Below, piece by piece: positions 1-64,000 of a stretch of 64,000 nt of DNA. Below the pieces are notes generated by a model. The model had not been told where the DNA came from. It did no database searches and saw nothing but the letters and a program-made list of their open reading frames with translations. Source of the stretch: Capnocytophaga sp. ARDL2 (GTDB lineage Bacteria > Bacteroidota > Bacteroidia > Flavobacteriales > Flavobacteriaceae). The stretch spans positions 868,001-932,000 of the forward strand of contig NZ_CP168034.1 in assembly GCF_041530365.1 (NCBI RefSeq), read 5' to 3'. The translations under genes were made by a program, and so were the position numbers. The first letter of the stretch is position 1. Every line of letters starts with the position of its first letter.

Positions 1-536
1 AGGTAAATAGTCTTTCCATTTTTTACTATTTCATTGGTCAAAGGTTGTAGGTTTTCTTTCCACTTTTTAGCGTATTCGTGTTGTTCTGTACGAGCAAGTA
101 CTGAAATTTCTTCGTCCAATTTTAGTAACCACGCCCAGCTGTAAGTTCTTTCAAAAGTTTTAGCCGAAGGGTATTTAGAAAAATACAAGGCTTCTTCCAA
201 TAGATTTTCTTTGGTAAGCGATTGATTGAGTTTTTGAATAATTTCTTGTTTTATAGAGAGATTGGGATACGTTTTTAGCAAACGTACCAGCATCCAATGT
301 CCGTGTACAGAGCTCTGCCAATCATAGCAACCGTAAAAGGTAGGATGTAAATCTATTGGAGACAAACCTACTTCAGCCTCGGTATTGAATGTGTGTCCTG
401 TTTTGTTTGGGTATTCTGTGTGAACGCAATGCAATGACAATTCAGCAAGATTTAGTGCTATTTCATTTGATAATATATGCTGATTTTGAGCGAAAGTTGA
501 AAGAGAAAGCATCGACCAGAAAAATATGTTTTTCAT
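1..536 (-). CDS. DUF2891 family secreted protein (3' end outside window)
   Basis: The reverse strand from an ATG at 534-536 reads a signal peptide (MKNIFFWSMLSLSTFAQ) followed by the DUF2891 signature: a run containing LHPTFYGCYDWQSSVHGHWM at about residues 68-87. At least 178 codons are in the window and no stop is reached, so the C-terminus lies before base 1. DUF2891 proteins are exported or periplasmic proteins of unknown function with conserved His, Trp and Asp residues suggesting a hydrolase- or lyase-like fold; the function here is not known. The short forward reading frame at 389-601 on the opposite strand is a shadow of this gene. It is divergent from pdhB, with about 140 bp between the two starts. 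Confidence 0.85.
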   Translation of the reverse strand, partial: MKNIFFWSMLSLSTFAQNQHILSNEIALNLAELSLHCVHTEYPNKTGHTFNTEAEVGLSPIDLHPTFYGCYDWQSSVHGHWMLVRLLKTYPNLSIKQEIIQKLNQSLTKENLLEEALYFSKYPSAKTFERTYSWAWLLKLDEEISVLARTEQHEYAKKWKENLQPLTNEIVKNGKTIY

Positions 537-642
537 CTTGTGATTATTTCCAAACAAAGATAGAGATTATTTTTTATGATGAAATCTCATTTTCAAATTA
601 AAACAATCAACAAAAATCCTTCACAGATATTCAAAAAAGTAT

Positions 643-650
643 TAAATTTG
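643..650 (+). promoter_or_regulatory. Putative -7 box of pdhB
   Basis: TAAATTTG matches the Bacteroidota -7 element TAnnTTTG and lies 26 bp before the pdhB ATG. No good TTTG is seen 19 bp upstream, so the call rests on the -7 box alone. Confidence 0.4.
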
Positions 651-676
651 CGACTTTATAATAGAAACATATCTTT

Positions 677-1654
677 ATGAGAACAATACAATTTAGAGAG
701 GCTATTTGCGAGGCAATGAGCGAAGAAATGCGTAGAGACGAAAACATCTATTTGATGGGGGAGGAAGTTGCTGAGTACAATGGTGCTTATAAGGCAAGTA
801 AAGGAATGCTTGACGAATTTGGTCCAAAACGCGTAATCGATACACCTATTGCAGAGCTTGGTTTTGCTGGTATTGCGGTAGGTTCGGCAATGAATGGATT
901 GCGTCCGATTGTAGAATTTATGACGTTTAACTTCTCATTGGTGGGTATTGACCAAATCATCAACAACGCAGCAAAAATGCGTCAGATGTCAGGTGGTCAG
1001 TTTTCGATGCCTATCGTGTTTAGAGGTCCTACAGCATCAGCAGGACAGTTGGCTGCAACACACTCTCAAGCGTTTGAAAATTGGTATGCCAATACTCCAG
1101 GTTTGAAAGTAGTAGTTCCTTCTAATCCGTATGACGCAAAAGGTTTGTTGAAATCTGCTATCCGTGACAACGACCCTGTAATCTTTATGGAGTCTGAGCA
1201 AATGTACGGAGACAAAGGAGAGGTGCCTACAGAGGAATACACAATTCCGTTGGGAGTTGCCGATGTAAAAAGACAAGGAACAGATGTTACGATTGTTTCT
1301 TTTGGAAAAATTTTGAAAGAGGCGTTTATCGCAGCAGACGAATTGGCAAAAGAAAATATTTCTGTAGAAATCATCGATTTGCGTACCATTCGTCCGATGG
1401 ATTACGATGCGATTATCAACTCGGTAAAGAAAACCAACCGTTTGGTGATTTTGGAAGAGGCTTGGCCGTTTAGTTCGGTTGCATCAGAGATTACTTATAT
1501 GGTACAAGAAAGAGCCTTTGATTATTTAGACGCTCCAATCCAAAGAATTACGACTGCCGATACACCAGCACCTTATTCACCAGCTTTGTTGAAAGAATGG
1601 TTGCCAAATGCACAAGATGTAGTAAAAGCGGTAAAAAAAGTTCTTTATAAATAA
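677..1654 (+). CDS. pdhB: Pyruvate dehydrogenase E1 component, beta subunit
   Basis: This 325-residue protein has the normal length and sequence of the E1 beta subunit of the pyruvate dehydrogenase complex. It pairs with an alpha subunit to bind thiamine diphosphate and decarboxylate pyruvate in the cytoplasm. It starts MRTIQFREAICEAMSEEM, has the thiamine-site glutamate region PIVEFMTFNF at about residues 76-85, and ends with the transketolase C-terminal domain (DLRTIRPMD near 235; EEAWPFSSVASEI near 260). Neither pdhA nor the E2 gene is adjacent: a hairpin terminator follows at once and the upstream gene is divergent, so it appears to be transcribed alone. Identity is firm; branched-chain 2-oxoacid dehydrogenase beta subunits are close relatives and the only real alternative. 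Confidence 0.93.
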   Translation: MRTIQFREAICEAMSEEMRRDENIYLMGEEVAEYNGAYKASKGMLDEFGPKRVIDTPIAELGFAGIAVGSAMNGLRPIVEFMTFNFSLVGIDQIINNAAKMRQMSGGQFSMPIVFRGPTASAGQLAATHSQAFENWYANTPGLKVVVPSNPYDAKGLLKSAIRDNDPVIFMESEQMYGDKGEVPTEEYTIPLGVADVKRQGTDVTIVSFGKILKEAFIAADELAKENISVEIIDLRTIRPMDYDAIINSVKKTNRLVILEEAWPFSSVASEITYMVQERAFDYLDAPIQRITTADTPAPYSPALLKEWLPNAQDVVKAVKKVLYK

Positions 1655-1675
1655 TAAAAATAATCTTAAATTTGC

Positions 1676-1712
1676 AGCTCCAAAAACGTTCAGAGTTTTT
1701 GGGGCTTTTTTT
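1676..1712 (+). terminator. Rho-independent terminator after pdhB
   Basis: A 12-bp stem (1676-1687 with 1695-1706, one G-T pair) with a 7-nt loop is followed by a T run that ends at 1712. The ATG of the next gene begins at 1713, so terminator and start codon abut. Confidence 0.85.
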
Positions 1713-4190
1713 ATGAAACATTTTATAGCGATAATATATTTTTTTTTGGGTGTATTTTATTCATTTGCTCAAACACAAATCAGCGGAGTTGTCCGAGATG
1801 ATATGGGTAATCCTGTGGCAAATGCTCTCATTTACTATGAAGATTATTCTGCTGAAACAGAAAGTAATGACAATGGAGAGTTTTCTCTTTATTCTAAAAA
1901 AAAACAAGAAAATTTTATTGTAAGTGCCGTTGGTTTTAGAGAAGAATCTATTTCTTTGAATACAGCCAATTCAAACTTTTTTAACCTTGTTTTAAAACCA
2001 GAAAACGAACTCAAAGAAATAATTATATACTCAGGAAGAACCTCTAAGAAAAACAATCCTGCGATAGATATTTTACGAAAAGTTTGGGAAAATCGTAAAA
2101 ATAACGGACTCAATAAATTCAATCAATACGCATATAACAAATACGAAAAACTACAATTTGACTTTAATACCATAGACAGTACATTTATGAAAAATGCCCT
2201 GTTTAAAAATATGGATCTGGTGTTTCAGTTTGTAGATACTTCCAAAATTACAGGAAAGTCATTTTTACCTATTTTTATCAACGAACAAGCAAGTAAAGTT
2301 TACGGAGATAACACTAAAAACTTGAAAATAGAAAAACTATTGGGTAATAAAAATTCTGGTTTTGAAGATAATACATTTTTTACTGAAGTAACTAAAGAGT
2401 TGTATAAAGCGTATGATATTTACGACAATTATATCAAATTGTTTAACAAAGATTTTACAAGTCCCATTTCTCGCACAGGGATCGATGTGTACAATTATGT
2501 GTTGCACGATACGCTGATAGAAGACGACAGAAAATCGTTTCACATTGTATATTATCCTCGTAGAAAAGGTGGTTTGACCTTTAGAGGTGAGTTTTTCGTA
2601 GATGAACAAACTTGGGCTGTAACGAAAATCAATATGTATTCAAACGAAGGAGCTGATGTCAATTGGATAAAAGAATTTTTCATAGAGCAAGAATTTGTCA
2701 TTGTTTCTGATGATTTGATTTTATTGAAAAAAGATTTTATCATGACTGATTTTTCACTTTCCAAAAAGGAAGAAGCTCGTGGTATGTATGCCAAACGCAC
2801 TACGCATTACAACGATTTTGTCTTTGACGACGAAAAACCTGCTTCATTTTATCTGCAAAGAGCCAAAACTTATGACCCGACGATTTATAATCAGTCAGAA
2901 TATTTTTGGCAAAATTTTAGAGCGGAAAACCTCAACAAAAATGAGGCGAATATATACGAAATGCTGGATCAATTACAAGACAATCCAAAGTTTAAAACTC
3001 TAACTACCCTTACTCAAATTTTGACTAATGGATATTATAGAGGGAAAAATTTTGACTACGGAAATTTGTTTACATTTTTTGGTTACAACGATATTGAGGG
3101 AATCCGCACACGCATTGGTGGACGAACATTTTTTAATCAAAACGATCAATGGAGATTGGAAGGATATTTGGCTTATGGTTGGAAAGATCAACAGTTTAAA
3201 TATGCATTGCAAGCAAAAAAAATGTTGGTCAACGATTGGCGTTTGATTGGTCATATTGGTTATAAAAACGATGTGGAACAATTGGCGGGGCAGCTAATGC
3301 AATCGTCTAATCTTATGAAAAGCGAATTTGCTTCGAGTTCGCTATTGGCAGGAGGTGACAATTCTAAGCTCACACATATTCAGCATTTTTCAACAGGTTT
3401 TGAAATTGAACCATTGAAAAACATAAGGTTGCGGACTTCCTACAATTACAGACAATTACAACCTGCGGATTTCAGTAGATTTTCTACGGCATTTTTTCAA
3501 GATGGGGTGATAAAAGATCAAATCAAACAGCACGAATGGAATGTAGCTTTTGATTTTACACCCAATAGAAAAGTTGCGGGGTTTGGGGTAGAACAAAAGG
3601 CAATCGTAAGGAGATTTCCTCGCTTTTTCTTAAATTTTACGCAAGGATTTGACGGACTCACTGATACTGATTTTGCGTATCAAAAATTGCAATTTCTTTA
3701 CCGACATCCTTTTACAATCGGAGGATTTGGACACATGACCGCTGTAGTCGAAGCAGGAAAAACATGGGGCACCGTACCATTGAGTTTGCTCAATGTATTG
3801 CCAGGAAATCAATCGTATTTTGTACTCGAAAACGGATTTAGTCAATTGGATTATTATGAATTTGTTACAGACCAATATGTTACCTTTCACATTACACACA
3901 ATTTCAACGGAAAGATTTTTTCAAGAATACCATTGATTCGAAAATTAAAATGGCGTGAAATTATAGGAATACGAGGAGCATGGGGAGCCATTTCTGATAA
4001 AAACAAACTATTCAACCGAAGTATGATTAGCTATAACGCACCTTCGGATAAATTGTACTACGAATATTTTGTTGGTGTAGGAAATATTTTCAAAGTATTC
4101 CGCATAGATTTTAGTTGGAGAGGCAATTATTTAGACACTCCCAATGCAAGAAGATTTGGTATAAAAGGAGGATTTGAAATTAATTTTTAA
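1713..4190 (+). CDS. DUF5686 outer-membrane protein with carboxypeptidase-like regulatory domain
   Basis: An 825-residue exported protein. Residues 1-19 form a signal peptide ending SFAQ. Residues about 20-95 (QISGVVRDDMGNPVANALI...) form a CarboxypepD_reg-like beta-sandwich domain, as in many TonB-dependent transporters. The rest, about 100-825, matches DUF5686, and the C-terminal half has alternating aromatic strands ending RFGIKGGFEINF, with a terminal aromatic residue typical of an outer-membrane beta-barrel. No TonB box or plug domain is apparent, so it is not a classical SusC-type transporter. The biochemical role of DUF5686 proteins is not established. The start is chosen for its clean signal peptide, although it directly touches the preceding terminator and leaves no room for an independent promoter or ribosome-binding site outside the hairpin. 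Confidence 0.85.
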   Translation: MKHFIAIIYFFLGVFYSFAQTQISGVVRDDMGNPVANALIYYEDYSAETESNDNGEFSLYSKKKQENFIVSAVGFREESISLNTANSNFFNLVLKPENELKEIIIYSGRTSKKNNPAIDILRKVWENRKNNGLNKFNQYAYNKYEKLQFDFNTIDSTFMKNALFKNMDLVFQFVDTSKITGKSFLPIFINEQASKVYGDNTKNLKIEKLLGNKNSGFEDNTFFTEVTKELYKAYDIYDNYIKLFNKDFTSPISRTGIDVYNYVLHDTLIEDDRKSFHIVYYPRRKGGLTFRGEFFVDEQTWAVTKINMYSNEGADVNWIKEFFIEQEFVIVSDDLILLKKDFIMTDFSLSKKEEARGMYAKRTTHYNDFVFDDEKPASFYLQRAKTYDPTIYNQSEYFWQNFRAENLNKNEANIYEMLDQLQDNPKFKTLTTLTQILTNGYYRGKNFDYGNLFTFFGYNDIEGIRTRIGGRTFFNQNDQWRLEGYLAYGWKDQQFKYALQAKKMLVNDWRLIGHIGYKNDVEQLAGQLMQSSNLMKSEFASSSLLAGGDNSKLTHIQHFSTGFEIEPLKNIRLRTSYNYRQLQPADFSRFSTAFFQDGVIKDQIKQHEWNVAFDFTPNRKVAGFGVEQKAIVRRFPRFFLNFTQGFDGLTDTDFAYQKLQFLYRHPFTIGGFGHMTAVVEAGKTWGTVPLSLLNVLPGNQSYFVLENGFSQLDYYEFVTDQYVTFHITHNFNGKIFSRIPLIRKLKWREIIGIRGAWGAISDKNKLFNRSMISYNAPSDKLYYEYFVGVGNIFKVFRIDFSWRGNYLDTPNARRFGIKGGFEINF

Positions 4191-4193
4191 ATC

Positions 4194-4247
4194 TTTTATA
4201 AAACAAAAATTGCAGTCCGAAAAGACTGCAATTTTTGTTTTATAAAA
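4194..4247. terminator. Perfect 24-bp hairpin, probable bidirectional terminator
   Basis: Bases 4194-4217 are exactly complementary to 4224-4247 with a 6-nt loop. Both outer arms are A/T rich, giving a U tract in either direction. It ends the DUF5686 gene on the plus strand and would also stop minus-strand transcription coming from the candidate small RNA. Confidence 0.85.
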
Positions 4248-4307
4248 CTTGTAATGTAACTAACACAGGGTTAATTACCGTGAAATGCCTAACGAAGTGG
4301 GCTATAA

Positions 4308-4458
4308 CATAAAAAAGAAAGCAATATGAGTTTTAAACTGCACTTAAAATTCAAGTCTTTTAATTTGTTGATAATCATTTATTTCAAAGAAATAAAAAAC
4401 AAATTCTGAGACTTTGTAGGGAGATTGCCTCTCCTCCTGCTTATTGCTTTACTTCTTG
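4308..4458 (-). ncRNA. ssrS: Candidate 6S-like small RNA (possible 6S-Flavo)
   Basis: The 430-bp gap between the DUF5686 gene and ppa has no reading frame but folds strongly on the minus strand. A closing stem pairs 4442-4457 with 4315-4326 (core TATTGCTTT with AAAGCAATA). Inside it are a large asymmetric bubble and a long arm: 4409-4414 with 4353-4358, 4398-4405 with 4362-4369, and an apical hairpin at 4378-4396. A TAACTTTG -7 box sits just upstream and a T run follows the closing stem. Closing stem, central bubble and terminal arm form the architecture of 6S RNA, which binds RNA polymerase holoenzyme. The structure is seen in the sequence; the family assignment is inference. No covariance model was run. 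Confidence 0.5.
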
Positions 4459-4461
4459 ATA

Positions 4462-4469
4462 CAAAGTTA
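4462..4469 (-). promoter_or_regulatory. -7 box for the candidate small RNA
   Basis: On the minus strand these bases read TAACTTTG, matching TAnnTTTG, about 4-5 nt before the predicted first base of the structured RNA. No TTTG is found at the standard 19-bp distance. Confidence 0.4.
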
Positions 4470-4619
4470 TAATTTTTTTGAACTGGAAGTAGAAAAAAAC
4501 AAAAAAATAATCTATCAAAATCAGTATTGAATTAGAATGGTGGTTTATTCTATTGATCATCACAATCATTGTGTTGTGGAAAGTATTTGCTTAATTTAGT
4601 GTTTTTTAGCTGATACTTG

Positions 4620-4650
4620 TTTGAAATCTCATAAAAAAGGAGTACTTTCG
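4620..4650 (+). promoter_or_regulatory. ppa promoter
   Basis: TTTG at 4620-4623, a 19-bp spacer and TACTTTCG at 4643-4650 reproduce the Bacteroidota -33/-7 promoter with one mismatch. It lies 26 bp before the ppa start. Confidence 0.7.
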
Positions 4651-4676
4651 CAAAAAATTAATAAATAAAATAAAAG

Positions 4677-5201
4677 ATGGCAAAAACAGATACTTTCGAT
4701 GTGTTTATCGAAATACCAACAGGGAGCAGAAATAAGTACGAATTTGATTTTGAATTGAAAAAAATGCGTTTCGACCGTTTGTTGTTTTCATCTATGAAAT
4801 ACCCAACAGATTACGGTTTTATCCCTGAAACTTTGGCGTTGGACAACGACCCATTGGATGCATTGGTGTTGTTTACAGAGCCTACAATCCCAGGGTTGTT
4901 GGTAGAAGTAAAACCTGTAGGTGTATTCTACATGTCTGACGACAAAGGAAACGACGAAAAAATCATCTGTGTTCCTACAGGAGATCCTTTGATGAGAGAG
5001 TTGAACGACTTAAACGATGTAAACGCTCACTTATTGAAAGAAATCGAACACTTCTTTAAAGTATATAAAGATTTGGAAAACAAGAAAGTAGAAACTAATG
5101 GATTTGGAGATAAAGCAGCAGCTATTCAAATGATTGAAGAGTGTAAAGCTCGTTTCAACGCACTTCCAAAAGAAAAACAAGAAGAATATAGTATTTTTTA
5201 A
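4677..5201 (+). CDS. ppa: Inorganic pyrophosphatase, family I
   Basis: A 174-residue cytoplasmic enzyme that hydrolyses pyrophosphate to orthophosphate and so pulls biosynthetic reactions forward. The family I core is visible: KYEFD near residue 21, the metal-binding stretch DYGFIPETLALDNDPLDALV at about 42-61 with its Asp cluster, and the later DDKGNDEKII segment near 85. Length is normal. It has its own promoter and terminator and so is probably monocistronic. Identity is firm. Confidence 0.95.
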   Translation: MAKTDTFDVFIEIPTGSRNKYEFDFELKKMRFDRLLFSSMKYPTDYGFIPETLALDNDPLDALVLFTEPTIPGLLVEVKPVGVFYMSDDKGNDEKIICVPTGDPLMRELNDLNDVNAHLLKEIEHFFKVYKDLENKKVETNGFGDKAAAIQMIEECKARFNALPKEKQEEYSIF

Positions 5202-5210
5202 TACAATAAT

Positions 5211-5238
5211 AAAAAGCTGTCTGAAAAGGCAGCTTTTT
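5211..5238. terminator. Terminator shared by ppa and the convergent acpT-like gene
   Basis: An 11-bp stem (5211-5221 with 5228-5238, one G-T pair) with loop TGAAAA is flanked by A and T runs. It lies between convergent genes and its 3' arm overlaps the stop codon of the minus-strand gene. Confidence 0.8.
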
Positions 5239-5860
5239 ATTTTTCCCAAACGACCGTCCAAACAAAATCTTCTAAGAAATCAAAAATACCTTGGTATTCG
5301 ATTTTGATATTGTTTTGTGTAGTATAGCCTTCAAATTGATTTTGTTGTAATTGAAAAGGACGAATATGCATTTCTTTTGTAGCATCAATTCCTTTGAGAT
5401 TGTTTGTTTTGTAAATGCTTTCTTTTGCCGACCAAATAATGGCTAAATAGTTTAATTGTTCATTTTGAGAGATGAAATTTTCTTCTGAATCAATAAATCG
5501 ACGTTTTACATTTGCCAATTTAGGTCTTATTTTTTCAATGTCAATTCCAACTGGTAGATGGTGAATTGCCATTGCAACGTATTCAAACGAATGAGAAAAT
5601 GAAATATGCAAGCCATTGTTTAGCATAGGTTTTCCCGATGATTCATAAAAAAAATCTTCCTCTTTTATATTGGCTAATTGTAATAACTTTCTTTGAGAGA
5701 AAAAAGTTTTTTTCTGTAAATCAGTTTTTAAGTGGGAAAAATTTTCATTTAGCAAAGGATTATTATCAATGTTAAAAGACAATTTCTCAATGTTTTCAGT
5801 GATTTTCCATATAAAAAGTGTACAATTATTGTTGAATGATTTTTGTAAAACTAATGGCAT
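5237..5860 (-). CDS. 4'-phosphopantetheinyl transferase, Sfp/AcpT type
   Basis: A 207-residue protein that should transfer the phosphopantetheine arm of coenzyme A to a serine of an acyl or peptidyl carrier protein. Both family motifs are present: GIDIEKIRP at about residues 105-113, containing the Mg-binding Asp, and WSAKESIYK near 143-151, containing the catalytic Glu and Lys. The substrate carrier protein cannot be told from sequence. It is convergent with ppa and divergent from ahcY. Length fits the family. Confidence 0.87.
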   Translation of the reverse strand: MPLVLQKSFNNNCTLFIWKITENIEKLSFNIDNNPLLNENFSHLKTDLQKKTFFSQRKLLQLANIKEEDFFYESSGKPMLNNGLHISFSHSFEYVAMAIHHLPVGIDIEKIRPKLANVKRRFIDSEENFISQNEQLNYLAIIWSAKESIYKTNNLKGIDATKEMHIRPFQLQQNQFEGYTTQNNIKIEYQGIFDFLEDFVWTVVWEK

Positions 5861-5960
5861 TTTTTTATCCTAATTTGAATGTACAAAAATAGTTTTTTTT
5901 AGATAAAAATGACCATCTACTGAAAAATATACTTTATGTTACATACCTATTTACTCTATT

Positions 5961-6023
5961 CTGAGAATTTTAGAACTTGTTCCGAGAAATTTGAGACCTG
6001 TCTCGAGAAATTCGGGATTAATA
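5961..6023 (+). repeat. Three phased 21-bp repeats upstream of the ahcY promoter
   Basis: Imperfect units start at 5961, 5982 and 6003, exactly 21 bp apart, each with the core YCGAGAAATT or a close variant. They end just upstream of the -33 element. A spacing of two helical turns would put the units on one DNA face, as expected for an array of protein-binding sites. Confidence 0.6.
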
Positions 6024-6038
6024 CTTTATTACGAATCT

Positions 6039-6069
6039 TTTGTACTTAATACTTTATACCTTACCTTTG
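6039..6069 (+). promoter_or_regulatory. ahcY promoter
   Basis: TTTG at 6039-6042, a 19-bp spacer and TACCTTTG at 6062-6069 match the Bacteroidota primary-sigma promoter perfectly. It is 25 bp before the ATG. Confidence 0.8.
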
Positions 6070-6094
6070 CACTCAAATTAATAAAATCATAAAA

Positions 6095-7411
6095 ATGAGT
6101 ACAAAACAGATTCCGTATGTTCCGTATAAAGTTAAAGATATGTCTTTGGCGGCTTGGGGAAGAAAAGAAATAGAATTGGCTGAAGCTGAGATGCCTGGAT
6201 TGATGGCGTTACGTGAAGAATACAAAGATGAACAACCTTTGAAAGGTGCAAGAATTGCTGGATGTTTGCACATGACAATTCAGACGGCGGTTTTGATTGA
6301 AACGCTTGCTGCATTGGGAGCTGAGCTTACTTGGTCTTCGTGTAATATTTTTTCAACTCAAGATCAGGCTGCGGCAGCAATTGCAGAAACTGGAGTGCAA
6401 GTTTACGCATGGAAAGGTCTTACAGAAGAAGAATTTGACTGGTGTATTGAACAAACGCTTTTCTTTGGCGAAGACCGTAAACCTTTGAATATGATTTTGG
6501 ACGACGGTGGAGATTTGACCAATATGGTGATCGACCGTTATCCTGAATTGGTAGCTGGAATCAAAGGACTTTCTGAAGAAACGACAACGGGTGTTCACAG
6601 ATTGTACGAACGCATGGCAAAAGGAACGTTACCTATGCCGGCTATCAATGTAAACGACTCGGTAACAAAATCAAAATTTGACAACAAATACGGATGTCGC
6701 GAATCTGCTGTGGACGCCATTCGTAGAGCAACGGATGTGATGTTGGCAGGAAAACGCGTAGTGGTATGTGGTTATGGTGATGTAGGAAAAGGTACTGCGG
6801 CGTCTTTTAGAGGAGCAGGTTCGATTGTAACGGTTACAGAAATTGACCCAATTTGTGCGTTGCAAGCGGCTATGGAAGGTTATGAAGTGAAAAAATTGGA
6901 CAATGCTATCGCCAATGCCGATATTGTAATCACAACTACAGGAAATAAAGATATTGTGGTAGAAAAACACTTCCGTAAAATGAAAGACAAAACCATTGTT
7001 TGTAATATCGGACACTTTGACAACGAGATTGATATGGCGTGGTTAAACAACAACTATGGTCATACTAAAACGGAAGTAAAACCTCAAGTGGATATTTATA
7101 ATGTCGATGGAAATGACATCATCATTTTGGCAGAAGGAAGATTGGTAAACTTAGGTTGTGCTACAGGACATCCTTCGTTTGTAATGTCTAATTCGTTTAC
7201 CAACCAAACTTTGGCTCAAATCGAGTTGTGGAACAATAGTGCAAATTATAAAAACGAAGTTTATACACTTCCAAAACATTTGGATGAAAAGGTAGCTCGT
7301 TTACACCTAAATCGTATCGGTGTAGAATTGGATACATTGACCGAAGAACAAGCAGCGTATATTGGGGTTACGGTAGAAGGTCCTTTCAAACCAGAATATT
7401 ACAGATATTAA
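6095..7411 (+). CDS. ahcY: Adenosylhomocysteinase
   Basis: A 438-residue NAD-dependent enzyme that splits S-adenosylhomocysteine into adenosine and homocysteine, keeping methyltransferases (including the DNA methyltransferases in this window) free of product inhibition. The Rossmann glycine motif GYGDVGKG lies near residue 229, the substrate-domain segment with [13 protein letters not shown] near 185, and the C-terminus ends KPEYYRY as is normal for the family. Length is typical. It has a strong promoter preceded by a phased repeat array and a terminator behind it, so it is probably monocistronic. Confidence 0.95.
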
Positions 7412-7427
7412 TAAATTTTTTCCTATA

Positions 7428-7462
7428 AAAAACAGGTTGTCTATTACAGACAATCTGTTTTT
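7428..7462. terminator. Bidirectional terminator between ahcY and the pseudouridine synthase gene
   Basis: A 15-bp stem (7428-7442 with 7448-7462, one G-T pair) with a 5-nt loop and poly-A/poly-T arms lies between two convergent genes. Confidence 0.85.
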
Positions 7463-7468
7463 GTATTA

Positions 7469-9190
7469 TTAAAACTCCGCTTCGGCTTCAAAAATCATTT
7501 CTTTTTGTGTAATGGGATGTGTGATTTTTAGTCGCTTGGCGTGTAAATACAATCTATCGGCAGGTGTACCGTACAAATCATCACCTTTGATAGGTATATT
7601 CAATCCTAAGGCGTGTGCAGAATGCATTCGCAATTGATGCGTTCGTCCAGTGATAGGTGTGTAGGCTATGCGAGTAGTGCCGTTTTTTATTTCGAGTATT
7701 TCGTATTTTGTTACAGCTTTTTTTCCATAGTCGAAGCAAACTTTTTGTTTAGGTCTGTCGTCTATGTCGAGAATCAACGGTAGGTTGATAATGCCAGTTT
7801 TTTCTGCCGAAATTTCGCCATCGAGCAAGGCAATGTATTGTTTTTCAGTTTTGTGTTTGATAAATTGCTGTTGCAAATGCTTGTGAACTTCCTTGGTTTT
7901 TGCCAAAATCATAATCCCCGAAGTGGACATATCCAATCGGTGAACGATGAGAGGTCCCGTAGCATTGGGGTAGCGATTTTTTATACGTTCATATACCGAA
8001 TCGTGTACATTGATACCAGGTACGGACAAAAATTCCGCGGGTTTGTTTACCACCACAATATAGGGATCGTCATATACGATGGGCAATTCTTTCCCTTCGG
8101 CAGGGTTTACGAGCAAGGGATTTTCCTTTACTTCCAATCCGTCCATCATAAACGACAATATCGGCATACATTTTCCCCAACAAGCAGGGTAGATTTGTCG
8201 GTGTTTTTTTACTTCCGATTTAGGAGAAGCTCCCCACCAAAACTCCGCAATTGCCAAGGGTTTTAGGTTGTGTAGATACGCCATTTGCAATAGCTTAGGA
8301 GCACAACATTCACCTGCACCTGATGGAGGTGTGCTATATACATTTTTTTTAAAAATATCGAGTAAATCTTTTCGTTCGCCTTTGGCATTGAGAAAATTAT
8401 ACGAATGAAATAACTTTTGTTGTAGTTGATTTGATTTTTCTTGTCGTTCCTTTTTCAGTTGTTGAATTATAAACTCAAAATCCTGAATTTTCTCCGCAAT
8501 TTCGTTTATTTGAGTTGAAAATTGTGCTTCAAGAATGCGTAATTCGTGTTTGTCTCGCAGACTTTGCTTGATTAAATCATTTTCAAATTTGGTGTATTCT
8601 TCGGCTGAGAGCATATTTTTAAACTGCAATCTCTTTTCTTTTCGTTCGTTTTTCAGCTGTTTGTTTCGTTGTTTTTTCTGAGTAATCGCCGTTTCTTTCT
8701 CCTTTGAAAGAGTATTTAATCGTTCTTTCAATAAAAGAAAATTTTCATCCTTTTCAATAGATTCGATTTGTGCATTGATACGATTAAGGTGTTTTTCCTC
8801 TTCCACAAAAAAGCTGTTTTCTGTGAGCATATCAAAAACCGGCGGAACAAAAAACGAAATATGATTGCTGTTTGCCAATTTTCCCGAAAAAGCTGCCAAA
8901 TATCCCAATTCGCCTGTTGGTTTTTCTACGACCAGTACGCCAAACATTTTCCCAATCGATTGTTCGTTGGGAGTTGTAATACCAAAATCGTGGGTAAAAT
9001 CCTTGGTAGTTTCCAAGTAGTTTTGTAATTCCTTTAAAGCAAGTTCGCACAGCGGATGTGTATCGATTACAAAGGGAAAATTAAACTGTTGGGGAAGTTC
9101 TATCGATTGAATATCGGTTTGAAAACAACGGAAGTATTTCTCTATCGTTTCTTCGGATTTTTTTATGGAAAATTGGGCAAAATTTGTCAT
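7469..9190 (-). CDS. RluA-family RNA pseudouridine synthase with long N-terminal extension
   Basis: A 573-residue protein. The C-terminal part (about 365-573) is the RluA-type catalytic domain that isomerises uridine to pseudouridine in rRNA or tRNA. The catalytic-Asp motif HRLDMSTSGIMILAK lies near 415 and RTHQLRMH near 520. The first 360 residues are not a simple S4 domain: they include a charged, Lys/Glu-rich predicted coiled coil (about 135-265) and a Cys-containing segment (GAGECCAPKLL, then ACWGKCMPIL). Long RluA proteins of this build are known in Bacteroidota and some Gammaproteobacteria. The RNA target position cannot be inferred. Confidence 0.85.
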   Translation of the reverse strand: MTNFAQFSIKKSEETIEKYFRCFQTDIQSIELPQQFNFPFVIDTHPLCELALKELQNYLETTKDFTHDFGITTPNEQSIGKMFGVLVVEKPTGELGYLAAFSGKLANSNHISFFVPPVFDMLTENSFFVEEEKHLNRINAQIESIEKDENFLLLKERLNTLSKEKETAITQKKQRNKQLKNERKEKRLQFKNMLSAEEYTKFENDLIKQSLRDKHELRILEAQFSTQINEIAEKIQDFEFIIQQLKKERQEKSNQLQQKLFHSYNFLNAKGERKDLLDIFKKNVYSTPPSGAGECCAPKLLQMAYLHNLKPLAIAEFWWGASPKSEVKKHRQIYPACWGKCMPILSFMMDGLEVKENPLLVNPAEGKELPIVYDDPYIVVVNKPAEFLSVPGINVHDSVYERIKNRYPNATGPLIVHRLDMSTSGIMILAKTKEVHKHLQQQFIKHKTEKQYIALLDGEISAEKTGIINLPLILDIDDRPKQKVCFDYGKKAVTKYEILEIKNGTTRIAYTPITGRTHQLRMHSAHALGLNIPIKGDDLYGTPADRLYLHAKRLKITHPITQKEMIFEAEAEF

Positions 9191-9223
9191 TAAAGCGTAT
9201 CTTTGCTACAAAAATAGGTAATT

Positions 9224-9580
9224 ATGTCTTATATATCAAAAGTAGTAAAAGGAACTTGTCCTCATTGTGGAAAAAGTAAAGTATTCAAAAGCATAGGAAA
9301 TATTCTCACTTTGTCTTTGCCAAAAATGCACGAAAACTGCCCTAATTGTAATTATTCCTTTCATAGAGAAACAGGATTTTATTTCGGAGCGATGTATATG
9401 AGTTATGCATGGACGGTTGCTGAAATGGTAGCGTGTTTTGTGTTGGGGTATTTGTTCCATGTAGATTGGCGTATCACATTTGCTGCGGTAGTAGTAGTGT
9501 TGATTTTATTGGCAAATTTCAACTTTAGAGTGTCTCGCTTGATGTGGTTGAATATGTTTTATAAAGAGGATGAGGCTTAA
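9224..9580 (+). CDS. DUF983 small membrane protein with zinc-ribbon-like cysteines
   Basis: A 118-residue protein. Two CxxC pairs, CPHCGKS near residue 12 and CPNCNYSF near 40, suggest a small zinc ribbon, followed by a tyrosine-rich stretch and two predicted membrane helices (about 57-77 and 82-99). This is the DUF983 layout common in Bacteroidota and Alphaproteobacteria; the function is unknown. It diverges from the pseudouridine synthase gene, with 33 bp between the starts. Confidence 0.82.
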   Translation: MSYISKVVKGTCPHCGKSKVFKSIGNILTLSLPKMHENCPNCNYSFHRETGFYFGAMYMSYAWTVAEMVACFVLGYLFHVDWRITFAAVVVVLILLANFNFRVSRLMWLNMFYKEDEA

Positions 9581-9615
9581 TGGTTAATTATCAATTGTCA
9601 ATGAATGAATAAACC

Positions 9616-9644
9616 AAAAACATCGTTGAATAGGCGGTGTTTTT
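9616..9644 (+). terminator. Terminator after the DUF983 gene
   Basis: A 10-bp stem (9616-9625 with 9635-9644, one G-T pair), a 9-nt loop and a T run. Confidence 0.7.
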
Positions 9645-9878
9645 ATTATTTAAGAGTTGTTTAGGATGTAACATTTCAAAATGCTTGTGATAAAATAAAT
9701 TTGTCATTGTAAAAAAATATTCGTTACATCTGCATCGATTTTTTCTGAAGGCAATTTATTCGTAGCTTCGTTTTATGTTAATATTACTTTTCAAGAATCT
9801 AAATAGTTTTAAGGAATCCCCTAATTTATATTTTATTAAAGCAAATTTAGCTTAAAAGTCTTTTTTCTTAATTAATTA
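9645..9878. other. Intergenic stretch with no recognised feature
   Basis: About 230 bp of AT-rich sequence. I see no reading frame, RNA or convincing promoter. It lies between the DUF983 terminator and the IS remnant. Confidence 0.5.
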
Positions 9879-10482
9879 ACCCGTTGTGCATTTTAAATTA
9901 TACTTGCTTTAATCTTATTTATTTCCTTTTTTAATACAAATTTGTTAATGTATTGAATTAAGGTTAAAGCAGTTATTTTACTGATAATTCGTGTTTTAAA
10001 ACCGTTGAATGATTTTGCATAATTCCTTTTAATCATAAATTGATCACATAACTGCGAAATCGAAGATTCGACGAAGTCAAAATAATGTTTCGATTCTTTT
10101 CCTCTTTCTCTTGAATAAGTAAAATTTTTCCCTAATCTGATTTATATGATAAAAAAGATTTCGTTTTCTTTTGTTGTAAACACTTCTTTCTATTTTGTTT
10201 TTCAAAGAATTAGGTAGTTTTTTAAACAGTTGCATTTTACTATCAATACTTAAATATTTAATAGTTAAATTCAAACTCACAAGTTCTAAATCACTCATTT
10301 TTGGCTTTCTCCTTTGAGAAGGTAAAGACTTTTTAAAAACTTCTAAAATTCTTTCGTATATTTAACTTTATTGAATCTTCGATTTGTCCTAAGTTGTTCA
10401 TTTTTGATTTGTTTTATCGATATAAATATATTGATTTTCAGTTAAATGAATAACTTTTTTTATTTCATAATGTACAACGGGT
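9879..10482 (-). mobile_element. Internally deleted IS982-family element (MITE-like remnant)
   Basis: Both ends match the full copies at 52631-53609 and 54208-55186: left end ACCCGTTGTGCATT at 9879 and, on the other strand, ACCCGTTGTACATT ending at 10482. At 604 bp it is shorter than the 979-bp full element because the central catalytic part of the transposase is missing. A 73-codon relic of the N-terminal region (10298 to 10077, minus strand) joins straight to the distal YLFKRKRKRIETLF segment. Two short insertions absent from the full copies carry a 13-bp inverted repeat (10057-10069 and 10373-10385). No clear target duplication is seen. It cannot encode an active transposase but keeps both ends. 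Confidence 0.8.
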
Positions 10483-10598
10483 TAATACATTATATTTTAA
10501 CTATTATAATTAACTAATTCTTGACTTTTTTTTATTTTGATATTTCTTTTACCCAAAATAATTTCGTGGCGATTTTTTAATATAAATATTTACAAACA

Positions 10599-11123
10599 AT
10601 GAAAAAATATTTTACAATTATTTTATCCATATTTAGTTTGTTGAGTTGTACAAATGAAGAACAAGAAGTAAAACCAACTTTTGACAGAGGTTTTGTGGAA
10701 GTAGAGGTAGATGGTAAGTACAAAGACTTTAGTTCAAAAAATCATACATATCAATACAAGATTGATTATGTTGATTCTGGATGGGCTCATACAGCAAGAA
10801 TTGATGAAGTTCCAATATGGGAATATGACCAAATTAGCATCATTTGTTTATTTGGAGAAGATGGTAAAACTATTACAAATTTTAAAGTTCATTATACAGA
10901 TATGTTTGTAAGAGAAAGTGGTTATTCTGTAGGTGATATTTATTTATACTCAGATCAAGAAAATCCACTTATCTTCAGCAATGTTTACCAAGACAACGAA
11001 TATGTTTATGGTGAATTTGAAGGTGCATTGACACTAAAACCATACGAAGATAAAAGTATAGACTTTAAAAATGGTAAGTTTAAAATACCTTTATTTAGAG
11101 TGGAAAAAGATTCAAAATGGTAA
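10599..11123 (+). CDS. Hypothetical lipoprotein
   Basis: A 174-residue protein with a lipoprotein signal peptide: Lys-Lys, a hydrophobic core, then the lipobox LLSC with Cys at about residue 17. The mature part is acidic, rich in Tyr and Asp, and predicted to be mostly beta. I do not recognise a family. It stands alone between an IS remnant and a convergent gene, with a shared terminator. Export and lipidation are well supported by sequence; the function is not. Confidence 0.75.
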   Translation: MKKYFTIILSIFSLLSCTNEEQEVKPTFDRGFVEVEVDGKYKDFSSKNHTYQYKIDYVDSGWAHTARIDEVPIWEYDQISIICLFGEDGKTITNFKVHYTDMFVRESGYSVGDIYLYSDQENPLIFSNVYQDNEYVYGEFEGALTLKPYEDKSIDFKNGKFKIPLFRVEKDSKW

Positions 11124-11130
11124 AACAACA

Positions 11131-11159
11131 AAAAACATCGCTTAATAAGCGATGTTTTT
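11131..11159. terminator. Bidirectional terminator between the lipoprotein gene and bshA
   Basis: A perfect 13-bp stem (11131-11143 with 11147-11159) with a 3-nt loop and A/T tails. It includes the bshA stop codon. Confidence 0.85.
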
Positions 11160-12275
11160 GCGTTTTGATAATATATCTGTGTAAATACGTTCGTAAAGTG
11201 GGATGATTTTTTCAACAGAAAATTTTAATGAATGTTTCCAAGCATTGGTTTTAAATTTTTCCAAGGTGGCAGTGTCAGACAATATTAGCAACGAATTTTT
11301 TACCATGTCTTCAATGTCTCCAATAGGAGAGAGGTAGCCCGTCAATCCGTGAATGTTTACCTCGGGAATTCCGCCTGTGTTGGACGAAACTACGGGTACT
11401 CCACATGCCATCGCTTCTAACGCTGCCAAACCAAAACTTTCGGTTTCTGAAGGCAATAAAAACAAATCTGATACTTTCAATATTCTATCCACTTCGTTAG
11501 AATTACCAAAAAAGATTACTTTCTCAGAAATGTTCCAATTGGCAGCCATTTGTTCTGCTTTGATTTTGTCTGGACCATCGCCAATCATCATCAATTTTGC
11601 CGGTTGTTGTTCTAAAATCCCTTTAAAAACCTTCATTACATCTTCTATACGCTTTACTTTTCTAAAGTTGCTCACGTGTGTGATGATTCGTTCCTCTTTT
11701 GTTGCCAAAACCTGACGACACGATTCGGGAGTGTGCGATTTGTTTTCTATAAAGTTGGGAATGACATAAATATCCTTGGCAATGTCAAATAATTCATAAG
11801 TAGATTTTTTCAAATCTTCCGAAACAGAGGTTACAGCATCCGATTGATTGATACTAAAACTCACCGCACTTTTGTAATAAGGATGATTTCCTACCAAAGT
11901 AATATCCGTTCCGTGCAAAGTAGTAACCATCGGAAGCGAAATCCCTTGTTCTTTCAACATTTTTTTTGCCATATATCCTGCAAACGCATGCGGAATCGCA
12001 TAATGAACATGCAATAATTCTATACCGTGAAGTTTTACCATATCGACGATTTTACTCGATAATGCCAATTCGTATGGCTGATAGTGAAACAATGGATATT
12101 CGGGAACTATTACTTCATGATAATGAATGTTTGGGTTGAGTAATGCCAATCTTACAGGCATTTTGTATGTGATAAAGTGAACTTCATGCCCTTTTTTTGC
12201 CAATTCGATACCTAATTCAGTAGCAACAACACCACTACCTCCAAATGTTGGATAACAAACTATTGCTATTTTCAT
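11142..12275 (-). CDS. bshA: N-acetyl-alpha-D-glucosaminyl L-malate synthase
   Basis: A 377-residue GT4-family glycosyltransferase that joins L-malate to UDP-GlcNAc, the first step of bacillithiol synthesis. The BshA N-terminus is clear (MKIAIVCYPTFGGSGVVATE), followed by HVHYAIPHAFAGYM near residue 95, LHGTDITLVG near 124, and the GT4 donor-site motif PSETESFGLAALEAMACGVP near 282. Length matches BshA. The other bacillithiol genes are not adjacent. It diverges from katG, so two thiol/peroxide-defence genes share a 190-bp intergenic region. Confidence 0.93.
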   Translation of the reverse strand: MKIAIVCYPTFGGSGVVATELGIELAKKGHEVHFITYKMPVRLALLNPNIHYHEVIVPEYPLFHYQPYELALSSKIVDMVKLHGIELLHVHYAIPHAFAGYMAKKMLKEQGISLPMVTTLHGTDITLVGNHPYYKSAVSFSINQSDAVTSVSEDLKKSTYELFDIAKDIYVIPNFIENKSHTPESCRQVLATKEERIITHVSNFRKVKRIEDVMKVFKGILEQQPAKLMMIGDGPDKIKAEQMAANWNISEKVIFFGNSNEVDRILKVSDLFLLPSETESFGLAALEAMACGVPVVSSNTGGIPEVNIHGLTGYLSPIGDIEDMVKNSLLILSDTATLEKFKTNAWKHSLKFSVEKIIPLYERIYTDILSKRKNIAY

Positions 12276-12373
12276 GTGAAATAAATTTTGGTAAAAATAA
12301 GGATAAAAGTCAATTTTTATTAGTAGAGTATTCGTTTAATTTATGTTAAATATTTGCGTATGATAAATATTTT

Positions 12374-12396
12374 TTATAATATTATAAAATTATAAT
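12374..12396. promoter_or_regulatory. Possible PerR/Fur-type operator upstream of katG
   Basis: TTATAATATTATAA (12374-12387) resembles the PerR box TTATAATnATTATAA without its central base, and an overlapping perfect 7-2-7 inverted repeat (ATTATAA, AA, TTATAAT) spans 12381-12396. PerR regulates katA/katG genes in other bacteria. The region is very AT rich, so chance palindromes are likely. Confidence 0.3.
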
Positions 12397-12428
12397 ATAA
12401 AAAAATTATACAAGCTAAACATTTGTAG

Positions 12429-14700
<2,272 letters not shown>

Positions 14701-14715
14701 AAATCAAATGATAAA

Positions 14716-14750
14716 AAATTAGCCCTAACTAATTTAGTTGGGGCTAATTT
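14716..14750. terminator. Terminator between katG and the HD-domain gene
   Basis: A 15-bp stem (14716-14730 with 14736-14750, with mismatch or G-T at one position) and an AATTT loop. It lies between convergent genes and overlaps the minus-strand stop codon. Confidence 0.8.
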
Positions 14751-15157
14751 ATTTTTGCTTTCAAATAATGGTAATAGTTCAAATATTTATTCAAACGTTC
14801 TACATCTTTTTCTTCTAATTTAGACAATCTTTTTATATCGAGATTGTCTTCTAAATCATTGATTTTAAATTTTGTTGCGACGGGATTTTGAATAATTTGA
14901 TTAATGAAATCACCATAGTCTTCGTTTTTTCTTTTAGTTAAACAATCTAAAATGGCTATTATTTCATCAGAAAAACCTTCGATTTTTAGTTGTTCAAGTG
15001 TCCATTCAGTATCTTCGATCAGATCGTGTAGCAATCCATAAATTTTTTCTATTTCGATCTGTCCTTTTTCTCACACTCTTAGTAAATGGTGCAGATAGGG
15101 ATTTCCAGATTTATCTGTTTGATTTCTATGAGTAATCGATGCAATTTCTAATTTCAT
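14744..15157 (-). pseudogene. Small HD-domain (p)ppGpp-hydrolase-like protein, nonsense mutation
   Basis: From the ATG at 15155-15157 the frame reads 28 residues (MKLEIASITHRNQTDKSG..., LHHLLRV), hits TGA at 15071-15073, then continues in the same frame for another 108 residues: the HD metal motif LLHDLIEDTEW, then INDLEDNLDIKRL and a closing KDVERLNKYLNYY. Together this is the compact, about 137-residue HD hydrolase family related to the SpoT hydrolase domain (Mesh1-like). The metal ligands His-Asp and the distal Asp are kept. A short product could start at the TTG at 15032-15034, but it would lack the N-terminal helix bearing the first His. Decay or a sequence error are both possible. Confidence 0.75.
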
Positions 15158-15176
15158 TTTTTATTAGTAAAAAATA

Positions 15177-16046
15177 TTACTCCAAGTTCCCAAATTTTCC
15201 TTGTTCAAATTCTTTGAAAGCGGTGATCAATTCTTCACGTGTGTTCATCACAAATGGGCCATAAGCAGCGATAGGTTCGGCGATAGGTTCACCGCTAAGT
15301 AAAAGAATCTTTGAATTTTTGGTTGCTTTGATTTCGATATTTTCACCGTCTTTTGCAAAAAGTACAAAATGGTCAGCAGGAACGATTTCTGATTGATTTA
15401 CTGTGATTTCTCCATTGATTACTACCAAAGCTGTAGTATAATGTTTTGGAAATGAAAAACTTTCCACTGCGTTTTCTTTCAAATCTACATTGTACATTTC
15501 GATAGGAGAAAAAGTACTTGCTGCTCCTTTTTGATTTTGAAATTGACCTGCAATAATTTCTACTTCGCCCATATCATTGGCAATTGCTACTCTTGGAATA
15601 TCCTTATTTTCAATAGCTTGGTATTTTGCAGGAGTCAATTTATGCTTTGCAGGAAGATTGACCCACAATTGCATCATTTGGAAAATTCCCCCTTTTTTAC
15701 TCCATTCTGTTTCGTGAAATTCTTTGTGCAGAACGCCACTTCCAGCAGTCATCCATTGTACATCGCCCTGACCGATAATTCCCCCACCACCTGCACTGTC
15801 GCCGTGTTCTACTTTTCCTTGATAGGCAATCGTTACGGTTTCAAATCCTTTGTGAGGATGTACTCCCACACCACGAGGAATCTCGGTTGGAGAAAATTCG
15901 TACGGTGCGTTGTAATCCATCATGATAAATGGATCGGTGCGTTCCATAGAAAATACAGATGGAATAAAATTGTGAACTCTAAAACCATCGCCTACAAAGT
16001 GTGGCGTACCTGGTTTGATTACTTTTTCTATTGTTTTTGTTGTCAT
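15177..16046 (-). CDS. Pirin family protein
   Basis: A 289-residue bicupin. The N-terminal pirin domain holds the metal site: HPHKGFETVTI near residue 62 (two His) with a second histidine pair in the following GSGVLHKEFHE segment near 106. The C-terminal pirin domain ends in the usual AYGPFVMNTREEL motif near 258. Some pirins act as quercetin 2,3-dioxygenases; the substrate here is unknown. It may share a transcription unit with the downstream HD-domain gene. Confidence 0.9.
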   Translation of the reverse strand: MTTKTIEKVIKPGTPHFVGDGFRVHNFIPSVFSMERTDPFIMMDYNAPYEFSPTEIPRGVGVHPHKGFETVTIAYQGKVEHGDSAGGGGIIGQGDVQWMTAGSGVLHKEFHETEWSKKGGIFQMMQLWVNLPAKHKLTPAKYQAIENKDIPRVAIANDMGEVEIIAGQFQNQKGAASTFSPIEMYNVDLKENAVESFSFPKHYTTALVVINGEITVNQSEIVPADHFVLFAKDGENIEIKATKNSKILLLSGEPIAEPIAAYGPFVMNTREELITAFKEFEQGKFGNLE

Positions 16047-16128
16047 GATTTTAATTTTTTATACAGCAAAATTACGAGTAGTCATTGAGTGGTGTATTGA
16101 TGTATGTTAAGAAGTGAAAATTTTGCTT

Positions 16129-16708
16129 TTATTCTTTCGCTAATTCTTTACGCACACGGTTTAGACTTTCTGGAGTAATTCCAAGAAAGGAAGCAATCAT
16201 CCATTGAAGTATCCGCTGTATAAGATTGGAATACAGATTCATAAAGTCTAAATATCCTGTCTTTTGCAGAGGCACTAATCAACAAATGTATTTTGTTTTG
16301 TAAATAACGAATATGGCTTTGTGTGATTTGTTCGTTATATTTCTGATAACTTGGATTTTGTTCAGCAATCATACAATGAATTTGATCATTAAATTGCATT
16401 ACGACCGTATCTTCAATAGCTTGAATATAAAATTGAGAAGGTACTCCAAAATACAAGCTCGTACGGTCGCTGATAAACCATTGTTCAGAAGCAAATTGTA
16501 AAATATGTTCTTTATCAAAATCATCAATACTGTACATTCTCAACAACCCCTTTTCAACATAAAAATAACCTTGACAAATTTCACCTTGTTTTAGTAAATA
16601 ATCCCCTTTTTTACTTCTTTATAAATCAAAAAAGGTGACAATTTTGTCAAATTGTTCCTCTGAAATAGTTGTTTTTTCTATCAAATACTGTTCAAATGAA
16701 TAGGTCAT
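16129..16708 (-). pseudogene. Crp/Fnr-family transcriptional regulator, two lesions
   Basis: A cAMP-receptor-type regulator of about 192 residues can be read only across two breaks. From ATG 16706-16708, codons 1-29 are followed by TAA at 16619-16621. The frame then continues through the cyclic-nucleotide-binding fold (GDYLLKQGEICQGYFYVEKG, then LLRMYSIDDFDKEHILQFA) to LLISASAKDR, where an extra base at 16256-16257 shifts it. The next frame supplies the rest: YLDFMNLYSNLIQRILQWMI, then the helix-turn-helix ASFLGITPESLNRVRKELAK. Flavobacterial relatives of about 190 residues keep this whole path. Two independent breaks make true decay more likely here than in katG. Confidence 0.75.
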
Positions 16709-16746
16709 AACTTTATGCTTTTGTCCCAACGATAGCTTTTCACTTA

Positions 16747-17151
16747 TTACTGATTACTTGTTTTAAACACATTCATTTTGTCCAAATTAAGAAATGGGTT
16801 GTTTAGATTGGGAGCGTCTTCCAATTCAAAGCCAAAAGTTTTGTTTTTGAAATAACTTCTCCACAAATCGACAATTAGCGTTTCTAATGCAGAAATATCA
16901 TCAAAATTAGCTGTTGTAATTTTGATTGTTTCATCTAATAAATGAGCTAGTTTTGTGATTTTTGCAATTTCATCTTTTGAATATGTGGTGTCTATCACAA
17001 TACAATTGATGGAATGATTTTGTATTTTTTCTATTGCAGTTTCAATCGCTTGTTCTTGTACGATGTATATCATCGAGTTCCTTTTAGCAAGCGAAGCAGT
17101 ATTCCAATCTTTGTTGGAAATCGTCAAAAGTGTAAATTTTTTCATATACAA
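16747..17151 (-). CDS. Hypothetical protein
   Basis: A 134-residue protein I do not recognise. No signal peptide or membrane helix is seen. An alternating beta-alpha pattern (FTLLTISNKDW..., NSMIYIVQEQAIETAIEKI, NCIVIDTTYSKDEI) is compatible with a small Rossmann- or receiver-like fold, though no phospho-acceptor set is obvious. The start may be the Met at codon 3 (MKKFTLLT). It is upstream of the broken Crp/Fnr gene on the same strand with about 40 bp between. Confidence 0.65.
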   Translation of the reverse strand: MYMKKFTLLTISNKDWNTASLAKRNSMIYIVQEQAIETAIEKIQNHSINCIVIDTTYSKDEIAKITKLAHLLDETIKITTANFDDISALETLIVDLWRSYFKNKTFGFELEDAPNLNNPFLNLDKMNVFKTSNQ

Positions 17152-17222
17152 AATTACACTTTTATTTCTAAAGAATGATTAAACTGATTACTAATGAAAA
17201 GTAAAAAGGGGAGAGGATATAA

Positions 17223-17247
17223 AAAGCTGTCCAAATAGGACAGCTTT
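17223..17247 (-). terminator. Terminator after the small membrane-protein gene
   Basis: A perfect 10-bp stem (17223-17232 with 17238-17247) with a 5-nt loop and a T run on the minus strand. It lies 8 bp past the stop codon of the 56-residue gene. Confidence 0.75.
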
Positions 17248-17254
17248 ACTACGT

Positions 17255-17425
17255 TTACTGATTATATTCAGCTTCTCTTTTTGCTTTGTTTTCTTTGATT
17301 AAGTCAACTGCACCTCCAAAGGCCCAGTAAAATACAAATGAAACTAAGAAAAGCATCAACCAAAATCCCATAAGGATAATAGTAGCGCCAATCATAAAAG
17401 CAACGAATTGTTGAAAATCAAACAT
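17255..17425 (-). CDS. Small membrane protein, 56 residues
   Basis: A short reading frame from ATG 17423-17425 encodes MFDFQQFVAFMIGATIILMG, a continuing hydrophobic span through WLMLFLVSFVFYWAFGG, and a charged tail (DLIKENKAKREAEYNQ). It has one long or two short membrane helices with the charged end probably cytoplasmic. A hairpin terminator directly behind the stop supports a real gene. No family is recognised. Confidence 0.6.
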   Translation of the reverse strand: MFDFQQFVAFMIGATIILMGFWLMLFLVSFVFYWAFGGAVDLIKENKAKREAEYNQ

Positions 17426-17524
17426 AATATTCCGGAATTTTTTGTGTACTCTGCAAAAGTAGTAATTTTTTCTATTGTAAAAAAATCTTTCGCCTGAATT
17501 TAGTATTCTTTCAATAATATTGAA

Positions 17525-18253
17525 TCAATATAAAAGTTTTATTTCTTTCAAATTATACAAAACTTCTATATCATCTTCATGTAAAACGATCAATTTTCCT
17601 TGACGATTGACTCCTTTTATTATTCCTACTATTTTTCGTTGGTTGGGTAATTCAAATGTAGAAACTTGATTTTTTCGGAATAAATTTTCAAGATAAAAAT
17701 CCCATAAATTTTCTTCATTTAGAGGAAAATCATTTGCTAAAAGTTTGATTTGTTCTACTATTGTTTCGAGCAATTGCATTTTGTCTATCATCTGACCATA
17801 TACTGATAAAATCGACCCCGCTTGTGGCAAATGTTCAAATTCGGTGTCAAATACATTGATTCCTATCCCTACTACAGAGTAAATTTCACTTTCGTTTTTG
17901 ATTTGATTTTCGATGAGTATACCACATATCTTTCTATTACCTGCCAAAATGTCGTTTGGCCATTTTACACAATTTTTTGTTAAACCTAATTGTTCCAGTC
18001 CTTTAATTATAGCTTTTGTAATCAAAATATTCCATGAAAAAAGTTGTTCTGTTTTTTGGAATGTAAAGCGATGAAATACGCTAAAAGTAAGACTGTTCAA
18101 TGGATTGGATTTCCACACAGTACCTCTTTGTCCTTTTCCTTGGGTTTGATTTTCGGTAAATACAACTGTGAAATTTGGCAAATCGGAATTAACAGAAAGC
18201 ATTTTTAGATAATCATTGGTCGATCCGATGGCACTTGTTTTGATTAAATTCAT
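17525..18253 (-). CDS. birA: Biotin--[acetyl-CoA-carboxylase] ligase
   Basis: A 242-residue BirA of the short class, without the N-terminal DNA-binding domain. It activates biotin with ATP and attaches it to the carrier protein of acetyl-CoA carboxylase. Motifs: TQGKGQRGTVWKSNPLNSL at about residues 36-54 (biotin/ATP loop), KWPNDILAGNRKICGILIE near 98-116 with the catalytic Lys, and a C-terminal small beta domain. It diverges from rsfS. Lacking a helix-turn-helix, it should not act as a repressor. Confidence 0.92.
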   Translation of the reverse strand: MNLIKTSAIGSTNDYLKMLSVNSDLPNFTVVFTENQTQGKGQRGTVWKSNPLNSLTFSVFHRFTFQKTEQLFSWNILITKAIIKGLEQLGLTKNCVKWPNDILAGNRKICGILIENQIKNESEIYSVVGIGINVFDTEFEHLPQAGSILSVYGQMIDKMQLLETIVEQIKLLANDFPLNEENLWDFYLENLFRKNQVSTFELPNQRKIVGIIKGVNRQGKLIVLHEDDIEVLYNLKEIKLLY

Positions 18254-18338
18254 ACAAACAATTAGCTAATAGTCATTATCGTTTGGACAAAAGTAAGGAT
18301 TATCCAAAATACTTTGCCTTTTGCACTGAAAAAATTAC

Positions 18339-18346
18339 TAATTTTG
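18339..18346 (+). promoter_or_regulatory. -7 box of the rsfS-ftsH operon
   Basis: TAATTTTG fits TAnnTTTG, 36 bp before the rsfS ATG. A TTTG at 18313-18316 is 22 bp upstream of the box, slightly longer than the usual spacing. Confidence 0.5.
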
Positions 18347-18382
18347 TGCTTTTTGTACAAACGACTAAACAACTTTTATTAA

Positions 18383-18754
18383 ATGAATAAAGCAACGCAC
18401 AACAACGAAGAGCTTTTGGCTCTAATTATCGAAGGTATCGAAAATGTAAAAGGTGAAAATATCACTTTGCTCGACTTGAGAGAAATCAGCAATACACCTT
18501 GCGACTACTTTGTGATTTGTGATGGTAATTCCAATACGCAGGTAAACGCAATTTCGGGTTCTATTCAACGCACCGTTTCAAAGGCATTGAAAGACAAACC
18601 TTGGCATATCGAAGGTACCGAACAGGCTTTGTGGGTTTTGATGGATTATGTAAGTATCGTAGTACATATTTTCCAAAAAGACCAAAGAGCTTATTACAAC
18701 ATCGAAGACCTTTGGGGCGATGCGAAAATCACAGTATTAACTACCAACGACTAA
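18383..18754 (+). CDS. rsfS: Ribosome silencing factor
   Basis: A 123-residue RsfS/DUF143 protein. In other bacteria it binds ribosomal protein L14 on the large subunit and blocks subunit joining in starvation. The family core is clear: DLREISNTPCDYFVICDGNS at about residues 32-51, HIEGTEQALWVLMDY near 73-87, and VVHIFQKDQRAYYNIEDLWG near 92-111. It is 10 bp upstream of ftsH, a common flavobacterial gene pair, suggesting co-transcription of translation and protein quality control. Confidence 0.93.
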   Translation: MNKATHNNEELLALIIEGIENVKGENITLLDLREISNTPCDYFVICDGNSNTQVNAISGSIQRTVSKALKDKPWHIEGTEQALWVLMDYVSIVVHIFQKDQRAYYNIEDLWGDAKITVLTTND

Positions 18755-18764
18755 TCAATAATCT

Positions 18765-20768
18765 ATGAATCAACAGCCTAATAGAAAAACTCGAATAAGC
18801 CCTTGGTACTTGTGGAGTAGCTTGATATTGCTTTTTATTTTTATCAATTATTACACAGGTGAAAATGGTGGGGCAACCGATGAAATTTCGATTTCAAAAT
18901 TTGACGACTACCTCAACGAAGGTAAAATAGAAAAAGTAGCTTTCAACCGCAATTCGGCTCGTATTTTATTTACAAAAGAGGCTGAAAAAGAATTGGAAGA
19001 AGCCAATAAACAAAAAGCAGAAAATCAACGAGGATTCTTTAGCAATCTTCAAGGTCCCGTACGCTACAAAGTAGAAATTGCCAATGTGGAACTGTTTGAA
19101 CAAACCTTGCGTGATGCCAAAAACAAAGGTTTGTTGAAAGAATACAAATCTGAAAAAGAAAGCGAATGGACGGGGATTTTCTTTAACTTTTTGCCTTTCT
19201 TGTTGATTATTTTGTTTTATGTATGGATGTACCGTCGTATGATGGGCGGAGCTGGTAGCGGAGGTCCAATGTTTTCAATGGGACGCTCTCGTGCACAGGT
19301 ATTTGACGAAAAAAACAGTACCAAAGTTTCTTTCAATGATGTAGCAGGATTGGAAGGTGCTAAAGAGGAAATTCAAGAGATTGTTGAATTTTTGAAAAAC
19401 CCTGAAAAATATACATCAATTGGAGGTAAAATCCCTAAAGGTGCTTTGTTGGTAGGTCCTCCAGGAACAGGTAAAACACTTTTGGCAAAAGCCGTTGCAG
19501 GCGAAGCCAATGTGCCATTTTTCTCTTTGTCTGGTTCGGATTTTGTAGAAATGTTTGTAGGTGTGGGAGCATCTCGTGTACGTGATTTGTTTAAACAAGC
19601 AAAAGAAAAATCACCTTCGATTATTTTTATTGATGAAATTGATGCCATAGGTCGTGCTAGAGGAAAATCGAATGTTTCAGGAGCAAATGACGAAAGAGAA
19701 AACACCTTAAATCAATTGCTCACAGAAATGGATGGTTTTGGTACGAATACCAATATTATTGTACTAGCTGCAACCAACCGTGCAGAGATTTTGGACAAAG
19801 CCTTGATGCGTGCAGGACGATTTGACCGTCAGATTTATGTAGATTTGCCAGATGTACGCGAAAGAAAACAAATCTTTGAAGTGCATTTGAAAAAACTGAA
19901 AATAGCAGAAGGATTGGATATTGAATTTTTGGCAAAACAAACCCCAGGATTTTCAGGTGCTGATATAGCCAATGTGTGTAATGAAGCCGCATTGACTGCA
20001 GCGAGAAAAAACAAAACACAGGTTGAAAAACAAGATTTCTTGGATGCAGTAGATCGCATCGTAGGTGGATTGGAAAAGAAAAACAAAATCATAACACCAG
20101 ATGAGAAATATGCCATTGCGGTACACGAGGCTGGACACGCTACTGTTTCATGGCTATTGGAACACGCAGCACCACTAATCAAAGTTACCATAGTACCAAG
20201 AGGAATGAGTTTGGGTGCCGCTTGGTATCTTCCAGAAGAACGCCAAATCGTCCGTACCGAAGTAATGCTCGACGAAATGTGTGCTACTATGGGGGGTAGA
20301 GCAGCGGAAAAAGTAGTGTTTGATAAAATTTCGACAGGGGCTTTGAGCGACTTAGAAAAAGTAAACAAACAAGCCAAAGCGATGGTAACCATCTATGGAT
20401 TGAGCGACAAATTAGGAAATATCACTTACTATGACTCTTCTGGACAAAGTGATTACAATTTCTCAAAACCTTATTCGGAAGAAACCGCTGTAAAAATCGA
20501 CAAAGAAGTTTCTGAAATTATCGAAACTCAATATCAAAGAGCAATTGATTTGCTCTCTGAAAACAAAGATAAACTGTTGCAATTGGCAGATTTGTTGTGC
20601 CAAAAAGAAGTGATTTTCCGCGAAGATTTGGAGACGATTTTTGGTGCAAGACCTTTTGATAAAAAAGATTTGATTGCCGAGCAAGTTTCTTCTGAAATCA
20701 AACAACCAGAAACGACAATTGCAGAGGTTGTAGAAGAAATAAAAGAAGAAAAGGATACTGAAAAATAA
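18765..20768 (+). CDS. ftsH: ATP-dependent zinc metalloprotease FtsH
   Basis: A 667-residue membrane-anchored AAA+ protease. Two membrane helices (about 13-30 and 136-156) bracket a periplasmic domain. The AAA domain has Walker A GPPGTGKT near 230, Walker B FIDEID near 288 and the SRH with AGRFDRQ near 350. The peptidase domain carries the zinc motif HEAGH near 455. It degrades misfolded membrane proteins and short-lived regulators. It follows rsfS by 10 bp and is followed by a terminator. The acidic C-terminal tail is typical for this group. Confidence 0.96.
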
Positions 20769-20805
20769 AAAGTCATACTAAAACGACCAGTGTCTCAATA
20801 TATTG

Positions 20806-20837
20806 AAAAAAACTATACCTCAAGGTATAGTTTTTTT
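20806..20837 (+). terminator. Terminator after ftsH
   Basis: A stem of up to 14 bp (20806-20819 with 20824-20837) with a 4-nt loop, ending in a long T run. Confidence 0.85.
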
Positions 20838-20889
20838 TTACTATCAAAAGACTACTCTCAATAGTATCTCTACTTGTTTTACAAATGAT

Positions 20890-21606
20890 CTACCTTTTCA
20901 CCACAATACCCAATGCTTCAAGGGCTTGGTCGTCTTGGAAGAGGACCTTGGCATACGCTACCAATTCGGTATAGATAGGATAAAGTTTGTCCAATGCTTC
21001 ATCGCGGATTTCGGTGGCTTTTTGGGCTTCGCTGGTTTCCTTTTTCTGACTTTCTTTCAAGGCAGATAGCTCTTGCAAAGCCGTTTTTTGAGCCTCCAAA
21101 TCGGTTTGTGTGATGTTGATAGTGCCTACTTTTGCCAAAAACTCCGAATTGCCCAAAAGTTGCCCATAAAAATTACTCACCTGCTGATACCACGAAGCAT
21201 AGGCATATTTTCTTTCCCCTGCAAACTCTAATGTTTTGGCTGCCAGAGTATCTCCTTTAAATAAAATTTTACAGAACGATAAATGACGAATGTAAAGTTC
21301 ATTGATTTGTTTTCTTTTGGCATCCAATTTTTCTGTTTCTGCGTACTGCTCGGCGTATTCTTTCTTTTGATTTTGAGCCAATTGTTCTAGTTTGTTTACT
21401 TTCGCTAAATAGTCATTAAGCTTTTCTTCGGTATAGCCCAAAGTTTGCAATTGTGGTAAGATTTTGGGGAGTTTAGCATTAGAAAACACCAGTTTCATTT
21501 GCTGAATTTTGGCATCAGCATTTAGATACTGGCTTTTGGTGGCTTTTTTCGGTTCGTTTGCCGTAGCATTTTCTTCTGTGGGCTTTTTGTTTGTGTTTTC
21601 GCTCAT
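20890..21606 (-). CDS. Hypothetical coiled-coil protein
   Basis: A 238-residue protein without signal peptide or membrane helix. The first about 25 residues are hydrophilic and disordered (MSENTNKKPTEENATANEPK). Most of the rest is rich in Gln, Glu, Lys and Ala with heptad character (about 60-105 and 165-205), with a conserved-looking aromatic helix YAYASWYQQVSNFYGQLLG between. Domains of this type occur in Bacteroidota as hypothetical proteins; I cannot name a function. Its promoter, phased repeats and first 20 codons are duplicated 2.1 kb upstream, on the far side of a restriction-modification pair. This suggests it was once the next gene after menB. Confidence 0.65.
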   Translation of the reverse strand: MSENTNKKPTEENATANEPKKATKSQYLNADAKIQQMKLVFSNAKLPKILPQLQTLGYTEEKLNDYLAKVNKLEQLAQNQKKEYAEQYAETEKLDAKRKQINELYIRHLSFCKILFKGDTLAAKTLEFAGERKYAYASWYQQVSNFYGQLLGNSEFLAKVGTINITQTDLEAQKTALQELSALKESQKKETSEAQKATEIRDEALDKLYPIYTELVAYAKVLFQDDQALEALGIVVKR

Positions 21607-21670
21607 AATAAAATGGATTTAGTTCGTTATAAAATCGTATTTGGTTGTTATTTTTTCAATATTGGTTGTA

Positions 21671-21678
21671 CAAAAATA
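21671..21678 (-). promoter_or_regulatory. -7 box of the coiled-coil gene
   Basis: On the minus strand these bases read TATTTTTG (TAnnTTTG), 65 bp before the ATG. The 21-bp phased repeats begin immediately upstream. Confidence 0.5.
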
Positions 21679-21681
21679 GTA

Positions 21682-21763
21682 TTTCGGCACTGAAAAATGA
21701 GTTTTGGTCATCAAAAAATGATATTCAGGCAATCAAAAATGAATTTCGGTCGGCGGAAATTGG
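21682..21763 (-). repeat. Four phased ~21-bp repeats upstream of the coiled-coil gene
   Basis: Units start at about 21682, 21702, 21723 and 21744, with plus-strand core TTTCGG or a variant followed by AAAAATGA. The period of 20-21 bp equals two helical turns. The array lies directly upstream of the -7 box, as does the array before ahcY, and is repeated in copy B (about 23829-23910). Confidence 0.6.
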
Positions 21764-21829
21764 TTTTTTAGTGTTTGGAGATTAGTTTTATTTAAACATT
21801 TACAATCAATATATATCTTTTTATTAAGT

Positions 21830-22771
21830 TTATAAATGTTTAATTATTTGCTTTGCAATTTTCTCTATCACATTGATGGCTACACTATTTCCGAACTGCT
21901 GATAGGCTTGATTATCGGAAACTGGAATGATAAAATCCTCTGGAAAACCTTGCAATCTCGCTGCTTCTCGTGGGGTCAGTTTGCGTGGATTTTTACCTTT
22001 TTGTTCTATTAATATTTCGCTTCCGTCTTTATAATATCTTGCCGAAATGGTATTGGTGTATTCTGAATTTTCATTAAACAGTCCGTAACCAAACCCTTTT
22101 CCTTTGGCTTTATTTTCTATTTTTCGGCGTTGATGTCCTGCCCAAAGTCTATCCGAAATGGTATATTTTTCATCTACACTTTGTTCTAAAATATCGCCTA
22201 CTTTGGTTGGAGATTGAATAGGTTTAGGAAATTCAAATTGTACATTTTTATCTAAAAAACCTACTATATAAATGCGTTCCCTATTCTGAGGAAGCCCAAA
22301 ATCACGAGCTTTAAGCACTTCATACTGAACATTTTCATAGCCTATTTCTTTTAAATGTTCAATGATGGTTTTTAGTGTATTTCCTTTGTCGTGTCCTTTG
22401 AGTTGTTTCACATTTTCAAGTAAAAAGGCTTTCGGTTTTTTCTCTTTTAAAATTCTTTCAATATCAAAAAACAGCGTTCCACGAGTGTCTGAAAATCCTT
22501 TTTTTAATCCTGCTTGACTGAATGGCTGACACGGAAACCCTGCCAATAGAATATCGTGATTAGGAATATTTTTTTCATCAATTAAAGTAATATCTCCTGC
22601 AATATCTTCATTAGGAAAATTAGAACAATATGTTTTTACAGAATATGGATTTATTTCACTGGTAAAAACACATTCTATATTATTATAAGCTCTTTCAAAT
22701 CCTAAACGAATACCTCCAATTCCTGCAAAGAGGTCTATTATTTTAATTTTCTTTGCCATTATTTTTTCCAA
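21830..22771 (-). CDS. DNA (cytosine-5-)-methyltransferase, Dcm/M.EcoRII-like specificity (pair 1)
   Basis: A 313-residue m5C methyltransferase. Motif I is FAGIGG at 15-20, the catalytic motif IV FPCQPFS has Cys81, motif VI is ENV at 119-121, motif VIII is QNRERIYIVG, and motifs IX-X close with QFGNSVAINVI. The target-recognition region reads LWAGHQRRKIENKAKGKGFG, and then an ISARYYKDGSEILI stretch like that of Dcm and M.EcoRII, suggesting recognition of CCWGG or CCNGG (inference). It overlaps the 3' end of the partner endonuclease gene by 13 bp. It would protect host sites from that enzyme. The start may instead be the Met at codon 5. Confidence 0.9.
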   Translation of the reverse strand: MEKIMAKKIKIIDLFAGIGGIRLGFERAYNNIECVFTSEINPYSVKTYCSNFPNEDIAGDITLIDEKNIPNHDILLAGFPCQPFSQAGLKKGFSDTRGTLFFDIERILKEKKPKAFLLENVKQLKGHDKGNTLKTIIEHLKEIGYENVQYEVLKARDFGLPQNRERIYIVGFLDKNVQFEFPKPIQSPTKVGDILEQSVDEKYTISDRLWAGHQRRKIENKAKGKGFGYGLFNENSEYTNTISARYYKDGSEILIEQKGKNPRKLTPREAARLQGFPEDFIIPVSDNQAYQQFGNSVAINVIEKIAKQIIKHL

Positions 22772-23634
22772 AAATTGATAATATTAGGAATTTCATCAAA
22801 TAAATATTCTTCAAAACTAATAATGTTTTTCATTTCTTTTAATTCTTTCGAATTGGCTACCCAATCATAAGCTACTACAATGATATTATGATTTGCCATT
22901 TCTTGGGCTTTACTTTTTGAAATAGTTTCATCGGCTGTTAATAGATGAATTGTAGGAATATTTGTTCGCTGGATTTCCTCAGCGACTTCTTGCCATCTCT
23001 CACGAAGGGATGTTTTCATCGTTCCGATAATAGTCTTACTTCGTCTTTCTTTAAAGGCTTCAATATTAGGTAGAATGCTATCTACTTTTTTACCCAAACC
23101 GAGGCTATCAAAGGTTTTTCGCCCTACTTTGCTTTGGCTATCGTAAGAATAACCTAAATATTCGTACAATTTATAAATGATTGCCTCAAAAGTTTTCCCT
23201 GCTCTCGACCGCCTTGATTGTGTCATACTCAACGATAAACGATAAATATACGGAAATACCCTACCTGCATACTCTCCGCAAATGGCTTTGATACTTTCAA
23301 GCAACTCCTCTCCCTTTTTGTTAATGATATTTTCAGTTAATAGAATGTCCAAAATAGATTTTGGCGTGTTGAGAATCTTATGTAAATCACGCATTATAAT
23401 GGCACTAAACTCTACTTCATCATTCAAATATTCTTGCCAAGATTCTTCACGAAGTTTGGCAATGGATTCACTAACTTCCTTATTATCAATTAAGGAAAGG
23501 TAAGTTTTATGATTTTTAAAAACCTGTTCCACAATTTCCTGCGAAGAACGAATGTATTGTTGTCTGTATTTTTTTATACTTTCATCAAAAACATTTAATT
23601 CTTTTTTGGGTATTTCTATTATTTTAGGTATCAT
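22759..23634 (-). CDS. Type II restriction endonuclease, EcoRII-C/PspGI-like (pair 1)
   Basis: A 291-residue protein. The C-terminal half matches the PD-(D/E)XK fold of EcoRII-C/PspGI-type enzymes: SRRSRAGKTFE at 140-150, KVDSILPN at 183-190 with the likely metal-binding Asp185, and TMKTSLRERWQE at 205-216 with the likely catalytic Lys207. The N-terminal 120 residues are helical. The partner methyltransferase has a Dcm-like recognition region, consistent with CCWGG/CCNGG cutting (inferred, not shown). The gene begins 18 bp after a degenerate copy of the menB stop codon and 11 bp after a short chimeric reading frame. It looks intact. Confidence 0.82.
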   Translation of the reverse strand: MIPKIIEIPKKELNVFDESIKKYRQQYIRSSQEIVEQVFKNHKTYLSLIDNKEVSESIAKLREESWQEYLNDEVEFSAIIMRDLHKILNTPKSILDILLTENIINKKGEELLESIKAICGEYAGRVFPYIYRLSLSMTQSRRSRAGKTFEAIIYKLYEYLGYSYDSQSKVGRKTFDSLGLGKKVDSILPNIEAFKERRSKTIIGTMKTSLRERWQEVAEEIQRTNIPTIHLLTADETISKSKAQEMANHNIIVVAYDWVANSKELKEMKNIISFEEYLFDEIPNIINFWKK

Positions 23635-23645
23635 TTTTATTCTTT

Positions 23646-23753
23646 TTAAATCCTAACTAATCCACTGATTCTCGCCAAAATCAGGTTTTCGTTTTTCGGC
23701 TCGTTTGCCGTAGCATTTTCTTCTGTGGGCTTTTTGTTTGTGTTTTCGCTCAT
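23646..23753 (-). CDS. Chimeric 35-codon leader: coiled-coil gene start fused to menB tail
   Basis: The ATG at 23751-23753 and next 19 codons copy the coiled-coil gene (MSENTNKKPTEENATANEPK). At about 23692-23697 the sequence changes to a copy of the menB 3' end, read out of frame (NENLILARISGLVRI), ending 11 bp before the endonuclease start. It has a copied promoter and upstream repeats, so it could be transcribed and couple translation to the endonuclease gene. It probably has no function as a peptide. Confidence 0.5.
   Translation of the reverse strand: MSENTNKKPTEENATANEPKNENLILARISGLVRI
23653..23697 (-). repeat. Degenerate copy of the menB 3' end (copy 2)
   Basis: About 45 bp corresponding to the last codons and stop of menB (real copy 27704-27755). 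Read on the minus strand it encodes EKRKPDFGENQWIS and TAG. It lies directly upstream of endonuclease pair 1. Confidence 0.85.
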
Positions 23754-23917
23754 AATAAAATGGATTTAGTTCGTTATAAAATTCTATTTGGTGGTTATTT
23801 TTTCAATATTGGTTGTACAAAAATAATATTTTGGCACTAAAAAATGAGTTTCGGTCATCAAAAAATGATATTCGGTCGGTCAAAAATGGATTTCGGTCGG
23901 CGGAAATTGGTTTTTTA
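23692..23917 (-). repeat. 226-bp direct repeat, copy B
   Basis: The second copy of the coiled-coil gene 5' region, including a -7 box (TATTTTTG on the minus strand, about 23818-23825) and the four phased repeats, ending in codon 20 where it joins a menB tail. It lies between pairs 1 and 2. Confidence 0.9.
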
Positions 23918-23977
23918 TTGCTTATAATACCTTTTTAAACAGATGAATGTTAATATCATATTTTGTAAAGTAAAAAA

Positions 23978-24733
23978 CTAATGATTATTTAAATCAAATA
24001 ATTCCGCAGGATTGATTTTGAATTGTAGCATTTTGGCTGTGTCGCGTCCGCCATCACCTCCTTTTCGTTGCATTGTTATTTTTCCTATTTTAAAACTACC
24101 TTGTTTGGTCATTATTACGCTTTCGTTTCCAAAATAATTCAGGCAGAAATTCATTGGCTTTAAAATCTATCGTGAATTCTTTTCAACTTTCTGAACCACC
24201 AGCATCCATTCGGCAGAAAATTGCCCTCTTCCCTTTAAAATATCTGAAACAATGAGCGATTTATTAGCCTCAATCCATTGCAATATCAACTCTTGCTCTT
24301 GGGTGGTAAATTCATCGGCAAACATTCTTCGTTTATCCCTCGGATTGGCTATATTCGGAATTATTTCGCCTGTATATCTCTTCAAAATAGAAGTAATTTC
24401 TTGGGGAATATCCCACATTTCCACATATTTATCCACCCAGCGTTTATCGATTTGATTAAATCCTTTTGGATTGCTTACCAATTTTACTTGTAGATTCTGA
24501 CAATCAATGGCTTCTTTAAGTTTGATGGTTACTTGTACTTGTACATCGGTTTTATATCCGCTTATTTTTACAGCTTTCACAAATTCGATTTCATCCAAAT
24601 CATATTGCATTATGATTAGCCACTTTTGAGCCTCTTCATCACTTTTCCAATTATTGAATTTATGCACAATATCCTCCTCATTACGAAATCCGTTCTTTGC
24701 TGTTTGTGAGCCTAATAATTGTTCTTTATTCAT
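23978..24733 (-). pseudogene. HinP1I-like type II restriction endonuclease, in-frame TAG (pair 2)
   Basis: The 251-codon frame closely matches R.HinP1I (cuts GCGC; compared from memory). It opens MNKEQLLGSQTAKNGFRNEE and keeps the catalytic set at Asp63, Gln82 and Lys84 (SGYKTD, then NLQVK). Other shared stretches are NPKGFNQIDKRWVDKYVEMW and DILKGRGQFSAEWMLV. TAG at 24167-24169 interrupts codon 189, where HinP1I has Trp (context ARW), and the frame continues through ITMQRKGGDGGR and MLQFKINPAELFD to a stop at 23978-23980. The change is a single TGG-to-TAG step. The truncated protein lacks the conserved C-terminal RKGGD segment and is probably inactive. Confidence 0.87.
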
Positions 24734-24744
24734 TTTGACATTTA

Positions 24745-25737
24745 TTATTGATTATCCAAAACTTCCATTATTTCTTTGGCAATTTCCTTCAAAACATTGA
24801 CCGAAACGCTGTTGCCAAACTGCTTATAAGCCTGTGTAATAGAATTATTTATGATAAAATCCTCAGGAAAACCTTGTACTCTGGCACATTCTCTAGGCGA
24901 TAGTTTGCGTACTTTTCCATTTACGAGATACAAACCCGTTTTTGCCCCCACACCACCGCCATAGGCAGAAAGCGTAATGGCGTGTCCGTCTGTATGATAG
25001 ATGCGTTCGCCTTGTCCGCCCTTGTTTACTTTTCCTATTTGAATAGGCTTGTTGGGATAATCTATTTCTCCAAATAAATCTTTGGTAGGTTGATAATTCT
25101 TATAAATTTCGATGTCGTTTCGTTCAATGATTTTACCATCTTTGGGATTGTCTTCTAAAAAATCTTTCAAAGCTACCTTTTGATTGAGTGGCTTGGGAAA
25201 TTGAAAATTTTTACTATCAATGGAATGATGAAACGCCACGAAATAGATACGTTCTCTGTTCTGCGGAAGACCGAAATCACTGGTGTTAAGTACTTGATAA
25301 TATACCTGATAGCCCAAATCTGTAAGAGTTTTCAAAATAACTTTCAATGTATTCCCGTGATTGTGTCGGACTAAGTTCTTTACATTTTCCAAAAAAATAA
25401 CTTTCGGCTGATGATGATTGACAATCCGAGCAATATCAAAGAAAAGCGTTCCGCGAGTGTCTTCAAAACCTTTTTGTTTGCCCGAAATGGAAAACGCCTG
25501 ACAGGGAAAACCTGCACAAAGAATGTCGTGCGAGGGAATTTCCTTTTCATCAATTTGGGTAATGTCGCCAAAAGGGGTTATTCCATAGTTTTGCAAGTAG
25601 GTTTGAGCAGCGTGTTTGTCCCATTCGCACGAGAAAACACATTGAGCATTGGCGTTGTTCATCGCTTGATGAAATCCGCCAATTCCTGCAAAAAGGTCGA
25701 TAAACCGATTGTTATTTAATGAATGTAAATGTGTCAT
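24745..25737 (-). CDS. DNA (cytosine-5-)-methyltransferase, M.HhaI-like (pair 2)
   Basis: A 330-residue m5C methyltransferase. Motif I is FAGIGG near 16-21, catalytic FPCQAFS holds Cys79, ENV follows near 118, QNRERIYFVAF is motif VIII, and the end has QFGNSVSVNVL. The recognition region GKVNKGGQGERIYHTDGHAI followed by TLSAYGGG matches the M.HhaI recognition domain, predicting methylation within GCGC. The partner downstream resembles HinP1I, which also cuts GCGC, so both halves agree independently. The gene starts 28 bp after a degenerate menB stop copy and precedes the endonuclease gene by 11 bp. With the endonuclease broken it may persist as a solitary methyltransferase. Confidence 0.92.
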   Translation of the reverse strand: MTHLHSLNNNRFIDLFAGIGGFHQAMNNANAQCVFSCEWDKHAAQTYLQNYGITPFGDITQIDEKEIPSHDILCAGFPCQAFSISGKQKGFEDTRGTLFFDIARIVNHHQPKVIFLENVKNLVRHNHGNTLKVILKTLTDLGYQVYYQVLNTSDFGLPQNRERIYFVAFHHSIDSKNFQFPKPLNQKVALKDFLEDNPKDGKIIERNDIEIYKNYQPTKDLFGEIDYPNKPIQIGKVNKGGQGERIYHTDGHAITLSAYGGGVGAKTGLYLVNGKVRKLSPRECARVQGFPEDFIINNSITQAYKQFGNSVSVNVLKEIAKEIMEVLDNQ

Positions 25738-25765
25738 TTAAGTAAAATAGTATTATATTCTAAAC

Positions 25766-25817
25766 CTATGAAATCCACCGATTCTCCCCAAAGTATGGTT
25801 TTCTTTTCTCTAAAAAG
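25766..25817 (-). repeat. Degenerate copy of the menB 3' end (copy 1)
   Basis: 52 bp aligned without gaps to 27704-27755 with 7 differences by eye. It reads FLEKRKPYFGENRWIS and TAG on the minus strand. It lies just upstream of the pair 2 methyltransferase gene and just downstream of pair 3. Confidence 0.85.
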
Positions 25818-25836
25818 ACTCATATAATTCTTTATC

Positions 25837-26913
25837 TTATTTTTTTTGAGTATTCAAAGCTCTTATCAAACTTCTTCCTACAGCATAGGCTAAATTCACG
25901 GGTACAGCATTTCCTATTTGTTTGTATTGATTGCTGATTGTACCTTGAAATTCCCAATCGTCTGGGAATGTTTGGATTCGTGCGTATTCTCTGACGGTTA
26001 GAGGGCGTGTTTCGTCGGGGTGACAACGCTCTGTTTGTGTTTGGGCGGGTGAGCAAGTAAGCGTAAGACTGGGTTCGTTCCAACTGAGCCGTCTTGCCAT
26101 TCCTGTTTTTCCCCCTCCTAAATGATAACTTCCTTTCATATATTCTCGTGCGACTTCATCAGGCAAATCTCTCCAACAGCCACCTGGAGGAACTAAATCT
26201 AATATATTTTTTTTCTTCTCTGTATATTCTTGTCCTACAGATTTTGGGACGTCATTTTTGTATAATTCACCTGCTTTTAAGGCGTCGGTCATTTTCATTT
26301 CACGATGATAAGGTACAGGAAAGTGAAATTGAATGTTTTTTGCCAAATCATTTCTTATTCCTACGATAAGTACGCGTTCTCTTTTTTGTGGTACCTGATA
26401 TTTCACTGCGTGAAGAATTTTAGGTTCTATAATGGTGTAGCCTAATTCCTGCAAAGTTTTTTTGATGGTAGCGATAGTTCGTCCTTGGTCGTGATTGAGC
26501 AATCCGCGAACATTTTCGCCTAAAATCATTTTGGGTTGCACTTCGTCAATGGCTCTTGCAAATTGAAAAAACATCGTTCCACGAACATCGTCAAACCCCT
26601 TTCCTTTTCCTGCATACGAAAATGCTTGGCAAGGAAATCCGCCTGATAGTAAGTCGATTGTACCTCGGTATTTTGTGAAATCAATATCACAAACATCGCT
26701 TTCTAATACATTCCAATTAGGACGATTATGGCGAAGGGTATTACAGGCGTGTTTGTCCCATTCGTTGAGTAAAACAGCCTCAAAACCTGCCATTTCTAAC
26801 CCTAAAGCTAAGCCTCCTGCTCCTGCAAAAAGTTCGATACTTTTGTAATTTTGGTTAGGAACAACTTGTTTTTCTTCTTCCCAAGTAGGGCTAAATAAAT
26901 CAATGGTTTGCAT
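25837..26913 (-). CDS. DNA (cytosine-5-)-methyltransferase, GGNCC-type candidate (pair 3)
   Basis: A 358-residue m5C methyltransferase with a roughly 24-residue N-terminal extension. Motif I is FAGAGG at 29-34, catalytic GGFPCQAFS holds Cys95, ENV follows near 133, QKRERVLIVG is motif VIII, and the end reads QIGNAVPVNLAYAVG. The recognition region (YHLGGGKTGMARRLSWNEPS, LTCSPAQTQTERCHP) resembles enzymes of the GGNCC/GGWCC group, and the partner is Eco47II-like, so GGNCC is the best guess. The start codon overlaps the end of the endonuclease gene by one base, showing translational coupling. Confidence 0.9.
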   Translation of the reverse strand: MQTIDLFSPTWEEEKQVVPNQNYKSIELFAGAGGLALGLEMAGFEAVLLNEWDKHACNTLRHNRPNWNVLESDVCDIDFTKYRGTIDLLSGGFPCQAFSYAGKGKGFDDVRGTMFFQFARAIDEVQPKMILGENVRGLLNHDQGRTIATIKKTLQELGYTIIEPKILHAVKYQVPQKRERVLIVGIRNDLAKNIQFHFPVPYHREMKMTDALKAGELYKNDVPKSVGQEYTEKKKNILDLVPPGGCWRDLPDEVAREYMKGSYHLGGGKTGMARRLSWNEPSLTLTCSPAQTQTERCHPDETRPLTVREYARIQTFPDDWEFQGTISNQYKQIGNAVPVNLAYAVGRSLIRALNTQKK

Positions 26914-27686
26914 TATATTTTTAGTGTAAAGTGTTCGAAGCCTTGATATTTTTTGAATGCTACTAAATACAATTTTTGTAAAATATTATCAATTCCTTTT
27001 TCCTGTAAATCTTGAATTACGGTATTTTCTACAATATGTTGGTCTTGTTCTTTTAGTACATCTTGAATTACTTGTGGTAATACTTGACAAAGTTCTAAAA
27101 AAGCGGTAGAATTATCTGTAACAATTTCATAAAATTTGTCGATTGATACACGGCGAATATTTTCGTGTTCCATTTTTTGATTATCTAAACTGCAAGTCCA
27201 TACAATGTTTTGACTGTTCTTTGCAATGATCTCTACCAGCATACAAATCGACTTAGGGTTTTTCAAGATTTGATTTTGCATTCGCATATAAGTCTTTGCA
27301 GAGGAAGAGCTGTTCATTGTGTTGTGTTTATTCTTCATTTCTACAAAAATATTTAGCTTATGATTTTCTATATCAAAGCCTTGATTAGGGACTGTCCAAC
27401 CGTTGTTTGCTCCGATATATTTAAAAATATTCTGATGAAAATAACCTATGTGATTAGTATTCGATTTGTCAATTTGTCGAAGTACTTCATTTTCTAAAAT
27501 CCGTTCCAAATTTTCGTTGGAAAATCCACCTTGATAAATTGCCGAATCAAAGGTTAATTTGACAGGGTCTAAAAGATTCTTATTCAGTTTTTCAAAATCT
27601 ATCTGAAAACGATATTTATCCACCGTTTCTTTTATATGATTGAATAAATCTTGGTCTTTTATAAATGATAATTTATATTTTGACAT
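26913..27686 (-). CDS. Eco47II-like type II restriction endonuclease (pair 3)
   Basis: A 257-residue protein resembling the Eco47II/Sau96I group (GGNCC). Shared features are an opening LSFIKDQDLFNHI, NHIGYFHQNIFKYIG at 78-92, and a probable PD-(D/E)XK centre made of Asp105 (NQGFD), Glu116 and Lys118 in the FVEMKNKHNTMNSSS run at 114-128. It starts 17 bp after the authentic menB stop codon, so menB read-through transcription could express it. It appears intact. The specificity is inferred from the family; the cut position is unknown. Confidence 0.82.
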   Translation of the reverse strand: MSKYKLSFIKDQDLFNHIKETVDKYRFQIDFEKLNKNLLDPVKLTFDSAIYQGGFSNENLERILENEVLRQIDKSNTNHIGYFHQNIFKYIGANNGWTVPNQGFDIENHKLNIFVEMKNKHNTMNSSSSAKTYMRMQNQILKNPKSICMLVEIIAKNSQNIVWTCSLDNQKMEHENIRRVSIDKFYEIVTDNSTAFLELCQVLPQVIQDVLKEQDQHIVENTVIQDLQEKGIDNILQKLYLVAFKKYQGFEHFTLKI

Positions 27687-27703
27687 TGTATAATATCTAT
27701 TAT

Positions 27704-28546
27704 CTAACTAATCCACTGATTCTCCCCGAAGTCAGGTTTTCTTTTCTCTAAAAAGGCGTTGCGTCCTTCTTTGGCTTCGTCGGTCATATAGGCAAGACGG
27801 GTAGCTTCCCCAGCGAATACTTGTTGCCCGACCATTCCGTCGTCGGTGAGGTTCATCGCAAATTTTAGCATACGGATAGAAGTTGGCGATTTTGCCAAAA
27901 TCTCCTGAGCCCACTCATAGGCAGTAGCTTCGAGCTGAGCGTGAGGTACTACTTTATTGACCATTCCCATTTCAAACGCCTCTTGTGCGGAGTAGTTTCT
28001 ACCCAAAAAGAATATCTCACGGGCTTTTTTCTGTCCTACCATTTTTGCCAAATAAGCCGAACCATAACCGCCGTCAAAGCTGGTAACATCGGCATCGGTT
28101 TGTTTGAAAATCGCGTGTTCCTTACTTGCCAAAGTCAAATCGCACACTACGTGTAGCGAGTGTCCGCCACCTACTGCCCATCCGTTTACCGCGGCAATCA
28201 CCACTTTGGGCATAAAACGAATGAGGCGTTGCACCTCCAATATATTGAGTCGGTGTCTGCCATCATCGCCCACATACCCCTGATGTCCACGAGCTTTTTG
28301 GTCGCCACCACTGCAAAAGGCGTGTCCGCCGTCTTTGGGACTTGGACCTTCGCCTGTGAGGATTACCACGCCTATACTTGGGTCTTCGTACGCATCATAA
28401 AACGCATCATAAAGCTCGGAGGTGGTTTTTGGGCGAAAAGCATTGCGTACTTCTGGTCGGTTAAAGGCGATTCTGGCTACGCCGTTACATTTTTTGTAGG
28501 TAATATCTTCAAATTCTATGGCTGTTTTCCATTCGATTGTATTCAT
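27704..28546 (-). CDS. menB: 1,4-dihydroxy-2-naphthoyl-CoA synthase
   Basis: A 280-residue crotonase-fold enzyme that closes the naphthoquinone ring from O-succinylbenzoyl-CoA in menaquinone synthesis. Key segments are ARIAFNRPEVRNAF near residue 24, HAFCSGGDQKARG near 74, the oxyanion segment AVNGWAVGGGHSLHVVCDL near 119-137, and the C-terminal KRKPDFGENQWIS. Length is normal. Its last 45-52 bp occur in two more degenerate copies within the restriction-modification island immediately downstream. Other men genes are not in the window. Confidence 0.95.
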   Translation of the reverse strand: MNTIEWKTAIEFEDITYKKCNGVARIAFNRPEVRNAFRPKTTSELYDAFYDAYEDPSIGVVILTGEGPSPKDGGHAFCSGGDQKARGHQGYVGDDGRHRLNILEVQRLIRFMPKVVIAAVNGWAVGGGHSLHVVCDLTLASKEHAIFKQTDADVTSFDGGYGSAYLAKMVGQKKAREIFFLGRNYSAQEAFEMGMVNKVVPHAQLEATAYEWAQEILAKSPTSIRMLKFAMNLTDDGMVGQQVFAGEATRLAYMTDEAKEGRNAFLEKRKPDFGENQWIS

Positions 28547-28580
28547 TCGTATGAGTTTTATATGTTAAACATTATTTTTA

Positions 28581-30581
28581 TTAATTGAAAAAATCCCAAC
28601 TGATACCAAAGCGAAAGGTTATATCTTTGTATGGATATGTTGGAGCTGTATAATGATTTGATTTTCCTATGATACTGTTTAGGTTTTCTATTCCAACAAA
28701 CAATTTGGCTGTTTGTATTTTTCCATTGACAAATAAATCTACTATTGGATAATTGCCAATTTTTGAAATATTTTGTACATAATAATCTCCTATTACAGGA
28801 TTGTATCCATCGGCGTGATATTTTGTAAAATACCTAACATTGATTCCTGCTTGTAGGTACAAGGCTTTTTTAAAGAAATAATCTGAATAATAAAAAGTAT
28901 TTCTCGTAAAAATAGTCGGTACATTTACAATATCTTGTGATTGTGCTACTTGTTGAAATTTTACCAAATTTTCCATACTATATTTTTTCCATTGCCATTT
29001 TTTTGTAGCGGCAATTGCAAAATAATTGATGAGTTTGGTATGTTGTTTTGGTGTCGTAATCAGTTGATTATATTGATTGTACGAGTCCAAAGTAGTTGCG
29101 TCATTTGAAAAATATACTTTGTCGTGTATCAATTGATATTTTGCCTCTAATTCTAACCAAGGAGAAACAATATCAAACTGCAATTTGTGAATTTTTTCAT
29201 TGTTGAATGCGTTATGCCAATTGTAGCTAACCAAATTACTCTGATACATTTGTGAAGTAAAATTGGGCAATTTTGACATAAATTGATACGACGCATTTAC
29301 ATCTACCTTTTCCAATGGTTTGACGTGAGTTGTAGCACTCAAACTACTGATATTGTCTTTGCTGATAGATTGTTGAGCGGTAATATCAATATCCAAAGGT
29401 TTGGTTTTGAGTAAATAACTTCCTCCTAAACTCAAAATGGTATTGTTTAACCTCGAAGGAATCACCTGATTATCTTTACCAATCATTTGACTATTGAAAA
29501 AATAATTGTAAGTATAGGTATTGACAAAAGCGGTCAATTTTCCTAAAGTTGAATTGTTTATCGATAAATCTACTTGATTTTCAAGAGTTTTTAACTTTGA
29601 TTTGTCATAAATTCCTGAAAAAATTTCTCCAAAATATGATTCATTTAGGTTATAGGAAAAAGCCGTAGGTTGCTTGTAAAGATTTTTCCAATAATTGTAT
29701 TCAATTTTTTGCGAAAGAATAACTTTATTGTTTTCCTTATTTATAAATGCATATTGATGATTGAGGTACAAACGCGTGTTGTCAAGAGTAGTTGAGGCAT
29801 CTCTAAGTCTCACATCGAGTTGTTCACGATTGGTCTCACGGTCTTGATAAAGAATAGGTTCGGTAATACCTCCATTTTCTTGCAAAAATTGGTCTTGAAC
29901 GACAATATGTGAAAACAATTTGTAAGTGTTGTTTTTACTAAAATAGCTACCACCTATTCTAAAATTTCCTACAGAAGTCAATTGATTGATATATGCACCT
30001 AACGAACGCAAACCAGTGTATCCTGTAAAAACATTGAGTTTTTCAGTAATATTTAGCGTGATAAAAGCGTCCAATTGTTGTCCTTGTTTGATACCCGATT
30101 GAAAGTTGAGGCGTGTCCAAGGGGTAGGTACATTGTAGTAATAGATATCATCGGTTTTCAAAAAAGTGATTTGTCGTGTAGCCATACCCAAAGTAGGGAA
30201 TAAGCCTTCGTTTTTGAGCCAATAGTCCGCAAATGTACCACCTCTACCATCGTTGGCAAAAGGAATGAAACCTGCTAAATCTTTTTTGAATAAATTGTGT
30301 TCAAAGTATTTTTTTACTGTCAATGTAGTATCGACAATGGTGTGATTTTCTTTTATATCAAAGATTTTGTATTTGTCAATAGGAGGAATAGAATCTAGTT
30401 TTTTTGCATTAGAAAAACGTCTAAGTCCTACAGAATCTACATTTTGAGTGGTTGTGTTTTGGGAAGAATCTCTAAGAATATTTTGTTTTTTATGAGAAAT
30501 GTTTTGCATGGATCTATTTATCTGAGCATTTGTAGAAAAAATAAACGAGCTAAACATTGCTATGGTAAAGATTCTTTTCAT
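28581..30581 (-). CDS. Putative porin (outer-membrane beta-barrel)
   Basis: A 666-residue protein. The signal peptide ends STNAQ at about residue 20, and a Ser/Gln-rich disordered segment follows to about 80. The remainder is a series of amphipathic strands with many Tyr, Phe and Asn turns, ending FRFGISWDFFN with a terminal aromatic, as expected for an outer-membrane barrel. It fits the flavobacterial putative-porin family; no substrate can be named. Its own terminator lies upstream, shared with trxB on the same strand. Confidence 0.8.
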   Translation of the reverse strand: MKRIFTIAMFSSFIFSTNAQINRSMQNISHKKQNILRDSSQNTTTQNVDSVGLRRFSNAKKLDSIPPIDKYKIFDIKENHTIVDTTLTVKKYFEHNLFKKDLAGFIPFANDGRGGTFADYWLKNEGLFPTLGMATRQITFLKTDDIYYYNVPTPWTRLNFQSGIKQGQQLDAFITLNITEKLNVFTGYTGLRSLGAYINQLTSVGNFRIGGSYFSKNNTYKLFSHIVVQDQFLQENGGITEPILYQDRETNREQLDVRLRDASTTLDNTRLYLNHQYAFINKENNKVILSQKIEYNYWKNLYKQPTAFSYNLNESYFGEIFSGIYDKSKLKTLENQVDLSINNSTLGKLTAFVNTYTYNYFFNSQMIGKDNQVIPSRLNNTILSLGGSYLLKTKPLDIDITAQQSISKDNISSLSATTHVKPLEKVDVNASYQFMSKLPNFTSQMYQSNLVSYNWHNAFNNEKIHKLQFDIVSPWLELEAKYQLIHDKVYFSNDATTLDSYNQYNQLITTPKQHTKLINYFAIAATKKWQWKKYSMENLVKFQQVAQSQDIVNVPTIFTRNTFYYSDYFFKKALYLQAGINVRYFTKYHADGYNPVIGDYYVQNISKIGNYPIVDLFVNGKIQTAKLFVGIENLNSIIGKSNHYTAPTYPYKDITFRFGISWDFFN

Positions 30582-30640
30582 TTTTTGAATATCGATTTTT
30601 CAAAGGCAAATGTACGTAATAATGTTGGATTTATTGAATA

Positions 30641-30672
30641 AAAAAATCTCGTTGTCACAAACGAGATTTTTT
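30641..30672 (-). terminator. Terminator after trxB
   Basis: A perfect 13-bp stem (30641-30653 with 30660-30672) and a 6-nt loop with A/T arms. It lies 18 bp past the trxB stop on the minus strand and separates it from the porin gene. Confidence 0.85.
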
Positions 30673-30689
30673 TATGATTTTGTTGGCTA

Positions 30690-31637
30690 TTATCCCAAAC
30701 TTGCTAAATATCTTTCGGCATCCAAGGCTGCAATGCATCCAGAACCTGCTGCTGTAATTGCCTGTCTGTAGTCTTTGTCTTGTACGTCACCACATGCAAA
30801 AACTCCAGGGATATTTGTTTTAGATGTTTTTCCTTCTGTAATCAAATAACCTGTTTCGTCCATGTTTAATTGACCTTCAAAAATATCTGTATTTGGTTTG
30901 TGACCGATGGCAATAAATACTCCAGTAACAGCAATTTCTTGTTTTTCGCCAGTTTTAGAGTTTACCACACGTACACCGTTTACGATTTGTCCGTCTCCTA
31001 ATACTTCGTCGATTTCTGTATTCATCAAGATTTCGATGTTTGGAGTGTTGCGTACGCGTTCTTCCATGATTTTCGAAGCTCTAAATTTGTCTGAACGTAC
31101 CAACATAGTAACTTTGTTGCACAGGTGAGATAAGTAGTGAGCTTCTTCACAAGCTGAGTCTCCAGCTCCTACGATGATTACATCTTGCTTTCTGTAGAAA
31201 AATCCGTCACAAACAGCACAAGCCGAAACTCCACCTCCCATTTGCAAATAATGTTGTTCTGAAGGCAATCCTAAGTATTTTGCTGTAGCACCTGTAGAGA
31301 TGATTACGGTTTTTGCGTGAATTTCGATAGAGTCGTTGATCCACACTTTTTTGATATCTCCTGACAAATCTACTTTTGTTGCAAATCCATCACGAACGTC
31401 TGTTCCAAATCTTTTTGCTTGGGCTTGTAATTGCATCATCATTTCAGGACCTGTTACTCCTTCTGGATAGCCCGGAAAGTTTTCTACTTCGTTAGTTGTA
31501 GTCAATTGTCCTCCAGGTTGCATACCTTGGTACAATACTGGATTCATATTTGCACGAGCTGCATAAATGGCAGCGGTATATCCCGCAGGACCAGAGCCTA
31601 TAATAAGGCATTTTACCGTTTCTATTGTTGTTGACAT
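30690..31637 (-). CDS. trxB: Thioredoxin-disulfide reductase
   Basis: A 315-residue FAD/NADPH enzyme that reduces thioredoxin. FAD-binding GSGPAGYTAAIYAARA is near residue 14, the redox pair CAVC near 140, NADPH-binding GAGDSACEEAHYLS near 157, and FAD-binding GVFACGDVQDKDYRQ near 280. Length is normal. A TATTTTTG -7 box lies at 31661-31668 on the minus strand. It is transcribed alone, between two terminated or decayed regions. Together with bshA it provides thiol redox balance. Confidence 0.96.
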   Translation of the reverse strand: MSTTIETVKCLIIGSGPAGYTAAIYAARANMNPVLYQGMQPGGQLTTTNEVENFPGYPEGVTGPEMMMQLQAQAKRFGTDVRDGFATKVDLSGDIKKVWINDSIEIHAKTVIISTGATAKYLGLPSEQHYLQMGGGVSACAVCDGFFYRKQDVIIVGAGDSACEEAHYLSHLCNKVTMLVRSDKFRASKIMEERVRNTPNIEILMNTEIDEVLGDGQIVNGVRVVNSKTGEKQEIAVTGVFIAIGHKPNTDIFEGQLNMDETGYLITEGKTSKTNIPGVFACGDVQDKDYRQAITAAGSGCIAALDAERYLASLG

Positions 31638-31777
31638 TTTTTAATGTTTAGATTATTCCACAAAAATACTTTAAATTATAGGAAATAAAAACTTTTTATA
31701 TTTTCTTTTTCAATAGAGCTATGGAAAGTATCGATACCACACAAAAAAGTGCCTTTGAAGACAGTTTTTTATGTTTA

Positions 31778-32155
31778 TTAGTAAATACCGATAAAGTATT
31801 GATCAGTACCTGATGTGATACTTGCTCCATTTGTACCTTTAGGCGATGTAGAGTTTGCATCATATCTGTAGGTGTAAACAGTTTGTTCTACTGGAGCTAA
31901 TGCTATGTAAAACTTACCGTTTCTGATGGTTGAGTTTTGCTATTGGAATAACCACAAATCATCTGGAACTTCCAAATCAACAGCAGTTTTGCTATTCAAA
32001 TCAATTCTCGTGATTCCCCATGGAGATGAATCCGTTGGTTTCCATCTGGGGCAGCACCAATTTTTTAGTTGGTAAATGTTTTTTTCATAAGGCATAAAAA
32101 CAATTCCATTTCCTGCGTAGAAAAATCCGTTACTTGATGTTTTTCCTTTGGCAAC
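31778..32155 (-). pseudogene. 3' fragment of a DUF4374-like gene, interrupted by TAG
   Basis: On the minus strand the frame reads VAKGKTSSNGFFYAGNGIVF, then PWGITRIDLNSKTAVDLEVP and DDLWLFQ, a TAG (31940-31942), and QNSTIRNGKFYIALAPVEQT down to FIGIY and a stop at 31778-31780. This resembles the C-terminal end of DUF4374 proteins, secreted beta-propeller-like proteins linked to iron uptake in Bacteroidota. Nothing of the N-terminal two thirds is present: past 32155 the sequence becomes the start of the next, plus-strand pseudogene. It is a decayed remnant. Confidence 0.7.
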
Positions 32156-32183
32156 TTAATTTTATCATAAAAAAATTGTATTT

Positions 32184-33288
32184 ATGGTTGCGACTATGGG
32201 ATTTGCCACAACAACTTCAGCCCAAGTAGTAAACATTCCTGCCCCTATTTTTAAACAAAGATCGTTGACACATGAACCAGTTATTGATACTAAATGGTGA
32301 TGGAGAAATACAAGTGAATGAAGCTGAGAGTTATGAAGGATCAATCAATATGCCTTATGCTTTAGGTATTACTTTTGTACAAGGAATAGATGTGTTTACA
32401 AGTATAAGTAGTTTTATTTGCGATAATCATTCTATTACAACATCTGTAGATTTAGGTAATAAGCCCTTAATTAAAGTAGTAAATTTTAATAAATCTTATT
32501 CATCAACTCAAGGTATAACTTCTTTTTCTATAGTAGCTCCGCTACTTGAAGACCTACAACTTAATAGTAACATTTTCACTCAATTGTATCTTGCTAATTT
32601 TCCAAATAAAAAAATAAACTGTAATAAAAACTCTTTATCTCAAATAAATGTGTCTGTGAATACTAATTTAAAATATTTGAATTTACATTCTAGTTCAGTT
32701 GCACAATTAAATTTGTCTAATAATACTGTTTTAAGAGAGTTAGGATTTTTACATGTTCCATTGATGCAGTTAGTACTTCCTTTCAATCCAAGTTTATTTG
32801 CTATTACTTGTTTCAATACGAGTTTAATTCAATTGGATTTGTCAAGTTGTTCTAATTTAAAAATTTTAGAATGTTTGGGTAATCTAACCCAGTTGAATAT
32901 ATCAAATGGGAATAATGGACAAATTCAACAAATTCATGTGTCATCAGCAGATAATCTGGTGTGTATTCAAATAGATCATAGCTATATACTTCCAGACTCT
33001 TGGATAAAGCCTACTCATACTGTTTGGAGTGATAATTGTAATTATCCATCGCTTTCTACCAGTACAAAAGATTTGTTGAATGCAGTGGTCGTAAATCCTG
33101 TACAAGATGCTTTGCAAATAGAATAGGATGCTACGATCCAGCAAATAGATATTTACAACATGGCAGGACAGAAAGTAAAAGTTTTGTCGCAACAAGAACG
33201 CAATGTATCTGACCTTGAAAAAGGCGTGTATTTTTTGACAATCGCAACTGACAAAGGCGTAATTGCTGACAAAATCATCAAAGAATAA
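32184..33288 (+). pseudogene. Leucine-rich-repeat-like T9SS cargo protein, frameshift and TAG
   Basis: The first frame gives a signal-peptide end (MVATMGFATTTSAQ) and then NIPAPIFKQRSLTHEPVIDT. An extra A at 32292-32294 breaks it, and the main frame (32272 on) continues NGDGEIQVNEAESYEG, then about 230 residues of irregular Leu/Asn repeats (LKYLNLHSS, LRELGFLHV, LIQLDLSSCSNLKILE), as in Bacteroidota leucine-rich surface proteins. A TAG at 33124-33126 precedes an in-frame type A sorting domain (IQQIDIYNMAGQKVKV..., LEKGVYFLTI, ADKIIKE). The start codon proper is also unclear. With the sorting signal cut off it could not be exported by type IX secretion. Confidence 0.72.
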
Positions 33289-33313
33289 TTTACTTTTTTT
33301 ATATTCACAGACG

Positions 33314-33347
33314 AGCTGTTCGATTAGTTTCGAGCAGCTTGTTTTTT
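33314..33347 (+). terminator. Terminator after the leucine-rich pseudogene
   Basis: A 10-bp stem (33314-33323 with 33330-33339, one G-T pair) followed by a T run. Confidence 0.8.
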
Positions 33348-33392
33348 TCTGTAGCTATTTTGGTTTTAAAGATTGTATTTTCTAAATCATAC

Positions 33393-33420
33393 AAGGGAAG
33401 CAAAACAGCCTCCCTTTTTT
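33393..33420 (+). terminator. Second terminator-like hairpin on the plus strand
   Basis: A 9-bp stem with one mismatch (33393-33401 with 33408-33416) and a T run. It follows the first terminator by 45 bp with no gene between, in front of a convergent gene. Confidence 0.6.
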
Positions 33421-33860
33421 TATTCTTTGATTGTAAAACCTACAGGGGCTTTCAATGTTCCATAATCATACATATTGATGTAAATGGAAACGGTGTCTTT
33501 AGAACCTTGCCAGGTTACACGATAATTGTCTAACATTACGGAACCTGTTCCCATTGGGTTTTTGTCGCTTTTTATGGGACAACAACTTCCCTGTCTATAG
33601 TATGAGATTTGTTCACCATTCGGACCAGCTAAAGCATTTAGAAATCTCCTTTCATTCAAAGGACCTTCATGCTTATCAACTCCACCAACTTGAATTGGGT
33701 TTTTGGGAGAAAATCCATAAGTTGGGTCTTTTGATATTTCTGTTAGTTCAAATGTTTGTTGGTTTTTTAGTTTGGTTCTAACAGGTTGTTGAATCGATTG
33801 TTTAACTGTCGAACATGAAAATAATAATGAGAAAATCCCAATTGTAATCAGTTGTTTCAT
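33420..33860 (-). CDS. Hypothetical lipoprotein
   Basis: A 146-residue protein with a lipoprotein signal: MKQLITIGIFSLLFSC, Cys at residue 16. The mature part contains YGFSPKNPIQVGG near 48 and a double-Cys segment YYRQGSCCPIKSDKNPMGTG near 87-106. This conserved layout occurs in flavobacterial proteins sometimes mislabelled as 2-dehydro-3-deoxyphosphooctonate aldolase; nothing here resembles that enzyme. The function is unknown. It is downstream of moxR, where a DUF58 gene would usually be found. Confidence 0.75.
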   Translation of the reverse strand: MKQLITIGIFSLLFSCSTVKQSIQQPVRTKLKNQQTFELTEISKDPTYGFSPKNPIQVGGVDKHEGPLNERRFLNALAGPNGEQISYYRQGSCCPIKSDKNPMGTGSVMLDNYRVTWQGSKDTVSIYINMYDYGTLKAPVGFTIKE

Positions 33861-33883
33861 AGTATGTTTATTTTAATTTCTAT

Positions 33884-34864
33884 TTACCTCGGTATTTCAA
33901 TACTTTCTAAAATTTGTCTGATGATTTCGTCGGCGGTGAGTCCTTCCATTTCGCGTTCTGGGGTAACGACCACTCTGTGACGCAAAACCGCATAAGCGAC
34001 TTCTTTGATGTCTTCTGGGGTTACAAAATCGCGTCCTCTGATGGCTGCAAAGGCTTTGGATGCCGACAATAGTGCCAAACTCGCTCTTGGCGATGCTCCC
34101 AAATATAAAAATGGATTTTCGCGGGTGTTGATGATGATTTTGGCGATGTACTCAATTAGGTGTTCTTCTACAACAAGGCTTTTTACCAACTCTTGATATT
34201 TTGCCAATTGCTCTTTCGATAATACAGGGTTTACCATTGCTGTTTTATCGTTGGATTTGCTTTGGTGTTGGTTTTTAATGATTTCGATTTCTTGAGTTAA
34301 ATTGGGATAACCCACATTAATTTTAAACAAAAATCGGTCGAGTTGAGCTTCTGGCAATCGGTAAGTTCCCTCTTGTTCGATAGGGTTTTGCGTTGCCAAT
34401 ACCATAAAAGGAGCTTGCATTTCGTAGCGTATGCCGTCTATAGTGATTTGTCGCTCTTCCATTACCTCAAAAAGTGCCGCTTGGGTTTTGGCTGGCGAAC
34501 GGTTGATTTCGTCTATCAAAATAAAATTGGAGAAAATAGGACCTTTTTTGAACTCAAATTCTGAAGTTTTCATATTGAAAACCGAGGTGCCTAAAATGTC
34601 CGAAGGCATCAAATCAGGCGTAAATTGAATTCTACTAAAATCTACGGCTACGGTTTTTGACAATAATTTAGCGGTGATGGTTTTTGCCACACCAGGTACA
34701 CCTTCGATGAGGCAATGACCATTGGCGAGTAGTGCTGCCAATAGATGTTCTATCATCGATTCTTGTCCCACGATGATTTTACTTATTTCTGCCTTTATTT
34801 GTTCAAGGCTATTTCTCAATTCTGATAAATCTATTCTCGATTGAAAGGTTGGATTGTGTTCCAT
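33884..34864 (-). CDS. MoxR family AAA+ ATPase
   Basis: A 326-residue AAA+ ATPase. Walker A is EGVPGVAKT near residue 55, Walker B FILIDEINRSPAKTQ near 120, sensor-1 region LATQNPIEQEGTYRLPEAQL near 155-175, and the C-terminal helical lid ends DEIIRQILESIEIPR. MoxR proteins act as chaperones, usually beside DUF58 and von Willebrand A-domain proteins. Here it is the last gene of a minus-strand set with DUF4350, DUF4129, a membrane protein and SpoIIM, but no DUF58 gene is present. Confidence 0.92.
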   Translation of the reverse strand: MEHNPTFQSRIDLSELRNSLEQIKAEISKIIVGQESMIEHLLAALLANGHCLIEGVPGVAKTITAKLLSKTVAVDFSRIQFTPDLMPSDILGTSVFNMKTSEFEFKKGPIFSNFILIDEINRSPAKTQAALFEVMEERQITIDGIRYEMQAPFMVLATQNPIEQEGTYRLPEAQLDRFLFKINVGYPNLTQEIEIIKNQHQSKSNDKTAMVNPVLSKEQLAKYQELVKSLVVEEHLIEYIAKIIINTRENPFLYLGASPRASLALLSASKAFAAIRGRDFVTPEDIKEVAYAVLRHRVVVTPEREMEGLTADEIIRQILESIEIPR

Positions 34865-34958
34865 AAGTTAAAAAATTAATAATTTGAAAATTGGTTAATT
34901 TGAAAATTTGGAAATTAATTAGCTTATTTCCAAATTACTGTTTTGTCTAATACGGGAT

Positions 34959-36134
34959 TCACATTATCTCATCCACCACCTCATTCATCCTAACCAAATC
35001 CTTTTTTTGCACTTGGGCGTTGGGATTTTGTGCTTTGTTTATATATTCTACGGCTTCTTGAATGCGTTCGATTGGTTTTCCTGTTTTTAGATGGAGTTTT
35101 TTGATGAAATTTTCATCCAAAATATGAGTATCTATCAACAATTCTGTACGGATTTTATACAAGAAATACTGAGCTTTTTTCGCCATCATATCGTGGAAGT
35201 CGCCTTCTTGTAAATAGAGATTTCCTACACTACGGACAAATTCAACCGATTTGTTTCTCAGTGGTTCTATGACAGGCACTATGCGTTGTTTGCGTTTGGC
35301 GGTGAAAATTGCAAATAGTAACAAACCAAATAAGAATAACCACCACGCATATTTCAACGGCGGATGGGCAAGGATTACTCGCATTGGTGATTGCGAAACC
35401 ACTACCGAGGTATCTTCTACAAACCATACGGTTTCTCTATTGGGAAGGTACGAAAACACAGCTTCGGCGTATTTTTTATCCTCGTTTTTTAGTAAGTGAT
35501 AATTGGTAAGCACGAGTGGTTCGGTATGAACAAAAATATTACCTTTCCCTTTTTTTATCTTGATGAAATTGACTTTTTTTACAATATCATTGTCATAACC
35601 TTCAAATTCAAAGTACCCTAAAATTTCAACTTCTTTTTTTGATTGATTCAAATATGCTGCACTGGGTCTTTTGTCTAAAATTGAGGTAATTTTATTGAGT
35701 TTTTTGTCGGTGAATTTCAGTGTAATAAAATGTTCATACGAATTGTATAAAGAAATCGTTTCCTCTATAAAATGAGGTAATTTTTGATCGAAAAACAATA
35801 ATAAATCCGAACCGTTTTCTACTTGGTTTTCAATTTTTTTCCACGAAATATCATCTATGGATTGGTTGATAACCAATATGTTGTGGGCAGGTAGATTGGG
35901 TTTGTTTTCGTAATAATCATAAGGCGAAATTTTCAGTCTTTTCAATTGATTGTTGAGTAAAACATCGGCTTCCTTGTTGAATACATACAATCCGAAAGGT
36001 GTTTTTTTATTCACTTCATAGTTTTTTCGCCAGTCGATAACCTCGGTTTTGGTTAGCTCAAAAAGCACCAATCCTATCATTATCAAAATGAAAAAAACTG
36101 CGTATATTTTGATTGTTTTAGTCATATTAATCAA
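34959..36134 (-). CDS. DUF4350 domain-containing membrane protein
   Basis: A 391-residue protein. It has an N-terminal membrane helix (about 10-27), an extracytoplasmic DUF4350 region (about 40-240, with AHNILVINQSIDDISW and LLLFFDQKLP), a second helix (about 262-278, WWLFLFGLLLFAIFTAKRKQ) and a cytoplasmic tail. This is the usual DUF4350 layout. It always travels with MoxR and DUF4129 genes in flavobacteria; its function is unknown. The start may be the Met at codon 4. It is 94 bp upstream of moxR. Confidence 0.82.
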   Translation of the reverse strand: MINMTKTIKIYAVFFILIMIGLVLFELTKTEVIDWRKNYEVNKKTPFGLYVFNKEADVLLNNQLKRLKISPYDYYENKPNLPAHNILVINQSIDDISWKKIENQVENGSDLLLFFDQKLPHFIEETISLYNSYEHFITLKFTDKKLNKITSILDKRPSAAYLNQSKKEVEILGYFEFEGYDNDIVKKVNFIKIKKGKGNIFVHTEPLVLTNYHLLKNEDKKYAEAVFSYLPNRETVWFVEDTSVVVSQSPMRVILAHPPLKYAWWLFLFGLLLFAIFTAKRKQRIVPVIEPLRNKSVEFVRSVGNLYLQEGDFHDMMAKKAQYFLYKIRTELLIDTHILDENFIKKLHLKTGKPIERIQEAVEYINKAQNPNAQVQKKDLVRMNEVVDEIM

Positions 36135-36217
36135 TTAGAAAATTACTTAATTTGGAAATTAGAAAATTAATTACCAAAGTATAAAAGTTTTTTCTTTCGT
36201 CGAAATGACAAAATTTA

Positions 36218-37024
36218 TTAAATTACAAAATCCTCAAATTTCTTTTTAAACTCCTGATAATTAGTTTTATTTATTTCAAATTTGCCGTACCAAACATAAT
36301 CAAAAATATAAGAAATTTCCCTGAATTGTTTTTTTAGTTTAGGGTCGTTAAATTCTCTTACATAATCTTTGTTGGTTTTTTCTGGATTCCAATCTATGAG
36401 TTTTCGGTCGGTGAGTTTTTTTAGTGCATACAAATACTGATATCTCACGGCATAGCGAAAATTTCCTTTTTGTTCAAAGTTGAAAATTTCTTTGATAAAG
36501 TCGATTTCGTGTATATTTTCCGTCAAACCATTGATGGGAATACCTGTTTCCTGATTTGATTTTTCAAAAATACCCAATCCACCTCTTTTCAACAAAGCTA
36601 TTATGACAAAATACAAAGCGGCTGTTGCAATGAGAAATAAGAGTATTTTTAAAACAAATTCTCCTGTTTGATTCACTCCTTTGAATTGGAAAGGACCAAG
36701 CCATCTTGCAATATGCCCAACTATTCTATCCATTATCGACTCTTTGGGCTTGTTTTCCGAATAATTAAACGCTTTATCAGAATATTTCTCTTGAAAATCT
36801 TCCTTCCATTTTTTAGGATAAATAGTATTTTCGGTTGATTTTTCGCTAAAAAAATACTCTTCTAAATCAAGGTAAGTTTCCTTTTCAAGGCTGTCAACTT
36901 CGATAAATTCGGCTGTCTCCTCAACAGTAATTTCGGCATAAGTCTCCTCTGCTTCTCTTTCGGTTGCGGAAGGAGAAAAACAACTGGAAAACAACAACAG
37001 GATAACTAAAAATCTACAAATCAT
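36218..37024 (-). CDS. DUF4129 domain-containing protein
   Basis: A 268-residue protein. The N-terminal region has a lipoprotein-like signal (MICRFLVILLLFSSCFS, Cys15), then a very acidic stretch, a membrane helix near 128-147 and a C-terminal DUF4129 domain (RYAVRYQYLYALKKLTDRKL near 190-209, then DYVREFND and IFDYVWYGKFEI). It overlaps the upstream membrane-protein gene by 11 bp, so the two are co-translated. It is part of the MoxR-associated set. Confidence 0.82.
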   Translation of the reverse strand: MICRFLVILLLFSSCFSPSATEREAEETYAEITVEETAEFIEVDSLEKETYLDLEEYFFSEKSTENTIYPKKWKEDFQEKYSDKAFNYSENKPKESIMDRIVGHIARWLGPFQFKGVNQTGEFVLKILLFLIATAALYFVIIALLKRGGLGIFEKSNQETGIPINGLTENIHEIDFIKEIFNFEQKGNFRYAVRYQYLYALKKLTDRKLIDWNPEKTNKDYVREFNDPKLKKQFREISYIFDYVWYGKFEINKTNYQEFKKKFEDFVI

Positions 37025-37976
37025 TTCCTAAATTTTGGATTTCTAATAGGTCTTCTTTTCTATGCAAATCTGTACGGTGATCGCAATACATAAATCCACA
37101 ACCGATTGAGATTACATTGTTTAGTATTAATAAAACCAAAAATGATAGTATTTGAAAGACAAGTGAAAGTATAAGATAGATGAAAAGTGTTTTTTCGTCA
37201 TAAGTTTCATCAGACGCTAAAATGTTTTCTACTGAAATTGATAAAATCAAAGGAAAAATCATAAATACCCACGAAATGATATTTATTAGTATATGAAGAA
37301 CAAATGTCGTACCCGTATATTTCCAAAAAGGCGAACTCTTCGAGCCTTCCTCGTATGAAAATTGAGCTCTAACGGCATACAAAAACGAACTAAAAAATCC
37401 ACGACTGGTAGAGAAATAGTCGTACATGTGAAAATTGAACACATTGACTATAAATGGAGTAACCAAAAATATGAGTAAAATTCCAATAATCAGAAAGATA
37501 GATAAAAATGTTCCGAATGCTACAAGTATGAAAACAGGAACTGTAAAAAATGTCGTTCCTATAAAAAACTTTACAATTTTCCATTTATTGTTTTTAAAAT
37601 CGGAAAAGATCGTGTCCATTTTCACCTTGTTTTCTTTATGAACCACCACTCGTCTTAGGTAAAAAATAGGAAACAAATAATTGAGTATTCCCATGAAAAT
37701 GAAAAACAATACCATAGTTACAAAAGCGACAACAAACCATGTGAAATTATTGCTTATCATTTGTTCGATAAAATTTTGCTGTCCGTCGAGTTTTCCATTC
37801 ATAAATGGAGAAATAAAGGTATCTGATACCAAATAGCCCATGAGACCAAATAACAAGAAAATAGGTGTGTTGAGTAATAAATAATTTTTGAAAAAGTTTT
37901 TTCCGTTTTGTCTGAAAAACAAAAAAGTGTCGTTGAATAATTCGCTCAAATTTCTGTGTTTGTAATATTGTATCAT
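37014..37976 (-). CDS. Polytopic membrane protein of the MoxR cluster
   Basis: A 320-residue protein with about five or six predicted membrane helices (near 35-52, 80-105, 140-185, 225-250 and 268-292). The opening MIQYYKHRNLSELFNDTFLF is typical of flavobacterial proteins found next to DUF4129 genes. No enzymatic motif is seen. It overlaps the DUF4129 gene by 11 bp and follows the SpoIIM gene by 46 bp. The function is unknown. Confidence 0.75.
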   Translation of the reverse strand: MIQYYKHRNLSELFNDTFLFFRQNGKNFFKNYLLLNTPIFLLFGLMGYLVSDTFISPFMNGKLDGQQNFIEQMISNNFTWFVVAFVTMVLFFIFMGILNYLFPIFYLRRVVVHKENKVKMDTIFSDFKNNKWKIVKFFIGTTFFTVPVFILVAFGTFLSIFLIIGILLIFLVTPFIVNVFNFHMYDYFSTSRGFFSSFLYAVRAQFSYEEGSKSSPFWKYTGTTFVLHILINIISWVFMIFPLILSISVENILASDETYDEKTLFIYLILSLVFQILSFLVLLILNNVISIGCGFMYCDHRTDLHRKEDLLEIQNLGNDL

Positions 37977-38022
37977 ATCTTATTTTGATTGTTTAATGTC
38001 CTATCGTCGATAGTGGAAATTT

Positions 38023-39027
38023 TTACAATGTATTTTTTACTTCGTTTTGAAAGATATTTTTTCTTAGTGATTCTAATTTTTTATTGAGAATAATTGGGTA
38101 AATAATGTAGTAAAAAACTACGATGGCTAAACATCCAAAGATGATGAATAAATTGATAGCCAAAGGCATTTTTAGTCCGTGTCGTGTGATGTAACCTTCG
38201 ATAATTCCTGCAACAATGGTAAAGGGAGTGGTACTGAGGAAAATTTTAAACGAACACGAAAATCCTCTTTTCAACGATTCTAATCTCGTGTAAGTACCTG
38301 GAAATAAAATAGAAGTTCCCAGTATCATTCCAGCGGCACATTCGATGACCATGGCAAAAATCTCAAAAGTTCCGTGTAGCCATATTCCTCTGGCACTTTG
38401 CCAAAGTACTCCAAAATCGTGAAAAAAATATTGAAAACTACCCAACATAATGCAGTTTTGCAGTAAAATGTACAAACTGCCCACGCCTGCAAATAGTCCA
38501 TAAAAGTACATTTTTGCCCCAACCATCAGATTGTTGAAGGTGATGCCGATGGTAGAACCCCAAGTGCTTCCCAAATCGTAAATTTTGATGGGATTGCCCT
38601 CTTTGATATTTTCTTTGGTTAGATGTACATAACTTTCACCTAAAATAAGATTGGCAAAATTTTTATCATAGATAGCAGAAAATACGCCAATTAGGGTAAA
38701 AAGTGCAAAAAACACAAACCCCCAATAGACATAACTTCGGTATTGGTACAAAATCAACGGAACTTCGGTTTTGAAGAAATAGGAAATGCGATTTTCCTCA
38801 ATTCGCTTGGTTTTGTATATGCGTTGAAAGATGCGATTGGATAAATAATTGAGGTAAACAGTCGTTTTACTTTTGGGATAATAGGTCTGAGCAAATGACA
38901 AATCATTTACCACATTGATATAAAGTGAGGACAAGTCATCAGGATTTTTTTTGATTTTTCCATTGATAATCTGCTCAACTTCCAACCATTTTTCTTTATT
39001 TTGCTTTATGAATGCTACCTCTCTCAT
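38023..39027 (-). CDS. Stage II sporulation protein M (SpoIIM)-family membrane protein
   Basis: I choose the ATG at 39025-39027 (MREVAFIKQNKEKWLEVEQI), the conserved start in this family, giving 334 residues; a longer frame opens upstream at 39072 but would overlap the divergent RDD gene. A cytoplasmic N-terminal helical domain of about 100 residues precedes five or six membrane helices, with conserved GTFEIFAMVIECAAGMILG near 234-252. Bacteroidota do not sporulate; these proteins are named by fold only. It is the first gene of the MoxR-type set and is divergent from the RDD gene, with 31 bp between the starts. Confidence 0.85.
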   Translation of the reverse strand: MREVAFIKQNKEKWLEVEQIINGKIKKNPDDLSSLYINVVNDLSFAQTYYPKSKTTVYLNYLSNRIFQRIYKTKRIEENRISYFFKTEVPLILYQYRSYVYWGFVFFALFTLIGVFSAIYDKNFANLILGESYVHLTKENIKEGNPIKIYDLGSTWGSTIGITFNNLMVGAKMYFYGLFAGVGSLYILLQNCIMLGSFQYFFHDFGVLWQSARGIWLHGTFEIFAMVIECAAGMILGTSILFPGTYTRLESLKRGFSCSFKIFLSTTPFTIVAGIIEGYITRHGLKMPLAINLFIIFGCLAIVVFYYIIYPIILNKKLESLRKNIFQNEVKNTL

Positions 39028-39058
39028 AATGGTTGCTAATTTATGAAAAATATTACTT

Positions 39059-39799
39059 ATGTCAAAAATCACAGTAAATACTTCTCAAAATGTTACTATA
39101 GCCTTTGATGTTGCTAGTATCGGCGACAGAATCATTGCTTTTGTTGTAGATTTGCTCATTATAGTAGCGTATTTTTTTGCAGTGTTTTATTCACTAAATC
39201 GTCTGGGTTTCATGTCGCTTTTTCACGATGAGTGGTCACAAGTGGGGATAGCGATAGTGTTTTCACTTCCTGCTACCTTTTATACTTTAGTGTCCGAAAT
39301 TTTGATGGAAGGACAAACCTTGGGCAAGCGATTGATGGGAATAAAGGTGATAAAAATAGATGGATATCAAGCGAGTTTTGGTGATTATGTCGCAAGGTGG
39401 TTTTTCCGATTGATAGATATTTACAGCAATGGTGGAGCAGTGGGAATTATTACTATGATAGTAAACAAAAACAACCAAAGGTTTGGAGGATTGGTATCAG
39501 GTACAGCGGTGATTTCGCTAAAAAACAAAGTGAATATTTCGCATACCATTTTGCAAGAAATAGGCGAGGAATATCAACCGATTTTTCCCCAGGTGATAAT
39601 GCTTTCGGACAATGATATCAATATAGTAAAATTTCATTTTGACAAAGCAGTAAAGCACAATGATTTAATAATACTTGAAGAACTAACTCAAAAGTTGAAA
39701 AGTATCATGAAAATCGAAACATTGAAAGAAGAGATGACCCATCGACAGTTTATTGATTCCGTTTTGAAGGATTATAATTATTATACTGGGCGAGAGTAA
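39059..39799 (+). CDS. RDD family membrane protein
   Basis: A 246-residue protein. The RDD domain covers residues 1-155: VASIGDRIIAFVVDLLIIV near 18-36 (the Arg-Asp-Asp signature), LMEGQTLGKRLMGIKVI near 82-98, and ARWFFRLIDI near 117. Three membrane helices are predicted, then a 90-residue cytoplasmic helical tail. RDD proteins are usual partners of SpoIIM/MoxR clusters; transport roles have been proposed for some. Its start lies 31 bp from the divergent SpoIIM gene, suggesting a shared control region. Confidence 0.88.
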   Translation: MSKITVNTSQNVTIAFDVASIGDRIIAFVVDLLIIVAYFFAVFYSLNRLGFMSLFHDEWSQVGIAIVFSLPATFYTLVSEILMEGQTLGKRLMGIKVIKIDGYQASFGDYVARWFFRLIDIYSNGGAVGIITMIVNKNNQRFGGLVSGTAVISLKNKVNISHTILQEIGEEYQPIFPQVIMLSDNDINIVKFHFDKAVKHNDLIILEELTQKLKSIMKIETLKEEMTHRQFIDSVLKDYNYYTGRE

Positions 39800-39821
39800 A
39801 TCATAGAATACAGGAGGGAAT

Positions 39822-39857
39822 AAAAAAATGTTGGGTTATGCACCCAACATTTTTTTT
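39822..39857. terminator. Bidirectional terminator between the RDD and yqeY genes
   Basis: A stem of about 15 bp (39822-39836 with 39842-39856) with a 5-nt loop and A/T arms between convergent genes. Confidence 0.88.
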
Positions 39858-40285
39858 ACGATAGTCGAAATGGTTTTTCCGTCAACGCTTCCAGCCATTT
39901 TAGCATTGGCAAGACTCATTACTTGACCCATAGCTTGCATACCAGAGAAACCACCTTCGTTGATGATATGTTTTACGATCGTTTCTACTTCCTCTTCAGA
40001 CAATTGAGTAGGTAAGAATTGCTCGATGATTGCAACCTGTGCCAACTCTGGCTCGGCTAAATCTTGTCTTCCTTGCTCTACAAAAATATCCGCCGAATTT
40101 TTGCGTTGTTTGATCATTTTTTGCAACATTTTTACTTCGTCTGCTTCGGTCAATTCTGCATTTACACCCGAAGTTTGTGCCAATAGCAATTCAGATTTTA
40201 TTGCTCTCAAGGCTTCTAATGCCACAGTGTCTTTTGCTTTCATTGCTGTTTTCATCGATTCAGCAATTTTTGTTTGTAAACTCAT
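39836..40285 (-). CDS. GatB/YqeY domain protein
   Basis: A 149-residue protein consisting of a single YqeY domain, as in the tail of GatB (the B subunit of the tRNA-dependent amidotransferase). It shows ALRAIKSELLLAQTSG near 24-39, QKMIKQRKNSADIFVEQGR near 51-69, IIEQFLPTQLSEEEVE near 85, and a closing DGKTISTIVKKMLGA. Stand-alone YqeY proteins may bind tRNA; the role is not settled. It has its own terminator. Confidence 0.92.
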   Translation of the reverse strand: MSLQTKIAESMKTAMKAKDTVALEALRAIKSELLLAQTSGVNAELTEADEVKMLQKMIKQRKNSADIFVEQGRQDLAEPELAQVAIIEQFLPTQLSEEEVETIVKHIINEGGFSGMQAMGQVMSLANAKMAGSVDGKTISTIVKKMLGA

Positions 40286-40489
40286 GGTTATAATGTTTGT
40301 GTTTTGATTAGGTTGAATTTCTTTTCATACAAAGGTACTTATTTCTTTCATTTTATTCAAATGAATGATGTAGTTATCAAGACTTGTAATTTTCGCAAGT
40401 TTTGAGGATTGTTGAGGTTTAGGGGGAAAAATGATAAAGTTATTTTTGTTTTACAGCCAAGATATCTTTAATAAGGAACTATGAAAATT

Positions 40490-40532
40490 AAACCTGTCTA
40501 AACTTTTACTCTTAAAAAGTTTAGACAGGTTT
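40490..40532. terminator. Long hairpin terminator after the aromatic hydroxylase gene
   Basis: A perfect 18-bp stem (40490-40507 with 40515-40532) with a 7-nt loop. It lies about 50 bp beyond the stop codon of the minus-strand hydroxylase gene, in the 297-bp gap that otherwise holds nothing recognisable. Confidence 0.8.
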
Positions 40533-40582
40533 TTTGTGAAAATCTATGTTTTCTCTGTGGTTTAAACAAAAAAAATGAAAAA

Positions 40583-42319
40583 TTAATAAATCAAATTCCA
40601 ACCGTTTTCAATCAAATGAGCTACTTCGGGTCTTTGTTTTTTTACTTCCAAAAGATGTGCTTTGGCGGCTTCTTCTACCGCTAATTTTCTTTCGTGTGCC
40701 AATTCTACAATTTCCAATGTCAATAACCAATCTTCTGAATGATTGGCTTTTAGTTCAGATAAAATGTTTTCTAATGATATCTCGGCGTTTTTCTCTCTAC
40801 AATCGCGAACTTGCTGGTACAATCTCTCCAATTTTTGTCTTTTTTCGCATACTTTTGGTTTGATAGTCGTAGTAGATGGTACATGCGTAATCATATCAAA
40901 ACTAAAACAATCCGCTGGTCCTGAGTATGCTGAAATCACTTTTTTACCAACCGCCATATCGTAAGTTCCCCACGATGGGTCAAACAAAATTTTGTCGCCA
41001 TGAGTTACTGTACAATTTTTGAATTGAATCAAAATAATATCGCCTTGTAGATTTCTCATTCCTGTGATAATCTCACCTTTTACTTTGATATTTCCTTCAA
41101 ATTCCAAGCAAACTTCTTTTCCTTCGCAAATATCATAAGCCTCCAAATCACGAGGACTCATATCTTCTATAGCCAAGTTGATACCTTTCAATTTTCCAAC
41201 AGGACTACCAAAACCTTCGCTGTGATAGTCTGTGCCGTGGTTTAGAATTTCTTTATCTCTAAAAGCCAAAGCTGTTTTTCCTGTGGTTTGCACATAGACA
41301 GGTTTTCCGTCGTTTTCGATGATATTGGTAAATATTCCCGAAATTTGCAATCCGGTAGATAATTCTATAGTACCCAATGCTTTAGATTCGATAAGTTTGT
41401 TCAATCCTTTGATGCCTCCTGTACGCAATGCCATGGTGTTGGCAAATTCTTCCAATACTTTGTTTAGGTATGAAAAATCTGGCGTAACATATAATTGAGG
41501 TTGAGGTTTGGTAATGTCAAATCCTTGGTGAGCAGCCTCGATGGTATAAGGCAATTTTTTAACCTTATCGGTCATACACCATTCGCTTTCACCGATAGAA
41601 GAAAGCAATCCTGCACCGTAAATTTTAGGGGCTTCCACTGTGCCAACCAATCCATATTCTACTGTCCACCAGTGTAGATTGCGAATCAAAGCCATTTCTG
41701 ATGGGGTAGTGTGTTTGGCTTGTAATTCGTTTACCCGGTTTCTCACTCGTTTCAATTCGCTTTCAGGAGTTCCTTCTGCCTCTTCCAAAATCGACAATTC
41801 ACGAATCGCTTCGTAAATTTCATAATCGTGAGCCGACGAAATAGCTTTACAACCAATGGCACCGAAACGGCGAAGATATTCTGCATATTCAGGGTTGGCG
41901 ATAATCGGAGCGTGCCCTGCTCCTTCGTGGATAATATCCGGAGCCGGAGTGTATTCAATATTTTCCAATTGGCGAATGTCAGATGCAATCACCAAAACAT
42001 TGTATGCCTGAAATTCCATAAACGCATTGGGTGGAATAAAACCATCCACAGCAACGGCTGCCCAACCAATTTCTTTCAAAATGCGGTTCATACCGTACAT
42101 ACTTGGGATATGTTCGATAGAAATTCCCGTTTTTTTCAATCCTTCCAAATACGAATTGTGAGCAACTTTTGAAAGGTAATCCACATTTTTACGCATTACA
42201 TATCGCCAAACCGCTTGGTTGATAGGCGTGTATTCGTCGTAATTTTGTGGTTTGATAAACTGTTTTAAATGAGGAGGTAAATTATCAATTAATGGGTTGG
42301 TTTCTATTGTTGTATTCAT
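40583..42319 (-). CDS. Aromatic amino acid hydroxylase (phenylalanine 4-monooxygenase-like)
   Basis: A 578-residue protein. The catalytic domain (about 25-330) carries the iron ligands His131 and His136 in PDIIHEGAGHAPII, and a Glu further on in WWTVEYGLVG. The fold uses a pterin cofactor and oxygen to hydroxylate an aromatic ring. The roughly 240-residue C-terminal extension (from GGIKGLNKLIESKALGTIEL) is specific to a Bacteroidota group and is absent from the shorter, roughly 260-300-residue bacterial PhhA enzymes. Substrate preference (Phe or Trp) cannot be read from sequence. No pterin dehydratase gene is adjacent. Confidence 0.87.
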   Translation of the reverse strand: MNTTIETNPLIDNLPPHLKQFIKPQNYDEYTPINQAVWRYVMRKNVDYLSKVAHNSYLEGLKKTGISIEHIPSMYGMNRILKEIGWAAVAVDGFIPPNAFMEFQAYNVLVIASDIRQLENIEYTPAPDIIHEGAGHAPIIANPEYAEYLRRFGAIGCKAISSAHDYEIYEAIRELSILEEAEGTPESELKRVRNRVNELQAKHTTPSEMALIRNLHWWTVEYGLVGTVEAPKIYGAGLLSSIGESEWCMTDKVKKLPYTIEAAHQGFDITKPQPQLYVTPDFSYLNKVLEEFANTMALRTGGIKGLNKLIESKALGTIELSTGLQISGIFTNIIENDGKPVYVQTTGKTALAFRDKEILNHGTDYHSEGFGSPVGKLKGINLAIEDMSPRDLEAYDICEGKEVCLEFEGNIKVKGEIITGMRNLQGDIILIQFKNCTVTHGDKILFDPSWGTYDMAVGKKVISAYSGPADCFSFDMITHVPSTTTIKPKVCEKRQKLERLYQQVRDCREKNAEISLENILSELKANHSEDWLLTLEIVELAHERKLAVEEAAKAHLLEVKKQRPEVAHLIENGWNLIY

Positions 42320-42502
42320 TGTCTTATAATTTGAGGCATAAAAATACTAAAAAAAGTGATATGGGATGTTTTTTTGAAATAAAACTATTGCCTTTGATGT
42401 AAAAAAGTCTTTTGAAATATTTAATAAATTATTGTATAGAAATTGGGCGTTTCGTACCTAACATTTGCTCCTGATTAATCACAAAATAAACATTCAGACA
42501 AG

Positions 42503-43204
42503 ATGAAAAAAAAATGTTATATCTTTAGCGTTTGCAGTCGTTGGTATGACTGCAATTGTTTATGTAGTAAAAAGGATAGCACAACAACACCAATAAATTC
42601 TCAAAACTCACAAATCCCATAGAATCCACAAAATCTAGATAACAATACTACAACAGCTCAAGGAAAAATCACTATGAATGGAGTTGAGTATAAATTGGAC
42701 AATGCTTTGTTGAGAGTAGAAGTAGATGCAGAAGGAAATATATTAGGTTTTCAAACAAGAGATAAAATTGTTTTTTCTTGGATTTTAGAAGCATATAGTG
42801 GAGATAATCAAAATACTGCTACGAATGTATATATTGTAGAATTTGACATTGAGGGTCAAGGTACTACTTTGGTTTATCCTGTAGATGGTACACCAATTGT
42901 TAAAGCATTGGCAGTTTATGCAAATAATGCTTCTCAACCAATAGCATAGGGACAATTGTCAAATGTAGCCTTAAACTTTACAGAAATACTTGCTCCAGGT
43001 AATGTAGAAGGTCAAGAAAAAGGAAAATTGGTATTTAACTCTTCTTTAAATTCAACTACTCAAAACCAAGAGAACGTTGTTTATAGCGGAAATTATATGG
43101 GATTAATGCCTCAACAAATTTCTCAAAAACCTGCAAAAGTAGTTTTGGCTGATAAAAATGAGTTGAAAAACGTACAATATATAGATGTTAAAAAATTGAA
43201 ATAA
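42503..43204 (+). pseudogene. Lipoprotein-like gene with two in-frame TAG codons
   Basis: One frame of 233 codons from ATG 42503 is interrupted by TAG at 42620-42622 and 42947-42949. The parts read SKKDSTTTPINSQNSQIP, then GKITMNGVEYKLDNALLRVE and FQTRDKIVFSWILEAYSG, then LSNVALNFTEILAPG to a final YIDVKKLK. The signal peptide fits the neighbouring frame better (KNVISLAFAVVGMTAIV), so a pair of compensating indels near the start, one in the A run after the ATG, is likely. The family is not recognised. It is probably dead in this sequence. Confidence 0.6.
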
Positions 43205-43282
43205 TTTTTTACTCAACAATTATTAAAAAGGGATTGTACATTGTGGTCTCTTTTTTTATTTTTACAGAAAAATAATTAAAAA

Positions 43283-43891
43283 ATGTTTAAAGATTCTCAT
43301 TTACAATTTCCACTACATTTTACTTTTAAAATTTCAACTTTGGCAAGTGATTTTATTGTTACCAATTCCAGAAACGAAGAAGTATCGTATGTAAGACAAA
43401 AGTTATTTAAGCTAAAAGAAAGTGTACAAGTATATAAAAATCAACAAAAAACAGAGGTTTTATATAATATAAACGCCAATAAATGGATAGATTTTAATAC
43501 AACTTATACAATATCAAAACCCAATGGAAATGTGATTGGCACTGTGGCAAGAAAAGGTATGCGATCTATATGGAAGGCAACTTATGCGATTTTGGATACC
43601 AACAAAAAAACTCTATTTACAATCGAAGAAGATAATGCTTGGGTAAAATTTTGGGATGGTTTGGTGTCTGAAATTCCGTTAGTTGGTATGTTTACTGGAT
43701 ATTTTCTCAATCCAAGTTATAGTGTAAAAAATGCACAAGGGAAAGTATATTATCAACTGAAAAAACAACCCTCATTTTGGGGAAGAAGATTTGTCTTGGA
43801 AAAAATAAATGAAGTTGATTCAAGTGAAGTAGAATCATTGATAGTCAATGGTTTGATGATGATGGTGCTTATGGAAAAAAACAGAGGCTAA
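43283..43891 (+). CDS. Tubby-like / LURP-one-related hypothetical protein
   Basis: A 202-residue soluble protein with a run of beta-hairpins: FKISTLASDFIVTNSRNEEV near 15-34, VSYVRQKLFKLKESVQVY, and VIGTVARKGMRSIWKATYAI near 85-104. A single hydrophobic helix near the C-terminus (ESLIVNGLMMMVLMEK) resembles the central helix of the tubby/LURP-one fold. The pattern is what I would expect of LURP-one-related proteins, but that assignment is by pattern only. It is alone on the plus strand, facing a convergent glycosyltransferase gene 5 bp away. Confidence 0.6.
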   Translation: MFKDSHLQFPLHFTFKISTLASDFIVTNSRNEEVSYVRQKLFKLKESVQVYKNQQKTEVLYNINANKWIDFNTTYTISKPNGNVIGTVARKGMRSIWKATYAILDTNKKTLFTIEEDNAWVKFWDGLVSEIPLVGMFTGYFLNPSYSVKNAQGKVYYQLKKQPSFWGRRFVLEKINEVDSSEVESLIVNGLMMMVLMEKNRG

Positions 43892-43896
43892 TTGTT

Positions 43897-44889
43897 TTAT
43901 TTAAAAAACATTTCGGGCATCGCATCTTCGGGTTTACGCTTTTGGATTTCAATAAAATAGGTACTTTTCAAAAAACCCCAACCATAACCAAAAAATTGAA
44001 TTTGTAGGGCTATAATTGTCAATAATCCTATATAAAAAGAACGATTGTTTATCGTTGATTCGATAAATACTAATGAATTAAATGCAATCAAAATACAAAA
44101 GAAAATGGGAGTGAAAGCCAAACTAATCAACGAAAAAATTACTCCTGCGATATAAATCGTTGGTAGCCAAAAGATTGCTTTTTTGTATTTAGGAAATCGA
44201 TGATTGAGTATAGGACGAGCTTTGCCAAACTTATGAACTTGAACATAAAATTTTTTCCAATCGATACGGCGTTTGTGATAGACATACGCATCGTAAATCA
44301 AAGCGGTTTGAAAGCCTAAATCCCATAATTTCATTGTTAATTCTGGGTCTTCGCCTGGGTGAATGTTATTAAAACCACCTGTTGCTATAAAGGCTTTTTT
44401 AGAAATCCCCATGTTGAAACTCCTTGGTTGGAATTTGCCTATTTTTTCTGATGCACCACGGATGCCTCCAGTGGTAAAAAAAGATGTCATCACAGAATTG
44501 ATAGCTTTTTGAACCGAAGAAAAACTCTTATGTGCTGCGTCTCTTCCTCCAAAACAATCGACAGGATGTTTTTGTAAATAGGTGTCAACCGCAGTCAAAT
44601 AATGTGGGGGTAAAATACAATCCGAATCCAAAATAATGAAATAGTCTCCATAGGCTTTTTGCATTCCGTAATTACGCGAACGACCCGGTCCAGAATTGGG
44701 CTTTAAATAATAGTGAATTGTCAGCTTGTCTTGATATTTTTCTACCACATCACGGCAGGGTAGGGTAGAGCCGTCTTCAATTACCAATACTTCATAAGGT
44801 ATTTGTGATTGAAAATACGTCATACTTTCCAGCAATTCATCAATTTCATCAGGTCGATTGTAAACGGGTATAATAAAAGAATATTTCAT
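43897..44889 (-). CDS. Family 2 glycosyltransferase
   Basis: A 330-residue GT2 protein. The GT-A domain opens YSFIIPVYNRPDEIDELLES at 3-22, has ILDSDC near 91 as the metal-binding DxD, and GGFNNIHPGEDPELTMKLWD near 175-194 as the acceptor-side ED motif. Two membrane helices follow at about 243-285. Such membrane-attached GT2 enzymes add sugars to lipid-linked glycans or polysaccharides on the cytoplasmic face. Donor and acceptor are unknown. No other glycan genes are adjacent. Confidence 0.87.
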   Translation of the reverse strand: MKYSFIIPVYNRPDEIDELLESMTYFQSQIPYEVLVIEDGSTLPCRDVVEKYQDKLTIHYYLKPNSGPGRSRNYGMQKAYGDYFIILDSDCILPPHYLTAVDTYLQKHPVDCFGGRDAAHKSFSSVQKAINSVMTSFFTTGGIRGASEKIGKFQPRSFNMGISKKAFIATGGFNNIHPGEDPELTMKLWDLGFQTALIYDAYVYHKRRIDWKKFYVQVHKFGKARPILNHRFPKYKKAIFWLPTIYIAGVIFSLISLAFTPIFFCILIAFNSLVFIESTINNRSFYIGLLTIIALQIQFFGYGWGFLKSTYFIEIQKRKPEDAMPEMFFK

Positions 44890-44954
44890 TTGTTAGAAAC
44901 TACTAAATAAAGAATAGTAAATAGTTGGAAATTTTTCATTAAGATTGAGGAAAA

Positions 44955-45857
44955 TTACACCCATTCTACAGGATTTGCTAATATTTTTATCAACTTTTCT
45001 TCTTCTGAACCTTCTTCAGGATGGTAATCATATACCCATTGTACATGTGGTGGCAAACTCATCAAAATAGATTCGATGCGTCCGTTGGTTTTCAATCCGA
45101 AGATGGTTCCTCTGTCATGTACCAAGTTGAATTCTACATAACGTCCACGACGAATCTCCTGCCAAGTACGATTTTCGTTGGTATAGGGAGTGTTTTTACG
45201 TTTTTCTACAATCGGAGCATAGCAATCTAAAAAGCTATCGCCTACGGTAGTTACAAAGTCGTACCATTGCTCAATGCTTTGGTTTTCGTTTGCCGTTAAA
45301 TGGTCAAAAAACAATCCGCCAATACCACGAGCCTCGTTGCGGTGAGCGTTCCAAAAATAGTTATCACACTCTTTTTTGTATTTTGGATAAAAACTTGCGT
45401 CGTGTTGGTCACAGGCGTTTTTGCAAACGGTGTGAAAATGTTTAGCATCTTCTTCAAACAAATAATAAGGAGTCAAATCCTGACCACCGCCAAACCACGT
45501 ATTGACTTTTTTTCCTGATTTGTCGTACATTTCAAAATAACGCCAATTTGCATGAACTGTAGGAACCATCGGATTTTTCGGATGAATCACCAAACTCAAT
45601 CCACAAGCGAAAAAATCTACATCGCCTACATTGAAGGCTTTTTGCATAGCTTCGGGCAATGCTCCGTGTACGGCAGAAATATTTACTCCGCCTTTTTCAA
45701 AAACAGCTCCATTTTCAATCACACGGGTACGACCGCCACCTCCTCCAGGGCGTTCCCATAGGTCTTCTCTAAAAGTAGCACTTCCGTCTATTTGTTCTAG
45801 TTTTGAAGTGATTTTGTCTTGCAATTGCTGAATATATGCGTAAAATTTTTCTTTCAT
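44955..45857 (-). CDS. hemF: Oxygen-dependent coproporphyrinogen III oxidase
   Basis: A 300-residue enzyme that oxidatively decarboxylates coproporphyrinogen III to protoporphyrinogen IX in haem synthesis, using O2. The family markers are FREDLWERPGGGGGRTRVIE near 28-47, VHANWRYFEMYDK near 105, WFGGGQDLTPYYLFEED near 125, and GRYVEFNLVHDRGTIFGL near 240. Length is normal. Haem supply serves katG and cytochromes. It is probably monocistronic. Confidence 0.95.
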   Translation of the reverse strand: MKEKFYAYIQQLQDKITSKLEQIDGSATFREDLWERPGGGGGRTRVIENGAVFEKGGVNISAVHGALPEAMQKAFNVGDVDFFACGLSLVIHPKNPMVPTVHANWRYFEMYDKSGKKVNTWFGGGQDLTPYYLFEEDAKHFHTVCKNACDQHDASFYPKYKKECDNYFWNAHRNEARGIGGLFFDHLTANENQSIEQWYDFVTTVGDSFLDCYAPIVEKRKNTPYTNENRTWQEIRRGRYVEFNLVHDRGTIFGLKTNGRIESILMSLPPHVQWVYDYHPEEGSEEEKLIKILANPVEWV

Positions 45858-46000
45858 ATTATTTTATTTTTTATAAGTTACAAAGATAGAGAAAAACTAA
45901 AATTTTATAGTGTATCCATTGTATTATTTCGACTGTAAACCATAATTGTCAATCATCTTATTCATTTTTTATAATCCTGTTTTAAGAATTTTAAGCCAAC

Positions 46001-46034
46001 AAAAAACACTCCCAAAATATTGAGAGTGTTTTTT
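46001..46034. terminator. Terminator after the M16 peptidase pair
   Basis: An 11-bp stem (46001-46011 with 46024-46034) with A/T arms. It lies just past the corrected stop codon of the minus-strand M16-like gene. Confidence 0.8.
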
Positions 46035-46051
46035 GTAATGTAAAAAACAAA

Positions 46052-48095
46052 TTATTTAAAATCTGCTTCAGAAACTCCTTCGTTTACTTGTACAGATTCT
46101 GCTTTCAAGTCAGCGTTCATACCTGGTTCCTAATGGGATAGAAACAGAGTGAGGCAATTTGATTCCTTTTACTTCTTTATAATCTCCGTAAACAGTACTC
46201 AAAGTAAATGTTTGTCCCATTGCTTCTACTGTTTGAGCATCTCCTAATTTCAATCCAGTTTTTGTGCTGTAGTATGAAGTGGTATCTCCGTTTTTCAAAG
46301 CATAAGCATCTTCTCCTTCAAAGTTTTCGATTCCTTCTAATGTATAATTTTTAGCATTAGTCAATTCTTCAAACAATACCGCTTTTGCTTGAGCTTCTTT
46401 CAACTCGTCTCCTGTCAAATCTGCTCTTTGTCCTTGCTGAGTCATGTATCCAAATTTTGGAGTTACTACTTGTTTCATCAACTCCATTCCCATAGCATTC
46501 ATGCTTACCAACAATTGTCCTTTGTTTGTTTTCTTTTGAGTCAATGTCAAAGGTGTACCTTGGATATCTCCTTTAAACACATTTACAATTGAATTTGCTT
46601 TGTTCAAGTTTTCTTTTCCTCCGATAGCATTGATGTATCTATCGATTACTACTTGGCTTGTAATGCTTGGATCAATTGTTTTTTGTTGTGGTTTTTCAGT
46701 TGGATTACCATACTTGTCGAAATAATTGATTGGAATGTTTAATTTTTCTAATCCTTCCAATACATCCGCTGCTTTACCTACTACTACGATACGAGAGTTG
46801 TCTAAAGAGAAATACTTGTTCGCTACTCTTTGGATATCTTCTGCTGTTACCGCTTCGATATTTGCAATGTAGTTTTGGTAAAAGTTTTCAGGCAATTTGT
46901 GCAACAATGTGTTCAATGCATAACTAGCAACCGTTTGAGGTTTTTCTACTTGCATTACAAAGTTACCAATGTATTTTGCTTTTGCGTTTTTCAAATCCTC
47001 AGCAGAAACTTTTTCTGTACGGATTCTGTGCAATTCTTTTCTAAACTCTACAATTGCACTGTCTGTTGCTGTAGAGCGAACAGAAGCTGTAGCTGTAAAA
47101 TCGCTGATATAACGCGTTGGAGAAATCGAAGAATATGCTCCGTACGTCCAACCGTTTGTTTCTCTCAAGTTCATGAACAAATAACCTTCACCACCTCCAC
47201 CTAAGATGAAGTTTGCCAACAATACTGGGAAAAAGTCTTTGTCTGCCATTCTTAACTTGTGCAAGTTTTTGATAGAAATCTCTGTTTGAGAAGCTGTTGG
47301 TACATCTACAAAGTTGATTTCTGTTTTTGCTACATCGTTTGGATCTTTGTAGTCATACGATACTGTAGCTCCTTTTTTCCAGTTTTTAAAATGCTTGTTA
47401 ACCAATTTTTTTGCTTCTTTCAAAGTGATATCACCTGTAATCACCAAGTAAGCGTTGTTTGGCGAAAAGTATTTTTTGTAATGAGCTTTTACATCGTTCA
47501 ATGTAATGTTTTTCAAGCTCTCTTCTGTAGTGTATTCACCGTAAGGGTGGTTTTTACCATACACCAATACATCTTGAACTCTTCCTGCGATAGATGTCAC
47601 ACTTTTCTCATCAGCTTTCAAACTTTCAATCATTTGATCACGCAATTTGTCAAGCTCTTCTTGAGTAAATAATGGATCCATTGCTCCTTGTACCGTCAAA
47701 TCTAAAATTTTAGGGAAATCTTTTTTCAAACTGCTCACATAACCACCAGAAACTCCGATTGATGATGAAGCACCGTAAAATTCGATTTCTTCAAGGTATT
47801 TTTCTTTAGACATTTTTGATGTACCATTCCCCATCATTTGGCTTGTAATGGAGTTGATTCCTACTTTATCTCCCTCAGAATAGGGTGGAATGTCGATTGT
47901 AAGCGAAGCCGTAACTTTTGGCAATTTGTGATTTTCAACTACCAATACGGTAAGTCCGTTATCCAATTTGAAAGATTGTGGTTTACCAAGGTTGATTTTT
48001 GGAGCAGGTCCTGGTTTTGGCTGACTTCTGTCCACTTGTGCAAATGTAGATGTAGTTACTACCAACGCCATCAATGCATATAATATTTTTTTCAT
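46052..48095 (-). pseudogene. M16-family peptidase homologue lacking the zinc motif; 3' frameshift
   Basis: A roughly 680-residue secreted protein: the signal peptide ends TFAQ near 20, then two M16 domains (about 35-235 and 250-430) and a C-terminal extension. No HxxEH zinc motif is present, while the C-type Arg/Tyr region GGGGEGYLFMNLRETNGWTY near 298-317 is kept. It should be the non-catalytic partner of the following protease. An extra base at about 46126-46127 diverts the frame to an early stop after SIPLGTRYER. The other frame restores the expected ending, PGMNADLKAESVQVNEGVSE then ADFK, with a stop at 46052-46054. Only 25 residues are affected, so it may still work, or this may be a sequence error. 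Confidence 0.82.
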
Positions 48096-48124
48096 CTGTT
48101 TTACCTTTTTTATCTTAGTTTACA

Positions 48125-49450
48125 TTAGTTTTGAGCTGTTGCTGTAGCGGGTACATAATCAATTACAACTCTTTGGTTTGGATTAAGATATTTTTTAGCT
48201 ACCTCTCTGATTTCTTCACGAGTGATTGAGCGGTAAATGTCAATTTCGTTATTAACCAAATTGATGTCTTTGTACAACAAGTAGTAAGTTGCCAAATTAC
48301 TTGCTACTCCTTCGATCGTAGAGTTGTTGCTCACATACTGATTTTCATAGATGTTTTGCAACTTCTGGAAATCTCTTTCAGAAATCAAATCTTTTTGCAA
48401 TTTCACGATTTCTTCGTCCACTTCTGCCAACAAATCTGCTAATGTGTTTTCTCCCATTGGCAATCCGTAGATGATGTACTGACCGTAATCTTCTTGAGGG
48501 TAGTTAAACGCTCCGATTTGCAATGCTTTTTTCTTATCGTCAACGATTTTTTTGTACAATACTGAAGTTCTTCCTCCCGACAAGTATGTAGAAATCATAT
48601 CCAATACTCTTGCATCTCTTGTTACCATAGATGGTGTGCGGTATGCAGTAATCATCATTGGGATTTGAATGTTTGGATCTTCCCAAGTAGCATTTCTTTG
48701 TTCAGTGATTGGCTCTTCCTCGATTTTAGTTCTTACGATGTCTTTTCCTCTTGGAATCGTACCAAAGTACTCGTCAATCCATTTTTTAGCTTGATTGGTT
48801 TCAAAATCTCCAGCTACTACCAATACTGCATTGTTTGGAATGTAATATTTCTCGTTAAACATTACAAAGTCGTTCAACTCAGCAGATTTGATGTGCTCCA
48901 TTTTTCCAATCGTTTGCCATCTGTACGGGTGTTTTTTGTACAAATTTTCTTTGATTGAAAGTAATAATCCTCCATAAGGACGGTTGTTATAGCTCGTTTT
49001 CTTTTCCTCTTGGATTACTCCTTTTTGAGTATCCACACCAATTTGGTTGATTACTGGGTGTAGCATACGCTCTGCTTCCATCCACAATCCCAATTGCAAG
49101 TTGTTTGATGGGAAAACTTCGTAGTAGTAGGTTCTATCGTCTGTTGTGTTGGCGTTGTTGATACCACCATTTGCCGTTACGATTTTAAACCAATCTCCTC
49201 TACCGATGTTTTCTGTACCTTCAAATAATAGGTGTTCGAAAAAGTGAGCAAAACCTGTTTTATTTGGATCCTCGTCCTTTGCTCCTACATGGTACATTAC
49301 AGAAGTAATAACCACAGGTGCAGATTTGTCTTGATGCAATACTACATGAAGACCGTTGTCTAATGTGTATTGTTCAAACTCAACTTTTTGTGCAAGAGCC
49401 GTACCTGATACTAAAGCTGCTCCTACGAAAGCTGTCAATGATTTTCTCAT
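48125..49450 (-). CDS. M16-family zinc metalloprotease (catalytic subunit)
   Basis: A 441-residue secreted protease from the ATG at 49448-49450, whose signal peptide is MRKSLTAFVGAALVSGTALA; a GTG 39 bp upstream in the same frame is a less likely start. The inverted zinc motif HFFEH is at 69-73, with the distal Glu near 148 and the peptidase M16 C-terminal domain at about 190-370. It lies 29 bp upstream of the non-catalytic M16 homologue, and the two probably form a heterodimer in the periplasm, as PqqE/PqqF- or MPP-like pairs do. The substrate is unknown. Confidence 0.9.
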   Translation of the reverse strand: MRKSLTAFVGAALVSGTALAQKVEFEQYTLDNGLHVVLHQDKSAPVVITSVMYHVGAKDEDPNKTGFAHFFEHLLFEGTENIGRGDWFKIVTANGGINNANTTDDRTYYYEVFPSNNLQLGLWMEAERMLHPVINQIGVDTQKGVIQEEKKTSYNNRPYGGLLLSIKENLYKKHPYRWQTIGKMEHIKSAELNDFVMFNEKYYIPNNAVLVVAGDFETNQAKKWIDEYFGTIPRGKDIVRTKIEEEPITEQRNATWEDPNIQIPMMITAYRTPSMVTRDARVLDMISTYLSGGRTSVLYKKIVDDKKKALQIGAFNYPQEDYGQYIIYGLPMGENTLADLLAEVDEEIVKLQKDLISERDFQKLQNIYENQYVSNNSTIEGVASNLATYYLLYKDINLVNNEIDIYRSITREEIREVAKKYLNPNQRVVIDYVPATATAQN

Positions 49451-49530
49451 AATCAATTGTATAATGTTAATATTAAACTTTAATTTCACTTACATTAGTA
49501 GCACTTTCTTTCTTTTTGTTACACTTTTTT

Positions 49531-50370
49531 TCAAAAAAAATGAAAATAGTTTTTAATATATTGATTTTCAATTGTAAAAAAATATTTTTCTATGATAAAA
49601 TATCCAATAAACCACAAGATAGGTGTACTTTCTACAATAAATCGAGTGAAAAACATCGGTCTTTTTTCATTGGAATAAAGGGTAAATATTATTAAAAGAA
49701 AGGAAATAAATAGTTCTACGGTCAAATGTGGCTCTGTCAATTGTCCGTTTTTCTGTTGTAGGGAAAAATAACAAATAATCAATAATAGGTTGAACATTTT
49801 TACCTGATGTTTACCAATGATTTGTGGTATCGTTTTTAATTTGGTTTCATCGGTTTGAAAATCTTTCAATTCAAAAATGATGAGTAGGATAAAAACAAAA
49901 AGATACATTTTTGTACAGTGTAATAGGGTAGTAGTGTTCCATTCAATGACAGTGTAGTTGTGCAATAATCCCAAAGCTAAAAACAACCAACACAAAGGCA
50001 CGAGATATACTTTTATATAAGGAATCAAGCGAAAATTGATGTTTGTAAACGGAAAATTTTTGGTGTAAAATAAAGTTATTAGACTTGCTAAAAAAAGAAA
50101 AGCAAAGGCATTGATATTTTCAATAGAAAGAAAAGAAATACTTCCAATCAAAGATATAATCAATAAGGTAAAAATGTACTTTTGAGAAAAAATGGTTTTC
50201 CAATGATTTTTGGTAAAATTATAGGAAAATATACTTGCAAAAAAAGTAAAAATCAATGGTTTTGTTGAGATTTCTACTTGAAAATGATAAAAAGCCATCC
50301 AAACAAAACAAACAGCAGCCAAAGCCGTGTGGATGTTTTTCTGAATATAAAATGAAAAAAAAGATTTCAT
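49531..50370 (-). CDS. UbiA-like membrane protein
   Basis: A 279-residue protein with seven to nine predicted membrane helices. A segment FELKDFQTDETKLKTIPQII near 168-187 resembles the second Asp-rich motif of UbiA prenyltransferases (DxxD, then KT-P). The first motif (NDxxD) is missing; the matching position reads SYNFTKNH. It is thus a divergent UbiA relative of unknown activity, as found widely in flavobacteria. Its stop and the next gene's stop region abut: it ends one base before the methyltransferase gene on the same strand. Confidence 0.7.
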   Translation of the reverse strand: MKSFFSFYIQKNIHTALAAVCFVWMAFYHFQVEISTKPLIFTFFASIFSYNFTKNHWKTIFSQKYIFTLLIISLIGSISFLSIENINAFAFLFLASLITLFYTKNFPFTNINFRLIPYIKVYLVPLCWLFLALGLLHNYTVIEWNTTTLLHCTKMYLFVFILLIIFELKDFQTDETKLKTIPQIIGKHQVKMFNLLLIICYFSLQQKNGQLTEPHLTVELFISFLLIIFTLYSNEKRPMFFTRFIVESTPILWFIGYFIIEKYFFTIENQYIKNYFHFF

Positions 50371-51039
50371 CTATGAGGATTGTTTTTCTAAGGCTTCAAA
50401 ATATCTTTTTTCTATAAAATCAATATCTTTGATAGATTTTCTTGTCCAGTCTAAACGCTTTTCAATCAATTGTTGGTCGGTCAATTGCCAGTTTATCTCT
50501 GATTTTCTTAATCTCGTCATCAAGTTTTGTAAGATGATAGCAGCCGAAACAGAGATATTCAAACTTTCTGTAAATCCAACCATTGGAATTTTTAAATAGC
50601 CATCGGCATTTTGCATCACTTCGTCAGAAAGTCCCGTTTTTTCTGTACCAAAAAACAAAGCAGATGGTTTTGATATCTCAAAATCTTCGAGAAAAGTTGC
50701 ATTTTCGTGTGGAGTAGTCGCAATGATTTGGTAGCCTTTTTTTCTTAGAGCATCTATGCAATCTTTGCTGTTTTGATGACGGATGATGTCCACCCATTTT
50801 TGAGCACCCAAAGCAATTTGGTCGTCGATGCGTTTGCCAAATTTTTCTTCGATTACATTGAGTTCTTGTACGCCAAAAACCTCACAACTACGCATTACTG
50901 CACTGGTGTTGTGCAATTGATACACATCTTCTACGGCAACGGTAAAGTGGTTGGAACGATTTTTTAAAACTTCTAAAAAACGCGATTTTCTATTTTCTGT
51001 AATAAAAGATTCTAAGTACTCTAAAAGATTTGTGTCCAT
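50371..51039 (-). CDS. TrmH-family (SPOUT) RNA 2'-O-methyltransferase
   Basis: A 222-residue protein. The SPOUT knot motifs are NTSAVMRSCEVFGVQELNVI near 44-63, ALFFGTEKTGLSDEVMQNAD near 128-147, and IPMVGFTESLNISVSAAIIL near 152-171. The N-terminus and size fit TrmH, which methylates G18 of tRNA, better than RlmB. It lies immediately upstream of the UbiA-like gene, in the same transcription unit. Confidence 0.9.
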   Translation of the reverse strand: MDTNLLEYLESFITENRKSRFLEVLKNRSNHFTVAVEDVYQLHNTSAVMRSCEVFGVQELNVIEEKFGKRIDDQIALGAQKWVDIIRHQNSKDCIDALRKKGYQIIATTPHENATFLEDFEISKPSALFFGTEKTGLSDEVMQNADGYLKIPMVGFTESLNISVSAAIILQNLMTRLRKSEINWQLTDQQLIEKRLDWTRKSIKDIDFIEKRYFEALEKQSS

Positions 51040-51056
51040 TTGTGATTGTAATAATA

Positions 51057-51085
51057 GGCTGTTTGAAGAAGACCTTCAAACAGCC
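51057..51085 (-). terminator. Hairpin after the T9SS cargo gene
   Basis: A perfect 12-bp stem (51057-51068 with 51074-51085) and a 5-nt loop, but without a strong T run. It may terminate weakly or protect the transcript end. Confidence 0.5.
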
Positions 51086-51119
51086 GTATGATGTTTAAAC
51101 CGTTGCAAAAATACTAAAA

Positions 51120-52547
51120 TTATTTTTTAGTAAATTTAAAGGTGTCAAAACCTTGATTGGTTTCAAATCGGATGATATAATTTCCAGATTTTAAATGTGA
51201 AACATCGATTTGTGTGTTGTTTTGTATTGCTTTTTCAACCAATCTTCCACTCATATCATAGATTTGGTACGATACTATGTCTTCCAAAGTCTCCAATTGG
51301 ATAAAATCAGAGGTTGGATTTGGATACAGATTCGTTACCACTTTTTTAGGTGACTTTACAGAAAGTGTGTTTTCAAACGCCGGATACCCCTCGTTGATGC
51401 TTGCATTTATTTGCCATACATTGGTATCGTTGTTTAGTACGTTTTTAAAAGCTTCTGTTTTCATTTCTGCAGTTGTTTTTTCTACGATTGCAGGCAATGT
51501 TCCGGTAAAATCACCAACAGGAACAGTGTTTGCCAAAGTATAATCGTAATAGCAATTGGTAGTTTGTGCAGCTGGAGTGATTGAACCAAAAAAACCTCCT
51601 CTTGCTCCTTGTGAAGTTACCGTAGCAGCAGCGTAGCAATTTTCTGCAATTCCCATTTGACTCAACCCTTGGAAACCTCCTACATTGTTTGTACCTGTTA
51701 CAGTTCCTCTCGAAAAGCAATTGATGAATTTTACTTCTGTATTTGCTCCGAAACCAAAAGTAGTAAAGCCTACAAAACCACCTACGATTTGCCCACCTTC
51801 TACTGTACCAACAAACGAACATTCGCTGATGGTCGTATTATTCCACGGCGAACCGATAAACCCACCGATTTGTGCATACCCTTTTACAATACCCGAGCCC
51901 GAGCATTTGCTAATGTTGGTATTGGTCAACGCACCTCCAACAACAGAACCTGCTGTATATCCAGACCCCATAGACCCCGTACTGCTTACTTCGATATCTA
52001 CATTGATTGCGTGACAATTGGTCATCGTACAGTTGGTGTATAGATTTCCGGCAACTGCACCCGCAGTTCCTTTTCCTCTAATGATCGCATTGCTCACTTT
52101 TAGGTTGATAATCGTACCGCCATTTACCTGACCAAATACCCCTAAAAATTCATCATTCGGACGGTTGATTTTTAGGTTGTCAATGGTATGGTTGTTTCCG
52201 TTAAATGTTCCAGAAAAAGGAGCATCATTGTCATAACCAATCGAAATCCATAAATGAACACCCAAGTCGATATCAGCTGTCAGATTGATAGTTTTTCCAG
52301 AAAAAGAATTTCCGTTTTGTACCAATTGAGCCAAACCAGCCAATTGCTCGGCTGTTGACAAATCAAACGTAGTGGCAGTGGCAGAATACCAAGAGGTATC
52401 AGCCGACATTGACCAAATAGTTGTGGGCAATGTTGAGTTAAGTGTAGTGTTGTTTACAATGTTTTCGTTTTGAGAAAAAACATGTGCAAAAGTACCTTGA
52501 AACGCCATCAATAAAGAGGCAGAAAGAATTAATTTTTTCATACGCAA
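51120..52547 (-). CDS. T9SS-exported protein with GLUG-like repeats
   Basis: A 475-residue protein. The signal peptide (MKKLILSASLLMAFQGTFAH from Met3) is followed by a region opening YSATATTFDLSTAEQLAGLA and by GLUG-like repeats of about 25-30 residues (GGTIINLKVSNAIIRGKGTA, GSVVGGALTNTNISKCSGSG, IVGGFVGF). The last 75 residues are a type A sorting domain (LYPNPTSDFIQLE..., YQIYDMSGRLVEKAI, LKSGNYIIRFETNQG, FKFTKK). The layout predicts a beta-helical surface or secreted protein delivered through the T9SS. Its ligand is unknown. An IS lies 80 bp upstream of its start. Confidence 0.85.
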   Translation of the reverse strand: MRMKKLILSASLLMAFQGTFAHVFSQNENIVNNTTLNSTLPTTIWSMSADTSWYSATATTFDLSTAEQLAGLAQLVQNGNSFSGKTINLTADIDLGVHLWISIGYDNDAPFSGTFNGNNHTIDNLKINRPNDEFLGVFGQVNGGTIINLKVSNAIIRGKGTAGAVAGNLYTNCTMTNCHAINVDIEVSSTGSMGSGYTAGSVVGGALTNTNISKCSGSGIVKGYAQIGGFIGSPWNNTTISECSFVGTVEGGQIVGGFVGFTTFGFGANTEVKFINCFSRGTVTGTNNVGGFQGLSQMGIAENCYAAATVTSQGARGGFFGSITPAAQTTNCYYDYTLANTVPVGDFTGTLPAIVEKTTAEMKTEAFKNVLNNDTNVWQINASINEGYPAFENTLSVKSPKKVVTNLYPNPTSDFIQLETLEDIVSYQIYDMSGRLVEKAIQNNTQIDVSHLKSGNYIIRFETNQGFDTFKFTKK

Positions 52548-52630
52548 AGTTTTTAGTTAAAAAACAAATATAATGAAAAAAGATAAAGAATGGGTAATTT
52601 TATAATTATCTGTATATGTTTTTTAATTAT

Positions 52631-53609
52631 ACCCGTTGTGCATTTTAAATTATACTTGCTTTAATTTTATTTATTTCCTTTTTTAATACAAATTTGTTAA
52701 TGTATTGAATTAAGGTTAAAGCAGTTATTTTACTGATAATTCGTGTTTTAAAACCGTTGAATGATTTAGCATAATTCCTTTTAATCATAAATTGATCACA
52801 AAGTTGAGAAAATAGAGTTTCGATTCTTTTTCTCTTCTTTTTGAATAAATAAAATTGAGGTTTGTAATCTTTTTGATTTATTCTTTTAGGTGTATCTAAC
52901 TGAATAGTAGCAGTGTTAAACAAATCTAATTGATATTGTGACGATATATAACCTCTATCACCAATCAAAACGCAATTTTGAATTTGAGAACTAACATCTT
53001 TTAAATAATGAACATCGTGAACAGATGCTGGAGTCATATCTAAACTTTGTACAATACCTTCTATTGAACAGATTATGTGTAATTTATATCCAAAATAATG
53101 TAACTTCTGACTAGCACAAAAACCATAATCAGGATATGAAAAACTTTCGTCTCTACAAATTTTACTTCTCATTGCTCTAGCATTTTCACATATTTTCAAA
53201 GGCATACTATCAATTACAAAATAACTCTCCTCTCTATTAAAACACATTGCAAGTTTTTCCCTAATCTGATTTATATAATAAAAAAGATTTCGTTTTCTTT
53301 TGTTATAAACACTTCTTTCTATTTTGTTTTTCAAAGAATTAGGTATTTTTCTAAAGAGTTGTAATTCACTATCAATACTTAAATATTCTGCTGTTAAATT
53401 TAAACTCACCAATTCTAAATCACTCATTTTTGGCTTTCTCCTTTGATAAGGTAAAAGTTGATGAGGAAAAAAATCTTCTAAAACTTCTAAAATTCTTTCG
53501 TATATTTGCTCTAAGTTGTTCATTTTTTATTTGTTTTAGCGAACTAAATATACTGAATTTCAGTTAAATGAACAACTTTTTTTATTTTATTTCATAATGC
53601 ACAACAGGT
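52631..53609 (-). mobile_element. IS982-family insertion sequence, copy 1
   Basis: A 979-bp element. Its ends are ACCCGTTGTGCATT at 52631 and ACCTGTTGTGCATT on the other strand at 53609. It is flanked by a 7-bp target duplication TAATTAT (52624-52630 and 53610-53616). It carries one transposase gene and by eye is identical to copy 2 at 54208-55186, in opposite orientation. Confidence 0.93.
52645..53523 (-). CDS. IS982-family transposase, copy 1
   Basis: A 292-residue DDE transposase covering nearly all of the element. The N-terminal helical region (MNNLEQIYERILEVLEDFFP) is followed by the first catalytic Asp in YFVIDSMPLKICENAR near 102-117, a second Asp in DMTPASVHDVHYL or VLIGDRGYISS near 161-195, and the Glu in KKRKRIETLFSQLCDQFMIK near 228-247. 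It appears intact and is identical in protein sequence to copy 2. Confidence 0.92.
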   Translation of the reverse strand: MNNLEQIYERILEVLEDFFPHQLLPYQRRKPKMSDLELVSLNLTAEYLSIDSELQLFRKIPNSLKNKIERSVYNKRKRNLFYYINQIREKLAMCFNREESYFVIDSMPLKICENARAMRSKICRDESFSYPDYGFCASQKLHYFGYKLHIICSIEGIVQSLDMTPASVHDVHYLKDVSSQIQNCVLIGDRGYISSQYQLDLFNTATIQLDTPKRINQKDYKPQFYLFKKKRKRIETLFSQLCDQFMIKRNYAKSFNGFKTRIISKITALTLIQYINKFVLKKEINKIKASII

Positions 53610-53660
53610 TAATTATAAAAAAATATTGTAACTTTACAACTCAATTTAAAAAAATAATAC

Positions 53661-54013
53661 ATGGTGGAAATTAAACAAAAATCACGCTTTTCAAAAGCAC
53701 CCATTGTTTTTTTTTGCACTTTCTGTTTTTAGTAACTTTATTTTCTAGTTGCTCATCTGATGAAGCTGTAAAAAGTTCTAATAATGAAGTTGAAAAAACA
53801 GCTCTTAGTAGAAATTCTTGAGATTTTTACAAAATCACAAAAGATTATGTAAAAGCTGTAGAATTTATGACTGCAAAATGGGCTACACCAGGTAGATTTA
53901 CATGTACTACATTAGTTTGGTGGGCGGGTAAAAAGGCTCATGATGTAAATATTTCTAGTTGGTACTCTCCTTTAGTTACACCGAGAGATATTTATATGGA
54001 CGATCATACATAA
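53661..54013 (+). pseudogene. Broken lipoprotein gene between the two IS copies
   Basis: From ATG 53661 the frame reads MVEIKQKSRFSKAPIVFF, then a T run of nine (53707-53715) appears one base short. In the next frame a lipoprotein signal follows (LFLVTLFSSC), then SSDEAVKSSNNEVEKTALSR, a TGA at 53819-53821, and an in-frame remainder: DFYKITKDYVKAVEFMTAKW and CTTLVWWAGKKAHDVNISSW to a stop at 54011-54013. It has two lesions and no recognised family. It lies 13 bp upstream of the second lipoprotein gene, so the two were probably one operon. Confidence 0.6.
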
Positions 54014-54207
54014 AAACTGAAGTAAAATGAGAAAGATATTGATGTTAACGTTGTTTTTATTTTTATCGAATTTGATTTTCTTTTCTTGTGATAATGAAAA
54101 TTCAGAAATAGAGCGATATAAAAATGGATATAGAGATCCAGAGATAATTGGAAAATGGCTTTCTCTTAAAGATAAAGGTGAAAGTTATAATTTTTTTATA
54201 TTTTTTA

Positions 54208-55186
54208 ACCTGTTGTGCATTATGAAATAAAATAAAAAAAGTTGTTCATTTAACTGAAATTCAGTATATTTAGTTCGCTAAAACAAATAAAAAATGAACA
54301 ACTTAGAGCAAATATACGAAAGAATTTTAGAAGTTTTAGAAGATTTTTTTCCTCATCAACTTTTACCTTATCAAAGGAGAAAGCCAAAAATGAGTGATTT
54401 AGAATTGGTGAGTTTAAATTTAACAGCAGAATATTTAAGTATTGATAGTGAATTACAACTCTTTAGAAAAATACCTAATTCTTTGAAAAACAAAATAGAA
54501 AGAAGTGTTTATAACAAAAGAAAACGAAATCTTTTTTATTATATAAATCAGATTAGGGAAAAACTTGCAATGTGTTTTAATAGAGAGGAGAGTTATTTTG
54601 TAATTGATAGTATGCCTTTGAAAATATGTGAAAATGCTAGAGCAATGAGAAGTAAAATTTGTAGAGACGAAAGTTTTTCATATCCTGATTATGGTTTTTG
54701 TGCTAGTCAGAAGTTACATTATTTTGGATATAAATTACACATAATCTGTTCAATAGAAGGTATTGTACAAAGTTTAGATATGACTCCAGCATCTGTTCAC
54801 GATGTTCATTATTTAAAAGATGTTAGTTCTCAAATTCAAAATTGCGTTTTGATTGGTGATAGAGGTTATATATCGTCACAATATCAATTAGATTTGTTTA
54901 ACACTGCTACTATTCAGTTAGATACACCTAAAAGAATAAATCAAAAAGATTACAAACCTCAATTTTATTTATTCAAAAAGAAGAGAAAAAGAATCGAAAC
55001 TCTATTTTCTCAACTTTGTGATCAATTTATGATTAAAAGGAATTATGCTAAATCATTCAACGGTTTTAAAACACGAATTATCAGTAAAATAACTGCTTTA
55101 ACCTTAATTCAATACATTAACAAATTTGTATTAAAAAAGGAAATAAATAAAATTAAAGCAAGTATAATTTAAAATGCACAACGGGT
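54208..55186 (+). mobile_element. IS982-family insertion sequence, copy 2
   Basis: A 979-bp element, same as copy 1 but on the plus strand. It is flanked by a 12-bp direct repeat TTATATTTTTTA (54196-54207 and 55187-55198). Distinct duplications on the two copies indicate separate insertions. Confidence 0.93.
54294..55172 (+). CDS. IS982-family transposase, copy 2
   Basis: A 292-residue DDE transposase identical in protein sequence to copy 1, with the same catalytic Asp and Glu regions. It is intact. Its promoter and ribosome-binding site would lie in the 86 bp between the element end and the ATG. Confidence 0.92.
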   Translation: MNNLEQIYERILEVLEDFFPHQLLPYQRRKPKMSDLELVSLNLTAEYLSIDSELQLFRKIPNSLKNKIERSVYNKRKRNLFYYINQIREKLAMCFNREESYFVIDSMPLKICENARAMRSKICRDESFSYPDYGFCASQKLHYFGYKLHIICSIEGIVQSLDMTPASVHDVHYLKDVSSQIQNCVLIGDRGYISSQYQLDLFNTATIQLDTPKRINQKDYKPQFYLFKKKRKRIETLFSQLCDQFMIKRNYAKSFNGFKTRIISKITALTLIQYINKFVLKKEINKIKASII

Positions 55187-55446
55187 TTATATTTTTTAAT
55201 AAAAAAGGAGAATTTTCTACTGAAACTTTATACAATAACAGTAATAAGGATTCTTCTTTTCTATTTTACTATTATACAAAAAATAACGTAGTTTATAAAT
55301 ATGCTCCAGGTAGTTTTAAAGAAAGTAGTCAAAAATTCAATTTTCCTTATCAAATAAATAATGATACATTAAAATTATTCTATTCAAATGAACCCAATAT
55401 TTATTTAAGAGTTAATGAATAATTGTTGGCTTGATAAAGTAATTTA

Positions 55447-55480
55447 AAGGCTGTCCCAAACATTGGGCAGTCTTTTTTTA
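55447..55480 (+). terminator. Terminator after the split lipoprotein gene
   Basis: A stem of about 10 bp (from 55447, with G-T pairs) and a long T run. It ends the lipoprotein transcription unit 25 bp past its stop. Confidence 0.75.
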
Positions 55481-55544
55481 TATGGATGTCATTTTATAAT
55501 AAATGAAAAATTTCTTTTATTTTTTTTAATTATAAAAAAAAATG

Positions 55545-55552
55545 TAATTTTG
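55545..55552 (+). promoter_or_regulatory. -7 box of the TlpA-like gene
   Basis: TAATTTTG fits TAnnTTTG, 28 bp before the ATG. A T-rich stretch covers the -33 position. Confidence 0.45.
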
Positions 55553-55580
55553 TCGCCTAATAAAACAAACAAATTATAGA

Positions 55581-56677
55581 ATGAAAAAAATCTTTGTAAT
55601 GCTTACAGCAATTGTAGCATTTGCGTCTTGTGAAAAATCAGGATATGCCGTTACTGGTGATGTAGAAAACTTTGCGGAAGGAGCGAAAGTATATTTAGCT
55701 GCTACAAGTGACGAAGGGTTTACAAAAATCGATTCGACTACTATTCAAAACAAATCATTTACTTTTAAAGGTGAGTCTAAAGGAGTTGAATATTCTTTGA
55801 TTCAAATCGAGGAAGAAGCTGGCACTGTTCCTTTCCAAATTCAAATGGTTTTGGAAAATGGTAAGATTAAAGTTACTGCTGATAAAAATGATATAGAAAA
55901 AACGGTGGTTTCTGGTACTAAAAACAATGACGATTTGCAACGTTTTAATGAGTCATTGGCAACTACAAGAAAGGAGATTGAAAAACAACAAGAGGAGTTG
56001 GGAGCTAACGACGAAAACGAACAAGATTTTGGTAAAATCATCGAATTCCAACAAACAGCCCAGAAAAAAATGTTTGATGCTATCAATTCATTTATAGATC
56101 AAAATAAAGATTCGTATGTATCTTTGTTCTTGTTGGCAAACCTTTCTCAAGCCATCTCTACTGAAGAATTGAAAGAAAAATACAATGCTTTGTCAACTGA
56201 GGTTAAAGAGACTCGTATGGGGAAAGAAGTGGCTGATAAATTGAAAAAAATCGAAGCTACTACAGTGGGACAAAAGCTCCTGATTTCAAAATCTTAGGAA
56301 CTGACAGAAAAACTGAAGTTTCTCTTTATGAAAATTTAGGAAAAGTTACCATCATTGATTTTTGGGCTTCTTGGTGTAAACCTTGTAGAGTAGAAAATCC
56401 TAATATGGTAAAATTGTACGAAAAATACAAAGACAAAGGATTGAAAATCATCGGAGTTTCTTTAGATACTGATGAAGAAAGATGGAAAGAAGCTATCGAA
56501 AAAGACGGTTTACCTTGGATACACGTTGCTTCATTGGTAAAAGACGATCCAACAGCAGATATGTACAACGTAGAGTATATTCCTACGATTTACATACTAA
56601 ACGAAAAAGGTATCATCTTGGCTAAAAACGTTTATGGTGAAGAATTGGACGAAAATATAGGGAAATTGTTGAACTAA
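55581..56677 (+). pseudogene. TlpA/ResA-like thioredoxin-domain lipoprotein with DUF4369, frameshifted
   Basis: A roughly 365-residue protein: lipoprotein signal (MKKIFVMLTAIVAFASC, Cys17), DUF4369 domain (about 20-115), helical linker, and a TlpA-like thioredoxin domain. At 56272-56275 an A run appears one base short. The first frame then ends with LLISKS, while the expected APDFKILGTDRKTEVSLYEN, the active site FWASWCKPCRVENP, and the closing VEYIPTIYILNEKGIILAKN continue in the next frame to 56677. These proteins are periplasmic thiol-disulphide reductases. The lesion separates the CxxC domain from the signal peptide; if real, the protein is dead, but a homopolymer read error is plausible. 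Confidence 0.85.
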
Positions 56678-56684
56678 TTGATAT

Positions 56685-56720
56685 AAAAACTCTTTTTACA
56701 CATTGTAGAAAGAGTTTTTT
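56685..56720 (+). terminator. Terminator after the TlpA-like gene
   Basis: A perfect 11-bp stem (56685-56695 with 56709-56719) followed by T residues. Confidence 0.8.
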
Positions 56721-56752
56721 ATTTTATTTTCGTAACAGAATTTAATATTAAA

Positions 56753-57766
56753 GTGATGGGCAAAAAAAATATAGCAGTAGTCATGGGAGGCTACTCAGAT
56801 GAATATAAAGTTTCGTTGAAAAGTGGCGAATTGATTTACACTTCACTCGATAGAGATTTGTACAATGTTTATAATGTGGTGGTTTTGGCAGACGAATGGT
56901 ATTGCCAGTACAACGATGAAAAATTGTCAATCGACAAATCTGATTTTTCTACTACACTTCCTACAGGTGAAAAAGTGATTTTTGATGCCTGTTTCAATAC
57001 CATTCACGGAAAACCTGGAGAAAATGGAGTGCTTCAAGCCTATTGGGACACGATTGGTATGAGATACACAGGTTGTGATTTTTATCAAAGTGCCTTGACT
57101 TTCAATAAAAAAGATACTTTGGCAGTATTGGCAAAGTACAATATACCATCGGCAGATAGTGTGTATTTGAGAAAAGGAGATATTATCAACAAAGAAGAAA
57201 TTGTAGAAAGATTGGGAATTCCGTTGTTTGTAAAGCCCAATCAATCGGGGTCTTCGTTGGGAATTACGATGGTTCAAGACATTTCTCAATTCGACAAAGC
57301 GATCGAAGATGCCTATGCACAAGACGATGAAATTCTTATCGAAGAATATTTAAAAGGAACAGAAGTTTCGGTTGGAGTAATAGATTACAAAGGCGAAATT
57401 ATCGTTTTGGGAATTACAGAGATTGTTTCATTAAACGCATTCTTTGATTACGAAGCCAAATACGGAGGGAAGTCTAAAGAAATCACTCCAGCAAGATTGG
57501 ACGATGCTACAAGAAAAACAGTAGAAGAAATTGCTATTCGTGCCTACAAATCATTAGGAATGAGTGGTTTTTCTCGTTCGGAATACATCATTTGCGACGG
57601 TATCCCCTATATGTTGGAAATGAATACCAATCCAGGGTTTTCACCAGCATCGATTTTGCCACAACAAGCAGCTCATTATGGTATTTCTATTAAAGATTTA
57701 TGTGGAAATGAAGTAGAAAAAGCATTGGCAAAACCATTGAAAAATGTAAGAGAAACCAATGACTAA
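56753..57766 (+). CDS. ddl: D-alanine--D-alanine ligase
   Basis: A 337-residue ATP-grasp enzyme that makes the D-Ala-D-Ala dipeptide for peptidoglycan. NIHGKPGENG-type motif is FNTIHGKPGENGVLQAYWD near 83-101, ATP-grasp region PLFVKPNQSGSSLGITMV near 156-173, and the catalytic C-terminal YMLEMNTNPGFSPASILPQQ near 288-307 with the Mg-binding Glu/Asn. The second Met may be the true start. It is 22 bp upstream of coaD and likely co-transcribed. Confidence 0.95.
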   Translation: MMGKKNIAVVMGGYSDEYKVSLKSGELIYTSLDRDLYNVYNVVVLADEWYCQYNDEKLSIDKSDFSTTLPTGEKVIFDACFNTIHGKPGENGVLQAYWDTIGMRYTGCDFYQSALTFNKKDTLAVLAKYNIPSADSVYLRKGDIINKEEIVERLGIPLFVKPNQSGSSLGITMVQDISQFDKAIEDAYAQDDEILIEEYLKGTEVSVGVIDYKGEIIVLGITEIVSLNAFFDYEAKYGGKSKEITPARLDDATRKTVEEIAIRAYKSLGMSGFSRSEYIICDGIPYMLEMNTNPGFSPASILPQQAAHYGISIKDLCGNEVEKALAKPLKNVRETND

Positions 57767-57788
57767 TCATAATAATTGAGAAAAAAAC

Positions 57789-58244
57789 ATGAAAATAGCC
57801 GTTTTTCCAGGTTCGTTTGATCCGATTACCTTGGGGCATTTAGACATTATTGCTCGAGGTTCTCAATTGTTTGATAAAGTGATTGTTGCCATAGGCCATA
57901 ATCATCAAAAAAAGTATATGTTTTCGTTGGAACAACGTATGGATTTTATCAAAAAAGCCTGTGCCGAATTTTCCAATGTTGAAATAGATTTTTACGAAGG
58001 TTTGACCCTTGAATATTGCAAAAACAAAGGATCCGATTACATTTTGAGAGGTTTGCGAAATCCAGTAGATTTTGAATTTGAAAAAGCCATAGCTCACGCC
58101 AATCGTAAAGTTTCGGGAATAGAAACCGTATTTTTGCTCACTTCTATCGAAACCTCATTTATCAGTTCAACCATCGTGAGAGATATTATGATAAACAAAG
58201 GAGATTTTTCGAGCATGGTGCCAGATTCTGTACAATTGGTATAG
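57789..58244 (+). CDS. coaD: Phosphopantetheine adenylyltransferase
   Basis: A 151-residue nucleotidyltransferase that makes dephospho-CoA from phosphopantetheine and ATP. The motif PGSFDPITLGHLDIIARG at 7-24 carries the HxGH-type site (TLGH), and the C-terminal SFISSTIVRDIMINKG near 122-137 the ISSTxxR signature. It is in a short operon after ddl. The CoA it helps make is the donor for the phosphopantetheinyl transferase earlier in the window. Confidence 0.95.
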   Translation: MKIAVFPGSFDPITLGHLDIIARGSQLFDKVIVAIGHNHQKKYMFSLEQRMDFIKKACAEFSNVEIDFYEGLTLEYCKNKGSDYILRGLRNPVDFEFEKAIAHANRKVSGIETVFLLTSIETSFISSTIVRDIMINKGDFSSMVPDSVQLV

Positions 58245-58281
58245 TTTTTAGTATAAAAATAGTCATAAAAATATTTAGAAA

Positions 58282-58566
58282 ATGAAACATTTTATCCTAA
58301 CTCTGTTGTTGATTTTTGGGATGTCTTTCGCCCAAGCTCAGACTTCACAAGCAAAAAAAGCGACACAGACAGAACAAACAACGAAAGCAAAAGATACTAA
58401 AAAATCTACGGCTAACAAAAAGTCAGAGAAAAAACAAGAAGCAACGAAAACCAATTCATCAGGTCAAAAGTTGAAAAAAGACGGTACACCAGACAAGCGT
58501 TACAAGCAAAACAAAAAGTTGAAAAAAGACGGTACGCCAGACAAACGTTACAAAGAAAATAGATAA
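58282..58566 (+). CDS. Small secreted Lys-rich protein with a duplicated C-terminal motif
   Basis: A 94-residue protein. The signal peptide ends SFAQAQ near 20. The middle is Lys/Thr/Gln rich and disordered. The end is two tandem copies of a 15-residue unit (KLKKDGTPDKRYKQN and KLKKDGTPDKRYKEN), also near identical in DNA (58467-58563). Such short DGTPDxRYKxN motifs occur in secreted Bacteroidota proteins of unknown role. It follows coaD by 37 bp and ends at a terminator. Confidence 0.72.
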   Translation: MKHFILTLLLIFGMSFAQAQTSQAKKATQTEQTTKAKDTKKSTANKKSEKKQEATKTNSSGQKLKKDGTPDKRYKQNKKLKKDGTPDKRYKENR

Positions 58567-58573
58567 TAACAAC

Positions 58574-58604
58574 AAAACTGTCCTTGAAAGAGGGCAGTTT
58601 TTTT
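58574..58604 (+). terminator. Terminator of the ddl-coaD unit
   Basis: An 11-bp stem (58574-58584 with about 58590-58600) and a run of seven T. Confidence 0.8.
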
Positions 58605-58655
58605 ATCTTCACTATTTACTTCTTACTACTCACTCATTACTATTTTTTATTTCCC

Positions 58656-58663
58656 TATCTTTG
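58656..58663 (+). promoter_or_regulatory. uvrA -7 box
   Basis: TATCTTTG fits TAnnTTTG, 23 bp before the uvrA ATG. Confidence 0.5.
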
Positions 58664-58686
58664 CATAATTTATTATTTCATTTGAT

Positions 58687-61512
58687 ATGTCTGAGGAAAA
58701 AATTGAGGTTTTTGGAGCTCGTGCTCACAATTTGAAAAATATAGATGTGGTCATTCCACGCGAAAAATTGGTAGTAATCACAGGACTTTCTGGTTCGGGA
58801 AAATCGTCATTGGCATTTGATACCATTTATGCCGAGGGGCAACGCCGATATATTGAGACTTTTTCCTCTTATGCTCGTCAGTTTTTGGGTGGACTCGAAC
58901 GCCCCGATGTGGACAAAATAGAGGGACTTTCCCCAGTAATTGCCATAGAGCAAAAAACCACCAACAAAAGTCCGCGTTCGACCGTGGGAACTATTACCGA
59001 AATCTACGATTTTTTACGACTATTATTCGCTCGTGCCTCAGATGCATATAGTTACGAAACCAACGAAAAAATGGTCAGCTATTCCGACCAACAAATTTTA
59101 TCGTTGATTACCGAAAGTTATACCAACAAACGCATCAATATCCTCGCACCAGTGATTCGTTCTCGCAAAGGACATTACCGCGAATTGTTTGAACAAATTG
59201 CAAAAATGGGTTTTGTAAAAGTGCGTGTCGATGGCGAAATCCTTAATATTACTAAAGGAATGATGGTCGATCGTTACAAAACACACGATATAGAAATTGT
59301 GATAGACCGTTTGGCTGTCGATACCTCAGAAGCTACCCAAAAACGATTGATGGACAGCATACAAACTGCTATGCTTCACGGAGATGGAATCTTGATGGTA
59401 GTGCCACATTTGGAAGAAGGTGTGCGATTTTTTAGCCGTCATTTGATGTGTCCTACTTCGGGAGTTTCGTATCCACTGCCAGAACCCAATACTTTTTCGT
59501 TCAATTCTCCAAAAGGTGCGTGCGAACATTGTGCAGGATTGGGAACTGTGAATGAAATCAACTTGAAAAAAATCATTCCCGATGATAATTTGTCTATCAA
59601 AAAAGGAGGAATTGTTCCGATTGGAGAACAAAAAGCTACATGGATTTTCAAACAATTGGAAACCATTGGCTTGAAATACAATTTTTCGCTTGCTACATCT
59701 ATAAAAGAAATTCCAAAAGAAGCGATGCAAATCATTTTGCACGGTGGAAAAGACAAATTTTCTATCAAACACGATACCTTGGGAATTACCAAGGATTATG
59801 AAATCAATTTTGAGGGAATATCTCAATTTATCAAAAATCAATACGACGATGCGGCTACCTCGAGTATCAAACGATGGGCTGCCGATTTTATGGACGAAAT
59901 TTCGTGTCCTTGGTGTAAGGGTAGTCGATTGAAAAAGGAGTCTTTGTACTTTAGAATCAATGATAAAAACATAGGCGAACTCGCCGCAATGGACATACAA
60001 GAACTCAGCGAATGGTTTGTCGATTTGCCTAATCATTTGTCTGAAAAACAACAGACTATTGTCAAAGAAATTTTGAAGGAAATCAATGCACGATTGAGTT
60101 TTTTGCTCGATGTGGGGTTGAATTATTTGTCGTTGCATCGCAGTTCAAAATCGCTTTCGGGTGGTGAAGCTCAGCGTATCAGATTGGCTACACAAATCGG
60201 TTCACAGTTGGTAGGAGTGTTGTATATTTTAGACGAGCCAAGTATCGGTTTGCATCAACGCGACAACGAACGACTTATCAATTCGTTGAAACAATTACGA
60301 GATATTGGAAACTCGGTTTTGGTGGTAGAACACGATAAAGAAATGATAGAAGAGGCAGATTATGTACTTGATATTGGGGCAAAAGCAGGTGTCAATGGAG
60401 GGCAAGTCATCAATCAAGGAACGCCTAAAGAAATACTGAAAACACCGACACTTACCACACAATATTTGAAAGGCGAATTGCAAATTACCGTTCCCAACGA
60501 AAGAAGAAAAGGCAACGGAAAAACACTTTCGTTAAAAGGAGCAATGGGAAATAATTTGAAAAATGTTTCCATTGATTTGCCTTTGGGTACATTGATTTGT
60601 GTAACAGGAGTTTCGGGAAGTGGAAAATCTACTTTGATAAATGAAACTTTGTACCCAATTTTGAATCAACATTTTTTCAATGCTGTAAAAAATCCGATGC
60701 CTTATCAATCGATTAAAGGTTTGGAACATATAGACAAAGTGATTGGTATCGATCAATCGCCAATTGGTCGCACACCAAGGTCAAATCCAGCAACTTATAC
60801 CGAAGTTTTTTCAGAAATTCGCAATTTGTTTACTAAAACACCAGAAGCGAGTATTCGTGGATACAAACCTGGAAGATTTAGTTTCAATGTAAAAGGAGGC
60901 CGTTGCGAAACCTGTGAAGGTGGAGGTTTGAAGGCGATTGATATGGGATTTTTACCAGATATTTATGTAGAATGTGAGGAATGTCAGGGGAAAAGATTCA
61001 ACAGAGAAACCTTGGAAATTCGCTACAAAGGAAAATCAATTGCCGATGTATTGGCAATGACGATAGACGAAGCGGTTGAATTTTTTGAACCTATACCAAA
61101 GATTTATAAAAAAATCAAAACAATACAAGAAGTAGGTTTAGGATACATCACTTTGGGACAGCAAAGTACAACATTGTCAGGAGGTGAAGCTCAACGCATA
61201 AAATTGGCAGCCGAATTGTCTAAAAAAGACACAGGAAATACCTTTTATATATTAGACGAACCCACCACAGGATTGCATTTTGAAGACATACGAGTGTTGA
61301 TGGATGTATTGCAAAAATTGGTGGATAAAGGAAACACTGTTTTGATTATCGAACATAATCTCGATGTCATCAAAACAGCAGATTACATTATAGACATAGG
61401 TCCAGAAGGTGGAAAAAGCGGCGGAACATTAGTCGTAAAAGGTACACCAGAGGAAGTAGCAGCATCCAAAAAATCAATAACAGGAAAGTTTTTGAAGAAG
61501 GAGTTGGAGTAG
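58687..61512 (+). CDS. uvrA: Excinuclease ABC subunit A
   Basis: A 941-residue damage-recognition ATPase of nucleotide excision repair; it loads UvrB on damaged DNA. Two ABC modules are visible: Walker [15 protein letters not shown] near 33-46 and [11 protein letters not shown] near 643; signature [14 protein letters not shown] near 489 and again [14 protein letters not shown] near 830; zinc fingers [17 protein letters not shown] near 255-285 and CETCEGGG near 740. Length is normal. It is monocistronic. Identity is firm. Confidence 0.97.
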
Positions 61513-61591
61513 GGAGGATTAAATTTTAATAACTAAATTTAGTTTATTTTAAGAAATTCATAATATATTTGGGATTTGTAATACGAATTGC

Positions 61592-62449
61592 ATGAAGAAA
61601 ATCATTTGTCAATTTTTAGTTGTTGCTTTATGTGTAGGTACACAGCAGGTCTACTCACAAACATATAAAGAAAAAGATACTGGTAAGGAAAAAGCCAAAG
61701 GTTCAATAGTAGTAGATTTGGATTCTCAAGTTTTTTATACAGCAGATGGAAAAGTTTTAACACGCGAAATCGCAGAAGCTCGTGCTAAAGAGAAAAAAGA
61801 AATGGAAGTTGTCGCTGATCATTCAATCAATATGGAAGAATTGTCAGCTTTTGACAAAACTGCTTTATCTGTTTTTATGGATTTAGAACCAGCAAAATAT
61901 ACTAAACCTTCGTTTCAAGCCTATAAAACAGCTTTGAAGGGTTATAGCAAATTGCGTGAACAAGGAAAAATTAAAAGAGAAATTTTGACTATCATCGATT
62001 ATACCTTGTCTTCTACTCAAAGAAGAATGTGGGTGATTGATATGAAAAATAATAAAGTGTTGTTTCAAACAGTTGTGGCTCACGGTAAAAACAGTGGATT
62101 GGAATATGCTACATCGTTTTCAAATACCCATGAATCTTTTAAGAGTAGTCTTGGATTTTTCAAAACTGCTGAAATTTATATAGGAGAAAACGGTTTGTCG
62201 TTGCGTTTGGATGGATTAGAACATGGAATTAACCACAATGCACGTGATCGTGCGATTGTTATGCATGGTTCAATCTATTGTAATGAAAAATCAGGTAAAA
62301 AACAAGGTTATTTGGGGAGAAGTTTAGGGTGTCCTGCTTTACCTATGGAGGTTTCAAAATCTGTTATTCACATGATAAAAAACGAATCTTGTCTTTTTAT
62401 TTATTCAGAAAAGCAAAAAGATTATTTCAAAAAAAGCAAATTGGTTTAA
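61592..62449 (+). CDS. Murein L,D-transpeptidase catalytic-domain (YkuD-like) protein
   Basis: A 285-residue exported protein. The signal peptide ends QQVYSQ near 23. A Lys/Glu-rich region follows to about 70, then a YkuD-like domain: RRMWVIDMKNNKVLFQTVVA near 147-166, HGKNSGLEYATSFSN, HGINHNARDRAIVMHGS near 211-227, and the catalytic-Cys motif GRSLGCPALPMEV near 244-256. This family cross-links peptidoglycan or anchors proteins through 3-3 bonds. The SLGCPALP form marks the murein L,D-transpeptidase-related group. It ends at a terminator. Confidence 0.87.
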   Translation: MKKIICQFLVVALCVGTQQVYSQTYKEKDTGKEKAKGSIVVDLDSQVFYTADGKVLTREIAEARAKEKKEMEVVADHSINMEELSAFDKTALSVFMDLEPAKYTKPSFQAYKTALKGYSKLREQGKIKREILTIIDYTLSSTQRRMWVIDMKNNKVLFQTVVAHGKNSGLEYATSFSNTHESFKSSLGFFKTAEIYIGENGLSLRLDGLEHGINHNARDRAIVMHGSIYCNEKSGKKQGYLGRSLGCPALPMEVSKSVIHMIKNESCLFIYSEKQKDYFKKSKLV

Positions 62450-62473
62450 AGTATAATCAAATGTTTTAGGTAC

Positions 62474-62501
62474 AAAAAAAGAGGCTTTAGCCTCTTTTTT
62501 T
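62474..62501. terminator. Bidirectional terminator
   Basis: A stem of 12-13 bp (62474-62485 with 62490-62501) with loop TTTA and long A/T arms between convergent genes. Confidence 0.9.
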
Positions 62502-64000
62502 TATTCTGTAATTACTTTGTGATTATAAGCACCTAAATCAGCAGGACTTGTTCTTGTATTTCCTTCTATATCAAACGGTACGAGATATTGCGGAGCGGCG
62601 TAACCGATGAGAGAACTTGCCTTCTGAGTGATTGCCATTTTGTTTTTATGTGTATTTTCAAAATGTGGAGCAAATTCGTTTTGTGTTCGTGCGATTAAGC
62701 ATTGTGAAAATCGTTGATTGTTGTCAAAATTATAAGGATATTGATTGAAAACCCTGTTGAATGTATCCGTAAATTTGATTATGCAATGGTCAAAAATAAA
62801 ATTGAAATTTTGTTGATTGTCCGATGCTCTCAACAACAACGATTCGGAAGTATTGCTGTAAATAATCGAATTGTAAAACCTTGCATTCAACGCAAATTCT
62901 GCACTACCATCGCCATTGTCCATTGCGACACTTGTATGTCCTGAACGTCCCCAAAAATTGGCAAAAGTACAATGTGTAAAGGTGTAATCTCCACCGTACG
63001 ACAATGCCAATGCCGCTTGTCCCAAATTGTTGGTTACGATGTTTTTTCCATTAATTTTTGCTGCCTGACCTACCAATCCATAGGACGAACAATTGTAAAT
63101 TTGTAAGTTTTCCAATTGTACTACATCGGTTTGAGTATTAGCAAACAAACCAATGTTGGCATTTTTGATTATTGCATTTTTGATAGTTCCTTTGCTGTTG
63201 GGAGCCAATAAAATAGTATTCCATTGACCAGGGATTTCTTTGTACGCAGGTTCCAATCTATCGCCTTGAAAAACCACAGGATTGGCAACTGTTCCATTGA
63301 CTTCGATTTCTGATGTTGGAAATGCCAACAAGCCCGAATTGTTGTGAAAATGGATTTGAGTTCCTGCGTCTATCGTCAGTTGTTTTGCTGGGGGAATGGC
63401 AGCATATCCATAGACAACATACGGTTTTTCGTCAGTCCAGTGGAGTTCGTTTCCGTTGATAGCATCGTTTTCGTCGAGGAAAAAACCGTAGATTTCCTCA
63501 TCGTTTACCGTGATGGTTTCGTATTGATTGATATTGTATTTTTGAGGGTACAAAAACACAGCATCTTTGATGAGCGAAACCAAATGTACTTCTTGTTGAT
63601 TGCTTCCCGATTGAAATATCAATTCGTCGGTGTATAAAAATTCGTTGCCAGAAGTATGTTGATTGATATCTACCGTGGTTTCGATAAAGATAAACGCACT
63701 GTCTTTTGCCAGCAATTCAAAATTGTTGAACGATTTACCACTCAGTCCATCCAAACTGATTCTGTATTTTGAGGCAGCCCCTTTTTTGAGATAAACCGAT
63801 GGAATAATGATATCTTTGTTGCTGTTGTTATAAACTTTTAGCGTGTAAGTGCTCGAACTCGTATTTGAAAAAATAGTGTCCATATACACCGTATCACGCG
63901 AAAAACGCAATTCTGTACCTTTTGAAATTTCCATGTCAAAATCTTCTCGACAGGAGAAAAAACAAATGGTCAATAATGAACAAAAAATAAAAAATAATTG
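62501..64000 (-). CDS. Large lipoprotein with parallel beta-helix-like region (5' end outside window)
   Basis: At least 499 residues; the frame stays open to base 64000. The visible N-terminal end is a lipoprotein signal (QLFFIFCSLLTICFFS, then Cys), so only a few residues, including the start codon, are missing. The C-terminal two thirds show the repeated short strands of a right-handed beta-helix: NPVVFQGDRLE, GTIKNAIIKNANIGLFANTQ, VQLENLQIYNCSSYGLVG, FTHCTFANFWG. The end reads TRTSPADLGAYNHK, a common finish in such Bacteroidota outer-membrane proteins. The function is unknown. Confidence 0.8.
   Translation of the reverse strand, partial: QLFFIFCSLLTICFFSCREDFDMEISKGTELRFSRDTVYMDTIFSNTSSSTYTLKVYNNSNKDIIIPSVYLKKGAASKYRISLDGLSGKSFNNFELLAKDSAFIFIETTVDINQHTSGNEFLYTDELIFQSGSNQQEVHLVSLIKDAVFLYPQKYNINQYETITVNDEEIYGFFLDENDAINGNELHWTDEKPYVVYGYAAIPPAKQLTIDAGTQIHFHNNSGLLAFPTSEIEVNGTVANPVVFQGDRLEPAYKEIPGQWNTILLAPNSKGTIKNAIIKNANIGLFANTQTDVVQLENLQIYNCSSYGLVGQAAKINGKNIVTNNLGQAALALSYGGDYTFTHCTFANFWGRSGHTSVAMDNGDGSAEFALNARFYNSIIYSNTSESLLLRASDNQQNFNFIFDHCIIKFTDTFNRVFNQYPYNFDNNQRFSQCLIARTQNEFAPHFENTHKNKMAITQKASSLIGYAAPQYLVPFDIEGNTRTSPADLGAYNHKVITE

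Follow-up and report, generated by a model that had tools for sequence, protein, structure and literature searches.

Layout of the menB locus

Three restriction-modification (RM) systems lie in tandem behind the housekeeping gene menB in the 64 000-nucleotide stretch of DNA analysed here (the window), and the second and third are each preceded by a leftover menB end. All features of the locus are on the minus strand. The gene menB (27704..28546; 3' end, 27704-27755), of the Capnocytophaga/Weeksellaceae type, is the sole close MenB match in its own genome, the runner-up having 33% amino acid identity. R1, an Eco47II-family restriction endonuclease (26913..27686), starts 17 bp past the menB stop and is followed by M1, a C5-cytosine DNA methyltransferase (25837..26913). 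Next comes a 52 bp copy of the menB end, tail 2 (25766..25817), and 28 bp past its stop starts M2, a C5-cytosine DNA methyltransferase (24745..25737), which precedes R2, a HinP1I-type restriction endonuclease (24167..24733). After a truncated copy of the head of a downstream gene, described below, lies the 45 bp tail 3 (23653..23697). R3, an EcoRII-C-type restriction endonuclease (22759..23634), starts 18 bp past the tail 3 stop, and M3, a C5-cytosine DNA methyltransferase (21830..22771), completes the third pair. The distal end of the locus is formed by the gene for a PQLLE-family protein (the 'coiled-coil' gene; 20890..21606), which is 91% identical in amino acid sequence to that of G794, a Capnocytophaga genome.

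By profile, pair 1 consists of an Eco47II-type endonuclease and a C5 methyltransferase, pair 2 of a C5 methyltransferase and a HinP1I-type endonuclease, and pair 3 of an EcoRII-C-type endonuclease and a C5 methyltransferase; the gene order is thus M-R in pair 2 and R-M in pairs 1 and 3. These matches confirm the RM pairs named in an initial annotation of the window. R2 ends early, at 188 aa, and matches positions 1-149 of 208 of the Pfam R-HINP1I profile, while its remainder beyond the early stop, in the same frame (23978..24166; 62 aa), matches positions 152-208; the pair 2 endonuclease is probably broken. The best amino acid identities to plasmid relatives were about 56% for R2, 48% for R1 and 34% for R3, and comparison of the RM region with seven Capnocytophaga genomes gave a single match, of 186 bp at 75%. 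Over 20700-28700, terminators were found in numbers close to those in shuffled sequence (7 vs 6.4), whereas promoter-like sites were commoner (43 vs 26.8; sd 5.5); given this excess, the cargo may be transcribed from its own promoters.

A 232 bp repeat, absent from the initial annotation, links the second unit to the distal end. The start of the intact PQLLE gene, together with the region upstream of it (21545..21776, the reference copy), recurs with 94% identity at 23692..23923, where the upstream region and the first ~20 codons are present and the gene is then truncated. Unit 2 therefore also includes a PQLLE gene head: it runs past its RM pair into this head, to which tail 3 is fused. The joint, the one joint measured, has 7 bp of microhomology (23692..23698), and joints with at least 7 bp make up 0.14% of all those possible between the two parent stretches. 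The 7 bp are complete in menB of the type carried by G794 and another relative, G796, and incomplete in the resident menB. Unit 1 terminates after M1, without a PQLLE portion. Among 398 genomes of the host's genus, its own included, the PQLLE gene was found in its own genome and otherwise as one 26% match only. The locus consists of three shortened menB-cargo-PQLLE copies in direct succession.

The menB tails and the ancestry of the resident gene

The initial annotation reported that the menB 3' end recurs at two places and that each RM pair begins just past a menB stop, and both observations hold. Tail 2 differs from the resident menB end at 7 of its 52 positions (45 identical), and tail 3 is identical to it at 40 of 45; when both strands of the window are compared without gaps, the next-best 52-mer reaches 28/52, far below, so that chance similarity is ruled out. 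A search of the genome itself with 27650-27760 found menB and the two tails, and nowhere else, at E ≤ 0.001 (8.7e-53, 3.3e-12 and 2.6e-10). Both window tails keep the menB frame up to the stop, reading FLEKRKPYFGENRWIS and EKRKPDFGENQWIS before the stop codon.

The two tails differ in their nearest relatives. Tail 2 is nearest to the resident menB (45/52; next, 44/52), so a local origin of tail 2 alone is conceivable; its last codon nonetheless differs, being TCA where the resident gene has AGT, and the two extra tails in G794 have TCG and TTG. Tail 3 matches menB of G794 and G796 at 42 of 45 positions (3 sites differ) and its own menB at 40 (5 sites). The shortness of the tails weakens such allele comparisons, tail 3 being nearer to the G794/G796 menB by two sites only.

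The resident menB is itself foreign, to judge from its tree and from its conflict with ftsH. In the menB tree, the window sequence and six Capnocytophaga form a set of seven (SH-aLRT 96) nested in a mostly Weeksellaceae set (99), and 14 other Capnocytophaga are placed elsewhere. By best local alignments, the window and the six Capnocytophaga share 73-76% identity in ftsH and 83-87% in menB. Conflicts between the two genes also occur within Capnocytophaga: G793, G794 and G648 have ftsH identities of 75.6-78.0% but menB identities of 93.0-94.2%, and G796 and G809 are 92.5% identical in ftsH but 80.2% in menB (best local alignments). These conflicts warn against relying on menB for phylogeny within Capnocytophaga. 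An empty version of the whole segment between porin and ftsH was sought in G022, the best-matching relative among the genomes compared, but there menB, ftsH and the gene that we take to be trxB lie far apart.

The initial annotation explained the tails by insertion with long target duplication, in which each RM unit inserts itself and copies a stretch of its target, here the menB end. Such insertion is reportedly on record for gene mobility and for RM genes (Nobusato et al. 2000, listed in PMC3031569), and direct repeats of the menB end do adjoin each RM pair, with tail 2 nearest to the resident gene. We nevertheless regard this explanation as unlikely, because the codon states of the tails are unlike those of the resident menB, because the tail 3 joint fits a G794/G796-type menB and not the resident one, and because the copy of the PQLLE head at tail 3 is not part of any menB target. 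The pairs were probably acquired serially at one site behind menB; duplication of the tail by each insertion is not supported. The proposal that tail divergence could order or date the events was likewise given up. It is improbable that the tails were copied from the resident menB, and if they are alleles their divergence gives the distance between menB lineages, not the time since insertion.

The same site in relatives

G794 has no RM system at its menB locus and yet carries two extra menB tails, of 37 and 210 bp, which flank a SUKH gene, one on each side. The initial annotation had named extra tails in relatives devoid of RM pairs as evidence against its reading, and the occurrence of tails beside non-RM cargo in G794 further weakens target duplication. 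Tail lengths thus vary (52, 45, 37 and 210 bp in the window and G794), whereas all four tails end at the menB stop codon, where similarity ceases; a duplication need not respect that boundary. Three of the four joints preceding these tails lie 3-19 bp past the stop of the preceding gene. Joints so near to preceding stops are not expected from random end-joining without selection.

With a window tail as query, extra menB tails were found in one of 20 Capnocytophaga genomes, a count from which tails may be missing, as the query missed the genome's own menB in two of the 20 (G792 and G801). Stacking would then be rare, or would fade with time. Neither intermediates nor an empty version of this very locus was seen among the comparison genomes, which comprise one per species.

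The cargo behind menB of this type varies by species and includes a type II RM system (G648), an AbiP2-type reverse transcriptase (G796), genes of unknown function (G793) and others. In G796, G794, G648 and G804 the neighbouring gene upstream is that for transaldolase, as it is in G809, which has another menB type without cargo behind it. G648 and G809 are collinear over 10.1 kb downstream and differ by the insert behind menB. Cassettes accordingly differ between the same conserved neighbours on both sides when G648 and G796 are compared with the empty G809; G794 and G804 share with these genomes the upstream neighbour, the side compared. A simple exchange through homologous recombination at both flanks is not what the window and G794 display, since their units pile up and leave tails.

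C. stomatis (G809) has the same anatomy at another defence hotspot. There, a carB 3' remnant lies behind a C5 methyltransferase/GmrSD/HEPN cargo, and it matches its own carB at 66 of 74 positions and that of G794 and G793 at 67, which hardly separates own from foreign. Remnants of anchor-gene 3' ends between cargo units are thus tails 2 and 3, the two tails in G794 and the one carB remnant in G809.

Probable sequential displacement and known systems

Because leftover menB ends precede systems 2 and 3, we suggest that imported segments displaced earlier ones downstream and did not replace them. The locus is, in our judgement, rather probably composed of three stacked alleles of a single variable site, built by sequential displacement recombination anchored in a core gene, and we infer that import was by homology at one end, a form of homology-facilitated illegitimate recombination. 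DNA with a foreign menB 3' part and defence cargo would enter the cell; one end would recombine homologously within menB, and the other would be joined by microhomology slightly before the stop of the resident menB. The incoming menB end would preserve an intact MenB, while the old end, severed from its gene, would remain before the old cargo as a tail. Repeated rounds would yield menB-RM1, tail 2-RM2-PQLLE head and tail 3-RM3-PQLLE, with RM3 the oldest arrival and RM1 the newest, and the cargo could possibly be read from the menB transcript.

Units 2 and 3 resemble a tandem of tail, RM and PQLLE head with different RM systems, as would arise directly by Campbell-type integration if a foreign fragment of this composition had closed into a circle, with the 7 bp joint as a possible closure point, and had integrated by a single crossover to give a tandem merodiploid. 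This route is quite improbable, as unit 1 stops after M1 without a PQLLE part and the G794 units end elsewhere, so that closure would have to occur in more than one way. Site-specific integration, with the tails as att-like remnants of integron-like cassettes or of small islands without an integrase, is very unlikely: integration often targets the 3' ends of genes, the menB end stays intact and the cargo is compact, but the shared stretch varies from 37 to 210 bp with no fixed core, no integrase was found among the identified genes of 20890 to 31637, and none of the 22 listed inverted repeat pairs bounds a cargo unit.

If sequential displacement is correct, the arrival order of defence systems can be read at one site, and a core gene would be the vehicle on which small defence modules, themselves lacking an integrase or transposase, build up and pass between genera. 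Repeated gene ends beside RM genes are then not necessarily target duplications and are unsuitable as clocks. A broader and more doubtful extension is that menB and carB serve as conveyor anchors in Capnocytophaga and in the Flavobacterium-like host of the window: a foreign core-gene 3' end and its defence module would cross species and genera, displacing predecessors, and the in-frame fragments would be their fossil record. The PQLLE-family gene would be a distal marker at the menB and carB sites and may take part. In the open-access literature we found no account of defence cargo accompanied by menB or carB tails.

Three known systems invite comparison. In RM cases of long target duplication, the duplicates are linked to RM insertion, and the menB locus likewise has direct repeats of a target beside RM genes; it differs in that its tails end at the stop, have non-resident codons and are present in a relative whose locus lacks RM. 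The minimal mobile element (Saunders and Snyder 2002, as described in PMC3898611) concerns whole-gene cassettes, often RM, that differ between strains, and it shares with the menB locus the position of cassettes between conserved genes and their incorporation by homologous recombination. What the passages on it in that source describe is a swap of cassettes, with no mention of anchor tails, whereas at menB units add up, tails are left and the anchor is foreign. A third parallel is given by type VI secretion system (T6SS) effector genes, for which the relevant passages of Kirchberger et al. (2017; PMC5361080) describe sequential displacement, after which the arrays travel as units. There, as at menB, a conserved upstream part is the homologous anchor, illegitimate joining is proposed at the opposite end, the 3' end of the older gene is shifted back and the older partner genes are kept in a row. 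In the T6SS case, as set out in those passages, the displaced gene is the variable effector itself and immunity genes are kept, whereas at menB the gene displaced encodes an enzyme of unvarying housekeeping function, and entire defence systems persist. On the reading favoured here, the process known from T6SS effectors would act with a housekeeping anchor and defence cargo.

Organization of the menB locus

All genes of the locus lie on the minus strand and are described here in the direction of menB (28546-27704), the first of the row. Behind menB come the endonuclease and methyltransferase genes of a first restriction-modification (RM) pair, R1 and M1 (27686-25837); a 52 bp menB tail, that is, an in-frame copy of the menB 3' end (25817-25766); the second pair, M2 and R2 (25737-24167); a further copy of the start of a PQLLE-family gene, comprising its upstream region and first ∼20 codons (23923-23692); a 45 bp menB tail (23697-23653); the third pair, R3 and M3 (23634-21830); and, facing ftsH, the intact PQLLE gene (21606-20890). 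The recurrence of the menB 3' end reported in the initial annotation was borne out, with 45/52 and 40/45 matches to menB, where no other 52-mer of the window exceeds 28/52; a genome search found no menB-tail sites in the host beyond these places. The distal coiled-coil gene matches NCBI PQLLE family NF052641 (E 1.6e-59), whose entry gives no function.

The second PQLLE copy is part of a 232 bp repeat (21545-21776 and 23692-23923, 94% identity), and the unit formed by the 52 bp tail and RM2 terminates within the PQLLE gene, fused there to the 45 bp tail. Because of this repeat and joint, the locus can be read as an end-to-end series of three truncated alleles, all belonging to a single site, menB–cargo–PQLLE. 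The 7 bp at the joint (CGAAAAA) are present in the PQLLE gene and in menB of two Capnocytophaga genomes, G794 and G796, while the resident menB carries no full copy; of every joint that the two parent stretches could form, 0.14% would share at least 7 bp.

R2 ends after 188 codons, and the absent part of its profile (positions 152-208 of 208) is found downstream in the same frame; by profile, R1, M1, M2 and M3 are whole or almost whole, and R3 spans positions 26-164 of 165 of the EcoRII-C profile. RM2 looks worn and RM3 intact. RM1 and RM3 are most likely ordinary type II defence, and M2 is perhaps now a lone methyltransferase; from family names we assume GGNCC-like, GCGC-like and CCNGG-like specificities. 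From orientation and spacing only, we infer that the menB promoter would drive cargo expression.

Elsewhere in the host genome, a stretch (2049688-2050544; L276 4189-5045) is 71% identical to M2 at the DNA level; its longest matching ATG ORF in the ORF list has 101 aa, and it is likely to be a relic of a C5 methyltransferase. A relative of M3-R3 (78.8% and 70.5% aa identity) occurs in G812, from another family of the same order (L275 4364-6002), with no menB within the 11 kb examined, showing that RM pairs of this kind occur without a menB anchor too.

Ancestry of menB and its cargo in Capnocytophaga

Two genomes of the host's genus carry a menB identical to that of Flavobacterium amnicola and F. 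resistens, and this genus is taken to be Flavobacterium. The closest menB and PQLLE genes in the genomes searched belong to another genus, taken to be Capnocytophaga. A DNA tree of 130 menB genes (quick search, no bootstrap) groups the window menB with six from Capnocytophaga (SH-aLRT 96), inside a 27-row set, mostly Weeksellaceae (SH-aLRT 99); the other 14 Capnocytophaga menB fall in a different part of the tree. Best local alignments agree with this placement. Capnocytophaga genomes G793, G794 and G648 are 75.6-78.0% identical to one another in ftsH but 93.0-94.2% in menB, and G796 and G809 are 92.5% identical in ftsH but 80.2% in menB. The window is 73-76% identical to the six Capnocytophaga in ftsH and 83-87% in menB, and to Flavobacterium G022 and G006 it is 77.9 and 76.3% identical in ftsH and 76.4 and 76.0% in menB. 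Among 397 genomes sampled from the family, the host's own included, the Capnocytophaga matched were G420 and G648, and G648 alone exceeded 84% identity to the window menB. On these comparisons of sequence, the resident menB is foreign.

The flanking genes, similarly judged, look native: the gene that we take to be trxB is 93.6% identical (aa) to that of G022, and at E 1e-10 parts of the porin gene found matches in four Flavobacterium out of five and in no Capnocytophaga out of seven, although ftsH alone is just slightly nearer to Flavobacterium. Given Capnocytophaga-like ends between native-looking flanks, the menB-to-PQLLE segment (about 20876-28546) probably entered the host as one block; tree nesting suggests the direction of transfer, not securely. 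A catalase-peroxidase-like gene at 12468-14603, presumably KatG, is 81% identical over 2.2 kb of DNA to the contig of G804 (C235) that also carries G804 menB, and may be another transfer.

The window's menB type (93-95% aa) occurs in 6 of 20 Capnocytophaga genomes, with varied cargo. G648 carries a 287-aa gene and a D12 N6-adenine methyltransferase gene, taken as type II RM, then a 191 bp stretch 92.7% identical to the PQLLE-upstream region of G793, here without a PQLLE gene. G796 has a 315-aa gene and an AbiP2 defence-type reverse transcriptase (E 3.9e-188); G793, an unmatched gene of 379 aa followed by PQLLE; G794, a 446-aa gene whose matches to ZorA/JetC are weak (E 2e-4 at best), PQLLE, a 37 bp menB tail, a SUKH gene and a 210 bp menB tail; and G804 and G806, similar genes of 235 and 229 aa with no Pfam match above cut-off. 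Recognised defence is found in three of the seven genomes with this menB type, window counted, a figure based on Pfam alone for G804 and G806. From menB stop to first cargo ATG there are 12 (G796), 26 (G648), 18 (G793), 34 (G794), 61 (G804) and 258 bp (G806). The 315-aa gene ahead of the reverse transcriptase (L162 9731-12253) has no Pfam or PADLOC match and is a possible partner of it.

G809 represents the empty site: it has the other menB type, followed by an opposite-strand gene, presumably AI-2E-permease-like. Over 10.1 kb (83.9%) G648 is collinear with G809 apart from an insert of ∼2.3 kb, made up of the RM genes and the PQLLE-upstream stretch, which separates menB from the 3' end of the permease-like gene. 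In G796, collinearity with G809 starts at the gene after that one (90.2% over 9.5 kb), and the reverse-transcriptase cargo occupies the place of the permease gene. Identity between these two is 93% over the first 60 aligned bases, 83% over the next 60 and then 62%, indicating that the change of ancestry begins inside menB, at a point that is approximate because the stretch is conserved in general. Transaldolase adjoins menB upstream in G796, G794, G648, G804 and G809 and is close by but inverted in G793; the G806 contig starts just ahead of menB.

Extra menB tails were found in one of the 20 Capnocytophaga genomes, G794, by a search with the window's tail that also missed the own menB of G792 and G801, so that distant tails may escape it. 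The two G794 tails keep the menB frame as far as the stop. The 210 bp tail has several amino-acid changes, as for a fragment free of selection, and is equidistant (181/210) from menB of G794, G796 and G793; behind it lie a hairpin-like stretch and a convergent gene, which we take to be rluB-like, and it looks like a native menB end. No RM lies between menB and the rluB-like gene. The initial annotation had each RM pair inserting with duplication of the menB end and named extra tails in relatives without an RM pair as its refutation; G794, with tails but no RM at this site, is such a case.

A proposed second anchor at carB

PQLLE genes also occur downstream of carB: with no ORF of at least 90 aa between in G804, behind a SIR2-like gene in G794, behind two D12 methyltransferases and an endonuclease in G793, and behind four genes in G648. 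In G809 (L279 5748-16717), the genes behind carB encode a C5 methyltransferase, a GmrSD_N protein and a HEPN protein; four more genes come next, then a carB 3' remnant, a gene of AraC type, one of 159 aa and PQLLE. The remnant is in frame, with a hairpin-like stretch as behind intact carB, and matches carB of G794 and G793 at 67/74 positions, of its own genome and G648 at 66/74 and of G804 at 57/74; its penultimate sense codon is AGT, while five intact carB have TCT, TCC or TTC. In the stretches around carB in G648, G793, G794, G804 and G809, this is the one remnant (one of five genomes). The G809 carB site is a second case of the tail anatomy, at another core gene.

PQLLE-upstream regions are periodic at 21 nt (0.50-0.56 of positions matching at lag 21, high at 42 too) at 21607-21776 and 23754-23923 in the window and at L163 11905-12075, L166 11210-11420 and L165 10247-10440; the units differ in sequence between species and are possibly regulator sites. 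The host genome also has a distant paralogue, PQLLE-like at 25-27% aa (near 970179; L277 2668-8516), which is flanked by an Eco57I-type methylase gene and a gene for a T5orf172/ResIII protein and is likewise beside an RM-like system.

Proposed one-ended import

The locus is best explained by repeated one-ended homologous import, in which an incoming module would anchor at one end by homology and be joined illegitimately at the other. Such import accounts for tails that vary in length but end with the menB stop, and for the codon states they carry; it also explains why a joint shows microhomology, why one PQLLE head is truncated, why the resident menB is foreign and why the neighbouring genes include no integrase. 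By itself, it leaves unexplained that three of four joints ahead of menB tails lie 3-19 bp past the stop of the preceding gene. RM3 would be the oldest pair and RM1 the newest, an order with which the worn RM2 agrees only loosely, since RM3 looks intact.

The arrangement is real and informative, and its mechanism is known in kind. The literature searched gave no prior account of defence cargo with a displaced housekeeping gene as its anchor, here at two core genes; this is a variant of the known mechanism. The same model as we propose for menB is put forward by Kirchberger et al. (PMC5361080) for T6SS immunity arrays, where a new module is anchored through its conserved upstream part and pushes older parts back.
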